From NCBI GenBank assembly GCA_903919125.1, contig CAIXGS010000031.1:1-38265 (forward strand): a stretch of 38,265 nucleotides of DNA. Reading direction: 5' to 3'. A program made the position numbers and the translations under genes. Of this stretch, positions 1-38,265 are shown one piece after another. Within the stretch, counting starts at the first letter, position 1, and each line of letters starts with the position of its first letter. Below the pieces are notes generated by a model. It had not been told where the DNA came from. It worked only from the letters and a program-made list of their open reading frames with translations, and ran no database searches. This stretch comes from an uncultured Spartobacteria bacterium. Its GTDB lineage: Bacteria; Verrucomicrobiota; Verrucomicrobiia; Chthoniobacterales; Chthoniobacteraceae.

Positions 1-27
1 CACCGGATGCGATACAAAAAACGCCAC

Positions 28-44
28 GCATCCCATAGGGATGC
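28..44. repeat. Palindromic GCATCCC repeat, copy 1
   Basis: GCATCCC and GGGATGC form a perfect 7-bp stem around a 3-nt loop (ATA). This is the left-most of four related palindromes in the first 600 bases. Confidence 0.7.
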
Positions 45-142
45 CAGCCCTTCCATGCTGCTGTGCCATTGTTCTTTCGCGCCGACGCACAACGTGTTTC
101 CCACACAAGATGGCTTGTTTTGCCCTTAACGCCTCGCCGCTA

Positions 143-159
143 GCATCCCTCTGGGATGC
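143..159. repeat. Palindromic GCATCCC repeat, copy 2
   Basis: It has the same perfect 7-bp stem as copy 1, with loop TCT. It is followed at about 178-245 by text with further small inverted repeats (GGTGGTG near 183, ATGCCTCCGGCAT near 229). Confidence 0.7.
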
Positions 160-290
160 GGGCCGTTCCGGCCTGACAAACCGGTGGTGTCGTCGCGTCG
201 CTCCTCAACCTCCGGCTAATGGCTTTCATGCCTCCGGCATGGCAAACCGCAGCGTCCCCACGACGACTTTGGGCGACTCACCTAGTGACC

Positions 291-309
291 AAAGTGTCTG
301 TCCCCTGCG
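291..309 (+). repeat. GTGTCTGTCCC core, copy 1 (core 294-304)
   Basis: This is the first of twelve copies of the core GTGTCTGTCCC (reverse complement GGGACAGACAC) in the window. It is joined directly to the tiny-peptide segment 310-376, and the whole 291-376 segment recurs inverted at 19838-19935. Confidence 0.85.
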
Positions 310-325
310 TAGCCTCGCTGAGAAA

Positions 326-376
326 ATGAAAGAACGTGCAAGAACGTGGCTGCTGTTGGTGGTGCTGTGGGTGTAG
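326..376 (+). CDS. Possible 16-residue hydrophobic peptide in a repeat
   Basis: An ATG frame encodes MKERARTWLLLVVLWV and stops at TAG. A GAGAAA stretch just upstream could weakly bind the ribosome. The inverted copy of this repeat (19838-19894) encodes an 18-residue version, MKERERTWLLVLLVVLLV, so the length change between copies is exactly two codons and the start, charged head, hydrophobic tail and stop are kept. A charged head with a leucine/valine tail fits a tiny membrane peptide such as a type I toxin or leader. The alternative is chance: the tail is a run of CTG/TTG/GTG triplets, and triplet slippage also preserves frame. Expression is unproven. Confidence 0.25.
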   Translation: MKERARTWLLLVVLWV

Positions 377-378
377 AG

Positions 379-406
379 GGGGCAAAAGTGTCTGTCCCTT
401 CCGGCC
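379..406 (+). repeat. GTGTCTGTCCC core, copy 2, in an exact 28-bp repeat
   Basis: The core is at 388-398. The 28 bases are exactly the reverse complement of 18884-18911. This copy lies only 2 nt beyond the stop codon of the tiny-peptide frame, whereas at the right-hand locus the matching two segments are about 0.9 kb apart. Confidence 0.85.
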
Positions 407-439
407 CCACACCACCGGTTTCGGAGGCAGAAACCGCCT

Positions 440-456
440 GCATCCCAAGGGGATGG
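440..456. repeat. Palindromic GCATCCC repeat, copy 3 (imperfect)
   Basis: GCATCCC faces GGGATGG, so the outermost pair is lost. It lies just after the second GTGTCTGTCCC core. Confidence 0.6.
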
Positions 457-553
457 CAGCAGCGTCGCACCTCGGGCACAGCAGGCAATTATTTGTGGAA
501 AACAGGGGGTGCGTCAGTGCGAAATAACAATAGCCCAGCAGCCTGGGTGACTG

Positions 554-570
554 GCATCCCGACGAGATGC
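554..570. repeat. Palindromic GCATCCC repeat, copy 4 (imperfect)
   Basis: GCATCCC faces GAGATGC, with one mismatch in the stem. An AGCGGTGTCGCTACGCTCAA-like segment follows at about 590-611, similar in kind to the one after copy 2, so the palindrome and that segment may be parts of one larger repeat unit. Confidence 0.55.
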
Positions 571-656
571 TCTGTGTTTTTTAGCCTACCCAGCGGTGTC
601 GCTACGCTCAACCACCGCATAGGGAACAATGGGGGCAGTGTTCATTTTCTTTCAGC

Positions 657-684
657 TAAAGGTTGGCCAGTAAAGGTTGGCCAG
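657..684 (+). repeat. Tandem duplication of a 14-bp unit
   Basis: TAAAGGTTGGCCAG occurs twice with no spacer (657-670, 671-684). This looks like a local slippage product or a footprint-type duplication next to the dispersed repeat that starts at 707. Confidence 0.8.
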
Positions 685-706
685 CGGTCCTTGTCCTTCG
701 CCGCCT

Positions 707-766
707 GAATTTTAACGCTCCCGCGTCCAGGCTGAAGAAGTCGTGCTGGGGGTGAAAAGCAATTTA
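707..766 (+). repeat. Dispersed ~60-bp repeat, family A, copy 1
   Basis: Its landmarks are GCGTCC, GGCTG, a GTCGTG block, GGGGGTGAAAAGCAATTT. Related copies lie at 5941-5997 and 23187-23244. This copy is about 125 bp from the 3' end of the DUF1501 gene. Confidence 0.65.
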
Positions 767-892
767 CTTTTTTGTCACAAGCAAGACGGCACGGCGCACT
801 CGGAGTTAACCGTGAAGGAGACAGGCCCTCGTGGTGAAGGACATTCTGGCGTGAGCTGGGCCGGCGAGAGTGGTGGAGCGATGGATGGCGAC

Positions 893-2329
893 TCAGGCGA
901 GAAGGGCGCGGATGATTTTGCAGGGCTCTACTCCGGTGAGTTTGAAGTCGAGTCCCGCGGAACGGTAGGTGAGTTGCTCGTGGTCGATGCCGAGGCAGTG
1001 CAGGATGGTAGCCTGGAGGTCCGAAACGTGGACTTCGTTTTCCACCACGTTGAACCCCATCTCGTCCGTGGCGCCGTAGGTGATTCCGCCTCGGATTCCG
1101 CCGCCGGTCATCAAGGTGGTGAAAGCCTGGGGATGATGGTCCCGTCCCTGGCTTCTTCCCAGCGAGACGCTGGCTTCCACCATCGGGGTGCGCCCGAACT
1201 CGCCGCCCCAGACAACGAGCGTGCTGTCTAGCATGCCGCGTTGTTTGAGGTCGCGGATGAGGGCTGCGGAGGCGCGGTCGGTAGCCTCGGCGTTCCGTTT
1301 GACGTTGCCGGCCACATCGCTATGAGCGTCCCATCCTTCGTGGTAGATGTTGATGAAGCGCACGCCGCGCTCGACCATCCGTCGGGCGAGCAGGCAGGCC
1401 CGGGCGAAGGAGGGCGTGGCGGGGTTGCAGCCGTACAGCTCAAGCGTCGCCGGGGTTTCCAAGGAAAGATCCATGAGCTCCGGGGCGGAGGACTGGAGGC
1501 GGTAGGCCATTTCGTAGTTGGCGATCCGGGTGGCGATTTCACCATCGCCGTCGAGTTGGAGCCGGCGCTGGTTCATCGAGTTGATGAGCCCGATTGTGTC
1601 CTGCTGGGTGCGGGGGTCGACCCCCTGGGGCGTGCTGACGTTGAGAATGGGGTCGCCGGTGTTGCGGAAACGCGTGCCGGAGTGGACGCTGGGTAGGAAG
1701 CCGCTACTCCAGCAGGCGGCGCCCCCGCTGATGCCGCTGCCGGTACTCATGACGACGAAGGACGGAAGATCCTGCGTTTCGGCGCCGAGCCCGTAGGTGA
1801 CCCACGACCCCATCGAGGGGCGGCCCGGCTGCGAGAAGCCGGTGTTCATGAATATCTGCGCTGGAGCGTGGTTGAACTGCGTGGTTCGGCACGACTTGAT
1901 GATGGCGAGCTCGTCTGCAACGGAAGCGAGGTTCGGGAGCATCTCGGATAGCTCAGCGCCGCTCTGGCCATATTTTTTGAAGGTGAAACGGGGGCCTAGT
2001 ACGGCGGCGTCCGGCCGGATAAAGGCGTAGCGCTGGCCTCCGATGACCGAAGGGGGCAGGGGCTTGCCCTCGTACTTTGAGAGCATCGGCTTGTGGTCGA
2101 AGAGCTCGAGCTGCGAGGGGGCGCCTGCCATAAACAGGTGGATCACGGCCTTGGCCTTCGGTGTATGGTGTGGGGCGGAAAGCACCCCGCGGGAAAGCGT
2201 CTTTTCCGTAACTGCAGCCGCGGCTGCGAACGGCCGGTTCTGGGCGAGGAGCGAGGCCAGGGCGACCTTGCCCACGCCGATTCCGCAGTCTTGGAAAAAG
2301 TGGCGGCGGGTGATGTTCGGTGTGCTCAT
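893..2329 (-). CDS. DUF1501 family exported protein
   Basis: This 478-residue protein belongs to the DUF1501 family, a branch of the alkaline-phosphatase/sulfatase-like superfamily that is abundant in Planctomycetota and Verrucomicrobiota; no reaction is established for it. The N-terminus has a Tat-type signal: ITRRHFFQDCGIGVGKVALA and then an alanine-rich stretch, so the protein is probably exported folded. Family landmarks include GAPSQLELFDHKP near residue 70, a GWDAHS segment near 330, GGEFGRTPM near 375, and GRDHHP near 392 followed by a glycine-rich stretch. Its ATG overlaps the stop of the upstream PSCyt1/DUF1553 gene in an ATGA at 2326-2329, which implies translational coupling. Such pairs are the standard arrangement in these phyla, where the two products are thought to act together at the cell surface. 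The C-terminus is complete. Confidence 0.92.
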   Translation of the reverse strand: MSTPNITRRHFFQDCGIGVGKVALASLLAQNRPFAAAAAVTEKTLSRGVLSAPHHTPKAKAVIHLFMAGAPSQLELFDHKPMLSKYEGKPLPPSVIGGQRYAFIRPDAAVLGPRFTFKKYGQSGAELSEMLPNLASVADELAIIKSCRTTQFNHAPAQIFMNTGFSQPGRPSMGSWVTYGLGAETQDLPSFVVMSTGSGISGGAACWSSGFLPSVHSGTRFRNTGDPILNVSTPQGVDPRTQQDTIGLINSMNQRRLQLDGDGEIATRIANYEMAYRLQSSAPELMDLSLETPATLELYGCNPATPSFARACLLARRMVERGVRFINIYHEGWDAHSDVAGNVKRNAEATDRASAALIRDLKQRGMLDSTLVVWGGEFGRTPMVEASVSLGRSQGRDHHPQAFTTLMTGGGIRGGITYGATDEMGFNVVENEVHVSDLQATILHCLGIDHEQLTYRSAGLDFKLTGVEPCKIIRALLA

Positions 2330-5289
2330 GGATGGGTGATGGTTTCGTCGAGGTTCAGCGCGGCGCGGGCGACGGCGGTCCAGAGTTGAGCCTCGTCCGG
2401 GTTAAGCGTGCGTTGTTTGTTGAGGAAGGAGCGCAGGAGCGCCATTTCGTCCGGGGTGGCGGGGCGGGTGACACAGTGGCGGAAAACCACCTGGAGGCGT
2501 GCCTCGTCGGACTGGGCTTCGGTGAGGGCGCGCTTGGAGAGTGCCTGCGCGGCCTCCAGAAACATCGTGTCGTTCAGCAGGGTGAGCGCCTGAAGGGGGC
2601 TGTTGGAAACGTCGCGCTTTGCAAGACAGGCTTCGCCGGTGGGCGCGTCGAAAGTAGTGGCCATCGCGAACGGGGCGGTGCGCTTGATGAAGGTGTAGAG
2701 ACTGCGCCGGTAGCGGTCCTCGCCCTCGCTCGTCTTCCATTCGACTTTTCCGTAGGTGCCCTCGGTGGTGATGCTGGCCGGTTGCGGCGGATAGACGCCC
2801 GGCCCGCCCATTTTGGCGGAGAGTAGTCCGGCGGCACGGAGCGCACCGTCGCGAATGACTTCAGCGTCGAGGCGGAATCGCGCCCCCCTCGCGAGGTAGA
2901 GGTTTTTTGGATCCTTTTGAATGTGTTCTGGCGTGATCTTAGACCCTTGCTTGTAGGTGGCACTGGTGACGATGAGACGGTGGAGTTTTTTCATCGACCA
3001 CCCTTCCCGAACGAGTTCCGTGGCCAACCAGTCGAGCAGTTCGGGGTGCGTCGGGGGATCGCTCTGGTAGCCGAGGTCCTCGAGCGATGTGACGAGGCCT
3101 CTTCCGAAAAAGGCCTGCCACTGGCGGTTCACGGTGACGCGGGCCGTGAGCGGGTTTTTCGGCGAAAAGAGCCACTGCGCGAAAGCGAGGCGATTCTGGG
3201 GGGCGTCCTTTGGCAGTTGCGGGAGAAAGGCGGGCACTGCGGGGGGCACAGGGTCGCGCGGTTGCAGGTATTCACCCCGATGATGGAGGCGAGTTTCGCG
3301 GGGATTCGAGGCGGCGCGCTCCTCCATGACGAGCGTGGCCTGCCCGCGGGGCGGGTTTTTGCGCGCATTTAAAAGCGGGGCGACGGCTTCCTTCATCTCG
3401 GGCGCGGTTTCCAAGAAGCGCAGCAGGAGGCCCGGGTTGTCCTGACTTGCGCTGCCGCTTGCCAGCACTTCCTCGAGCTTCGCCGGATGTCCGGTGGCGG
3501 CGGGGTGCTCGGAGGTGGTGAATGAAACTCGGAAGTGCCCGAGGGAACAGGCGAAATGCTTTTCAAAAAGCATCTTCAACTCGAGGCCCTCGGCGAGGTC
3601 CAAGGGCTGTTCGAATTCAAAAACAGCGCTTTGGTAGACCTCGGTGCCGCCGAGAACCTGCCAGCCCGAGGACATTTCGCCGTCGATGGCTGAGGTTGCG
3701 TTGTTCTTCTTTTTCGCCGGTTCCTTGCTCTGCTCGTCGTTGCTGGCAGAGGCTTTCGAGAAGGCGAGGCGTTGGCTGTTTTGGAAGGCTTGTAGTTCGC
3801 TTAAAAAGAAGCCCCCGATGGGGCCCTCGTAGTGGGTGAGCCCGGGGCCGTTGTTGGGGAGGCTGGGATGGGACGCGACCTCCAAACGGATGGCACGGAC
3901 GTTTTTGAGCGGCTTGCGGAAGCGCAGCGTGTAGGTGTCGCTCTTGGTGCTGTCCCCGCTGCCAAGCAGATAGCCGTCGGGCTGGGGAGCGAGGTGTGGC
4001 AGGTTGGTCTCTATTTCGGCTGGGGAAAGGGTTTCCCAGTGGGAGGCTTTGGCGGATTCGGCGGCGGTCCATTCTGCAAAGCGGGCGTTGAGGGCGTCCA
4101 TTCCGCCGGGGAAGAGTCCGGGCAGGCAGGCTTCGAGTTTGGCTATCTTTTCCGCGTGGGCTTTCTGCACCTGATCAAAGTTGGAGGGGGGGATGTAAAA
4201 GGTGGGCTCGCTCGCGTTGTTGAGCAGAGCCATGAGGCTGTAGTAGTCCTTGTGCAGGATGGGGTCGTATTTGTGTGTGTGGCACTGCGCGCAGTGGAGT
4301 GTGAGCCCCATCCACGTCGTGCCCGTGACACCGACGCGGTCGACCATCGAGTAGAAGCGGTATTCCTGCGGGTCGATGCCGCCCTCCTCGTTGAGCATGG
4401 AATTTCTGTGAAAACCGGTGGCGATTTTGTCGGCGGGGGTGGAGTTGGGGAGTAGGTCGCCCGCGAGCTGGCGGATGCTGAACTGGTCGAAGGGCATGTC
4501 CTCGTTGAGGGCTTCGACGACCCAGTCGCGGTAGGGCCAGATGGAGCGGGGACGGTCCTTTTCGTAGCCGTTAGTGTCGGCGTAGCGCGCGAGATCCAGC
4601 CAGCGCCGGGCCCAGCGCTCTCCGTAGTGCTTCGAGGCGAGAAGCGAGTCGACCAGGGTCTCGTAGGCGTTCGGGGCGTTGTTTGCAAGAAAGGCGTCGG
4701 CCTCGGCGTATGTGGGTGGCAGGCCTATGAGGTCCAGATAAACGCGGCGCACCAGCGTAAGTTTTTCCGTTTCAGGCGAGGGGGCGAGGCCCTCTTTTTT
4801 GAGCCGGTCGCGCACAAAGTCGTCGATGGGGTGAGGAGTGGCGGAAGGAAGGGCGGGCCGCACCGGCGGGGTGTAGGCCCAGTGTGGCTGATAGTTTGCT
4901 CCCTGAGCGATCCATGCCTTGAGGGTGGCTTTCGCCGCCTCGGGAAGGACGGACTTGGTGTTGGGGGGAGGCATGACTTCGTCCTTGTCCCCAGAGTGGA
5001 TGCGTTTGAGAAGTTCGCTGGCGTCAGGTTTGCCGGGGACGATCGCGGTCTCGCCGGACTTTCCCTTTCCAACGGCGTTTTCGCGGAGATCGAGCCGCAG
5101 TTCGCCTTTACGGCCGTGTTCGTCCATGCCGTGGCACTTGAAGCAGTACTGGGCCAGGATGGGGCGGACTTCGCGATTGAAGTCAACTCCCGAGGGGTTC
5201 GCGAAGGCGTTCGCAGCAGCGTGGGCGGCGACTGGGGAAAGCAGCGCGAGGCAAAGGGCGGTGAGGGCGAAGATGGGCGTCTTATTCAT
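2326..5289 (-). CDS. PSCyt1/DUF1549/DUF1553 domain protein
   Basis: This 987-residue exported protein starts with a Sec signal peptide (about residues 1-25, ending AAHA). A PSCyt1-type cytochrome c domain follows, with the heme site CFKCH at 49-53 and a possible distal methionine in MPPP at 106-109. DUF1549 spans about 155-360 and contains a second CAQCH at 333-337. A middle region (about 450-560) resembles a discoidin-like carbohydrate-binding module, and DUF1553 covers about 690-950. Length and order match the common planctomycete/verrucomicrobial type. It is the first gene of a two-gene unit with DUF1501. Heme binding at two CxxCH sites is read from the sequence; a role in surface polysaccharide handling or electron transfer is inference. 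The ATG at 5289 is preceded by a weak purine-rich stretch. Confidence 0.92.
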   Translation of the reverse strand: MNKTPIFALTALCLALLSPVAAHAAANAFANPSGVDFNREVRPILAQYCFKCHGMDEHGRKGELRLDLRENAVGKGKSGETAIVPGKPDASELLKRIHSGDKDEVMPPPNTKSVLPEAAKATLKAWIAQGANYQPHWAYTPPVRPALPSATPHPIDDFVRDRLKKEGLAPSPETEKLTLVRRVYLDLIGLPPTYAEADAFLANNAPNAYETLVDSLLASKHYGERWARRWLDLARYADTNGYEKDRPRSIWPYRDWVVEALNEDMPFDQFSIRQLAGDLLPNSTPADKIATGFHRNSMLNEEGGIDPQEYRFYSMVDRVGVTGTTWMGLTLHCAQCHTHKYDPILHKDYYSLMALLNNASEPTFYIPPSNFDQVQKAHAEKIAKLEACLPGLFPGGMDALNARFAEWTAAESAKASHWETLSPAEIETNLPHLAPQPDGYLLGSGDSTKSDTYTLRFRKPLKNVRAIRLEVASHPSLPNNGPGLTHYEGPIGGFFLSELQAFQNSQRLAFSKASASNDEQSKEPAKKKNNATSAIDGEMSSGWQVLGGTEVYQSAVFEFEQPLDLAEGLELKMLFEKHFACSLGHFRVSFTTSEHPAATGHPAKLEEVLASGSASQDNPGLLLRFLETAPEMKEAVAPLLNARKNPPRGQATLVMEERAASNPRETRLHHRGEYLQPRDPVPPAVPAFLPQLPKDAPQNRLAFAQWLFSPKNPLTARVTVNRQWQAFFGRGLVTSLEDLGYQSDPPTHPELLDWLATELVREGWSMKKLHRLIVTSATYKQGSKITPEHIQKDPKNLYLARGARFRLDAEVIRDGALRAAGLLSAKMGGPGVYPPQPASITTEGTYGKVEWKTSEGEDRYRRSLYTFIKRTAPFAMATTFDAPTGEACLAKRDVSNSPLQALTLLNDTMFLEAAQALSKRALTEAQSDEARLQVVFRHCVTRPATPDEMALLRSFLNKQRTLNPDEAQLWTAVARAALNLDETITHP

Positions 5290-5339
5290 TTGGCGGTTTC
5301 TTCATTTCCATCGCGTGCTTCGCCGCTATGAGACCGTCG

Positions 5340-5910
5340 CTATTCTCCGAAGTACAATTCGTAGGCGCGTACGTCCTGACCTTGCAGCTTGCTGTTGATG
5401 TCCAGATACACTTGGCCGTTTTCCATGCGGAAGGGAACCTCGAAAGTGCCCTGATCAAACTGGGCCTGCACCCGCTGGACAGGTTTGGCCGTCTTGAGGG
5501 TCAGCGGGGTGTCCGGGCCTAGGGGATGCCGCACCGTGATGCCATTGGCTCGGGTCTCCACGATGAGATAATGATCCCCAGTGGTCAGAGGCTGGCCATT
5601 GAAAGCGGTGAAGATGCCAGCGGACAGCCGTCCCTGGCGATCCGTGACCCAGCAACCGCCCGGGGCAAGCAGGGGACCGTCCGATGCTTGCCAGTCCTGG
5701 GTCGAGGATTCGTTCGCCCAGACCGTGTAGTCGCCGAAGCTGCTCCGGGTGATATTGTCAGGTAGCACGGCGAAATCCTGTAGGGGCTCATCTGCGAAGC
5801 GGGCGACCACATGGCGCTGGAACGCATCGGCCGTGAAATGCCAGGGATCTCGGAAATGGTTCCCCGTCAGAGCCCAGCTGAGCATCTGGCCCATGGCCAG
5901 GCTCCATGCA
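5340..5910 (-). pseudogene. 3' fragment of a probable glycoside-hydrolase-like gene
   Basis: The open frame runs back to 6044, but only the part up to about 5910 reads like protein, from GCAWSLAMGQMLSWAL to the stop. It has a FGDYTVWANES segment followed by LLAPGGCWV, the kind of C-terminal beta-sandwich with a bound-residue pattern found at the end of large carbohydrate-active proteins such as DUF6259-like ones. That assignment is tentative. The first residues of the open frame (basic, Cys-rich) have no protein character and cross a family A repeat at 5941-5997. I infer that the 5' part was lost at the repeat. The fragment follows the PSCyt1 gene divergently from Fic and is probably not functional. 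Confidence 0.55.
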
Positions 5911-5940
5911 CATCCTGAGAGGCGGACCCGATGTCTTCGG

Positions 5941-5997
5941 GAATAACAATCCCCGCGTCTCGGCTGAAAAAAACGTGATGGGGGGCAAAAGCAATTT
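5941..5997 (+). repeat. Dispersed repeat, family A, copy 2
   Basis: Shared blocks with the other copies are GAAT..AACAATCCCCGCGTC, CGGCTG and GGCAAAAGCAATTT. It sits exactly where the protein character of the neighbouring glycoside-hydrolase-like fragment ends, so it marks the likely break point of that gene. Confidence 0.65.
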
Positions 5998-6139
5998 CCT
6001 CGCCGCCTCACTTGTGTGAAGATGATTTTCATAAATATTTTCACTTTATTGGATAGATCGAGCGTGTTCCTGTGCTAAAAGCATTGTTTTGCAGAGGTTT
6101 TGTGGTGCTTTAAGTTATTCATAAAGATTTTCGGAATAT

Positions 6140-7360
6140 ATGGAAGTTTACCGGCAAATCAGTGCGATGGAACCTTTGCTCCCCAAGGGGCAGAGCGTCC
6201 GTCTCTCTGCATTGACCTGTGAAATTCTGAAGGCGTCGGGCCGGCTGACGGGCCAGGTGCATTCGCCGTTGGTGCTCCAGCGCGTGGCAGATCTCGTCCG
6301 CGAGATGAACTGCTATTATTCCAACCTGATAGAAGGTCACAAAACCATCCCCCGCGACATCGAGCGGGCGATGAAGCGCGATTTTTCACACGATCAAACC
6401 CAGCGCGACAACCAGCAGCTCAGCCTGGCTCATATCGCGGTGGAAAAGCTGATGGAAGAACGGCTTGCCGGCGAGCCGGTGGATGTTTATTCCCCCGACT
6501 TTCTGTGCTGGCTTCATCGTGAATTTTATACCCGCCTCCCTGAACCGCTGCACTGGGCTGTCACCAAGCGCGGCAAGCGTTACCAAATCCAGCCCGGCGG
6601 ACTGCGCGATTTCATGGTGGATGTCGGCAAACACACGCCACCCGATTTTGCCGCCTTGCCCAAGTTCCTTAGCCGGTTCCACTCCTTCTACGGCGACAAA
6701 CATATTTTGGAAACCGACCGCCTGGTGGCCATCGCGGCAGCTCACCATCGGCTCGCTTGGATTCATCCGTTTGGCGACGGCAACGGCCGCGTCATCCGAC
6801 TCCAATCCCATGCGCAGATGATCTGCCACGGTATTGCCGGTCTCGGCCTGTGGACGCTTTCACGCGGACTGGCTCGCCATCGCCAACGTTATTACGCCAG
6901 CCTCGACGCGGCCGACCAAGGTCGTCGCGGCGATCTCGATGGTCGGGGCAATCTCTCCGACGCGACTCTGGCCGACTTCTGCGTGTTCTTCCTTGAGACC
7001 GTGTTGGACCAGATTCAGTTCATGAGCGGTCTACTCGGCCTGCCCGCGCTGCGCACGCGGGTGGAACGCTACTTCCAGTTTCAGGCCCTGCATCTGGAGC
7101 GCTACCGAGAAGAAATCATGCGCGTGGCCCGCACGCTGGTGGATGAAGGCGAAATCCCGCGCGCCCGCGTGCAGGAAATCACCGGCAAAGCCACCACCGT
7201 CTCCGTCGAAATCATCAAGCTGGGACTGAAACACGGCTACTTTGAAACGCCCAGCCCCAAAGGCCCGCTGCGCGTCGCCTTCCCGGCGAAAATTCACGAG
7301 TTCTATTTCCCGCAACTCTTCCTTGATTTGCCGGTCGAACCCGCTGGGAGGGTTGCATGA
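6140..7360 (+). CDS. Fic family protein (probable AMPylase), class II inhibited
   Basis: This 406-residue protein carries the Fic catalytic motif HPFGDGNGRVIR, with catalytic His209, Asp213, Asn215 and Arg217. Fic enzymes usually transfer AMP from ATP to a hydroxyl side chain of a target protein. An inhibitory helix motif of the (S/T)xxxE(G/N) type is visible N-terminally as SNLIEG (Ser61, Glu65, Gly66), which places it in class II, where the same chain blocks its own ATP site. The C-terminal part (about 335-385, IPRARVQEITGKATTVSVEI) looks like a winged-helix domain that may recognise DNA or the target. No partner antitoxin gene is adjacent, as expected for class II. The ATG at 6140 is chosen over one at 6167; neither has a clear ribosome site. 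It is transcribed alone, away from the remnant at 5340-5910. Confidence 0.9.
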   Translation: MEVYRQISAMEPLLPKGQSVRLSALTCEILKASGRLTGQVHSPLVLQRVADLVREMNCYYSNLIEGHKTIPRDIERAMKRDFSHDQTQRDNQQLSLAHIAVEKLMEERLAGEPVDVYSPDFLCWLHREFYTRLPEPLHWAVTKRGKRYQIQPGGLRDFMVDVGKHTPPDFAALPKFLSRFHSFYGDKHILETDRLVAIAAAHHRLAWIHPFGDGNGRVIRLQSHAQMICHGIAGLGLWTLSRGLARHRQRYYASLDAADQGRRGDLDGRGNLSDATLADFCVFFLETVLDQIQFMSGLLGLPALRTRVERYFQFQALHLERYREEIMRVARTLVDEGEIPRARVQEITGKATTVSVEIIKLGLKHGYFETPSPKGPLRVAFPAKIHEFYFPQLFLDLPVEPAGRVA

Positions 7361-7479
7361 AGGCGAGATACGCAGGAGACACGTTTTCTCCTCCTCAATT
7401 CGTGGGCTTGCCGCTAACGCCGCCCCAATCGGCAGGCGGCTTCCCGGCGCATTGCCGTTTACGAAGCAGTCACGCCGGA

Positions 7480-7899
7480 TCAAGGACGCTCAATAAGTGG
7501 ATCACCATCGCGGCGCAAAATCCTGAAATCTTTTACATTCAGAGTGTTCAAGCACTTAACGCCCCCTTTGCGCGCGGCCACGAGATGCATATAATCGTAA
7601 ATCGCCCCACCACGCACTCCCAGTTCCCGTGCGTTGAGTTGGGCCGCAATCACATCTTCCACGCTCACCTCTACAAACCGCACGCATGGCAGAACGCTTT
7701 CTCTGATCATTTCTGCTGCAATCGCAGCGTCAACCCTAACTCCCAGTCTGCCGCCCGTCAAAGTGGCGAAGGTTTCACTTAGCGCGTGAGGCGTTGTCCA
7801 GTGGCCTCCTGCTGCTAATATCGCGTCACAGGCTGCAAAATCCGCATCGTCCGGCAATAGAGATGAGACGAGTACAGAACTATCCAAATACCGACTCAT
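7480..7899 (-). CDS. VapC-type PIN-domain toxin
   Basis: This 139-residue PIN-domain ribonuclease has the expected acidic residues: Asp6 in YLDSSVL, Glu42 in ALSETFATL, Asp102 in YDYMHL, and Asn121/Asp124 in the last motif. Known VapC toxins cut tRNA or rRNA and need magnesium. The ATG overlaps the stop of the AbrB-type antitoxin gene by 4 nt (7896-7899), the standard antitoxin-first coupled layout. The length is normal and no catalytic residue is missing, so the toxin is probably active. Confidence 0.88.
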   Translation of the reverse strand: MSRYLDSSVLVSSLLPDDADFAACDAILAAGGHWTTPHALSETFATLTGGRLGVRVDAAIAAEMIRESVLPCVRFVEVSVEDVIAAQLNARELGVRGGAIYDYMHLVAARKGGVKCLNTLNVKDFRILRRDGDPLIERP

Positions 7900-8165
7900 C
7901 TCCTTAACCCGCGGCTGGACAGCTCATCCTTTTCCGCACACACCGCCATTGCCGAATCCATTTTTACCGACATTGGCGCAACAACCAACCGACCGCTGGC
8001 TGACCTTATTGTCTTCGTTGCGCTGGGAATGTCTTTGACCAATTCAATGCGGTCAGCGGAGAACTCTGCCTGTATCTTCAAACCCGCTTTTACACCAAAG
8101 ACCAACCGCACGTCCTCTGGCAGGTCTATCTTACCATCCTCATTGATAATGAGCGTTGCGGTCAT
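7896..8165 (-). CDS. AbrB/VapB-type antitoxin
   Basis: This 89-residue protein has an N-terminal swapped-hairpin AbrB-like DNA-binding region (ATLIINEDGKIDLPEDVRLV, about residues 3-45) and a C-terminal tail that would bind the toxin. It lies directly upstream of and overlaps the PIN-domain toxin gene. Such antitoxins normally also repress their own operon, so an operator is expected in the 70 bp above 8165, but I see no clear palindrome there. The ATG at 8165 is unambiguous. Confidence 0.82.
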   Translation of the reverse strand: MTATLIINEDGKIDLPEDVRLVFGVKAGLKIQAEFSADRIELVKDIPSATKTIRSASGRLVVAPMSVKMDSAMAVCAEKDELSSRGLRR

Positions 8166-8238
8166 ACTTTATGAGTACCATCTGAGGAATGTCACCGCAA
8201 GTTATACCACAACGTCCCGCCACCGCTCTCTCACCCAA

Positions 8239-8252
8239 GGGACAGACACTTT
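8239..8252 (+). repeat. GGGACAGACAC core, copy 3
   Basis: GGGACAGACACTTT follows ACCCAA. It lies between the VapBC-type module and the RelE-like relic. Confidence 0.8.
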
Positions 8253-8342
8253 AATCGCTCACTCTCTCCAGATCCGCGGAGGGACAACTCTGCATCTGTC
8301 TCCCTCAGCACATCTGTTTTTTTGACAGGCCAATCCCGAGAA

Positions 8343-8549
8343 CTACGAACGAAGGAGTTGATCGTAGGTCGAGTGATGACCAATCCAAAACCAGACCAGA
8401 CCTTCCGAGCGCTCATGCGCTAGAGCGCGGTATTGCCGAGAGAACCGCAGGTGACAGACACTTTCACCTACTTCCCTTTCACCTACTTCACAAACTGGCT
8501 GAGGATTCCCGTGGAGCCGTGCAGGGTGAGCGACCATTGCTTCATACAC
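8343..8549 (-). pseudogene. RelE/HigB-like toxin relic interrupted by a repeat core
   Basis: The last 34 residues (RFSRQYRALAHERSEG, then VWFWIGHHSTYDQLL) match the C-terminal strand pattern of RelE/HigB-type ribosome-dependent toxins, where a YRALA segment precedes a WFWIG..YD..L end. The first part (HPARLHGNPQPVCEVGE) also fits. Between them sits EREVGESVCHL, encoded by two GAAGTAGGTGAAAG units and a variant of the repeat core (8451-8464). The frame of 68 codons starts with GTG, is shorter than the usual 90 or so, and has no antitoxin neighbour. I read it as a decayed toxin into which repeat sequence was inserted. Confidence 0.5.
8451..8464 (+). repeat. Variant core GTGACAGACAC, copy 4
   Basis: The third base of the core is T instead of G (GTGACAGACACTTT). 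It is followed by two CTTTCACCTACTTC units at 8461-8489. It lies inside the RelE-like relic. Confidence 0.7.
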
Positions 8550-8675
8550 ACCACCCTAATTACTAAAACACTATAATAAATTGCAAACATCCCTACCACA
8601 CAACCTTCGGCACCGCGTCATCCGAGTCCTTGGATATGCACGCGCACTCTCTCTCAAGTCTGACCTTCCTTTTCC

Positions 8676-9668
8676 ATGCCTGAGGACCCAATTCACCAAC
8701 CAAACGACAAGCTCCTCAAGGCCACGTTCTCCGTCCCGGAGAACGCCCGTGCCTTCTTCGAAAACCATCTCCCCAAAGAACTCACCGCCGCCCTCGACTG
8801 GACTTCCCTCGCGCTCGAACCCTGCTCCTTCATCGACCCACAACTCACCAGTTCCGAGAGCGATCTGCTCTTCCACATCACGCTCCAACAAAGCGACGCC
8901 TTCCTCTACCTGCTCTTCGAACACCAAAGCTCCGAGGACCCACGCATGGCCCTTCGCCTGCTCTCTTACATCCTGCGCATCTGGGAGCGCTTCGCTCAAA
9001 ACCATCCCCCGCCCGCAAAACTTCCCTCGATTCTTCCGATCGTCCTGGCACAAGGCAAACGCCCTTGGAAAACGTCCACACGCTTGGAGGACCTCATCGA
9101 TTTACCGCCGAGCGTCGCGCAAATTCTGCGCCCATGGCAGCCCACGCTCGCCTACCATCTGCTCGAGCTCGTGCGCATTCCCTACGACGCCTTTGCTGGC
9201 ACGCCGGAAGGCATCCTCACCCTGCGCGCCCTCAAAGCCGAGCCCATGAATGAACTCCTCGAAGATGTCATTTGGGACGAGTCTCTTTTATTCTCAATTT
9301 CGGAGAGTGCTTTGGAGCGGATTCTGCGCTACATTCTCAATGCAGACGTCAGCATCCCTCAGCTCAAGGAACGATTGGGCAAGATTCAAGCCAAACCCCT
9401 GCAATCCAAAACCATGACACTCGCCGATCGACTCAGAGAAGAAGGCAAACTCGAAGGCAAACTCGAAGGCAAACAAGAGGGACTATCCGAGGGACAATTA
9501 CGCGCTTTCAGAACTGCTGTGTTGCGCGCCTTGGAGATCCGACACGGCGCTTGTCCGGACGGAATCCGCGAGGCCCTCGAGTCCATCGACGATCCAACTC
9601 GCCTTGAGAGACTCATTGAAAGTGCTTTTCGTTCTGAATCACTCGAAGCCTTCGCGCAAAACCTTTAA
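8676..9668 (+). CDS. Rpn family PD-(D/E)XK nuclease (transposase_31-like)
   Basis: This 330-residue protein matches the Rpn/YhgA family (formerly putative transposase, PF04754): DKLLKATF near the N-terminus, then SDLLFHITLQQSDAFLYLLFEHQSS (about 62-86, broken here by the family's acidic residues and the E-x-Q motif EHQ), and a helical C-terminal half. E. coli members are DNA endonucleases that raise recA-independent recombination. Residues about 250-268 are a short tandem EGKLEGKLEGKQEG tract typical of the family's variable tail. The 3' 288 bp (9396-9683) are duplicated at 19939-20214. A repeat core lies 78 bp after the stop. The ATG at 8676 has no clear ribosome site. The catalytic residues appear intact. 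Confidence 0.82.
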   Translation: MPEDPIHQPNDKLLKATFSVPENARAFFENHLPKELTAALDWTSLALEPCSFIDPQLTSSESDLLFHITLQQSDAFLYLLFEHQSSEDPRMALRLLSYILRIWERFAQNHPPPAKLPSILPIVLAQGKRPWKTSTRLEDLIDLPPSVAQILRPWQPTLAYHLLELVRIPYDAFAGTPEGILTLRALKAEPMNELLEDVIWDESLLFSISESALERILRYILNADVSIPQLKERLGKIQAKPLQSKTMTLADRLREEGKLEGKLEGKQEGLSEGQLRAFRTAVLRALEIRHGACPDGIREALESIDDPTRLERLIESAFRSESLEAFAQNL

Positions 9669-9683
9669 AATTGCGGAAAAAGG
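9396..9683 (+). repeat. Duplicated Rpn tail, source copy
   Basis: Aligned by eye, this segment matches 19939-20214 except for one extra 12-bp unit (GAAGGCAAACTC) here and three substitutions. It covers the last 90 or so codons and 15 bp past the stop. Confidence 0.9.
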
Positions 9684-9745
9684 CGAAACGTTGAACGAGT
9701 TGCTCAACTCCGAAGAAATTATGGGAAAAAGTGGTATGGGAAAAA

Positions 9746-9756
9746 GTGTCTGTCCC
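9746..9756 (+). repeat. GTGTCTGTCCC core, copy 5
   Basis: Preceded by two near-identical TATGGGAAAAAGTG units at 9720-9748, the second running into the core. It lies downstream of the Rpn gene. Confidence 0.8.
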
Positions 9757-9819
9757 CCGCAGCGCCAGAAACATCACTCCATTGCAGCGGGATAGATTTA
9801 GATCAGGAGGTGCACGGCT

Positions 9820-10449
9820 TCAGCAAAACTTGATGATCAGGCTGTGGCGTACGCTTAGGCGCGCGTTTTCGTACAGGTAGAACCAAACTGCAATCTCTTC
9901 CTCGAACGGGTGGCTAGGTTCCTGATCAAAGATCTGGTTCAGGCGCTCGGCCTCCGACTTGGGGAGGATGGTCCCCTTCATAGCAATCCCTAAGGCGGGC
10001 GCAACCCTCCTCAACTCGTCCAAAAGACGCTGGCTAGAACCTAAAAACCTGCCAGGAAGATCATCATCCTCGAGAACTTCCTGAAAATCCACAGGCACAT
10101 AGAAGCCTTCGGCATCACTGTGCCATAAAAGGTGATGCTTCTGAGATGCGACTTGGAGGAGTACTGGGTCTCCGGCTGGGTTGCTTGAGTTCTCTAGCAA
10201 TGGAGTGGGGACGATGCCCGCGACAGCATGGGCGAATATCCTCCGCAGACTATGAATAGCAGAATAACGAAAATCACCGAGACGGCACTGATTCTGAATG
10301 TTCGGCCATTCTTCAGGTTCAGAGTGTTCCGGCAATCCTGCCTGAAGCAGAACCCGATTGATAATCGCAAAATCCCCCCGAACTTCATTCTCCCAGTCGG
10401 GATCATCGAAGCTTTCGGATAATATGCCGATACGAACTGAGAGTGACAT
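9820..10449 (-). CDS. Protein of unknown function, about 209 residues
   Basis: I do not recognise the family. The open frame extends to a TTG at 10527, but the ATG at 10449 (MSLSVRIGILSESF) gives a more protein-like start. The chain is acidic and soluble, with no signal peptide or membrane segment. It has a GLPEHSEPEEW segment near residue 37, an HSLRRIFAHAVAG helix near 68, and a DDDLPGRFLGSSQRLLDELR stretch near 128. It stands alone on the minus strand after the Rpn gene, about 60 bp from a repeat core. The general look (single-domain, acidic, variable neighbourhood) would suit an immunity-type or accessory protein, but that is only a guess. Confidence 0.6.
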   Translation of the reverse strand: MSLSVRIGILSESFDDPDWENEVRGDFAIINRVLLQAGLPEHSEPEEWPNIQNQCRLGDFRYSAIHSLRRIFAHAVAGIVPTPLLENSSNPAGDPVLLQVASQKHHLLWHSDAEGFYVPVDFQEVLEDDDLPGRFLGSSQRLLDELRRVAPALGIAMKGTILPKSEAERLNQIFDQEPSHPFEEEIAVWFYLYENARLSVRHSLIIKFC

Positions 10450-11352
10450 GGTTATTGATGATAAGTTGATGAAGCCGCCAGCACGCTCTACCAGCCTAAG
10501 TATTCGAGCCAGTCTGGCTTTAATCAAGATTACCAGAACTCCTCCAGCGCAGCCTAAAGAAAGAGAGCGAATTGAACCCTCCTCTTCAGACTCCCCAACG
10601 ATCGTTATACTGCTGCCTTAGAGCCTATACCGTTTGGTGGGCACCTCAGATGTCCGATGCTGGGGAAAATTAGCAAGGCTGCGCAGTCAGGTTCCATTCA
10701 TAGGTTTGTAAATATTTTCATCGGAATGCAAAGGGTTGCCTGTTGTAGAATGGGAGTGACCGGGAGTTAACTGACCGAAATACGAGATGAAACCGCTCTA
10801 CTCAAACAGTCGCGTCATGCGTCGCTGTGCCCAATTGGGGATTCCGTACGAAACAGCAGTTGACACACAATACTTCCGCTCGCAGGCAATATCCGCTCCG
10901 CAGTTTCGGATCCAGTATCGAGACGGACTTGATAACTCAACAGGATGGGGCGCGGAAAAGAAACCCATGAGGGACTCTAAGACCACTCCCCATTCGTTAC
11001 AGGAAATGCGTGTTTTTTTAGATCAGCCTTGCGCCACTCACCAAGAGGGCGGACTTCATCCTTGAGTGATTGGTTTTTTGTCCAGTTTGGCTGGTGTCAA
11101 TCCGGTCACATTTCTTTATCTCATTTCGTAGCCAGCCGGTGCGGTATTTGGGCCGGTACGTCCTAAAACAGGTGCCCGTCAAGCGGCCAAAACTAGGTAT
11201 TTTTCTGTTGAATTAGCTAAATCGGAAAGCCAGCATTCTCCGATGTGATTCGCCCATGAATGCGAAAACCCATGTCGACTGTAGCCTTAATCAGAGTTTA
11301 GTCACATTCTTGCAGGTCTCCCTTCCGTAGCACCTTTAGCACCCCAAAAATC
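10450..11352. other. Intergenic stretch without a supported gene
   Basis: About 0.9 kb between divergent genes. A 92-codon frame at 10787-11065 starts with ATG but has no recognisable domain. No tRNA, hairpin terminator or repeat core was seen. The base composition is lower in GC than in the flanking operons, as is common for degraded accessory DNA. Confidence 0.5.
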
Positions 11353-11583
11353 ATGAAAACATACACGGATATTAACGGAGATTCGGGGATTTCTGCGTAC
11401 GATTACGGCGAGGATTGGATTCGCATCCAATTCAAGTACGGCGGCACTTATGAGTATCGTTCATCCGGCATAGGACTGCCTCACCTTGCCACCCTCAAGC
11501 GCCTTGCAGATTCGGGTGATGGACTGAACACCTACATCAACAAAAATCCGGACGTGAAGAAGGGTTACTCCTCCAAATCTTGA
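11353..11583 (+). CDS. Small KTSC-like domain protein
   Basis: This 76-residue protein has the KTSC-type pattern: SGISAYDYGEDWIRIQFKYG, then TYEYRSSGIG, and near the end DGLNTYINKNP with KKGYSS. KTSC domains are small beta-rich modules found alone or joined to lysyl-tRNA-synthetase or nuclease-type proteins; the role of stand-alone copies is unknown. The frame has a clear ATG and normal domain length. The DUF2130 gene follows 75 bp downstream on the same strand and may be co-transcribed. Confidence 0.72.
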   Translation: MKTYTDINGDSGISAYDYGEDWIRIQFKYGGTYEYRSSGIGLPHLATLKRLADSGDGLNTYINKNPDVKKGYSSKS

Positions 11584-11658
11584 TGAGGTTCGAAAACCGA
11601 CCTAAATCTGCATACCGACCAACCACACCATCTCCGAACATCTTAAAGACGAATAGTC

Positions 11659-12993
11659 ATGCATGAAATCATCTGTCCACATTGCACCAAGGCATTCAAA
11701 ATCGACGAGGCTGGTTACGCGGACATTCTCAAACAGGTTCGCGACCATGATTTTGAACAGCAGTTGCACGAACGACTTGAGTTGGCTGAGCAGGTTAATC
11801 AAAACGCCGTTGAACTTGCAAAAACCAAAGCTGTTAGCGAATTAGAGAAGGTAACTGCAGCCAAGGATGCCGAGATACAAAGACTGAATGCTGAAATCAA
11901 AGCGGGTGAGGCAGCAACGGAGTTCGCCGTAGCCAAGGCGATAAGCGACTTGGAAAAGGAGCGTGACGCGCTCACCAACGAACTCAAGCAAGCAAGCCAT
12001 GACAAAGAGGCGGTATCCCAGCTTAATGAAGCGAAACAGAGACTCGCAATCACCGAGGCGGTCGATGTGGTGAAGACGGAACGAGACGAACTGAAGAGCG
12101 AATTGGAGCGAGCACGACTTGAGAAGCAACTTGCCGAAAAATCGCTCAAAGAAAAGTATGAGACGCAAATCAAGGATCGTGATGACGCGATCGAGCGCCT
12201 CCGGGATATGAAGGCTCGTCTATCAACCAAGATGGTTGGTGAAACCCTTGAGCAGCACTGCGAAACTGAGTTTAACCGCATTCGAGCGACAGCATTTCCG
12301 AGGGCGTATTTCGAGAAGGACAATGATTCGCGAGCAGGCAGCAAGGGAGATTACATCTTTCGCGATTCGGACGAGGCCGGTACGGAGATCGTCTCAATAA
12401 TGTTCGAGATGAAGAACGAGAACGACGAAACGGCCACAAAGAAGAAGAACGAAGATTTTCTCAAAGAACTCGACAAGGATAGGCATGAAAAGAACTGCGA
12501 ATATGCAGTTCTCGTTTCACTTCTTGAGCCAGATAGCGAGCTTTACAACTCCGGCATCGTCGATGTTTCCCACCGACATCGAAAGATGTATGTCGTGCGC
12601 CCGCAATTTTTCATCCCGATTATTACGCTCCTGCGTAACGCCGCGCAGAACTCGCTGCAGTATAAAACCGAACTTGCCTCAGTGAGAGCCCAAAACATTG
12701 ATATCACGGACTTTGAAGATAAGCTTGTGGAATTCAAGGATGGCTTCGCACGGAACTACGAGCTGGCATCCAAAAAATTTAAGACCGCGATAGAGGAGAT
12801 CGATAAAACCATCGACCATCTTCAGAAGACTAAGGATGCATTGCTTGGTTCTGAAAATAATCTTCGTCTTGCCAACAACAAAGCCGACGACCTAACCGTT
12901 AAAAAGCTGACCAAGGGCAATCCCACAATGGCCGCAAAGTTCGCAGATCTTAAGAACGGGGCGGTTCCCATTTTAGATGAGGCGGATGACTAG
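11659..12993 (+). CDS. DUF2130 domain protein with zinc-ribbon-like start
   Basis: This 444-residue protein opens with CPHC (Cys6, Cys9), half of a possible zinc knuckle. A long coiled coil follows (about residues 25-195, rich in Glu, Lys, Ala). The DUF2130 domain covers about 200-400, with the segments [45 protein letters not shown] and [12 protein letters not shown]. The EMKNE and FLKELDKDR stretches recall a PD-(D/E)XK-type core, which has been suggested for this family, but no activity is established. There is no signal peptide, so it is cytoplasmic. Its stop codon shares the palindrome CTAG (12990-12993) with the stop of the opposing FGE-like gene. Confidence 0.85.
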
Positions 12994-14960
12994 TTACTCC
13001 CGTTAGTAACTCTTTCCTTACCTCTCCGCGCTCCGCCTCCGCTCGTCCCTCGCACCGGCTGCTCGATCCGCTCGCCCACGGCTACGCCCTGTCTCGTCTC
13101 GATTGAACCCCGGGCGACGCGGAAGCCAATGCGGTTGCTGCGGTAGTCAGGAGAGTTGATGCTCCGGCGCGCCGAACGACAATCAGCTGTGCCGTCGAAC
13201 CACGAGCCGCCGCGAAACACGCGGGTGACACCCGTCTCGGACCCTCTCGGATCATCGACTCCCAACCCGTAAGGACCGGCCCAGTCCCAACACCACTCGT
13301 ACACATTTCCTGCCATGTCATAAAGCCCATAGCCGTTGGCGGCGTACTTCCCCACCTCTACAGTCCCTGTACCATCAAAGTTGGCATCCCCTTTTATCAG
13401 TTCATCTCCATTCGGGAACGGTTTGCCCGCCAACCCTCCACGAGCTGCCCTTTCCCATTCAGCCTCTGTCGGCAACCGATACCCGTTCGCGTTCCAGTCA
13501 CACGCGATATTTTCCACTTTTTCCCCACGATAAATCTTCCCGCGAACCTGGTAACAGGGTTTTAAGCCCTCTAGTTCACTCTTTGCGTTACACCATTTCA
13601 CAACGTCGTACCAGCTCACACCTGTGACAGGGTGTTTATCAGAGGTCCCATCTCTGTCACCGTTGAAGTCGTAACCTTTCGCGTTGGCCCAAGCCGACAC
13701 GCTCTTCCACTCCCCGTAGGTCACCTCCGTTTGCCCCAAAAAAAACGCAGTCACATTCACAGAATGCACCCGAGCGTTCTTATGTTCACTGGATCCCATC
13801 TCAAAGGCGCCCCCTGGAATCGACACCAAGAGCCGTCCGTCCTTGTCATTAACCCCCTCAGTAACAGCCTTGGACTGCCTTTCTTTCACCTCGGCTGCTG
13901 CAAGGCGCTCCTTCTCCGCACGCTCAACTGCGGCAAGTCGCTCCCTCTCCGCACGCTCAGCCGCTGCAAGGCGCTCCTTCTCCGCACGCTCAGCCGCTGC
14001 AATACGCTCCTTCTCGGCCCTGATGCGATCCTGTTCTCTTTTTTCCTCAGCTGCAATACGCTCCTTCTCGGCCTTGATGCGATCCTGTTCTTTTTTTTCC
14101 TCATCGTAAACCTTCTGCGTGTTGCCAGTATTGGCGACAGGTCCGGAGGTTGCCTTCGCTGGGCCTTTGAACGCTCCAAATATGCCGCCACGCTCTCCTT
14201 CAAATGCAAGCGATCTGAGCCGCACCTCAGCTTCAGACAAATCGCAATTATTGCTGGAAAGAAAAAGCTGCGACTTTTTCTGAGGCAACTCGACTACCCA
14301 GTAGTACTGCTCGGAATTCTGGATATCCGTTTGGCCAATCTTACCAAGCGTTCTCTGCCCATACGCAATCGCCCAACCAGGTCCGTTGTCAACGCTTACC
14401 TTAAACCGTCCATCGGCATCACTTTCCACATCCGACTCTTTCTCGGCCATGAGACCAATTAAAATTTTTGTGGCGAACTCCGAGCCCAACATCGCCATTG
14501 ACGCAATCTCTCCGAAGTCCAGCCCCCGTTTTTGTTTGTCGACCTTTTCGATCAACTTCATCCCTCGTTCAGCCGCTGTGGAAAATGGTTCGAATTTCTT
14601 CACCATCGCCTGACGCTCTTCATTCGCTGCGGCTTTGACTTTCTTGGCACCGGACTCGGTGAGTTCCTTGACCGCCTTATCCTCTAGTTCTTGAAGTTTC
14701 TTGTTCTCTTCGACCAACTTCTTTTTTAAGGCCGCAGCATCCGCGAGTTCGACTGCTTGCTTTGCCAGCGCCTTCATCTCGGATTCTCCAATCACCCAGA
14801 TCGGTACTAAGCCAAGCTTCACGTTTTCACCGCCCTTTGTAACGATGAAAACCTGCCCTTCGATGTCGCGTTTCGCCTGTGCAATCGACGGCCCGGTGAA
14901 TAGGGCAATCAGTGTGATGAAAACCGAAGCGGCTAATTTTGGGAACAGGGGTGTTTTCAT
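12990..14960 (-). CDS. Secreted coiled-coil FGE/SUMF1-like protein
   Basis: This 656-residue protein has a Sec signal peptide (about 1-29, ending IAQA), a helical region with Lys/Glu-rich segments (about 80-170), a small beta region (190-240) and a long charged helix (about 275-372) built from 18- and 11-residue repeats such as [13 protein letters not shown]-terminal formylglycine-generating-enzyme-like (SUMF1, C-type-lectin fold) domain covers about 383-617: [81 protein letters not shown]. True FGE uses two cysteines (C-x4-C) at that last site; only the second is present, so sulfatase activation is unlikely and ligand binding more likely. The AbiGi-like gene ends 8 nt upstream, so the two are almost surely co-transcribed. 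Confidence 0.82.
13893..14105 (-). repeat. In-gene tandem repeats encoding a charged helix
   Basis: Two adjoining 54-bp units (about 13998-14051 and 14052-14105) encode 18-residue EEK(R/K)EQDRI(R/K)AEKERIAA. Several 33-bp units (about 13893-13997) encode 11-residue [11 protein letters not shown]-type repeats. Copies differ by only a few bases, so unit number could change by slippage or recombination without breaking the frame. Confidence 0.75.
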
Positions 14961-14968
14961 GGTGCGGG

Positions 14969-15808
14969 TTAAATACTCGAAAGCATCTCTCTAGAGAGCA
15001 GGCAGACGGCTGGCTTGTCTGGCGGGTACAGCTTTGTTCTGAGTGCCTCGCTCTGCATGGCGTATGCGAGAGTTTGGTGATCAGGCAACACCACCATGGC
15101 GAGGTTTCCAGGAGCGCAGGGGAGGCTCTCCACCTTGAGTTTCTTCTGAGCAACCGCCCCTATGACACGCCATTCCCTGTCTTCCAAATTTGTGAAGAGG
15201 CCACCAAAATCCACTCGAAGGTGACGATCTTCGGGAGGTCCTGACTTTTTTCGCGCTGCCTTGTCCAGAGAGTTTGGGATGCCTTCATCCGAGGACGCCG
15301 TATTTTTATTGGAACTGTCCGGGTTTGATGAACTTTGACCGCGCGCGCCGTTGTATGTTTTAAGCCAGCTCGAAATCAGCTCACATTCCGGCTTTAATTT
15401 TTCGTCCTTCTTTGCGTTCTGTAAAAGGGACACCAGCGCTTTACGAAAAGGGTCCCTCTTCTCATTGGGAACATACACCACAGGACGCCCACCGGCACGC
15501 ATCACAAATTTACGAGTGAAACCCAAGGCCATCCCACCATACCGGCCTGAGTGCTCTTGCGCTGCGCTCACGTTCCACTCGCAAAAACACAGCATTCCGT
15601 GTGTTGCCTCAATTTCACCCTCGACCAACCATTCTGAATGTTCGCGTTTGGGGATTCCAAATTTCAATCCAGTTTCCAAAAGCAGGAAAAGATGGTCTAA
15701 AAACTTTCGACGATCTGCCGTACTCTTGGGACCTCCAGAAATCCCCTTCGGCTCCGTCCAATGAAAGAGCAGTTGACGGTGAATTTGGGCAAATTTATTA
15801 CGCGGCAT
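14969..15808 (-). CDS. AbiGi-like (abortive infection antitoxin-type) protein
   Basis: This 279-residue protein shows the pattern of the AbiGi family (putative abortive phage resistance antitoxin, PF10899): an opening LLFHWTEPKG (about 13-22), a central GMLCFCEWNVSAAQEHSGRYGG (71-92) where the family has a CFC(D/E)-type motif and a conserved His and Tyr-Gly, PVVYVPN (109-115), and a DREWR motif at 210-214. A low-complexity linker (about 153-190) precedes the last part. In lactococcal AbiG the partner is AbiGii; no AbiGii-like gene is visible here, and instead the gene is linked to FGE-like genes. There is no signal peptide, so it is cytoplasmic. The ATG at 15808 is the only sensible start. 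The assignment is by motif memory and could be to a sister family. Confidence 0.55.
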   Translation of the reverse strand: MPRNKFAQIHRQLLFHWTEPKGISGGPKSTADRRKFLDHLFLLLETGLKFGIPKREHSEWLVEGEIEATHGMLCFCEWNVSAAQEHSGRYGGMALGFTRKFVMRAGGRPVVYVPNEKRDPFRKALVSLLQNAKKDEKLKPECELISSWLKTYNGARGQSSSNPDSSNKNTASSDEGIPNSLDKAARKKSGPPEDRHLRVDFGGLFTNLEDREWRVIGAVAQKKLKVESLPCAPGNLAMVVLPDHQTLAYAMQSEALRTKLYPPDKPAVCLLSREMLSSI

Positions 15809-16245
15809 CTGAGAGGCGAAAAACGTAGCAGGAGAAATTGCATTCTTTTACTTCCACCAGTAATTCGACTCAAACATATTTCCCCACTCCTTTATCCCGT
15901 TCCATGCAAGAGCAACCTTCCCCAGTAACGTACCGTTTGGAAGCGACGATTACCCGCCCCGATGTGGTGGATTGGCTGCGCTGCCTGATCCCAGACAATT
16001 CGCCGGAAGCTTAGGGCTTGCGAGGGCGATTACCGTGTATGTTCACCTGTTGAGGCTACCATGTTGAATGAACGCCCGATTCCTTACCCGTTGCTCTGCA
16101 AACCCATCATCGGCTTGGCCTCAGAGCCCCGCCCTGCGTCTGCTCGCCACGCTGGGGATAACAAACACTACGGCATCGAAGTCTTTCGTCACCGGTTCGT
16201 CCCTCACCTGCGACTCGAGCCTTCATTCCTCCGCTTCCTAACTTG
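15809..16245. other. Gap between AbiGi-like and membrane FGE-like genes
   Basis: Apart from a 36-codon plus-strand frame at 15904-16014 that I cannot assign (it reads MQEQPSPVTYRLEATITRPD at its start), I see nothing coding. A diversity-generating retroelement would place its accessory gene and template repeat in such a position after an FGE-type gene, but no reverse transcriptase or near-copy of the FGE 3' end is visible here. Confidence 0.5.
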
Positions 16246-18300
16246 TTAGTTGGATGGAACAAGGGCGGGGCGGAAACCAGTGCTGAAGTCCCGGAAGCCC
16301 GGGTAGTTCCCGTACCGGAAGGCCGCTCGACAGCAGGCGGCGCCGTCGTTCCAAGCGCCGCCGCGCAACACGCGGATGACGCCCGATGAAGGCCCCGAGG
16401 GATCTGATCCGCTCTGCAATTTGCCGTCATACCAATCCGCGCACCATTCCAACACGTTGCCATGCATGTCGTGAAGCCCCCAAGCATTGGCTTTCTTCGT
16501 GCCTACGTTGTGGGGCTTGCCTGCACTGTTTCCATCATACCAAGCCACTTCCTTGACGGTCCCTTCCGAGTAGAGTCCAGTCTCGCCAGCTCGGCACGCA
16601 TATTCCCACTGCGCCTCCGTAGGCAGGGCGAACTTCCAACCGCTTGGCATGACGCCGCCATTATTCGCCTTCTTGATGAACTCTTGAGCGTCATCCCAAC
16701 TCACATTCTCAACCGGAAGATTAACGCCTTTCGACACACTTGGATCGTTCCCCATCACTGCCTGCCACTGAGCCTGCGTGACCTCTGTCTTCCCCATCCA
16801 GAAGCCTTTACTCAGGGTCACGTTTACCTGATTTCCGTCGACTGGACTGCCCATGATGAAAGCCCCGCTAGGGCAAAACACAAAGGGCATGAGCATTTCC
16901 CCAGCCAACCACACGCCCGCGGTGGCGCCAACCCGCCCAGCACCCAACTCCGCTGTGAGTTTGGCATTGAGCTCAGCCACAGCCACTCGTTCCTCCTCTC
17001 GGCGCTTTGCTTCCGATATCTTATCTAAACCAACGGGTACACCGATCAAAACCGTCAACACGACTAGAGCAATTAAAGCGTTTATCCTTTTTCTCCTAGT
17101 TTCTTTCTCCGCTTTTAACTCTCCCACTAACATCGAATGCCGCCGACTCAGCGCCTCGCCGATGAGGACGCTCCCAGCGTACGCCTGACTGTGCTTTTCA
17201 GCCAGAGCAGCAGCGTCCTTCTTCTTTGATGGCAGCAACGCCTTCACCTCTGCCAGCAGGCGGTTTCTTTCCCCCTCTAACGTCCGCTTGACTTGTGTGG
17301 CGTCAAAGTCCGCCCAGTCCCGGCTTGATATCTTCTTCTCCGTGCGCTCGCCCTCTGCAAACTGTCCCGCGTTTATTTCCCCAACTGCCTTTTCAAACAA
17401 CGCCTTGTCCGAGTGCCACGCAACCTCTGCGGCCTTGAGGATTTTCTCGCACTGGTCTAAATCCTTAAAAATTACCGCGAGTTTTGCATTGAAAGCCTCC
17501 AAAGGCGGATGAGGTTCGACCTCCATTATAAACTGCATCTCATCTGATCCCATGCCTTCGTCGGACAAGGCTTTTAGCGCCTCGTCAGCTTTAGCCCAAA
17601 ACTGAATTATGACCGCATCGAGTTCTGCAGAGTTTTTCCGTTCATCATCCACTCTGCGTAATTGAGCTCGAATCTTATCTAACGCGTTGCTTTCCTCCGT
17701 TCCGGATCGCAGTTTCTTCAAAAAAGAGGAAACTCGCTCTCCAAGCTTTGAGATTTCGCCGCCTTGTGAGCCTGCCCACAGTGCCAACTCACACAACTTT
17801 TGCAGTGCCTCCTTCATTGGGCCGGATCCGAGTTCACTCGTGTTTGCGGCAGCTAAATCCAAAAAAGATTGCTGCAACGTCCCCATGAACCGGATGTCTG
17901 CAAGATCCTCCAACTCAGACTCCACGTCGGACAGGTTGTGCAATCGCTTCTGGACCAAGACACCAAGAAACGCCCCCAATCGGATTCCGGCAATGACTTG
18001 ATTAAAACGGCCAGCCGCCAGATCACGTCCAAAGGATTGAAGCAACCGTTCCATGGCAGCCATGGCTGTGCGGATGGCTTTCTGACGTTCCGCTTTGGAC
18101 TGGGCAGCCTCCCGATGCGCCCGGTCCTCCATCAGGCGGATTTGTTCAATCTGAAGCTTCTGCTGCTCCAGCGCGATCTGCTCCTTTTGCGATTCCAGCA
18201 GCTTACGGGAATTTTTGGCAGCCTCGTTTGCTGCGGATAATTGAGCGGCCGTGGCAAGGTCGCGCATGCCTTGGCGGAAATAATCATTTTGATCAGACAT
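16246..18300 (-). CDS. Membrane-anchored FGE/SUMF1-like protein
   Basis: The protein has about 684 residues from the ATG at 18300 (MSDQNDYFRQGMRDLATAAQ); the frame reaches a GTG at 18330, but that start adds nothing family-like. The N-terminal 400 residues are helical and charged (coiled coil about 15-75 with KEQIALEQQKLQIEQIRLME). One membrane helix follows a RRKR stop near residue 415 (INALIALVVLTVLIGVPVGL). A C-terminal FGE/SUMF1-like domain lies on the far side (about 460-680): GAFIMGSPV, TEVTQAQWQAVMG, PVENVSWDDAQEF, LPTEAQWEYACRAG, DMHGNVLEWCADW, RGGAWNDGAACCRAAFR. The first FGE catalytic cysteine is absent here too. By the positive-inside rule the coiled coil is cytoplasmic, giving a plausible outside-in sensor layout. 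It is first in the same-strand group with the AbiGi-like and secreted FGE-like genes, 437 bp ahead. Confidence 0.8.
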   Translation of the reverse strand: MSDQNDYFRQGMRDLATAAQLSAANEAAKNSRKLLESQKEQIALEQQKLQIEQIRLMEDRAHREAAQSKAERQKAIRTAMAAMERLLQSFGRDLAAGRFNQVIAGIRLGAFLGVLVQKRLHNLSDVESELEDLADIRFMGTLQQSFLDLAAANTSELGSGPMKEALQKLCELALWAGSQGGEISKLGERVSSFLKKLRSGTEESNALDKIRAQLRRVDDERKNSAELDAVIIQFWAKADEALKALSDEGMGSDEMQFIMEVEPHPPLEAFNAKLAVIFKDLDQCEKILKAAEVAWHSDKALFEKAVGEINAGQFAEGERTEKKISSRDWADFDATQVKRTLEGERNRLLAEVKALLPSKKKDAAALAEKHSQAYAGSVLIGEALSRRHSMLVGELKAEKETRRKRINALIALVVLTVLIGVPVGLDKISEAKRREEERVAVAELNAKLTAELGAGRVGATAGVWLAGEMLMPFVFCPSGAFIMGSPVDGNQVNVTLSKGFWMGKTEVTQAQWQAVMGNDPSVSKGVNLPVENVSWDDAQEFIKKANNGGVMPSGWKFALPTEAQWEYACRAGETGLYSEGTVKEVAWYDGNSAGKPHNVGTKKANAWGLHDMHGNVLEWCADWYDGKLQSGSDPSGPSSGVIRVLRGGAWNDGAACCRAAFRYGNYPGFRDFSTGFRPALVPSN

Positions 18301-18431
18301 AAGGTGGCGTGCGTCGGGCATATCATGCACGACGTGCTTTGGGCGAACAGATTCCGTTTGACGGGTTGCAAAATCATAGAGTAACCGAGGGAACGGTTTA
18401 TCGGCTCAGATCCACACGCTTCCATCAAGCC

Positions 18432-18821
18432 ATGCGCAGCACTTCATTCGTCATACTTAGTATCTTCACGCTGCTTTTTACTCACTTGGCGATCGCAGAC
18501 ACAGGGAAGGTTTATTCTGGCAACTCAGGATACGAAATTGCAGGGAGAGTGGAGGATGGCAAGGTGTACTATGGTGGCTCTGGCTACACCGTAGCGGCGC
18601 GGATCGACGGAAATCATATTTACGCGGGGGCGTCCGGCTACACGGTTCTGGCGCGGTTTGAGGGCGGCAAGATCTACGCGGGTGCCTCGGGGTACACAGT
18701 GATCGGACGGGTGGAAGGCCTGACCGTTTACCGAGGTTCGTCTGGGTACACAGTGGCGTGCAGAGGAGAAGGCACTGGAGGAATGTCGCTGGCAGCAGCT
18801 GCAGCTGCGCTGTGTTTGTAG
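18432..18821 (+). CDS. Small secreted protein of five 18-residue repeats
   Basis: From the ATG at 18432 the product is 129 residues: a Sec signal peptide (about 1-22, ending AIA), then five consecutive 18-residue repeats with the pattern G-K-(V/I)-Y-x-G-x-S-G-Y-(T/E)-(V/I)-x-(A/G)-R-(V/I/F)-(E/D)-G, and an alanine-rich tail. The regular aromatic/glycine spacing predicts two beta strands per repeat closing into a five-fold disc or propeller, similar in style to beta-flower proteins. I cannot name a family. An upstream in-frame start at 18309 would bury the signal peptide, so it is rejected. It is divergent from the membrane FGE-like gene, with 131 bp between starts that may hold both promoters. 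Confidence 0.75.
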   Translation: MRSTSFVILSIFTLLFTHLAIADTGKVYSGNSGYEIAGRVEDGKVYYGGSGYTVAARIDGNHIYAGASGYTVLARFEGGKIYAGASGYTVIGRVEGLTVYRGSSGYTVACRGEGTGGMSLAAAAAALCL

Positions 18822-18883
18822 GCGGGACTTCATTTCTACGCCTCCACGCGACCTCACAGTGCATCTCCACTACCTAAAAAAGA

Positions 18884-18911
18884 GGCCGGAAGGGACAGAC
18901 ACTTTTGCCCC
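18884..18911 (+). repeat. GGGACAGACAC core, copy 6, in an exact 28-bp repeat
   Basis: The core is at 18892-18902. The 28 bases are the exact reverse complement of 379-406. This copy bounds the DUF3368/UPF0175 module on its 3' side. Confidence 0.9.
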
Positions 18912-19024
18912 GTCTTCACTTTTGCCCACTTGTTCCCCTGCGACGATACAGCGCGCGCGAGCTGCGAAAACGGAGAGGACAGCAAAATAGGCGTCAGAAC
19001 GTGCGTTGTGACGTCATTGGGTGT

Positions 19025-19519
19025 TCATTCCCCAGCCAAGCGCAGGCACTCGGTACGGAGCCGGGTGCTGATGAAGAGTCCGTTCGCCATAATGCGGTCA
19101 AGTGGCACCCTGACGTCGGTGATCAGCGAGAGCTTTTTAGCTCGGAGTAGCAGGGCACAGGTGCCAGCCACTTCGAAGCCGAAGACATCCATGGCGACAC
19201 GACGTCCCCGCCGTTCGTCCCCGAGCACGCCAGAAATGCCTTGCTCCTTGGCAATCTGTAAAACTGAAGCTTCTCCAGGATCGAGAATCGCGGCCAACAT
19301 CGGATCAAGCGGCGGCGCTGGCAGGATTTCGAAGCTGGACAAGACATTCTCGATTTCCGCCGAGTCACCCGCGTCTTTGGCTCGAAGCTCTGCCGCGACC
19401 GCAGTGGTTGTGAGCACTTTTGGAAACAACCTCGCGAAAAGATGCCCCAAACCCGCCTTGCACAGCGAGATTACCGGGCTGGTGTTGCAGACAACAGCTC
19501 GCTGGAAAAACTCAGACAT
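19025..19519 (-). CDS. DUF3368 PIN-like toxin
   Basis: This 164-residue protein matches the DUF3368 family: VVCNTSPVISLCKAG at the start (Asn12 in the place of the first PIN acid, as is common in the family), DPGEASVLQIA (Glu83), LGDERRGRRVA (Asp101), VAGTCALLLRAKKLSLI, and a C-terminal RLAGE. DUF3368 proteins are PIN-fold nucleases found as toxins next to UPF0175 antitoxins, as here, with an 8-nt overlap (19512-19519). The frame is full length. The module lies between two repeat cores at 18892 and 19921. Confidence 0.85.
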   Translation of the reverse strand: MSEFFQRAVVCNTSPVISLCKAGLGHLFARLFPKVLTTTAVAAELRAKDAGDSAEIENVLSSFEILPAPPLDPMLAAILDPGEASVLQIAKEQGISGVLGDERRGRRVAMDVFGFEVAGTCALLLRAKKLSLITDVRVPLDRIMANGLFISTRLRTECLRLAGE

Positions 19520-19763
19520 GAGCGAACTCTAGCTCCATTTCTTCCTCATCCATGTCAATGACAGCCACGCCGTTCCGGCTAGCCTCATTCAGGAATGCTA
19601 CGCGGCCCATGCCCGCCATCTGGGCAGCCTGCCCGGAGGTGATCTCCCCCAGCTCGAAGTATTTCAAGGCCAGAAGGAACTTGCTGCGCTGTTCCAACTC
19701 CGTTCGGCTCTTTCCCTGCAAGGTCAGACAGGTCGGAAGGTCGATGGCGAGTGTGGCTGTCAT
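19512..19763 (-). CDS. UPF0175 antitoxin
   Basis: The product has 83 residues from the ATG at 19763 (MTATLAIDLP); the frame reaches further upstream, but that part is unlike the family. UPF0175 landmarks are KFLLALKYFELGEITSGQAAQMAGMGRVAFLNEA, broken here as ALKYFELGEITSGQAAQMAG and an F-L-N-E helix, which form a short helix-turn-helix. It would bind and restrain the overlapping DUF3368 toxin and probably repress the operon. Confidence 0.83.
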   Translation of the reverse strand: MTATLAIDLPTCLTLQGKSRTELEQRSKFLLALKYFELGEITSGQAAQMAGMGRVAFLNEASRNGVAVIDMDEEEMELEFAHV

Positions 19764-19837
19764 GCCTCCAGCATAGCCCACGGCCACCCGATCGGCAAGA
19801 AGCCGTCTTTCACTCGTTGATCTCTACAATTTCCATG

Positions 19838-19894
19838 CTACACCAACAGCACCACCAACAGCACCAGCAGCCACGTTCTTTCACGTTCTTTCAT
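19838..19894 (-). CDS. Possible 18-residue hydrophobic peptide, second copy
   Basis: Encodes MKERERTWLLVLLVVLLV followed by TAG. It is the inverted copy of 326-376 and is two codons longer with the same reading frame. It precedes the DUF3368/UPF0175 module on the same strand by 74 bp, so it could be a leader peptide of that operon if translated. Low-complexity triplets make chance preservation possible. Confidence 0.25.
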   Translation of the reverse strand: MKERERTWLLVLLVVLLV

Positions 19895-19935
19895 TTTCTC
19901 AGCGAGGCTAAGACACGCAGGGGACAGACACTTTC
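19838..19935 (-). repeat. Inverted copy of 291-376, with GGGACAGACAC core, copy 7
   Basis: The core is at 19921-19931. Read on the minus strand, the order is core, CGCTGAGAAA block, peptide frame, as on the plus strand at 291-376; differences are two indels of 3-6 nt in the triplet tract, a 6-nt insertion after CTGCGT, and a few substitutions. Confidence 0.9.
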
Positions 19936-19938
19936 TCC

Positions 19939-20214
19939 CCCCTGCAATCCAAAACCATGACACTCGCCGATCGACTCAGAGAAGAAGGCAAACTCGAAGG
20001 CAAACAAGAGGGACTATCCGAGGGACAATTACGCGCTTTCAGAACTGCGGTGTTGCGCGCCGTGGAGATCCGACACGGCGCTTGTCCGGACGGAATCCGC
20101 GAGGCCCTCGAGTCCATCGACGATCCAGCTCGCCTTGAGAGACTCATTGAAAGTGCTTTTCGTTCTGAATCACTCGAAGCCTTCGCGCAAAACCTTTAAA
20201 ATTGCGGAAAAAGG
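19939..20214 (+). pseudogene. Detached 3' fragment of the Rpn nuclease gene
   Basis: A near-identical copy of 9396-9683, lacking one 12-bp unit and with three substitutions (two T to G, one A to G). It keeps an open 80-codon frame from MTLADRLREEG to the stop but none of the nuclease core. Both ends lie close to repeat cores (19921-19931 and 20227-20237), and in the full gene it has a core only on the right (9746). It is a recent segmental copy, probably without function. Confidence 0.9.
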
Positions 20215-20226
20215 TGAGAACCGCAA

Positions 20227-20240
20227 GGGACAGACACTTT
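20227..20240 (+). repeat. GGGACAGACAC core, copy 8
   Basis: AACCGCAAGGGACAGACACT, then TTCACC. It is placed 12 bp after the end of the Rpn fragment and 52 bp before the 3' end of the next gene. Confidence 0.85.
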
Positions 20241-20291
20241 CACCTGAAAAATGCCGGCCGGCGAGGGAGGGCGCGTGCAACCTGATGAAGT

Positions 20292-20837
20292 TTAATAACT
20301 CATCTTCGCAAGGCTGCTGATCGAAAGCGTTTTTTGGTTTAGCAAATTCGCAAGCTCGCGCCCTTCCGCGGAAAGTTCAAATAAGCCGCTCTCGCTGAAC
20401 ATCGCGATAATTTCGTGACTGCGAACATCACCCCCGTTCAGCCGCGACGCGCCGGAGTGGAAAAACTCCGCATAGGCCGGTAACGCGCTAAACTCGGGAA
20501 TCGCAGCGAGGCATTGCCACAGAGAAACGAGCTTTTCTTCATGGTCCAAGCGCGAGGGATCGTCAGATTCATCGACGCAGTTTTTGAAAACACGCAGAAG
20601 CCAGTCCGCAAGTTGCATCCGGTCTTGGACTTGCTGGAATCCGGTGAGCAGCCGTTTTTTGGATCCAAATGAATAATCCCGGCCGTCGTCTCCTTCCAAA
20701 ACCTCCGTCTGGAGCACCTTCACGGCGTCCCGCTTGAATTTCTCAAAAGAGGACGGGGAGAGTTTAGGCAACAGCGCGAAGAGCAACTCTTCCACGGTAA
20801 AAACCACGCCGGAATAAGAATAAACATCGAGTCCCAT
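20292..20837 (-). CDS. Protein of unknown function, 181 residues
   Basis: I do not recognise a family. The start MGLDVYSYSGVVFTVEELLF resembles small alpha/beta proteins of unknown role; the rest is mostly helical and acidic (LLPKLSPSSFEKFKRDAVKV, QLADWLLRVFKNCVDESD, LFELSAEGRELANLLNQKTL). It has no signal peptide or membrane helix. It is complete, with an ATG at 20837, but no clear ribosome site precedes it. It occupies its own interval between repeat cores at 20227 and 21123 together with the truncated coiled-coil frame. Confidence 0.7.
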   Translation of the reverse strand: MGLDVYSYSGVVFTVEELLFALLPKLSPSSFEKFKRDAVKVLQTEVLEGDDGRDYSFGSKKRLLTGFQQVQDRMQLADWLLRVFKNCVDESDDPSRLDHEEKLVSLWQCLAAIPEFSALPAYAEFFHSGASRLNGGDVRSHEIIAMFSESGLFELSAEGRELANLLNQKTLSISSLAKMSY

Positions 20838-20885
20838 AAAGGTTGGATTTTATCGCAAGGCCGATGCCGTCGATTGTCAAAAAGT

Positions 20886-21113
20886 CTAAATCTCAGGAGC
20901 CGCTCCGCCGGTTAATTCAGTGATTTCGACCTTTAACTGGGCGGCTTCTTTTTCCAGCGATTCAACCTCGGCTTCGATCGCCGTGGCCTGATCCCTGGCC
21001 GCTTCTTGGATAAAGCCGGGGCGCTTTTTATTCAACTGATGCAATTCGTAGGCAGGATCCTCCGGCAACGTTTCAAGTGCTTGAAGGGTCGCCAGGATCA
21101 GCGTTTCCAGTGT
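20886..21113 (-). pseudogene. 5'-truncated coiled-coil frame
   Basis: The last 70 or so residues (LATLQALETLPEDPAYELHQ, then a long Glu/Ala/Lys coiled coil ending LTGGAAPEI) read as protein, but the frame has no ATG and its upstream part is translated from the repeat at 21114-21181. I infer a small coiled-coil gene cut off at its 5' end by that repeat. The family is unknown. Confidence 0.45.
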
Positions 21114-21181
21114 GAGACGCAGGGGACAGACACTCCGGTAAAACCCCTGTAAAAAAGGATGTTCTATTTCCAACCTCCGCG
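21114..21181 (+). repeat. ~68-bp dispersed repeat, family B copy 1, with core copy 9
   Basis: Contains the core GGGACAGACAC at 21123-21133 followed by TCCGGTAAAACCCCTG and a run of A before GGATGTTC. It recurs at 22915-22983 with a handful of differences. Confidence 0.85.
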
Positions 21182-21255
21182 TCTCCGCGCCGTGTGATAA
21201 ACTCTTTTTTAGTCGATGCTGAAAAATACCTTAACATTCTCCAGTGCGACCAAAA

Positions 21256-21266
21256 GTGTCTGTCCC
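21256..21266 (+). repeat. GTGTCTGTCCC core, copy 10 (inverted relative to neighbours)
   Basis: The surrounding CAAAAGTGTCTGTCCCCTGC resembles 291-309. It lies 33 bp beyond the 3' end of the PIN_3 toxin gene and is the only copy in 18884-22934 with this orientation. Confidence 0.85.
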
Positions 21267-21298
21267 CTGCGTGTCTCTGCTACGCCCCCGATGACGGC

Positions 21299-21727
21299 TC
21301 AAGGCGTCAACGTCGCGCGCAAGTCCGACAAGAAAGCCACCGGTTCGCAGGTGATGAACTCAGGATAAAACACGCCCACATCCTTCAAATGCTCGTCATA
21401 CGTCACCAGATGCGAGGCGGCTCCGTTGAGCGCCAGCAGAAGGAAGGCCACGTCATCCGCATCTATCGGGTAATGTTGGAAGTGGTAGAACCGGATCGGT
21501 ACTTCCTCGCCGTATTGCAGCAGATCAGCCACGAATCGCTCCACCTTCAGACAATCAATGCCTTTCTTCAGAAGCTTCTCGGCGTATTCCGTCACTACAT
21601 CATCGCTAACCAGCCAAATGAACTCGCCAGAAGTCCATCGCGTGATGACCTCCACATTCGGACTTTGGGGATGCACCGACCGACCGGCAGCCAGCACTAC
21701 ATTTGTATCCAGAACAGCGCGGAGCAC
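21299..21727 (-). CDS. PIN_3 family toxin (COG1569-type)
   Basis: This 142-residue PIN-domain protein has Asp7 in VLDTNVV, Glu47 in VVTEYAEKL, DADDVAFLLLAL (Asp89, Asp91, Asp92) and TYDEHL (Asp111), the acidic set expected of an active nuclease. The start is GTG at 21727, placed so that the first strand (MLRAVLDTNVV) is complete. The likely antitoxin gene ends 9 nt upstream on the same strand. Confidence 0.85.
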   Translation of the reverse strand: MLRAVLDTNVVLAAGRSVHPQSPNVEVITRWTSGEFIWLVSDDVVTEYAEKLLKKGIDCLKVERFVADLLQYGEEVPIRFYHFQHYPIDADDVAFLLLALNGAASHLVTYDEHLKDVGVFYPEFITCEPVAFLSDLRATLTP

Positions 21728-21736
21728 GGGTTGAAC

Positions 21737-22018
21737 TTACAGAGTTTCGGTGATCGCAGCGAAGTTCTGCTCAAAGGCTCGCATTGCCTCAGCGCGATCC
21801 GTTCCCTCAGTCTTCCGCTTCTCCACGAGTGCCCGAGCCCGTTGTACCACGGCCAGAGCCTCAGGGCTGTAGCGTTGCTGACGACGCTCATTCATTGCCA
21901 CCTCCATCCGAATGAAACGCAGCAACCGCTCAGGCAAACCAGGCACTGCCCGTGCCTTCGCCGATAGTTCGGCAGGCAGCTCGAGGAGATCGGTCAATGT
22001 CGCGTCCAACGTGCTCAT
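21737..22018 (-). CDS. Probable antitoxin of the PIN_3 module
   Basis: This 93-residue, mostly helical protein has the pattern LLELPAELSAKARAVPGLPERLLRF near the start (broken here after 20 residues as LLELPAELSAKARAVPGLPE and RLLRFIRMEV) and RYSPEALAVVQRARALVEKR in the middle. Many PIN_3 toxins are preceded by such short helical proteins. The assignment as antitoxin rests mainly on position and size. The ATG at 22018 is clear. Confidence 0.65.
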   Translation of the reverse strand: MSTLDATLTDLLELPAELSAKARAVPGLPERLLRFIRMEVAMNERRQQRYSPEALAVVQRARALVEKRKTEGTDRAEAMRAFEQNFAAITETL

Positions 22019-22128
22019 GGTAGGATATTAACCGGGCCCTAAGATTGCGACAAGGCGAAACAAAGAGCCAAAAGCTATAAGCGCTCCGAATCAGCATGCC
22101 CTCGTGCTTTTAGGCGCTAAAGAAGGTG

Positions 22129-22153
22129 TGAGACGCAGGGGACAGACACGCCG
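22129..22153 (+). repeat. GGGACAGACAC core, copy 11
   Basis: The core is at 22139-22149 and is preceded by GTGTGAGACGCAG, the same left context as at 21110-21122. It separates the PIN_3 module from the MazF/RelB module. Confidence 0.85.
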
Positions 22154-22290
22154 CCGCCGCCTCTCCGCCGCTTGCAAGCAACGCCAGAATTTACCCACGT
22201 TCGGAATGCGGCCATGACGCATTTCCGGCGTTGGGTGTAGTGACTTGTTCGGCAAGGCGAGCAAAGATGGTTCACCAAAGACTTCAGATC

Positions 22291-22614
22291 CTAAACTTCG
22301 AGAGATAACGCAAACCCCAGAGCGCTTCTGATCTGTGATAAATAAGCTTCTGATATATTGCCAAGTTTTCGGTGTAATTCGTGATGCGAAATGGCCTGTA
22401 ACCCTTGCACATTTACAAAGCTCTCAGATTTCAGGAAATTTGGATTACCAATAGCGATCTCGTACTTACTGCCTCTTGAAGATGTTGTAATTGGTGCACA
22501 AATAGCGAGGGCCCTAGGTGGATCTGAATCTTCCCTTGAAAGAACAATCATTGGGCGGACCTTTCCGGCGATTCCCAAATCAACGAGATAAACTTCACCG
22601 GGCTTCGTCGTCAT
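22291..22614 (-). CDS. MazF/PemK-type toxin
   Basis: This 107-residue endoribonuclease of the MazF/PemK fold has PGEVYLVDLG at the start, KVRPMIVLSRED (Arg19-Pro20), a PITTSSRGSKYEI segment, and VNVQGLQAISHHEL. These toxins cut mRNA at short sequence motifs. The full-length frame begins with an ATG inside the end of the upstream antitoxin gene (20-nt overlap, 22595-22614). Confidence 0.88.
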   Translation of the reverse strand: MTTKPGEVYLVDLGIAGKVRPMIVLSREDSDPPRALAICAPITTSSRGSKYEIAIGNPNFLKSESFVNVQGLQAISHHELHRKLGNISEAYLSQIRSALGFALSLEV

Positions 22615-22840
22615 AAAAGGACTCTAAAACGGCGTTGCGCATGGAAGAGGGGAGCAAAATGTCTGAGTTGTCTTCTTTGATTTTGAGCTCGAAAGGTAAC
22701 CCTCTCTGAATTCTGACTTGGTGCAGGAAGATGCGAATTGCATCGGCAGTGGTGAGACCCAACTGACCGAGGATCGCTTCCGAATCCGTTTTAAGGCGGG
22801 AGTCGACCCTAGCGCGAACGAAGGTTTCTTTTAGAGCCAT
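22595..22840 (-). CDS. RelB/DinJ-type antitoxin
   Basis: The product has 81 residues from the ATG at 22840 (MALKETFVRARVDSRLKTDS). It has the RelB/DinJ ribbon-helix-helix pattern: VRARVDSRLKTDSEAILGQL, GLTTADAIRIFLHQV and RGLPFELKI. The C-terminal tail (SSMRNAVLESFYDD) would bind the toxin. The usual partners of this family are RelE or YafQ; here it overlaps a MazF-type toxin. Confidence 0.85.
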   Translation of the reverse strand: MALKETFVRARVDSRLKTDSEAILGQLGLTTADAIRIFLHQVRIQRGLPFELKIKEDNSDILLPSSMRNAVLESFYDDEAR

Positions 22841-22914
22841 GTCCGAATGTGGTCCAAATGTGCCCAAAGCGCAATGTTGATCTTCTGAATGTGCAAATTT
22901 AAATTAGCATTGGA

Positions 22915-22983
22915 GAGACGCAGGGGACAGACACTCCGGTAAAACCCCTGAAAAAAAAGGATGTTCCATTTCCAAACTCCGCC
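22915..22983 (+). repeat. ~68-bp dispersed repeat, family B copy 2, with core copy 12
   Basis: The core is at 22924-22934. It is a near-copy of 21114-21181 and continues directly into the family C repeat at 22986. Confidence 0.85.
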
Positions 22984-22985
22984 TG

Positions 22986-23078
22986 TCCGCAATGATTGTC
23001 CGAGTTTTTCAAGCGTCAACGCACGCTGGAGCTCTGCGGTCCCGGGAGAGAAGGACCAGTTTTCTTCTAGAGTTGGCA
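22986..23078 (-). repeat. Dispersed ~93-bp repeat, family C copy 1
   Basis: Read on the minus strand it shares AGAAGAAAACTGGT, CTTCTCTCCCGGGA and the blocks TTGACGC, CTCGGACA and CATTGCGGA with 38129-38221 on the plus strand. I estimate about 80 percent identity by eye. Confidence 0.75.
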
Positions 23079-23186
23079 CTAAAAGCGATGACAACACCGT
23101 CCTCGGACTCCAGCTGGGATGATGGCAAAAATCCGGCACAGATTTTCGGCGGTGAAATCAGAACTGCCAGCATGAGGATTTAGCAG

Positions 23187-23244
23187 TATTAAAGCTCCAG
23201 CGTCCGAACTGGAGAAATCGTGCCGGAGGGTGAAAGGCAATATT
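23187..23244 (+). repeat. Dispersed repeat, family A, copy 3
   Basis: The blocks TTAAAGCTCCAGCGTCC, CTGGAGAAATCGTGC and GGAGGGTGAAAGGCAAT match 707-766 with several substitutions. Confidence 0.65.
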
Positions 23245-23612
23245 AATTCCTCCGGTCTGGTCGGCACGCCATGGTTAGCGAAGTTTTCGCCAAGGGAGAA
23301 TAATCCTGCACAGCCGGAAAGAGGCCGAGGCAGGAGCTAGAGATTTTTCGATTGCCTACACGCTCATCTCGGCTGAGTTGCGGTAAAAACCCGCTCTATA
23401 CCCTTTCTGAATCGGCTGAAGAACCTAAGTTTTATATCGGGGCTCGGTTTTCAACCATTAATCCACCTAATGTTTGATTCAGCCAAAACGAAAGCCGCAC
23501 TGAGAGCGCCAGTTTATAAAAAGGCGCGTCCGGTCCTGCCTTTCGTCCTGAAGCGCGGATCCCTGCCGTTTTTCCCCTGCGCCCTGATGAGGGGCTGTAC
23601 CCAGCGCAACCA

Positions 23613-23638
23613 GTCCGCCAATGACTTTTTTGGCGGAC
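23613..23638. terminator. Stem-loop, possible terminator
   Basis: GTCCGCCAA and TTGGCGGAC form a perfect 9-bp stem around an 8-nt loop. There is no long T run after the stem on either strand, so it may be a transcript end or processing site or simply a palindrome. It lies 57 bp before the PPC-domain gene. Confidence 0.35.
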
Positions 23639-23694
23639 CTAAAATCTGCGCGGGTTGAGTTCAGTCTTTTGATAAAGACCGTCCCTTAATTCCC

Positions 23695-26040
23695 ATGTCC
23701 AGAGGAACCACTCCGTTTTTTGCGGTCTACCTGACTAGCCTTTGCTTGGCGACACCCGGCCTTGCCCAGCAGGTTTGCCTTCCTGCGCCTAGGCTGCTCA
23801 CCGTCACGCCGATGGGTGGACAGCTCGGTACAACGGTGGATGTCACCGTCACGCACCAGAACGGCGACGGCATTCGGGAGCTTTTATTTTCGACGCCGAA
23901 GATTTCCGCAAAGCCGATGCAGAGTGCGGATGGAAAAGCGGTTCCGAACAAGTTTCAAGTGACCATAGCGCCGGATGCGCCGGTCGGCGTGCATGACGCC
24001 CGGCTTCTGACAGGCCTTGGAGTCACGGCCGCGCGCACTTTTTCGGTGGGCAGCCTGCCGGAGGTGACGCGCACCAAGGAAAACCAATCGCTGGAGACCG
24101 CGTGGGCTTTGCAGGCGAATTCCATTTGCAACGCGGCGACGGGCAAGAGGGCCGTCGACTATTACTCTTTCAAGGGGACCAAAGGGCGCCGAGTTGTTGT
24201 CGACTGCAACGCTGCGCGGATTGATTCAAAGCTGAGCCCCGTGGTGATTCTCGCCGATTCCAAGGGGAACGACCTGATCGTCAACCGAACCAGCGGCGTG
24301 CTCGACTACACGCCCGAAAGCGATGGAACCTACGTTATCAAAATCCACGACCTGACCTTTCAGGGCGGGACGGAACATTTTTACCGGTTGGCGCTGAGGG
24401 AAGTGGACGGTTCGGGCCCGGCTCCGCGGCAGGAAACGACGGCGAGGGTCAGCGCGTTTTCATGGCCGCCCGATGGTCTTGGGCCGGTGGCGCCAGTCAG
24501 CGAGGTTGAGCCGAACAACCAGCCCTCGCAGGCGCAGAAGATCACGCTGCCATGCGATTTTGCGGGGAGTTTTGCAACCGCTGACGATACGGACATTTTC
24601 GAGTTTCAAGCTGCAAAAGGCGAGGTCTGGTGGGTTGAGGTGGCCTCGGAGCGACTGGGGCTGAACACGGATCCGGCCGTCTTGATCCAACGCGTTGTCA
24701 AGGATGGCGAGAAGGAGACGCTCACCGATGTCGCTGAATTAGACGACATGGCGGCTCCGATGAAGATGGGCACTTATCAGCCCGCGGCCTCTTACAGCGG
24801 CCCAGCCTATCAGGCGGGATCCCCCGACGTGCTCGGCAAATTTGAGGTGAAGGAGGACGGCTTGTACCGGTTGCAGCTGCGGAACCTGACCAGCGACACG
24901 CGAAGCCGCGGGAGCGCGTACCGCCTGCTTATCCGGAAAGCCCAGCCGGACTTCGCCGTCGTGGCGTGGGCTGCCCATCAGAGACTGCGCCAGAATGACT
25001 TCGGAACGATTTCCAAGCCCATCGCGCTGCGTGCGGGCACAACGATGGCCTTCGAGGTGGTGACGGTGCGCCGCGATGGCTTCGATGGCGAGATCAACCT
25101 AGGCATGGAGGATCTGCCCCCAGGCGTGACTGCCGGAGGTTTGACCATCCCGGCGGGCAAGGTGCAGGGAATGCTTTTCGTCACCGCCGCAGAGGGTGCT
25201 GCCCCTGCCTTCTCCATCGCGAGGATCGTGGGGCGCGCTTCCATCAATGGAAACGTGGTGACGCACCCCTGCCGTCTCGCCTCGGTGTTGTGGCCGGTGG
25301 ACTACGCTCCTGTCGAACTTCCAAAATCGCGGCTCGTCGCGGATGTCCCTGTTTCTGTTACGGATTTCGAGAAGGCGCCCGTTTCTGTCGCCGCGGATGG
25401 AAACGCCGGGTTTCAGGTCAACGCTGGTGGGACTCTGAAGATCCCGCTTCGGATCACATGGCGCAGTGAGTTCAACGGAGCATCCATCAAGCTCAAAGCC
25501 TACGGTTCGGTTTTCACAGGAGTGAAGGAAATCGACCTGCCCATCAAGGCCGCGACTTCGGAGGTGGTTCTGGACATGGCTGCACTGAAGACTCCGCCAG
25601 GCGATTACACTCTGGCGTTCAGCGGGATCGCCGTCATCAAACATCGTCCGAACCAGAACGCTGTGAAGGCGGCTGAGGCCGAGCAACAAAAAGCAGGCGG
25701 GGAAGTCGCAAGCCTTGCGGCTGAGGCAAAGGGTCAGGCCGAGAAAGCTGCTGCTGCTCCCGCGGAAGGCAAAGAGGAGGCGATGAAGGCTGCAAAAGCC
25801 GCCGCCGACAAGCACAAGGCAGCCGAGGTTGCGATGGCTGAAGTGACGAAGCGCCTCAAGACTTTGACAGACGCGGCTGCGACCAAGGATGTTCTGGATT
25901 TTATTGTCTCCGAACCAATCCAAGTTTCGGTGAAGGCAGCCCCTGCCGCCCAGACCGCTACAGCCCAGACGCCGGTGGCCCCGGGAACCGCACCATCGGG
26001 AACCGCCGCATCAGGAACCGCTGCCCAGCCCCAGAAATGA
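23695..26040 (+). CDS. Exported PPC-domain protein
   Basis: This 781-residue protein has a signal peptide (about 1-24, ending GLAQ). An Ig-like TPMGGQLGTTVDVTV start follows, and at least two bacterial pre-peptidase C-terminal (PPC) type domains: one about 155-240 (YYSFKGTKGRRVVVDC, ESDGTYVIKIHDL) and one about 265-420 that begins SEVEPNNQPSQAQKITLPC and contains DTDIFEFQAAKGE. Further beta domains follow, then a lysine/alanine-rich helix (about 655-735) and a low-complexity PGTAPSGTAASGTAAQ tail. It is the first gene of a four-gene operon with cytochrome/DUF proteins and 15 nt from the next. Proteins like it are common before DUF1549/DUF1553 genes in planctomycetes and may bind surface ligands. 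Confidence 0.85.
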   Translation: MSRGTTPFFAVYLTSLCLATPGLAQQVCLPAPRLLTVTPMGGQLGTTVDVTVTHQNGDGIRELLFSTPKISAKPMQSADGKAVPNKFQVTIAPDAPVGVHDARLLTGLGVTAARTFSVGSLPEVTRTKENQSLETAWALQANSICNAATGKRAVDYYSFKGTKGRRVVVDCNAARIDSKLSPVVILADSKGNDLIVNRTSGVLDYTPESDGTYVIKIHDLTFQGGTEHFYRLALREVDGSGPAPRQETTARVSAFSWPPDGLGPVAPVSEVEPNNQPSQAQKITLPCDFAGSFATADDTDIFEFQAAKGEVWWVEVASERLGLNTDPAVLIQRVVKDGEKETLTDVAELDDMAAPMKMGTYQPAASYSGPAYQAGSPDVLGKFEVKEDGLYRLQLRNLTSDTRSRGSAYRLLIRKAQPDFAVVAWAAHQRLRQNDFGTISKPIALRAGTTMAFEVVTVRRDGFDGEINLGMEDLPPGVTAGGLTIPAGKVQGMLFVTAAEGAAPAFSIARIVGRASINGNVVTHPCRLASVLWPVDYAPVELPKSRLVADVPVSVTDFEKAPVSVAADGNAGFQVNAGGTLKIPLRITWRSEFNGASIKLKAYGSVFTGVKEIDLPIKAATSEVVLDMAALKTPPGDYTLAFSGIAVIKHRPNQNAVKAAEAEQQKAGGEVASLAAEAKGQAEKAAAAPAEGKEEAMKAAKAAADKHKAAEVAMAEVTKRLKTLTDAAATKDVLDFIVSEPIQVSVKAAPAAQTATAQTPVAPGTAPSGTAASGTAAQPQK

Positions 26041-26055
26041 GCGGCTGTTATTTGT

Positions 26056-28371
26056 ATGAAAAGATTTGAAAAAACGAAGAGCAAGACGCCCACCAGCGGA
26101 GGCAGGGCTTGGACTGGGAAGCTTTCGGAAGCTTGCGGAGGGTTGAATCTTGGTGGCTGGATGCGGCGGGCAGTCTGGATTTTTGCGGCCGGGTGGCTTG
26201 GCCTGGCCGGTGATTCCCAGGGCGCCGGCGCGGCGGCCCCATTGAATTTCGTGAACGACATCGAACCCGTTCTGACTAAGGCGAGCTGCAACTCCGGGGG
26301 CTGCCACGCAAAAGCCGGGATCGGACAGCGCGGATTCCGGTTATCGGTTTTGGGATTCGAGCCGCTTGAGGATTACGAGCACATCGTCAAGGAGGGCAAA
26401 GGAAGACGTGTATTCTCCGCGGCACCCGAGCAAAGTCTGCTGCTCTTAAAGGCCGCCAACATTGTGCCCCACGGGGGAGGTAAGAGGATCGAACCGGGTT
26501 CGGAGGAGTTCCAAACGGTGGTTCGCTGGATCAGCGAGGGAATGGTTTATGAACGGGAGTCCGATCCGAAGCTGGTCTCCGTCGAGGTGGAGCCGGCGCG
26601 AATTTCGCTGAAGGCCCGCAGCACTCAGCAACTGCGCGTTCACGCCCGGTATTCGGATGGAAGCGTTCGTGACGTTTCGCGAACCGCACTTTACGAGGCG
26701 AATGACAAGAGCATGGCGGAGGCCTCGGAAGAGGGCCTGGTCACATTGCAGGACCTGCCGGGAAATGTGGCGGTGATGGTGCGCTACTCGGGTTTGGTTT
26801 CGGTCAGCAGCATCACGATTCCGCTGGGGGCGCCGGTTGAGAAGCTTCCTGCCTCGAAAAACTTCATCGATGAACATGTTTTTGCGAACCTGAAGCGGAT
26901 CGGTATCCCGCCCTCCGAAGTGTGCGACGACGCGACCTTCTTGCGCCGCGTCTCGCTGGATGTCGCGGGGCGACTGCCGACGGAAGACGAGGCGAAGGCG
27001 TTTCTGGGGAACCAGGATCCGGGCAAGCGCGACGCGGTGATTGAGGCGCTGTTGCGCAGTTCCGGATACGCGGATTTTTTTGCGGGCAAGTGGGCCATGC
27101 TGCTTCACAACAAACGGGATCTGGCGAGCGACACGGTGTCCAACTTCGCTTTCTACTCTTGGATCCGCGACAACCTTTTAGAGAACACCCCCTACGACGT
27201 GCTGGTTCGGGAGTTGCTGGCATCCACGGGTGAAATCGGGACCAACCCGGCCGTGGCCTGGTTCAAGCGGGTTAAGGAACCGCAGCAGCAGGTTGAGGAT
27301 GTCGCGCAACTGTTCCTCGGGGTGCGGATGCAGTGCGCCCAATGCCACCATCATCCCTTCGAGCGATGGTCCCAGCGGGACTATTACAGCCTAGGCGCTT
27401 TCTTCAGCCAGGTGGGTCGCAAGCCCTCCAGCACTCCGGAGGAGGAGGTTATCTTTCACAAGCGCGGCATCGCGCAGGCCGAGAACAAAAAGACCAAACA
27501 GCAGGTCCGCCCGGCGGGACTCGGCGCCAAACCGCTCGAGATCGCCCCAGATGAGGATCCTCGTTTGCGCCTCGCCGATTGGATGCGGGACAAGACGAAC
27601 CCCTTTTTCGCAAAGGCCCTCGTGAACCGGTACTGGAAGCATTTTTTCCGACGCGGCCTCGTGGATCCAGAGGATGACATCCGAGATACGAATCCGCCTA
27701 CCAATCCCGAGTTGCTGGATGCGCTAGCTTCGAAGTTTGTGGAAAGCGGATATGATTTGAAGGGTTTGATCCGGACCATCACGCAATCAACCGCCTACCA
27801 GCTCAGCTCGGCGCCGAACGCCCACAACGGAATCGACCAGCAGAACTTCTCGCGCTATTACCCTCGGCGCCTTCCTGCGGAGGTTCTCCTCGATGCCATC
27901 GACGGGCTGACTGGGATGCCGACGAACTTTCCCGACCTGCCTCCCGGCACCCGAGCGACTTCCCTGCCTGACAACAGTTACAACCGGACGACTGCCTTGC
28001 TAAAAGTTTTCGGGCGCCCGGAAGGGCTGAGTGTTTGTGAGTGTGAGCGCGTCGATTCGGCGAGCCTTGCCCAGAGTCTGCATCTGCTGAACTCGGCGGA
28101 CATCAAGGGCAAGTTGGCGGGAGCCAACGGCAGGGCGGAGCGGCTTGTGAAGTCCGGCGGGACGGAGGCCGACAAGATCCGGAGCCTTTACTACACGGCG
28201 TTTTCGCGCCCTCCATCGGCGGAGGAATCTAAGCAAGCCGAGGAGTACTTGGCGCGCCCGCTGACGGACGCCAAGGGTGAGCCTGTGGATCCGCTGAAGG
28301 CGAAGCGTATTTCGTTGGAAGACCTTATCTGGGCGCTGATGAACGCCAAGGAGTTCCTCTACAATCACTGA
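26056..28371 (+). CDS. DUF1549/DUF1553 protein with Ig-like domain
   Basis: This 771-residue exported protein has a helical signal peptide that fits best if translation starts at Met36 (26161, MRRAVWIFAAGWLGLAGDSQ); from the ATG at 26056 it would carry a long basic extension. A heme-like motif with unusual spacing, CNSGGCH (C78, C83, H84), opens the cytochrome-like region. An Ig-like Big_2 domain lies about 172-258, DUF1549 about 271-437 with a second motif CAQCH (427-431), and DUF1553 about 510-760 (LVNRYWKHFFRRGLVDPEDD, YPRRLPAEVLLDAIDG). Start choice and heme attachment at the first motif are uncertain. It follows the PPC gene and precedes a cytochrome/WD40 gene. Confidence 0.88.
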   Translation: MKRFEKTKSKTPTSGGRAWTGKLSEACGGLNLGGWMRRAVWIFAAGWLGLAGDSQGAGAAAPLNFVNDIEPVLTKASCNSGGCHAKAGIGQRGFRLSVLGFEPLEDYEHIVKEGKGRRVFSAAPEQSLLLLKAANIVPHGGGKRIEPGSEEFQTVVRWISEGMVYERESDPKLVSVEVEPARISLKARSTQQLRVHARYSDGSVRDVSRTALYEANDKSMAEASEEGLVTLQDLPGNVAVMVRYSGLVSVSSITIPLGAPVEKLPASKNFIDEHVFANLKRIGIPPSEVCDDATFLRRVSLDVAGRLPTEDEAKAFLGNQDPGKRDAVIEALLRSSGYADFFAGKWAMLLHNKRDLASDTVSNFAFYSWIRDNLLENTPYDVLVRELLASTGEIGTNPAVAWFKRVKEPQQQVEDVAQLFLGVRMQCAQCHHHPFERWSQRDYYSLGAFFSQVGRKPSSTPEEEVIFHKRGIAQAENKKTKQQVRPAGLGAKPLEIAPDEDPRLRLADWMRDKTNPFFAKALVNRYWKHFFRRGLVDPEDDIRDTNPPTNPELLDALASKFVESGYDLKGLIRTITQSTAYQLSSAPNAHNGIDQQNFSRYYPRRLPAEVLLDAIDGLTGMPTNFPDLPPGTRATSLPDNSYNRTTALLKVFGRPEGLSVCECERVDSASLAQSLHLLNSADIKGKLAGANGRAERLVKSGGTEADKIRSLYYTAFSRPPSAEESKQAEEYLARPLTDAKGEPVDPLKAKRISLEDLIWALMNAKEFLYNH

Positions 28372-28454
28372 ACGATGAACACGCTCCCGGCATAGAATCA
28401 CGAGGGATTTTTCCAATGCTTCGGCCGTTGCCAACATTCAAACAGCCCAGGACA

Positions 28455-31226
28455 ATGCGTTTCACGAAAGCCCGTGTGTATTTCTTTAGTGGGGCGTTGC
28501 TTTGGCTTTGCGCGGCTCCCGCGTTGCGCGCCGAAAAGGATTTCTTCCGCGATGTGTATCCCTTTCTCCGGGGCAACTGCGTGGCATGCCACAACAAGAC
28601 GACCACTAAGGCTGGGTTGAACATGGAAACTCCGGGGTTGCTTAGAAAAGGGGGCGAGTCCGGCCCGGCGGTGATACCGGGCAAGGGCGGCGAGAGCCCG
28701 CTCGTGAGGTACGCCCAGCATCTGGAGGACGAGGTGATGCCTCCGAAGAACAACAAGTCGGGCGCCGTCGACCTCACCGCGACGCAAATCGAGGTGCTCA
28801 AGTCTTGGATTAACGAGGGGGCGAAGGATTCTGTACAACAAGCGCGGACGGTGGAGTTCCGCAGCATACCAAAGAGCGTCACGCCGATATACTCGGTGGC
28901 GCTTGTGGACGAGGGCCGAGCTGTGGTGTGCAGCCGTGCCAACGAGTTGCATCTTTACGATCTGACCACGAGGAGCTTTTTAGGCGCGGTCGGCGAAGGA
29001 AGCCTGCCAGCGCATCAGTCCAGCATTCAGTCTGTGGCCTGCAGCCCTGATGGGAAGTGGATGGCGAGCGCCGGATTTCGCGAGGTCAAGATCTGGAAAA
29101 GACAAGAGACAGCCGATGCGCGCTGGAGTCCCTCCCCGGCCATGGGGCTGACAGTGGCCGCTGGAATGCAGGCAGCGCGGGAGATCCTCGGAGCGAATTC
29201 CGCTGGCGATCTGATCGTGATCGAAGCTGGATCCGGAAAAGAGAAGCGTCGGTACGCTGGGGTGGTGGCGGGGGCAAAGGCCCTGGAGCCGTCGCCGGAC
29301 GGTTCGTGCGTCTTGGTGGCATGGGAAACGGGCAAGAGCGGAGTTTGGAGCCTGAGCGATTCTGCTTGGATGGGAGCGCGCGACCAGATCGAGGGTGGGA
29401 TTACGCGTTGGTCGGGGGACGGCCAGCGGCTGGCCGTAGCCAGCGCAGACAAGCTTGTCCGGATCTGGAAGCGGCCGGCGACCGGCGTGACGGAGTGGAC
29501 CAAGGCCGCGGAATGGGCCGTAGTTGCGCCTCTTGCGGACCTGGCGTGGGATGCCGCCGGGGGGCGTCTCCTGGGGTGCGGCGACGATGGGAAGGTGCGG
29601 GTATGGGGTGCATCGGACGGAAAAGTAGGGCGGGAGCTGGTCGTTGCGGGAGCTTTGACCGCGGCGTTTTCGCGGGACGGAAAGCGGCTGGTCGTCGGAT
29701 GTGCGGATGGTGTGACGCGTGTGCTTGAGGTGGAGTCTGGCAAAGTGGGGAGCGAGCTGCGGTTGGACTGGGAGGCTGCAAGACGGATTGAGAGGGCGGA
29801 GTTGGACCTTGGCCAAAACGGGTTGGACGTGGCGCATCTCACGAAGGAGGTGGCCCGTGTGGATGGCGAGAACAAGGCGCTCGACGAGCTTTTAAAGAAG
29901 GCCAACCAGACCATCGAGTCGGTCAAAAAGACGCTTCCAGAAAAGCAAAAGGCGGTGCCTCCTACCAAAGAAGCCAGAGATACGGCTCAAAAGGAAATCG
30001 AGCGGGTCGAGGCTTTGGTGAAAGCCGCTCCCAACGGAATGCCGGACGCCGCGTTGAAAAAACAAGAAAAGGAAGCCCAGGACAAGCTGGCAGCGGCTCT
30101 GAAAGCCGAGATAACGGCTGTTTTTGCGGTGACCGCGGCGGAGCACCAGGCTTCCGATGCAAACGCCGAGATCGCGCGGATTGAAGCGTCAAAGGTGGCG
30201 AATGACCAGGCACTTGCCGACATGAATGCGAAGTTGAAGGAATCCAAAGACGCTCAGGCAAAGGCCTCGCAACGGTTGGCTGCCTTGAAGAAGTCTCCGA
30301 TGGAAAAGCCTTACAGGCCTCTGAGTGTAGAATTTAGTCCTGACGGCTCGAAGGTCGGGGTGCTGGCCTCCGATGGACGGATACGGGAATGGTCGCTTTT
30401 CACCGGACTTTCAACCGCGCTGGGATTGGCTTCCGAAGGGCCGCTCGATAAGGGAAGGCTGGAGTACCGCGCGGACGGGCACATAGTTGCGGTGAGTTTT
30501 TCGGGGGCTGTATTTGAATCAGCTGCGCGGGGGGGATGGTCTTTGGTTCGAACGCTTGGCGGAGCAAAGGGGGACGTGTTTGCAGACCGGGTAAATGCGG
30601 TTCGTTTCAGTCCGGACAGCCAGACGCTGGCTGTTGGCGGCGGCGAACCTTCACGCGCGGGTGACATCAGCCTCTGGGAGGTTTCCAGCGGGCGGTTGCT
30701 GCAAAACTGGAAGGAGCGGCACAGCGACGCGGTGTTGAGTCTGGATTTCTCACCCGACGGCCGCTGGCTGGCCTCGGGCGCCTCGGACAAACTGGCAAAA
30801 GTCACCGAGGTAGCGTCCGGCAAACAGGTGCATGCTCTCGAGGGGCACACGCACCATGTACTAGGCGTCGCATTCCGGGGCGATGCCCGGGTCCTGGCGA
30901 CAGCGGGTGGTGACGGCGTTGTTTTCATCTGGGAAATGAGCCGCGGGGAACGGAGGAAGAAAATCGAAGGATGGACCAAGGAGGTGACCTCCGTTCAGTA
31001 CATTGGAAATAGCCAGGAATTGCTCACCGCCGCCGGCGACAACCAGATTCGGATCGTCACAGATGAGGGGGTGCAGGTCAGGGCGATTGCGAAGCTCCCC
31101 GAATTTATGCAGTCCGCCGTAAGCACCACATCGGCGGTTCAGGTGGTGGGAGGTGGTGAGGACAGCGTCTTGCGCGTTTGGGATGGAACCAATGGCAAGG
31201 AGCTGGTTTCCTTCGAGAAGCCCTGA
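28455..31226 (+). CDS. PSCyt1/WD40 protein with internal coiled coil
   Basis: The product has 923 residues from the ATG at 28455; the frame opens at 28416, but Met14 sits directly before the signal peptide (MRFTKARVYFFSGALLWLCA). A PSCyt1-type cytochrome domain has heme site CVACH (C42, C45, H46) and MPPKNNKS. WD40 repeats follow: SVACSPDGKWMASAG, FSPDGRWLASGASDKLAKV and others, in two blocks. Between the blocks is a 170-residue coiled coil (29782-30310) rich in Lys, Glu and Ala, so the propeller blades are split by a long stalk. The protein is probably periplasmic or at the surface and binds partners of the same operon. Confidence 0.85.
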   Translation: MRFTKARVYFFSGALLWLCAAPALRAEKDFFRDVYPFLRGNCVACHNKTTTKAGLNMETPGLLRKGGESGPAVIPGKGGESPLVRYAQHLEDEVMPPKNNKSGAVDLTATQIEVLKSWINEGAKDSVQQARTVEFRSIPKSVTPIYSVALVDEGRAVVCSRANELHLYDLTTRSFLGAVGEGSLPAHQSSIQSVACSPDGKWMASAGFREVKIWKRQETADARWSPSPAMGLTVAAGMQAAREILGANSAGDLIVIEAGSGKEKRRYAGVVAGAKALEPSPDGSCVLVAWETGKSGVWSLSDSAWMGARDQIEGGITRWSGDGQRLAVASADKLVRIWKRPATGVTEWTKAAEWAVVAPLADLAWDAAGGRLLGCGDDGKVRVWGASDGKVGRELVVAGALTAAFSRDGKRLVVGCADGVTRVLEVESGKVGSELRLDWEAARRIERAELDLGQNGLDVAHLTKEVARVDGENKALDELLKKANQTIESVKKTLPEKQKAVPPTKEARDTAQKEIERVEALVKAAPNGMPDAALKKQEKEAQDKLAAALKAEITAVFAVTAAEHQASDANAEIARIEASKVANDQALADMNAKLKESKDAQAKASQRLAALKKSPMEKPYRPLSVEFSPDGSKVGVLASDGRIREWSLFTGLSTALGLASEGPLDKGRLEYRADGHIVAVSFSGAVFESAARGGWSLVRTLGGAKGDVFADRVNAVRFSPDSQTLAVGGGEPSRAGDISLWEVSSGRLLQNWKERHSDAVLSLDFSPDGRWLASGASDKLAKVTEVASGKQVHALEGHTHHVLGVAFRGDARVLATAGGDGVVFIWEMSRGERRKKIEGWTKEVTSVQYIGNSQELLTAAGDNQIRIVTDEGVQVRAIAKLPEFMQSAVSTTSAVQVVGGGEDSVLRVWDGTNGKELVSFEKP

Positions 31227-31290
31227 AGATTTGTCCCGCCGCAAAGAGCAATTTCCAACACCAAAGCCCTTAATCCTTCGTAATACGCTT

Positions 31291-32718
31291 ATGTCTGACA
31301 AGATCACTTCCAGTTTTCTAAGGCACTGTTCGGGTCCAATTCCACGGCGCGGGTTTATGCAGATGGGCTTGGCCGGTTTTGCGAGTTTGAGTCTGCCGGG
31401 GGTGATGCGCTTGCGAGCGGAATCGCCTGCTCCGAGCAAGAAGGAGAAGACGGCGATCATCATGGTGTTCCTGCCCGGCGGTCTGTCGCACATCGATTCG
31501 TACGACCCCAAGCCCGAGACCGGCAGCGAGTATCGCGGCCCGTTCCAGACCATTTCAACGAAGGTGCCCGGCACCCACTTGACCGAGTTGATGCCGATGC
31601 AGGCCGCGATCGCGGACAAGTTTACAATCCTCCGTTCGATGTTCCAGACCGCTCCGGGACACCCGGCGGGGACAGTACAACTGCTTTCTGGAGACCCTGA
31701 TACGCGAGACAAACCCAAGCCGAAATACCCGGACTGGATGTCCGTGGCCCATTACTTGAGGTCAAAAGAGGGGGGCCGTGACAACCCGCTTCCGAACTAC
31801 ATTGCGGTTAACGCCATCAATTCGACTTATCACGGTCCGACCTACCTCGGGGACGGTTATGCAGAGTTTATCGTTGGAGACGATCCTAACCGACCGAACT
31901 TTGAGGTGCCCAACGTGGGTTTGTCTGACGCCGGGGAGAGCCGCCGCTTGAGCGACCGCGTGGCGCTGCGCCGGGGCTTGGACCGGATGGAACGCGGCTT
32001 TGACCGAGCGGGTGAACTGGGCGCGGTGGATCAATTTGAGACGCAGGCGATGAGTCTGCTGACAAACCCCAGGGCGCGCGATGCCTTTGACCTAAGCAAA
32101 GAGGACGCACGGACGCGCGACCGGTACGGGCGAAACCGCTGGGGCCAGCAGCTTCTTCTCGCGCGGCGACTGGTCGAGGCTGGTGTCGAGATTGTAACAA
32201 GCAGCCTCGACGGCGCGTTGTGCGGCCGCATTGGAAACTGGGACGATCATGCGGTGAATTGTCATATTTTCGATTCCATGCGGTTCCGGATGAAGAATTA
32301 CGACCAGGCCGTTTCAGCTTTGATCGAAGACATTTACGCGCGGGGCTTGGACAAGCGTGTGTTGGTGGTCTCAACAGGTGAGTTCGGCAGAACGCCGAAG
32401 ATCTCTTTTGAACGCAGCACGGGGGGCGGCGATGGAAGCGGTCCTACGGGGACCTTACAACCGGGCCGAGATCACTGGCCGAATGTCTTTTCAAACATCT
32501 GGGCGGGTGGCGGCATTCAAACCGGTGGAATCATCGGAGCCAGCGACAAGCGCGGGGCGGAGGTGATTGAACGAGGCTGCGGGCCGGGCGACTTCTTGGC
32601 GACGATCTATCATCACCTCGGCATAGATTACTCCAAGGTGATGATCCACGACCTCAACGGGCGTCCGACGGCCATTGTAAACGAGGGACGTCCTATCCCA
32701 GAGCTTTCCCGAGCCTGA
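31291..32718 (+). CDS. DUF1501 family exported protein (second copy)
   Basis: The product has 475 residues from the ATG at 31291 (MSDKITSSF); the frame extends upstream into the previous gene without reason. A Tat-type signal PRRGFMQMGLAGFASLSL lies at about 18-35. Family landmarks are FLPGGLSHIDSYDPKPE, LTELMPMQAAIADKFTILRS, STGEFGRTPKISFE and GRDHWPNVFSNIWAGGGI, with a final CGPGDFLATIYHHLGIDYSK. It is clearly diverged from the DUF1501 protein at 893-2329 and closes the four-gene operon, again next to a DUF1549/DUF1553 partner. Confidence 0.92.
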   Translation: MSDKITSSFLRHCSGPIPRRGFMQMGLAGFASLSLPGVMRLRAESPAPSKKEKTAIIMVFLPGGLSHIDSYDPKPETGSEYRGPFQTISTKVPGTHLTELMPMQAAIADKFTILRSMFQTAPGHPAGTVQLLSGDPDTRDKPKPKYPDWMSVAHYLRSKEGGRDNPLPNYIAVNAINSTYHGPTYLGDGYAEFIVGDDPNRPNFEVPNVGLSDAGESRRLSDRVALRRGLDRMERGFDRAGELGAVDQFETQAMSLLTNPRARDAFDLSKEDARTRDRYGRNRWGQQLLLARRLVEAGVEIVTSSLDGALCGRIGNWDDHAVNCHIFDSMRFRMKNYDQAVSALIEDIYARGLDKRVLVVSTGEFGRTPKISFERSTGGGDGSGPTGTLQPGRDHWPNVFSNIWAGGGIQTGGIIGASDKRGAEVIERGCGPGDFLATIYHHLGIDYSKVMIHDLNGRPTAIVNEGRPIPELSRA

Positions 32719-33136
32719 TTAGCGCGCATAGAAAAGAAACCCTACCGCTCCGGACTCTCTCCGGTGTCATTGACTTTGGATTCAACGGGGACCGAAAACG
32801 GCTCCTTCACGCGCGCGCACTTCAGGCGGTTGACAGCCCTGTCACCGAGTCCAGCCGAGCGAGGTTCTTTTGGAAACTAAGCGCCCCCTTGAGAAAGGCG
32901 TCTCGGGCAAACGGATTCTGAATTGCAAGCTCCACCGTCCCGTCCGGATTTCACAACCCGCTGCCGCCATGCTTGCTTCCCGGCAGAATCTAAAGCGTTA
33001 GCAAAATCCCTGCGCGCCTGCACGCCGCCGCGAGTTCTTCGGACTCTTAGCGCGCCCCGCGACGATAAGGCGTGCGCGAGTTGCGGAAGCGAAGCGAAAA
33101 GCAATTTCCTTAATTCTTATTATCCTTAACCCCCCG
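32719..33136. other. Intergenic region between convergent genes
   Basis: Nothing coding is supported. The right half (about 33030-33110) contains CGCGACGATAAGGCG and GCGCGAGTTGCG blocks that resemble 18938-18970, and ends with AAAAGCAATTTCCT, the end block of family A at 5985-5998. These are probably decayed repeat pieces. No clear terminator with a T run was found for either gene. Confidence 0.5.
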
Positions 33137-34408
33137 CTACACCACCAACTGCTCCGTCGAATCCCCAAAGCTATCCAACGGCAGCCCCATGCGGTCTGCG
33201 AGGGTGAGTAGCAGGCTGGAGAACTTGCGGTTGTTGCTTTGTTCGAAGTCCAGGGTGCGGCCGGTCTTGAAGGTGCCGCCGAGGCCGCCAGCCATGAGGA
33301 GGGGGACTCGGTCGGCGTTGTGGGCGATCCATTGTTCGTTGGCTAGGACGATGCAGCTGTTGTCTAGCACGCTGCCGTCGCCTTCTTGCGTGTTGGCGAG
33401 TTTGTGGAGCAGGTAGGCGTATTGCTCGACCCAGAAGCGGGTGATGGAGGCGAACTCCTTGCCTTGCCACTTGTGCGAGAGGCTGTGGTGGTCGTCGCGC
33501 AGGCCTAGGAAGGGATAGACTTGGCCGGAGAGGTTGTTGGTCATCAGCATGGTGGCGATGCGCGTGCGGTCGGTCTGAAATGCTAGGGCGATGATGTCGC
33601 ACATGAGACGGGCGTGGGCGTCGAGCTGCGTGGGCAGGCCGTCAGGTGGACGCTGCGATTTGATCGCTTGGCTGAAGCTGCTGTCGGCTCCGGCTTGCAG
33701 GCGGGCGAGGCGGCCTTCGACTTCGCGGATGCTGGTGGCGTATTCGTCGAGCTTGGCTTTGTCGGCGTGGGAGACTTTGCGGCTGACGTCGCGCAATTGG
33801 CTGGCGACGTGATCGAGCACGCTGGCCTGGGCGCGGCTGCCTTTGCTTTGGAACAGGCTGTCAAAGGCGAGTGAGGGGTAAAGCTCGGTGGGCACGGGGG
33901 ACACGGGCGAACTCCATGACACGTGCGAGGAATAGAGCATGGAGTAGCCGGACTCATGGAAGCCGCTAATAGGGCGTTCGCAGGCGAGCACGAGGCTGGA
34001 CAGCGGGGTGGCGTCGCCCATGCGCTTGGCCAGCACTTGATCCAGGCTGGCGGCAGCGCGGATCTCGCGGCCACCATTGGGCTGGATGCCGCTGAGGATG
34101 CCGGCGGCACCTCGCGCATGGCCACCGCAGACGCTGCCGGCGTGCCGCAGGCCGTGGATGAAGTTGACCTTGTCCTTCACGCCTTCCAGCGAGGCGAAGG
34201 CGCCGCCGAGTTCGAGAGCGGAGCCGCTGCCCTTGGACCACCATTGATCCGCGTGCACTCCATCGCCGAAGAACAGGAAGGCAAAGCGTTTGGGCGGTCC
34301 CTTCTGCGGGCTCTCGGCGGCGGCGCACAGGGATTCCAGCCATGGCAGCGCTACGGCGGCTCCCAGGCCTTTGAGGACAACGCGGCGCGAGGTAGAATGA
34401 GTAGTCAT
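33137..34408 (-). CDS. DUF1552 family exported protein
   Basis: The product has 423 residues from the ATG at 34408, where MTTHSTSRRVVLKGLGAAVA gives a Tat-type signal with the twin arginines at 8-9, as is usual in this family; the frame can be read back to a TTG at 34465 that overlaps the upstream stop. Landmarks include RFAFLFFGDGVHADQWW, HGLRHAGSVCGGHARGA, LVLACERPISGFHESGYSML, ALAFQTDRTRIATMLMTNNL and DDHHSLSHKWQGKEFASITR. DUF1552 is related to DUF1501 and normally pairs with DUF1592 proteins, as here. Function is unknown. Confidence 0.9.
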   Translation of the reverse strand: MTTHSTSRRVVLKGLGAAVALPWLESLCAAAESPQKGPPKRFAFLFFGDGVHADQWWSKGSGSALELGGAFASLEGVKDKVNFIHGLRHAGSVCGGHARGAAGILSGIQPNGGREIRAAASLDQVLAKRMGDATPLSSLVLACERPISGFHESGYSMLYSSHVSWSSPVSPVPTELYPSLAFDSLFQSKGSRAQASVLDHVASQLRDVSRKVSHADKAKLDEYATSIREVEGRLARLQAGADSSFSQAIKSQRPPDGLPTQLDAHARLMCDIIALAFQTDRTRIATMLMTNNLSGQVYPFLGLRDDHHSLSHKWQGKEFASITRFWVEQYAYLLHKLANTQEGDGSVLDNSCIVLANEQWIAHNADRVPLLMAGGLGGTFKTGRTLDFEQSNNRKFSSLLLTLADRMGLPLDSFGDSTEQLVV

Positions 34409-34461
34409 GGGATTGGCGGTTGTTGGTTTCATTAAAGTTGAAGGGCTTGGGAAATCGAGGT

Positions 34462-37400
34462 TCAAGGAGCGGCGGCGACAAAGTCTCGGCCGCGTTGCTG
34501 GCGGAATTGCTGGCTCAAAACAACGGTCTCAAACAATACGGAGAGGCCTTGGCCACCCTGTAGTTTCTTCTCCATGTCTGCGAGCAAGGGCTGATCCGAT
34601 AGCGTTACTGAACGTCCCAGCGCGTAGCCCAACAGCTTGCGGCTGAGGTTGTGCTGGAAGTCGGATACGCGGCGGTGTTCGATGTAGTCGATCAAGCCCG
34701 CGATGCCTTCAGCCTGGCCACCTCCGGGCATGGGACCAGTGGCTTGGATGGCGCGACCGGCGAGGTCTTTATTGCGCAAGCGTCCGACGGCATCAAAGGC
34801 TTCCATGGTTAAACCTAGGCCGTCGAAGTGAACATGGCACATGGCGCACTGACGGTTCGATGTGTGGTCAGCTAGCAGTTCTCGGATGGTCTTGGTGGCT
34901 TCTACTTCGGTCTTGGGCAGCTCGGGCACATCGGCTGGCGGAGGTGGGAAGTGCTGACCTAGCAGGTGATGCACGACCCAGAATCCGCGCTTCACGGGGC
35001 TTGTTCGGCTCCCTGCGGAGTTCTTCGCCAAAATGACCGGCATACCCAGCAGTCCGCCACGGCCCATGCCGCGCAGGCCCTCGACGCGACGCCAGTCCGC
35101 GGGCGCTCCTTTTTCATCAGTGCTGTGGTATTGGCGCTCGATGTCGCCACCGTAAAACTTGGCGAGAGCCGCGTTCACGAAGGTGCTGTCACCATGCAGC
35201 AACTCGCCTACCGGCTGGTCTTGCTGGAGCAGATGCGTGAGGAGTCGCGTGGGCTCCTCGAACATCGCCTGGCGCAAGGGCGCGTCGTAGCCGGCGAAGG
35301 CACCGGGCGGGATGGGATCCTTGGACAAGTAATCGCGATAACGCAGCCATTGGCCAAAAAACTCGCGCGCGAAGCCCTCGATCCGCGGATCCTTCAACAT
35401 GCGGCGTGTCTGCGCTTGCAGCACCGCCTCGTCTTGGAGCTTGCCCGCGCGCGCCGCTGCGAGCAGTTCCTCGTCCGGCGGCGAGGACCACAGGAAGTAG
35501 CTTAGCCGCCGCGCAAGCGCCGTCTGGGCCAGAGGCTGTACGCCGCCACCCTCAGGTGCATCGGGGCTGCGATAAAAGAAATCCGGCGACATGAGCACCG
35601 CGCTCAACATGCTACGCAGCGAGCCCTCGACGTCTTCGCCTTGCTCGCGCAATTGCTGGTAAAGCCTGCGTAGGGCCTTCGACTCATCCGCTCGCAAAGG
35701 CCGACAGTAGGCGCGTTCGGCGAGTCGCTCGATATCTCGCAGCGCGGGCGCCTCGGCTTGTTCCAGAGTGCGCTCGTAGCCCGTGAGGTCCGCACGGACC
35801 CGCTCGAAGAAGCCGTGGATCAAGTCGAACTGCGAATTCGGCTTCTCAGGTTGCATGGCATCCGGCACCAGTTTGACGCCCAACTTTTCAAGGTAGTGGC
35901 GCTCGAACTTGGCCATCAACTCTGGCTTCATCAGCAGCGGGTCGTCCGAGCGCAGAAAGTCGAATCGCGGATCCTGCAACACATGACGCTCGGCCCGCTC
36001 GAACCACACAAAGCCACGGAACATCGTCTCCACGCTCTGGGTCACAAAATCCAACGCCTTCCACAGCCGATCCAACTCTGCGCGCTCAGCATCGGTGAGC
36101 ACCTTCTCCATCAGTGGCTGGTCATCGCGGAAGAAGCCCTCGACGAGGTGGAAGCCTGCGGTCACACCGCGCTTGGCATCGGTAAAGAAGAAGCGATTCG
36201 GGAACGCCTTGCAAAACGGACCAGCTGCTGTCGCCAGATCCTTTGCGAGTTGGCTCTCTGGGCGGAGCAAAATCTCCACCTCAGTAGAGGGAACTAGCGA
36301 TTCGGCAATGGCTGCTAGTGCGTCCGGTTTCTTGCCCATCGCTTGCTGAAGAAATACGGCGGACTCTGCGCTGGCTCGTGCATCCAGCTCGCAGTCGATG
36401 AGCAACTGCTTGCCCTGCAAGCCTGCCAACGCCTGCGGTCCAAGCGGTATCGTGAGAACGAATGGCGCCTGCAACGCCAGCGAATCGGGATCTAGCGCCT
36501 CACCACTCGGATGTTTGCCAAAGGCCAATTGACTTGCAAGTTCGGGTGACTCCCGCTCCAGCACAGCGCGCAGAGTTTCTACTTCATGCTCTTTAGCTTC
36601 TTTGTCATTGCTCGGCGGTCCATCCCGCTTGCTGAACATGGGGCGATGCAGAATCACAAGGCCCGGCTTTGAATCGAAGGCCGGATCCAACCGAAGATAA
36701 AGTGTGGTCACTTCGTCTTGCGCAGGCTTAGCGGCCTTCGATGGTGCTGGCAAGCGACCGATGCGAAGCTTGCTCCGCGTTCGAATGTTGCCCACACCAC
36801 CCTTGTCGCGGCTAGCGGCTACTTTGACGCGCATGGCGAGGTGATCGATCGGCGCGCGGCCTGATCGGATGAGCACTGGATCGTGCAAGCCGACGCCAGT
36901 TTGCATCAGCGCGATGAAAGCGGTCACCTCGCGCACGGCTTGCGGAACGTCTGTGGCATGCGTCGGCGCGGGCAATGCGTCCCACATGGCTCCGAGCTTG
37001 CGCATGAAGCTCTCGCCGGACGTTGCTTCAGCCAGCGTCTTCACCACCAGCGCCAGATAGCCGCCACTGAGTCCCTGCCGCTGAGCCCAAGTTTCGGGGC
37101 TCAAAGCGCGGTCCGTTTCGTTGCGGTGTTTGTATCGCCAGGCCGATACTACGTAGTCGTGAATGCTGACGTCATGCTGCCGGTAGAAGTCGATGGTCGC
37201 CTCCTCGGTGAGCTTCTTGCGCTCGCTGTAGCTGGTGACAGGGAAGGGCGCAAAGCCAATGCCCTCGGGCCTGAGCACGAGGTGCTCGGAAACGAACTGG
37301 GCCGCGCCGAGATACTTGTTCAGCAAACTGGGCGTCATGCCCAAGGCCTCACCGGTGTTATCAAAACCTTCGCCCCCAGCTGGATCGGCAGGAAACTCGG

Positions 37401-37923
37401 CCGTCGCGCGAATGTCCACGCCCGTCAGCGCGCGGATGGAGAGATCGTATTCCGTGCTAGATAGCCTCCGAGGCAGCACCGCGCCAGGATCTCCTGCGTT
37501 GCGTTTTGCCTCAGTGAGCATGATAGACTCGATCGCAGCGAGCACCGCTTGGCGTTCCTCACTGCTCGGCTGTGGCTCGTCCTCGGGCGGCATCTCGCCA
37601 TCACGGATGAATTCCGCGATGTTCTTCCAGCGCCGGAAATCTGCCGTGACATCGCGCTCTGTGGCGTAACGCGTGAGGTCCAGTTCGCCCTTGGCCTTGT
37701 CCTTGCGGTGGCAGCTCTGGCAGTGCTTGCTGACAAACGGCTCCACCTTATCGCGCATGAGATCACTCGCGGCGTGAAGCGGCAGCACGACCTGTTGAGC
37801 CGAAGCGACCGGCGCGTCAACCGCCATGCCGCCAGCCGTCGCGATGAGGAGCGCGAGCGCCGCGGCAAAGGCCGAGTGAAAGGGAAAGCGGGAAGCCATG
37901 ATTGGGTGAAAGTGATAAGCCAT
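34462..37923 (-). CDS. DUF1592-family multi-domain cytochrome-type protein
   Basis: The product has 1153 residues from the ATG at 37923, preferred because AAAGGCGG precedes it; the frame opens at a TTG at 37992, and another ATG at 37899 is possible. A signal peptide follows (AFAAALALLIATAGG). The cytochrome site is CQSCH (C68, C71, H72 from this start). DUF1587 (LPRRLSSTEYDLSIRALTGV), DUF1595 (ERAYCRPLRADESKALRRLY), DUF1592 (MLSAVLMSPDFFYRS, LARRLSYFLWSSPPDEELLA), DUF1588 (KRGFWVVHHLLGQHFPPPP, CAMCHVHFDGLGL) and DUF1585 (NLSRKLLGYALGRSV) follow in order. It is longer than the usual 800 or so residues because of an insertion of about 400 residues between DUF1587 and DUF1595. It is the first gene of the pair with DUF1552. 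Confidence 0.9.
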   Translation of the reverse strand: MAYHFHPIMASRFPFHSAFAAALALLIATAGGMAVDAPVASAQQVVLPLHAASDLMRDKVEPFVSKHCQSCHRKDKAKGELDLTRYATERDVTADFRRWKNIAEFIRDGEMPPEDEPQPSSEERQAVLAAIESIMLTEAKRNAGDPGAVLPRRLSSTEYDLSIRALTGVDIRATAEFPADPAGGEGFDNTGEALGMTPSLLNKYLGAAQFVSEHLVLRPEGIGFAPFPVTSYSERKKLTEEATIDFYRQHDVSIHDYVVSAWRYKHRNETDRALSPETWAQRQGLSGGYLALVVKTLAEATSGESFMRKLGAMWDALPAPTHATDVPQAVREVTAFIALMQTGVGLHDPVLIRSGRAPIDHLAMRVKVAASRDKGGVGNIRTRSKLRIGRLPAPSKAAKPAQDEVTTLYLRLDPAFDSKPGLVILHRPMFSKRDGPPSNDKEAKEHEVETLRAVLERESPELASQLAFGKHPSGEALDPDSLALQAPFVLTIPLGPQALAGLQGKQLLIDCELDARASAESAVFLQQAMGKKPDALAAIAESLVPSTEVEILLRPESQLAKDLATAAGPFCKAFPNRFFFTDAKRGVTAGFHLVEGFFRDDQPLMEKVLTDAERAELDRLWKALDFVTQSVETMFRGFVWFERAERHVLQDPRFDFLRSDDPLLMKPELMAKFERHYLEKLGVKLVPDAMQPEKPNSQFDLIHGFFERVRADLTGYERTLEQAEAPALRDIERLAERAYCRPLRADESKALRRLYQQLREQGEDVEGSLRSMLSAVLMSPDFFYRSPDAPEGGGVQPLAQTALARRLSYFLWSSPPDEELLAAARAGKLQDEAVLQAQTRRMLKDPRIEGFAREFFGQWLRYRDYLSKDPIPPGAFAGYDAPLRQAMFEEPTRLLTHLLQQDQPVGELLHGDSTFVNAALAKFYGGDIERQYHSTDEKGAPADWRRVEGLRGMGRGGLLGMPVILAKNSAGSRTSPVKRGFWVVHHLLGQHFPPPPADVPELPKTEVEATKTIRELLADHTSNRQCAMCHVHFDGLGLTMEAFDAVGRLRNKDLAGRAIQATGPMPGGGQAEGIAGLIDYIEHRRVSDFQHNLSRKLLGYALGRSVTLSDQPLLADMEKKLQGGQGLSVLFETVVLSQQFRQQRGRDFVAAAP

Positions 37924-38265
37924 AGAGCCGCCTTTCTTAGGAAATTTTTTTGCGTGTGCCGAGTCGATTTGGCCCTGAACGTGGCGCGGCAAAGAAAGTG
38001 GGAGGAAGTCCCTTTTTTCGTACGTGTGGGGGCGGGGCCGAATCAGTCTTGCGGGTTAAATTCAAAACAAACAAAACGACTACCCTTCCTAAAGTGTTGC
38101 GGTTCAGGTTTATTAACACAGGGTTCATACCAAATCTTGAAGAAAACTGGTTCTTCTCTCCCGGGAACGCGGAGCCCTAGCTCCGCTTTGACGCCCCAAA
38201 AGCTCGGACAGGCATTGCGGAGCTGGGGCGTGCGCTGGGGAAGCTGGCGTCCACGTGGGTGAAAG
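37924..38265. other. Upstream region of the DUF1592 gene, window edge
   Basis: No gene is supported. The promoter of the DUF1592/DUF1552 pair should lie here on the minus strand. The far part contains the family C repeat. Confidence 0.5.
38129..38221 (+). repeat. Dispersed ~93-bp repeat, family C copy 2
   Basis: CCAAATCTTGAAGAAAACTG, then CTTCTCTCCCGGGAACGCGG, then CTTTGACGCCCCAAAAGCTC and GGACAGGCATTGCGGA. It is inverted relative to 22986-23078. A local GGAG...CTCC inverted repeat (38171-38185) lies in the middle. Confidence 0.75.

Follow-up and report, generated by a model that had tools for sequence, protein, structure and literature searches.

Core-bounded units with and without a UPF0175/DUF3368 toxin-antitoxin module in a Spartobacteria genome

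Organization of the two loci

The window analyzed here, a 38,265-nucleotide stretch of DNA from an uncultured Spartobacteria bacterium, contains two loci in which a short dispersed repeat, referred to as the core, is followed by a segment named B (B' at locus 2) and then by a second core-bearing unit (Table 1). In the first-pass annotation the order core, segment B and 28-bp core-bearing end was placed at 291-406, with about 2 bp between the last two, and this was correct to the base, the dinucleotide AG separating B (311-376) from 379-406. The same segments, in the same order and orientation, had been reported on the minus strand at 19935-18884, and they were recovered by alignment at 19934-18884, as was the identity between 379-406 and 18884-18911. 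At locus 2, 926 bases lie between B' and the 28-bp end, and this gap holds predicted UPF0175 and DUF3368 genes, adjacent or overlapping on one strand in the manner of a toxin-antitoxin module. Of the two loci, only locus 2 holds the module.

Table 1. Features of locus 1 and locus 2 in the window; gene assignments are Pfam predictions
Feature	Position	Strand	Basis or remark
Core 1 of locus 1 (AAAGTGTCTGTCCC)	291-304	+	start of inter-locus homology
Segment B of locus 1 (so-called tiny peptide)	311-376	+	two genome copies
GTGTAG microhomology, locus 1	371-376	+	overlap of left and right homologies at the join
Core 2 unit of locus 1, AGGGGGCAAAAGTGTCTGTCCCTTCCGGCCCC	377-408	+	379-406 shared exactly with locus 2
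Core 1 of locus 2	19921-19934	-	core match and alignment
Segment B' of locus 2	19838-19909	-	alignment
GTGAAG, second microhomology copy, locus 2	18914-18919	-	alignment
Core 2 unit of locus 2	18884-18911	-	28 bases equal to 379-406; homology stops here
Predicted UPF0175 antitoxin-type gene	19512-19766	-	PF03683, E 3.7e-18
Predicted DUF3368 toxin-type gene	19025-19519	-	PF11848, 27.9 bits (cut-off 27.3)
Dispersed-repeat remnant (another repeat of the genus), behind the module	18936-18988	-	sequence match
3' fragment of an Rpn/Transposase_31-type gene (full copy at 8676-9668)	19939-20217	+	starts 4 bases away from core 1

The two loci are homologous, with limits at the cores: similarity extends from the first A of core 1 to 8 bases past core 2. 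On the left, 291-376 pairs with 19934-19838 (minus strand) over 84 identical bases, interrupted by two substitutions and by one gap of 5 and one of 6 bases; on the right, 34 of the 36 bases of 371-406 are identical to 18919-18884.

Locus 1 is flanked (window 1-285 and 409-617) by a dispersed repeat with several copies of at least 90% and by an inverted copy of about 73%, and since it lies near the contig end among repeats, a misassembly is possible there. Locus 2 lies in a toxin-antitoxin island (18884-22935) in which the UPF0175/DUF3368 module, a PIN_3 gene and a PemK/RelB-type pair are found together within 4 kb, with cores interspersed; one more core, at 20227-20240, comes after the Rpn-type 3' fragment.

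Rarity of the shared segments

Segment B has two matches in the 4.34-Mb genome, namely locus 1 and locus 2, and among 39 relatives, compared as draft genomes, 37 lack an 18-base stretch taken from it, the other two having one match each with one mismatch. The objection anticipated in the first-pass annotation, that both segments might be abundant in the genome, thus applies to the core (94 exact copies, with none for the reversed control) and not to B. The 28-bp end has two additional copies, at C54:7856-7883 (100%) and C83:185-214 (93%). The copy at C54 is a solitary unit placed directly after a stop codon; the gene upstream of it also occurs in G003 and G009 without a core and with a different downstream sequence, so that no clean unfilled site is available for comparison.

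This solitary copy bears on a different reading of the pair, in which core 2 units arrived on two unrelated occasions, once behind B at locus 1 and once behind the module at locus 2, the common order being a coincidence helped by the clustering of cores. All 32 bases of the locus 1 unit (377-408) coincide with C54, two of them differing from locus 2, and core units can insert alone, to judge from the arrangement at L067:3082, where a 36-base core unit with CTTTTTCG on both sides interrupts a host repeat that is intact in five other copies. The right-hand homology between the loci, however, reaches position 371, past the 32-base unit, and according to our arithmetic the chance that one of the four copies of the 28-bp end lies no more than 1 kb downstream of the second B and in the matching orientation is about 4e-4, or about 0.01 if such ends are confined to the core-near 3% of the genome. 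Independent arrivals are considered rather improbable.

The reading of B as a tiny peptide probably does not stand. A small toxin gene was considered and rejected, given that its start, GAGAAAATGAAAGAA, is a repeat sequence found behind other cores, where it is usually followed by AATGAACACTG; in the relative G005 these 27 bases lead into a different sequence. The so-called tiny peptide is probably not a gene.

The core repeat family

Cores are dispersed in their own genome as singles, dimers and groups, including clusters and arrays, and the family was found in 11 of 97 genomes, this one included. Within the window, the core 12-mer has 12 matches when one mismatch is allowed (0.17 expected). 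Tight tandem arrays of 3-8 cores with an irregular spacing of 22-90 bases, often by a Y1 transposase gene, were observed in G020 (L104-L106) and G003 (L114, L116, L117). A literature search with the letters of the core retrieved titles unrelated to bacterial repeats.

No covarying stem formed by the two core flanks was detected over 132 units, and five of the six core units tested folded no better than their shuffles, the sixth being from G011. In that genome (L120-L122) a clear hairpin, GTGGGGAAA...TTTCCCCAC, holds the core in its loop, which differs from the situation in the genome of the window. Around 141 cores, direct repeats indicative of target duplication were as frequent as in controls, with one single 8-base case. 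A consistent inverted orientation of neighboring cores was also considered, and the counts (10 vs 5 at less than 150 bases, 27 vs 21 overall) were not convincing. The upstream flank together with the first core bases is duplicated nearby in 8 of 135 cases at a threshold of at least 12 of 14 positions (0.07 expected), and core 2 of locus 2 belongs to this group. These duplications involve the 11-24 bases before a core and lie just upstream, as at window 9746 and 18902, L074:2417, L089:541 and L082:5485.

Cores as segment borders and neighbors of toxin-antitoxin genes

Cores stand where shuffled segments end. Of 338 unique repeat ends in the 284 kb surrounding cores, 87 fall within -30 to +45 of a core vs 15.5 expected, a count in which the ends are partly non-independent and the repeats multicopy. 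Truncated Y1 genes (C69; G003 C160) and the Rpn-type fragment of locus 2 likewise end beside cores. Copies of a MITE-like element, about 105 bases long and ending in GAATGGCACTTAGTTAAG (L075:2228-2360, L072:12485-12610, L098:3414-3527, L095:1170-1285), are flanked by core-like sequence on both sides, as if inserted into cores.

PIN genes are enriched near cores, with 12 of 32 PIN matches located at most 1 kb from an exact core (1.05 expected, p 2e-10). In five relatives, 3 of 34 PIN matches are equally close to a core, the expectation being estimated at a few tenths of a match. This proximity may partly reflect a shared preference for genomic islands.

Association of cores with Y1/HUH transposase genes

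Cores directly precede Y1 transposase genes. In G000, G003 and G020 one long Y1_Tnp subtype starts a few tens of bases behind GGGACAG(A/G)CAC, and a repeat with the motif GGGGWSAS occurs close upstream of a RAYT-like Y1 gene in G000 (two at C69 and one at C36), G003 (three) and G020 (three); variants of the arrangement are present in G013 and G004. Among the Y1 copies of G003, mutual similarity begins at the core. The one copy seen at full length, at C36 of G000, carries a second, inverted GGGGACAG end about 1.1 kb further downstream. This inverted end is degenerate at C9 of G020, and was not found in two G003 copies or in G013 and G004.

The Y1 genes match PF01797, and their translations contain NHFH and YIDLNP, which correspond to the HUH and Y---NP motifs of TIRYT (subclass 2.1). 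A C-terminal extension is present, in which no Bac_DnaA_C or HTH-like domain was matched in Pfam at E up to 1, and the match to the NCBIfam REP transposase model is below its cut-off; for these two reasons the protein is called TIRYT-like rather than a proven TIRYT. Its TIRYT counterpart is probably subclass 2.1 of PMC6006769. The arrangement at C36 is that published as TIRtrons, whose end motif is GGGGWSAS (Di Nocera et al., 2013, PMC3733652). As read from its sequence context, the core family most likely represents the end repeat (TIR) of a TIRYT-like Y1/HUH transposase.

Comparison with known systems

With TIRtrons (PMC3733652) the cores share a Y1/HUH gene close behind a repeat whose GGGGACAG end fits GGGGWSAS, as well as the dispersal of single, paired and grouped copies. 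Unlike TIRtrons, neighboring cores here are direct as often as inverted, they bound toxin-antitoxin modules and gene fragments, and the transposase has no HTH or DnaA-like C-terminal domain in Pfam. REP, REPIN and BIME sequences with their RAYTs are similarly short, intergenic, dispersed, clustered and linked to a RAYT-like gene, whereas the units of this genome have no hairpin headed by GTAG or GTGG, the only clear hairpin being that of the G011 units. The IS200/IS605 family shares the Y1 transposase, ends that need not be inverted and the lack of a general target duplication, but the unit described here is devoid of its own transposase, and its ends do not form hairpins. A DDE transposon or MITE would be expected to leave the target-site duplications that were not in excess at 141 cores.

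Toxin-antitoxin passengers separated by short repeats are also a feature of integron gene cassettes, and cores could accordingly be imagined as the attachment sites of an integron-like array. This is extremely unlikely, as cores occur on both strands at irregular spacing, have neither an attC-like structure nor a covarying stem, show no folding advantage over shuffles in most cases, and are linked to Y1 transposase genes.

Gain or loss of the module

When the left flank of locus 2, taken as far as GTGTAG, is fused to its right flank from ACGGGGC onward, the product reproduces 365-406 of locus 1 at all but two of 42 bases, both of them substitutions. In this way every base of locus 1 is accounted for apart from single substitutions. 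The imperfect 6-bp pair GTGTAG/GTGAAG is the only direct repeat at the locus 2 gap. The extraction of the joins proposed in the first-pass annotation thus succeeded in predicting locus 1, while the accompanying search for target duplications at the pair yielded none beyond this microhomology. Its view that the module was inserted into, or lost from, such a site is retained in part: judged on the sequences, filled and unfilled copies of a core-bounded unit are present, but the data do not support a site dedicated to insertion of the module. What had been taken for a "site" is a unit, duplicated or mobile, between two cores of the same orientation and not a fixed toxin-antitoxin insertion site.

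The sequence gives no direction, because an insertion with a 6-base duplication and a deletion at a microhomology leave the same pattern. Insertion of the module into the locus 2 unit, with GTGTAG/GTGAAG as a 6-base target duplication, would agree with the near-repeat on both sides and with the finding in G003 of a UPF0175/DUF3368 pair 92% identical over 792 bases, accompanied by neither B nor cores. The module therefore also moves independently of cores, and gain at locus 2 stays a serious, if less probable, alternative to loss. In this specific form gain is nevertheless doubtful, given that the inserted stretch brings no recombinase and includes a remnant of another repeat behind the module, that cores in general are without target duplications, and that the comparable HicA case is one of loss. 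In G003 another dispersed repeat lies in front of the pair, and it is a remnant of that family that lies behind the locus 2 module; a similar remnant accompanies the same pair in G009. This dispersed repeat of the genus, CCGTTTCCGCAGCTCGCGCGCGCGGTATCGTCGCGGGGCGCGC, occurs at 18936-18988 and 33055-33104 of the window and in more than 20 copies in G006.

Further loci pair a copy carrying an insert beside a core with a copy lacking it, the HicA pair of the same genome being the clearest. At C4 (L067:2100-2542) a predicted HicA gene (PF07927) and a small upstream partner lie behind the core GGGGGACAGACACTTTCCTTACTCC; at C79 (L097:3175-3261) the same core end runs directly into a 45-base stretch (100% identical) from the interior of hicA, after which comes an inverted core. 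Since this hicA fragment has neither end of the gene, the C79 copy arose by loss through internal deletion, and this tilts the locus 1/locus 2 pair towards loss, though without settling it. Loss of the module from locus 1, by deletion at the GTGTAG/GTGAAG microhomology, is slightly favored over gain.

Proposed model and implications

The account that we find reasonably probable considers both loci as copies of one two-core unit, the cores as TIRs of the TIRYT-like type and the module as a passenger, with loss at locus 1 the likelier event. To judge from the family of the neighboring transposase, the enzyme would cut or copy single-stranded DNA at cores. Segments between cores would be duplicated and moved as units, the toxin-antitoxin module would travel within such a unit, and the copy at locus 1 would later have lost it by the microhomology deletion. 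A shared unit is supported by the two-copy segment B, the same neighbors, the low divergence, the limits at cores and the flank join that predicts locus 1. The model further draws on the crowding of repeat ends and PIN genes at cores, the Y1 genes behind cores, the published end motif, the HicA loss and the solitary core unit at L067:3082. Counting against the model, the bounding cores are direct whereas published TIRs are inverted, the inverted downstream end is present only at C36 and one G020 gene, Pfam gave no DnaA-like or HTH domain, the core-free module in G003 indicates that other means of movement are possible, and locus 1 may be misassembled.

More tentatively, a TIRYT-like HUH transposase might mobilize toxin-antitoxin modules in trans, solitary end repeats, paired directly or in inverted orientation, making any enclosed module a passenger and thereby building and eroding toxin-antitoxin islands. 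The spread of toxin-antitoxin genes within the chromosome, outside plasmids and integrons, is poorly understood, and a genome whose toxin-antitoxin pairs lie between repeats of the kind that end a domesticated-type HUH transposase, and whose filled and unfilled copies are closely similar, constitutes a concrete and testable system. It would also lend TIRYT end repeats a visible effect on gene content.

Follow-up and report, generated by a model that had tools for sequence, protein, structure and literature searches.

Remote targets of diversity-generating retroelements (DGRs) are already known from cyanobacteria, Treponema and Thiohalocapsa, according to the reports cited here. Among cyanobacterial DGRs, remote variable proteins with grafted domains have been described (Vallota-Eastman et al. 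2020, PMC7517822), and HRDC genes are counted among DGR accessory genes (PMC4891356). For BPP-1, a hairpin behind the variable repeat (VR) was reported to be required, and when the initiation of mutagenic homing (IMH) region was moved to another gene along with the hairpin, this pair alone redirected the DGR to that gene (Guo et al. 2011, PMC3240598). The window analysed here, an entire contig (C31) of 38,265 nt, contains a minus-strand gene (16246–18297) that is very probably targeted from a distance by a DGR, the core of which lies on a separate contig (C75) of the same genome; the VR of this gene would be rewritten by mutagenic homing.

Template and variable repeats on separate contigs

The DGR core on C75 (2,990 nt) comprises an HRDC gene, a reverse transcriptase (RT) and a template repeat (TR), with the HRDC stop overlapping the RT start and the TR beginning within the last codons of the RT; the contig also carries an OmpA-like gene. 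The features of C75 and of the window are as follows.

C75:39–126, group II intron end (RF00029)
C75:148–744, HRDC-domain accessory gene (PF00570, 2.9e-17)
C75:744–1745, RT (PF00078, 1.4e-14) with YMDD
C75:1729–1850, TR of 122 nt
12990–14960, minus strand, second FGE-domain gene, with PF03781 at the C-terminus and without a VR
16166–16236, minus strand, 71-nt downstream element with a GAGGGACGA motif, 49/71 identical to its C56 counterpart
16246–18297, minus strand, DGR target gene (open reading frame 16246–18330; PF03781 profile match, hydropathy and structure model), predicted to encode from N- to C-terminus a helical region, one hydrophobic helix and an FGE/C-type-lectin domain
16263–16282, minus strand, GC-rich 3′ terminus of the VR, which the TR and both VRs share without a change
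16263–16384, minus strand, VR of 122 nt, 103 of them identical to the TR at C75:1729–1850
16267–16884, minus strand, FGE-sulfatase (PF03781) domain containing the VR (profile match and structure model)
17029–17085, minus strand, predicted transmembrane helix (residues 416–434 of the reading frame, directly preceded by KETRRKR; hydropathy alone)
17086–18297, minus strand, long helical N-terminal region with homologues in six genomes of the same genus

The RT was classed as DGR type from its own TR/VR and from those of its homologues, a TR/VR pair lying within the locus in 60 of the best 80 RT homologue loci. The first-pass annotation, which saw no RT in the window, had proposed that a remote retroelement acting in trans could diversify the C-terminal segments of both FGE genes, and had named the absence of a DGR RT from the genome among the outcomes that would speak against this. 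No RT family match was indeed present in the window, and the genome search found an RT with a TR on C75, its sole PF00078 match. DGR features present include the RT, an HRDC accessory gene and TR/VR pairs differing almost only at TR adenines.

All 19 differences between the window VR and the TR fall at TR adenines, of which there are 31 (hypergeometric P 1.7e-14), while the non-adenine bases are identical throughout (91/91). The 100-nt flanks of the TR, the window VR and a second VR, carried by a caspase-FGE gene of contig C56, show mutual identities of 23–39%. This second VR differs from the TR at 27 positions, 25 of them adenines, with 89/91 non-adenine bases identical. The window VR shows 11 A>T, 8 A>G and no A>C changes, an absence that is unlikely under even base incorporation; four A>C changes are present among the 25 at adenines in the C56 VR. 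Between them, the two VRs are changed at 29/31 TR adenines. These adenines occupy codon positions 1–2 in 30 of 31 cases and affect 18 codons, none of which can become a stop, and 2.8e17 proteins are possible from TR adenine variation. At E below 0.8, a genome scan with the TR recovered only the TR itself and two VRs, those of the window and of C56, and a degenerate TR pattern had no matches in viral contigs. The GC-rich 3′ end of the VR is probably the IMH region, judging by the TR/VR alignment.

As the window is a whole contig, with its VR 16.2 and 21.9 kb from the contig ends and the RT on C75, the RT lies 16 kb or more away from the VR, which would therefore be written in trans; the distance of a few kb between VR and RT that defines a cis-type target is exceeded here. 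The remote retroelement proposed for 16246–16400 was borne out by an RT and TR on C75 and adenine-only differences in the window. The intron end just upstream of the HRDC gene probably broke the assembly at that point. It recurs at nine further genomic places, sharing 97–100% identity with the copies on four of these contigs (at least 140 nt) and 98% with those on five more (103–108 nt). The start of C56 resembles an intron 5′ end by eye, and that of C75 is RF00029; an arrangement of the two contigs side by side, interrupted by a group II intron, is conceivable but unproven, given ten copies of the intron end in the genome. The cis target of this DGR may be the VR on C56. Just upstream of the target gene on C56, the N-terminus of that gene recurs in a partial second caspase-like reading frame (L033, 2655–3269).

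The second FGE gene was also considered as a VR-bearing target and was rejected. The first-pass annotation had described C-terminal peptides at the ends of both genes, and both are present, in PF03781 FGE domains of the minus-strand reading frames 16246–18330 and 12990–14960. Its suggestion that both segments are DGR variable regions, to be sought as near-copies differing at template adenines, holds for 16263–16384 and fails for 13112–13233: the region it had placed at 13100–13230 shows 38 differences from the TR, 19 at adenines and 19 at other bases, and the FGE domain belongs to another clade (see below). By sequence, 12990–14960 is an ordinary FGE paralogue. A further paralogue on C67 (L145, 17674–18348) has a VR-like C-terminus (RGGAWNGGAAFCRAAFRYYRSPEYRS) with 32 non-adenine differences from the TR, and is perhaps an undiversified relative.

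Related genomes show comparable arrangements. In G002, of the same family, the order is VR target, HRDC gene, RT, TR and OmpA-like gene (the last assigned by eye from its likeness to that of C75), and four VRs lie within 13.4 kb on one contig, with 16/19, 22/25, 16/19 and 17/20 differences at adenines; in every one of these VRs the three remaining differences are C>T. In G015, of the same genus, one TR is accompanied by seven strongly adenine-biased VRs on seven contigs, with 17–20 of 18–26 differences at adenines (P from 5e-11 to 7e-8 in five of them; 2e-7 and 3e-7 in the remaining two); these seven, with one to six non-adenine differences each, were counted from 11 further TR-like places, those left out being short, weak or split. 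One G015 VR lies beside the RT, and the other six are taken as remote because this draft genome has them on different contigs. By eye, three of the G015 VRs belong to proteins whose FGE domain is preceded by protein-kinase-like sequence. In the L035 genome, a VR was found beside the RT only, in an alignment split by a small gap.

Fold and ancestry of the target protein

The target gene probably starts at the ATG at 18297, chosen by eye from genus homologues with MSD/MSE at this position. Its product has a PF03781 match of 2.5e-37, and its best PDB sequence match is TvpA of Treponema denticola (2y3c; phmmer 1.4e-31), the best FGE enzyme scoring 6.9e-14. An AlphaFold model (mean pLDDT 83) gave the same ranking by fold, the FGE domain matching TvpA best (VIA-align Z 27.1, rmsd 2.4, 221 aligned), followed by PvdO (Z 25.7), PorK (22.6) and FGE enzymes (22.5 and below). 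Sequence and model together point to a TvpA-like DGR variable protein with a C-type-lectin fold and a C-terminal VR. Residues 416–434 form a probable transmembrane helix, and since this hydrophobic helix follows a basic stretch, an N-in orientation with an outward-facing FGE domain is suggested. Among 77 DGR targets scanned for domains, FGE was found in 73, NACHT in 11, caspase in 10 and protein kinase in seven, in a scan that left out the target of L042; the underlying target set had dropped one L113 VR that lacked a reading frame and had skipped L036 (= G002) and L001. This spectrum is in line with the sensor reading proposed by Dore et al. 2024 (PMC10907252).

When 39 further genomes of the family were searched with residues 1–472, matching proteins were found in six (E ≤ 1e-10), all of the same genus (G007, G008, G010, G012, G013 and G015), with 29–32% N-terminal identity in the three homologues for which a full comparison was made; within an 88-protein set, nothing else matched the N-terminus. 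The RT was found in 4 of 40 family genomes, its own included (E ≤ 1e-20), and the C75 RT has a match in G015 and none in the other five genomes with the N-terminus. In a VR-trimmed tree of the 75 of 88 FGE domains that passed filters, the window FGE domain falls in a clade of eight with the C56 and G002 caspase-FGE targets (99/93), while those of the G007, G008 and G012 proteins group with the second FGE gene of the window (100/92). Grouping the window protein with G007, G008 and G012 was rejected (p-AU 1.3e-148, for a test group defined after the tree was seen). By sequence comparison the protein is a chimera of a same-genus helical N-terminus and an FGE domain of a DGR-target clade, and a resident membrane scaffold therefore appears to carry a DGR-type FGE module, which would have been transferred onto it. 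The target gene appears to have been recruited, its scaffold being present in six sister genomes, five without a match to the C75 RT. The G015 copy of the scaffold is on C27, which is not among the TR-like places of that genome.

The helical N-terminus is without a Pfam match, and its best fold matches (Z 10.5, spectrin-like and designed bundles) are at chance level for helical models. In five relatives, the surroundings of the helical-membrane gene yielded no conserved partner; besides the FGE and helical genes, matches were obtained for 33140–34528 and 34465–38055, both in G013 alone. The AbiGi-like protein encoded between the two FGE genes (14969–15808; PF10899 1.6e-9, PADLOC AbiGi 9.7e-11) was likewise rejected as a conserved partner, being absent from the relatives' neighbourhoods. 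The window also encodes a Fic-domain protein (6140–7360) and a Transposase_31 (YhgA-like) protein (8676–9668). A 13-mer, AAAGTGTCTGTCC, occurs eight times in the window (291, 385, 8240, 9743, 18893, 19922, 20228 and 21253; mean 0.00 in 100 shuffles), and a 15-mer containing it is present on C75, C56, C24 and C50, indicating a dispersed repeat.

The element downstream of the variable repeat

The regions behind the window and C56 VRs align without gaps, with an identity above that of all 300 shuffles. The window element also resembles those of L035 (0/300 shuffles as good) and L037 (1/300), and shows no likeness to the downstream region of G002a (126/300) or to that behind the second FGE gene (264/300). 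Used as a whole-genome query, the C56 element returned itself only, without the window copy, so the likeness of the two rests on their pairwise comparison.

A five-element consensus folds into a long hairpin of 20 pairs, six of them with compensatory change, for which a covariation term of 0.1 gives no support. Folded singly, the elements do modestly at best: the C56 (z −2.28), L035 (−1.30) and L037 (−2.00) copies have negative scores, and those of the window (z −0.49; −0.53), G002a (+2.52) and G015 L126 (+0.28) fold no better than shuffles. The GAGGGACGA motif is present in 25 of 80 VR-downstream segments, window and C56 included, compared with an expectation of 0.28 derived from these loci, in a set that skipped L036 and L001 and whose rows are not independent, some loci being near-duplicates. 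For the arms around GGGACGA, base pairing with the cognate partner exceeds that in all 300 shuffles (27 non-independent rows). GCGGAGC-type words also rank highly there and may be low-complexity repeats. Among the 100-nt stretches behind five TR/VR ends, one short perfect hairpin was found, behind the C56 VR. The downstream element common to the window and C56 hints at a testable rule by which remote targets might be found.

Proposed mechanism, rival explanations and known systems

In the mechanism that we propose, the RT would copy the TR RNA into cDNA, making errors at adenines, and this cDNA would take the place of the VR at the 3′ end of gene 16246–18297. Homing would be directed by the identity of TR and VR together with the GC-rich 3′ end and the hairpin-like downstream element. 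As many as 18 codons in the C-type-lectin face of a probably membrane-anchored protein would be rewritable without a stop codon. If such homing is ongoing, the bacterium could rewrite the putative binding face of a probable membrane protein, which may serve ligand binding or sensing.

Two alternatives draw on the FGE domain itself. Its PF03781 match could denote a formylglycine-generating enzyme, a function that we consider virtually excluded: TvpA is closer by sequence and fold, and an Asp, at a variable codon, faces the first catalytic Cys of the C-x4-C pair in the phmmer alignment to 6muj, the second Cys facing a Cys. The first-pass annotation had noted the missing first Cys in both genes (confirmed for the second by eye, in an ungapped alignment with the first) and had favoured binding over sulfatase activation, and its view of the protein at 16246–16400 agrees with this TvpA-like assignment. 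It is also conceivable that the likeness of TR and VR reflects ordinary conservation of FGE paralogues, with no copying, as RGG.W and GFR motifs are common to FGE domains and this genome has 18 PF03781 stretches. This is extremely improbable and is contradicted by the identity of all 91 non-adenine VR bases next to flanks that do not match, and by the distribution of mismatches: the adenine-only pattern is specific to two of the 18 stretches, with zero (window VR) and two (C56) non-adenine mismatches to the TR, while the other 16, the second FGE gene of the window (19) among them, have 19 to 54 in their best TR match, a comparison in which the best ungapped match is not at the FGE end for nine of the 18 rows, L152–L154 match one same stretch and the FGE ends truly compared amount to seven places.

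The remaining alternatives accept copying and question its source or its persistence. C75, which is only 2,990 nt long and comes from a draft assembly whose estimated contamination is 1.63%, might have been binned in error, the true RT being another, unseen one; the recurrence of its intron end on other contigs of the same genome (97–100% and 98%) and the match of its TR to two other contigs at 91/91 and 89/91 non-adenine bases make this very unlikely. Somewhat less remote, though still improbable, is a fossil VR, written by the C75 DGR in a gene that is no longer diversified, for which there is a precedent in a remote locus with a perfect non-adenine match that was reported to be invariant (PMC10907252, DGR 1). 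In the present case, the 91/91 non-adenine bases are still as in the TR and the reading frames of target and RT are intact, so any loss of activity would be recent. We retain the reading of 16246–18297 as a remote target of the C75 DGR.

A wider reading for the genus, to which we give even chances, is that one DGR acts as a genome-wide hypermutator of a sensor repertoire and that the target module is a portable cassette. If true, this cassette would consist of the FGE domain, VR, IMH and hairpin, and its grafting onto a resident membrane scaffold would yield a variable receptor, as would be the case for caspases and kinases in relatives. Surveys confined to the vicinity of the RT overlook remote targets, as Roux et al. 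2021 state of their own (PMC8144416).

The closest solved structure to the window protein is TvpA of Treponema denticola, whose DGR, like that described here, has an HRDC accessory gene and FGE-type and remote targets (PMC4891356); the targets reported there are TvpA-like FGE proteins, whereas one of those found here is membrane-anchored, by prediction, and the other caspase-fused. The trans-acting DGRs of Thiohalocapsa PB-PSB1 share caspase-like and other defence-type target domains with the present system (PMC10907252). Their diversification was shown with metagenomes (Dore et al. 2024, PMC10907252), whereas the present DGR is known from one genome, and it has an HRDC gene, a word that does not occur in the main text of that paper. 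In BPP-1, a hairpin/cruciform element lies right behind the VR (PMC3240598), where the present system has a candidate hairpin-like element. The BPP-1 stem is of 8 bp and phage DGRs have a GRNA tetraloop (PMC3240598), in contrast to the long bulged consensus hairpin described here, which has GAGGGACGA at its tip and is weak in the window copy. The cyanobacterial remote targets likewise combine a C-terminal C-type-lectin module and VR with other N-termini, which in that group are kinase and orthocaspase domains, and are dispersed in the genome away from the RT, with cruciform-type cis features proposed to activate them (PMC7517822), to which the candidate hairpin-like element found here may be comparable. 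The present system differs from these in its Verrucomicrobiota host, its HRDC accessory gene and the helical, probably membrane-anchored N-terminus of its remote target.
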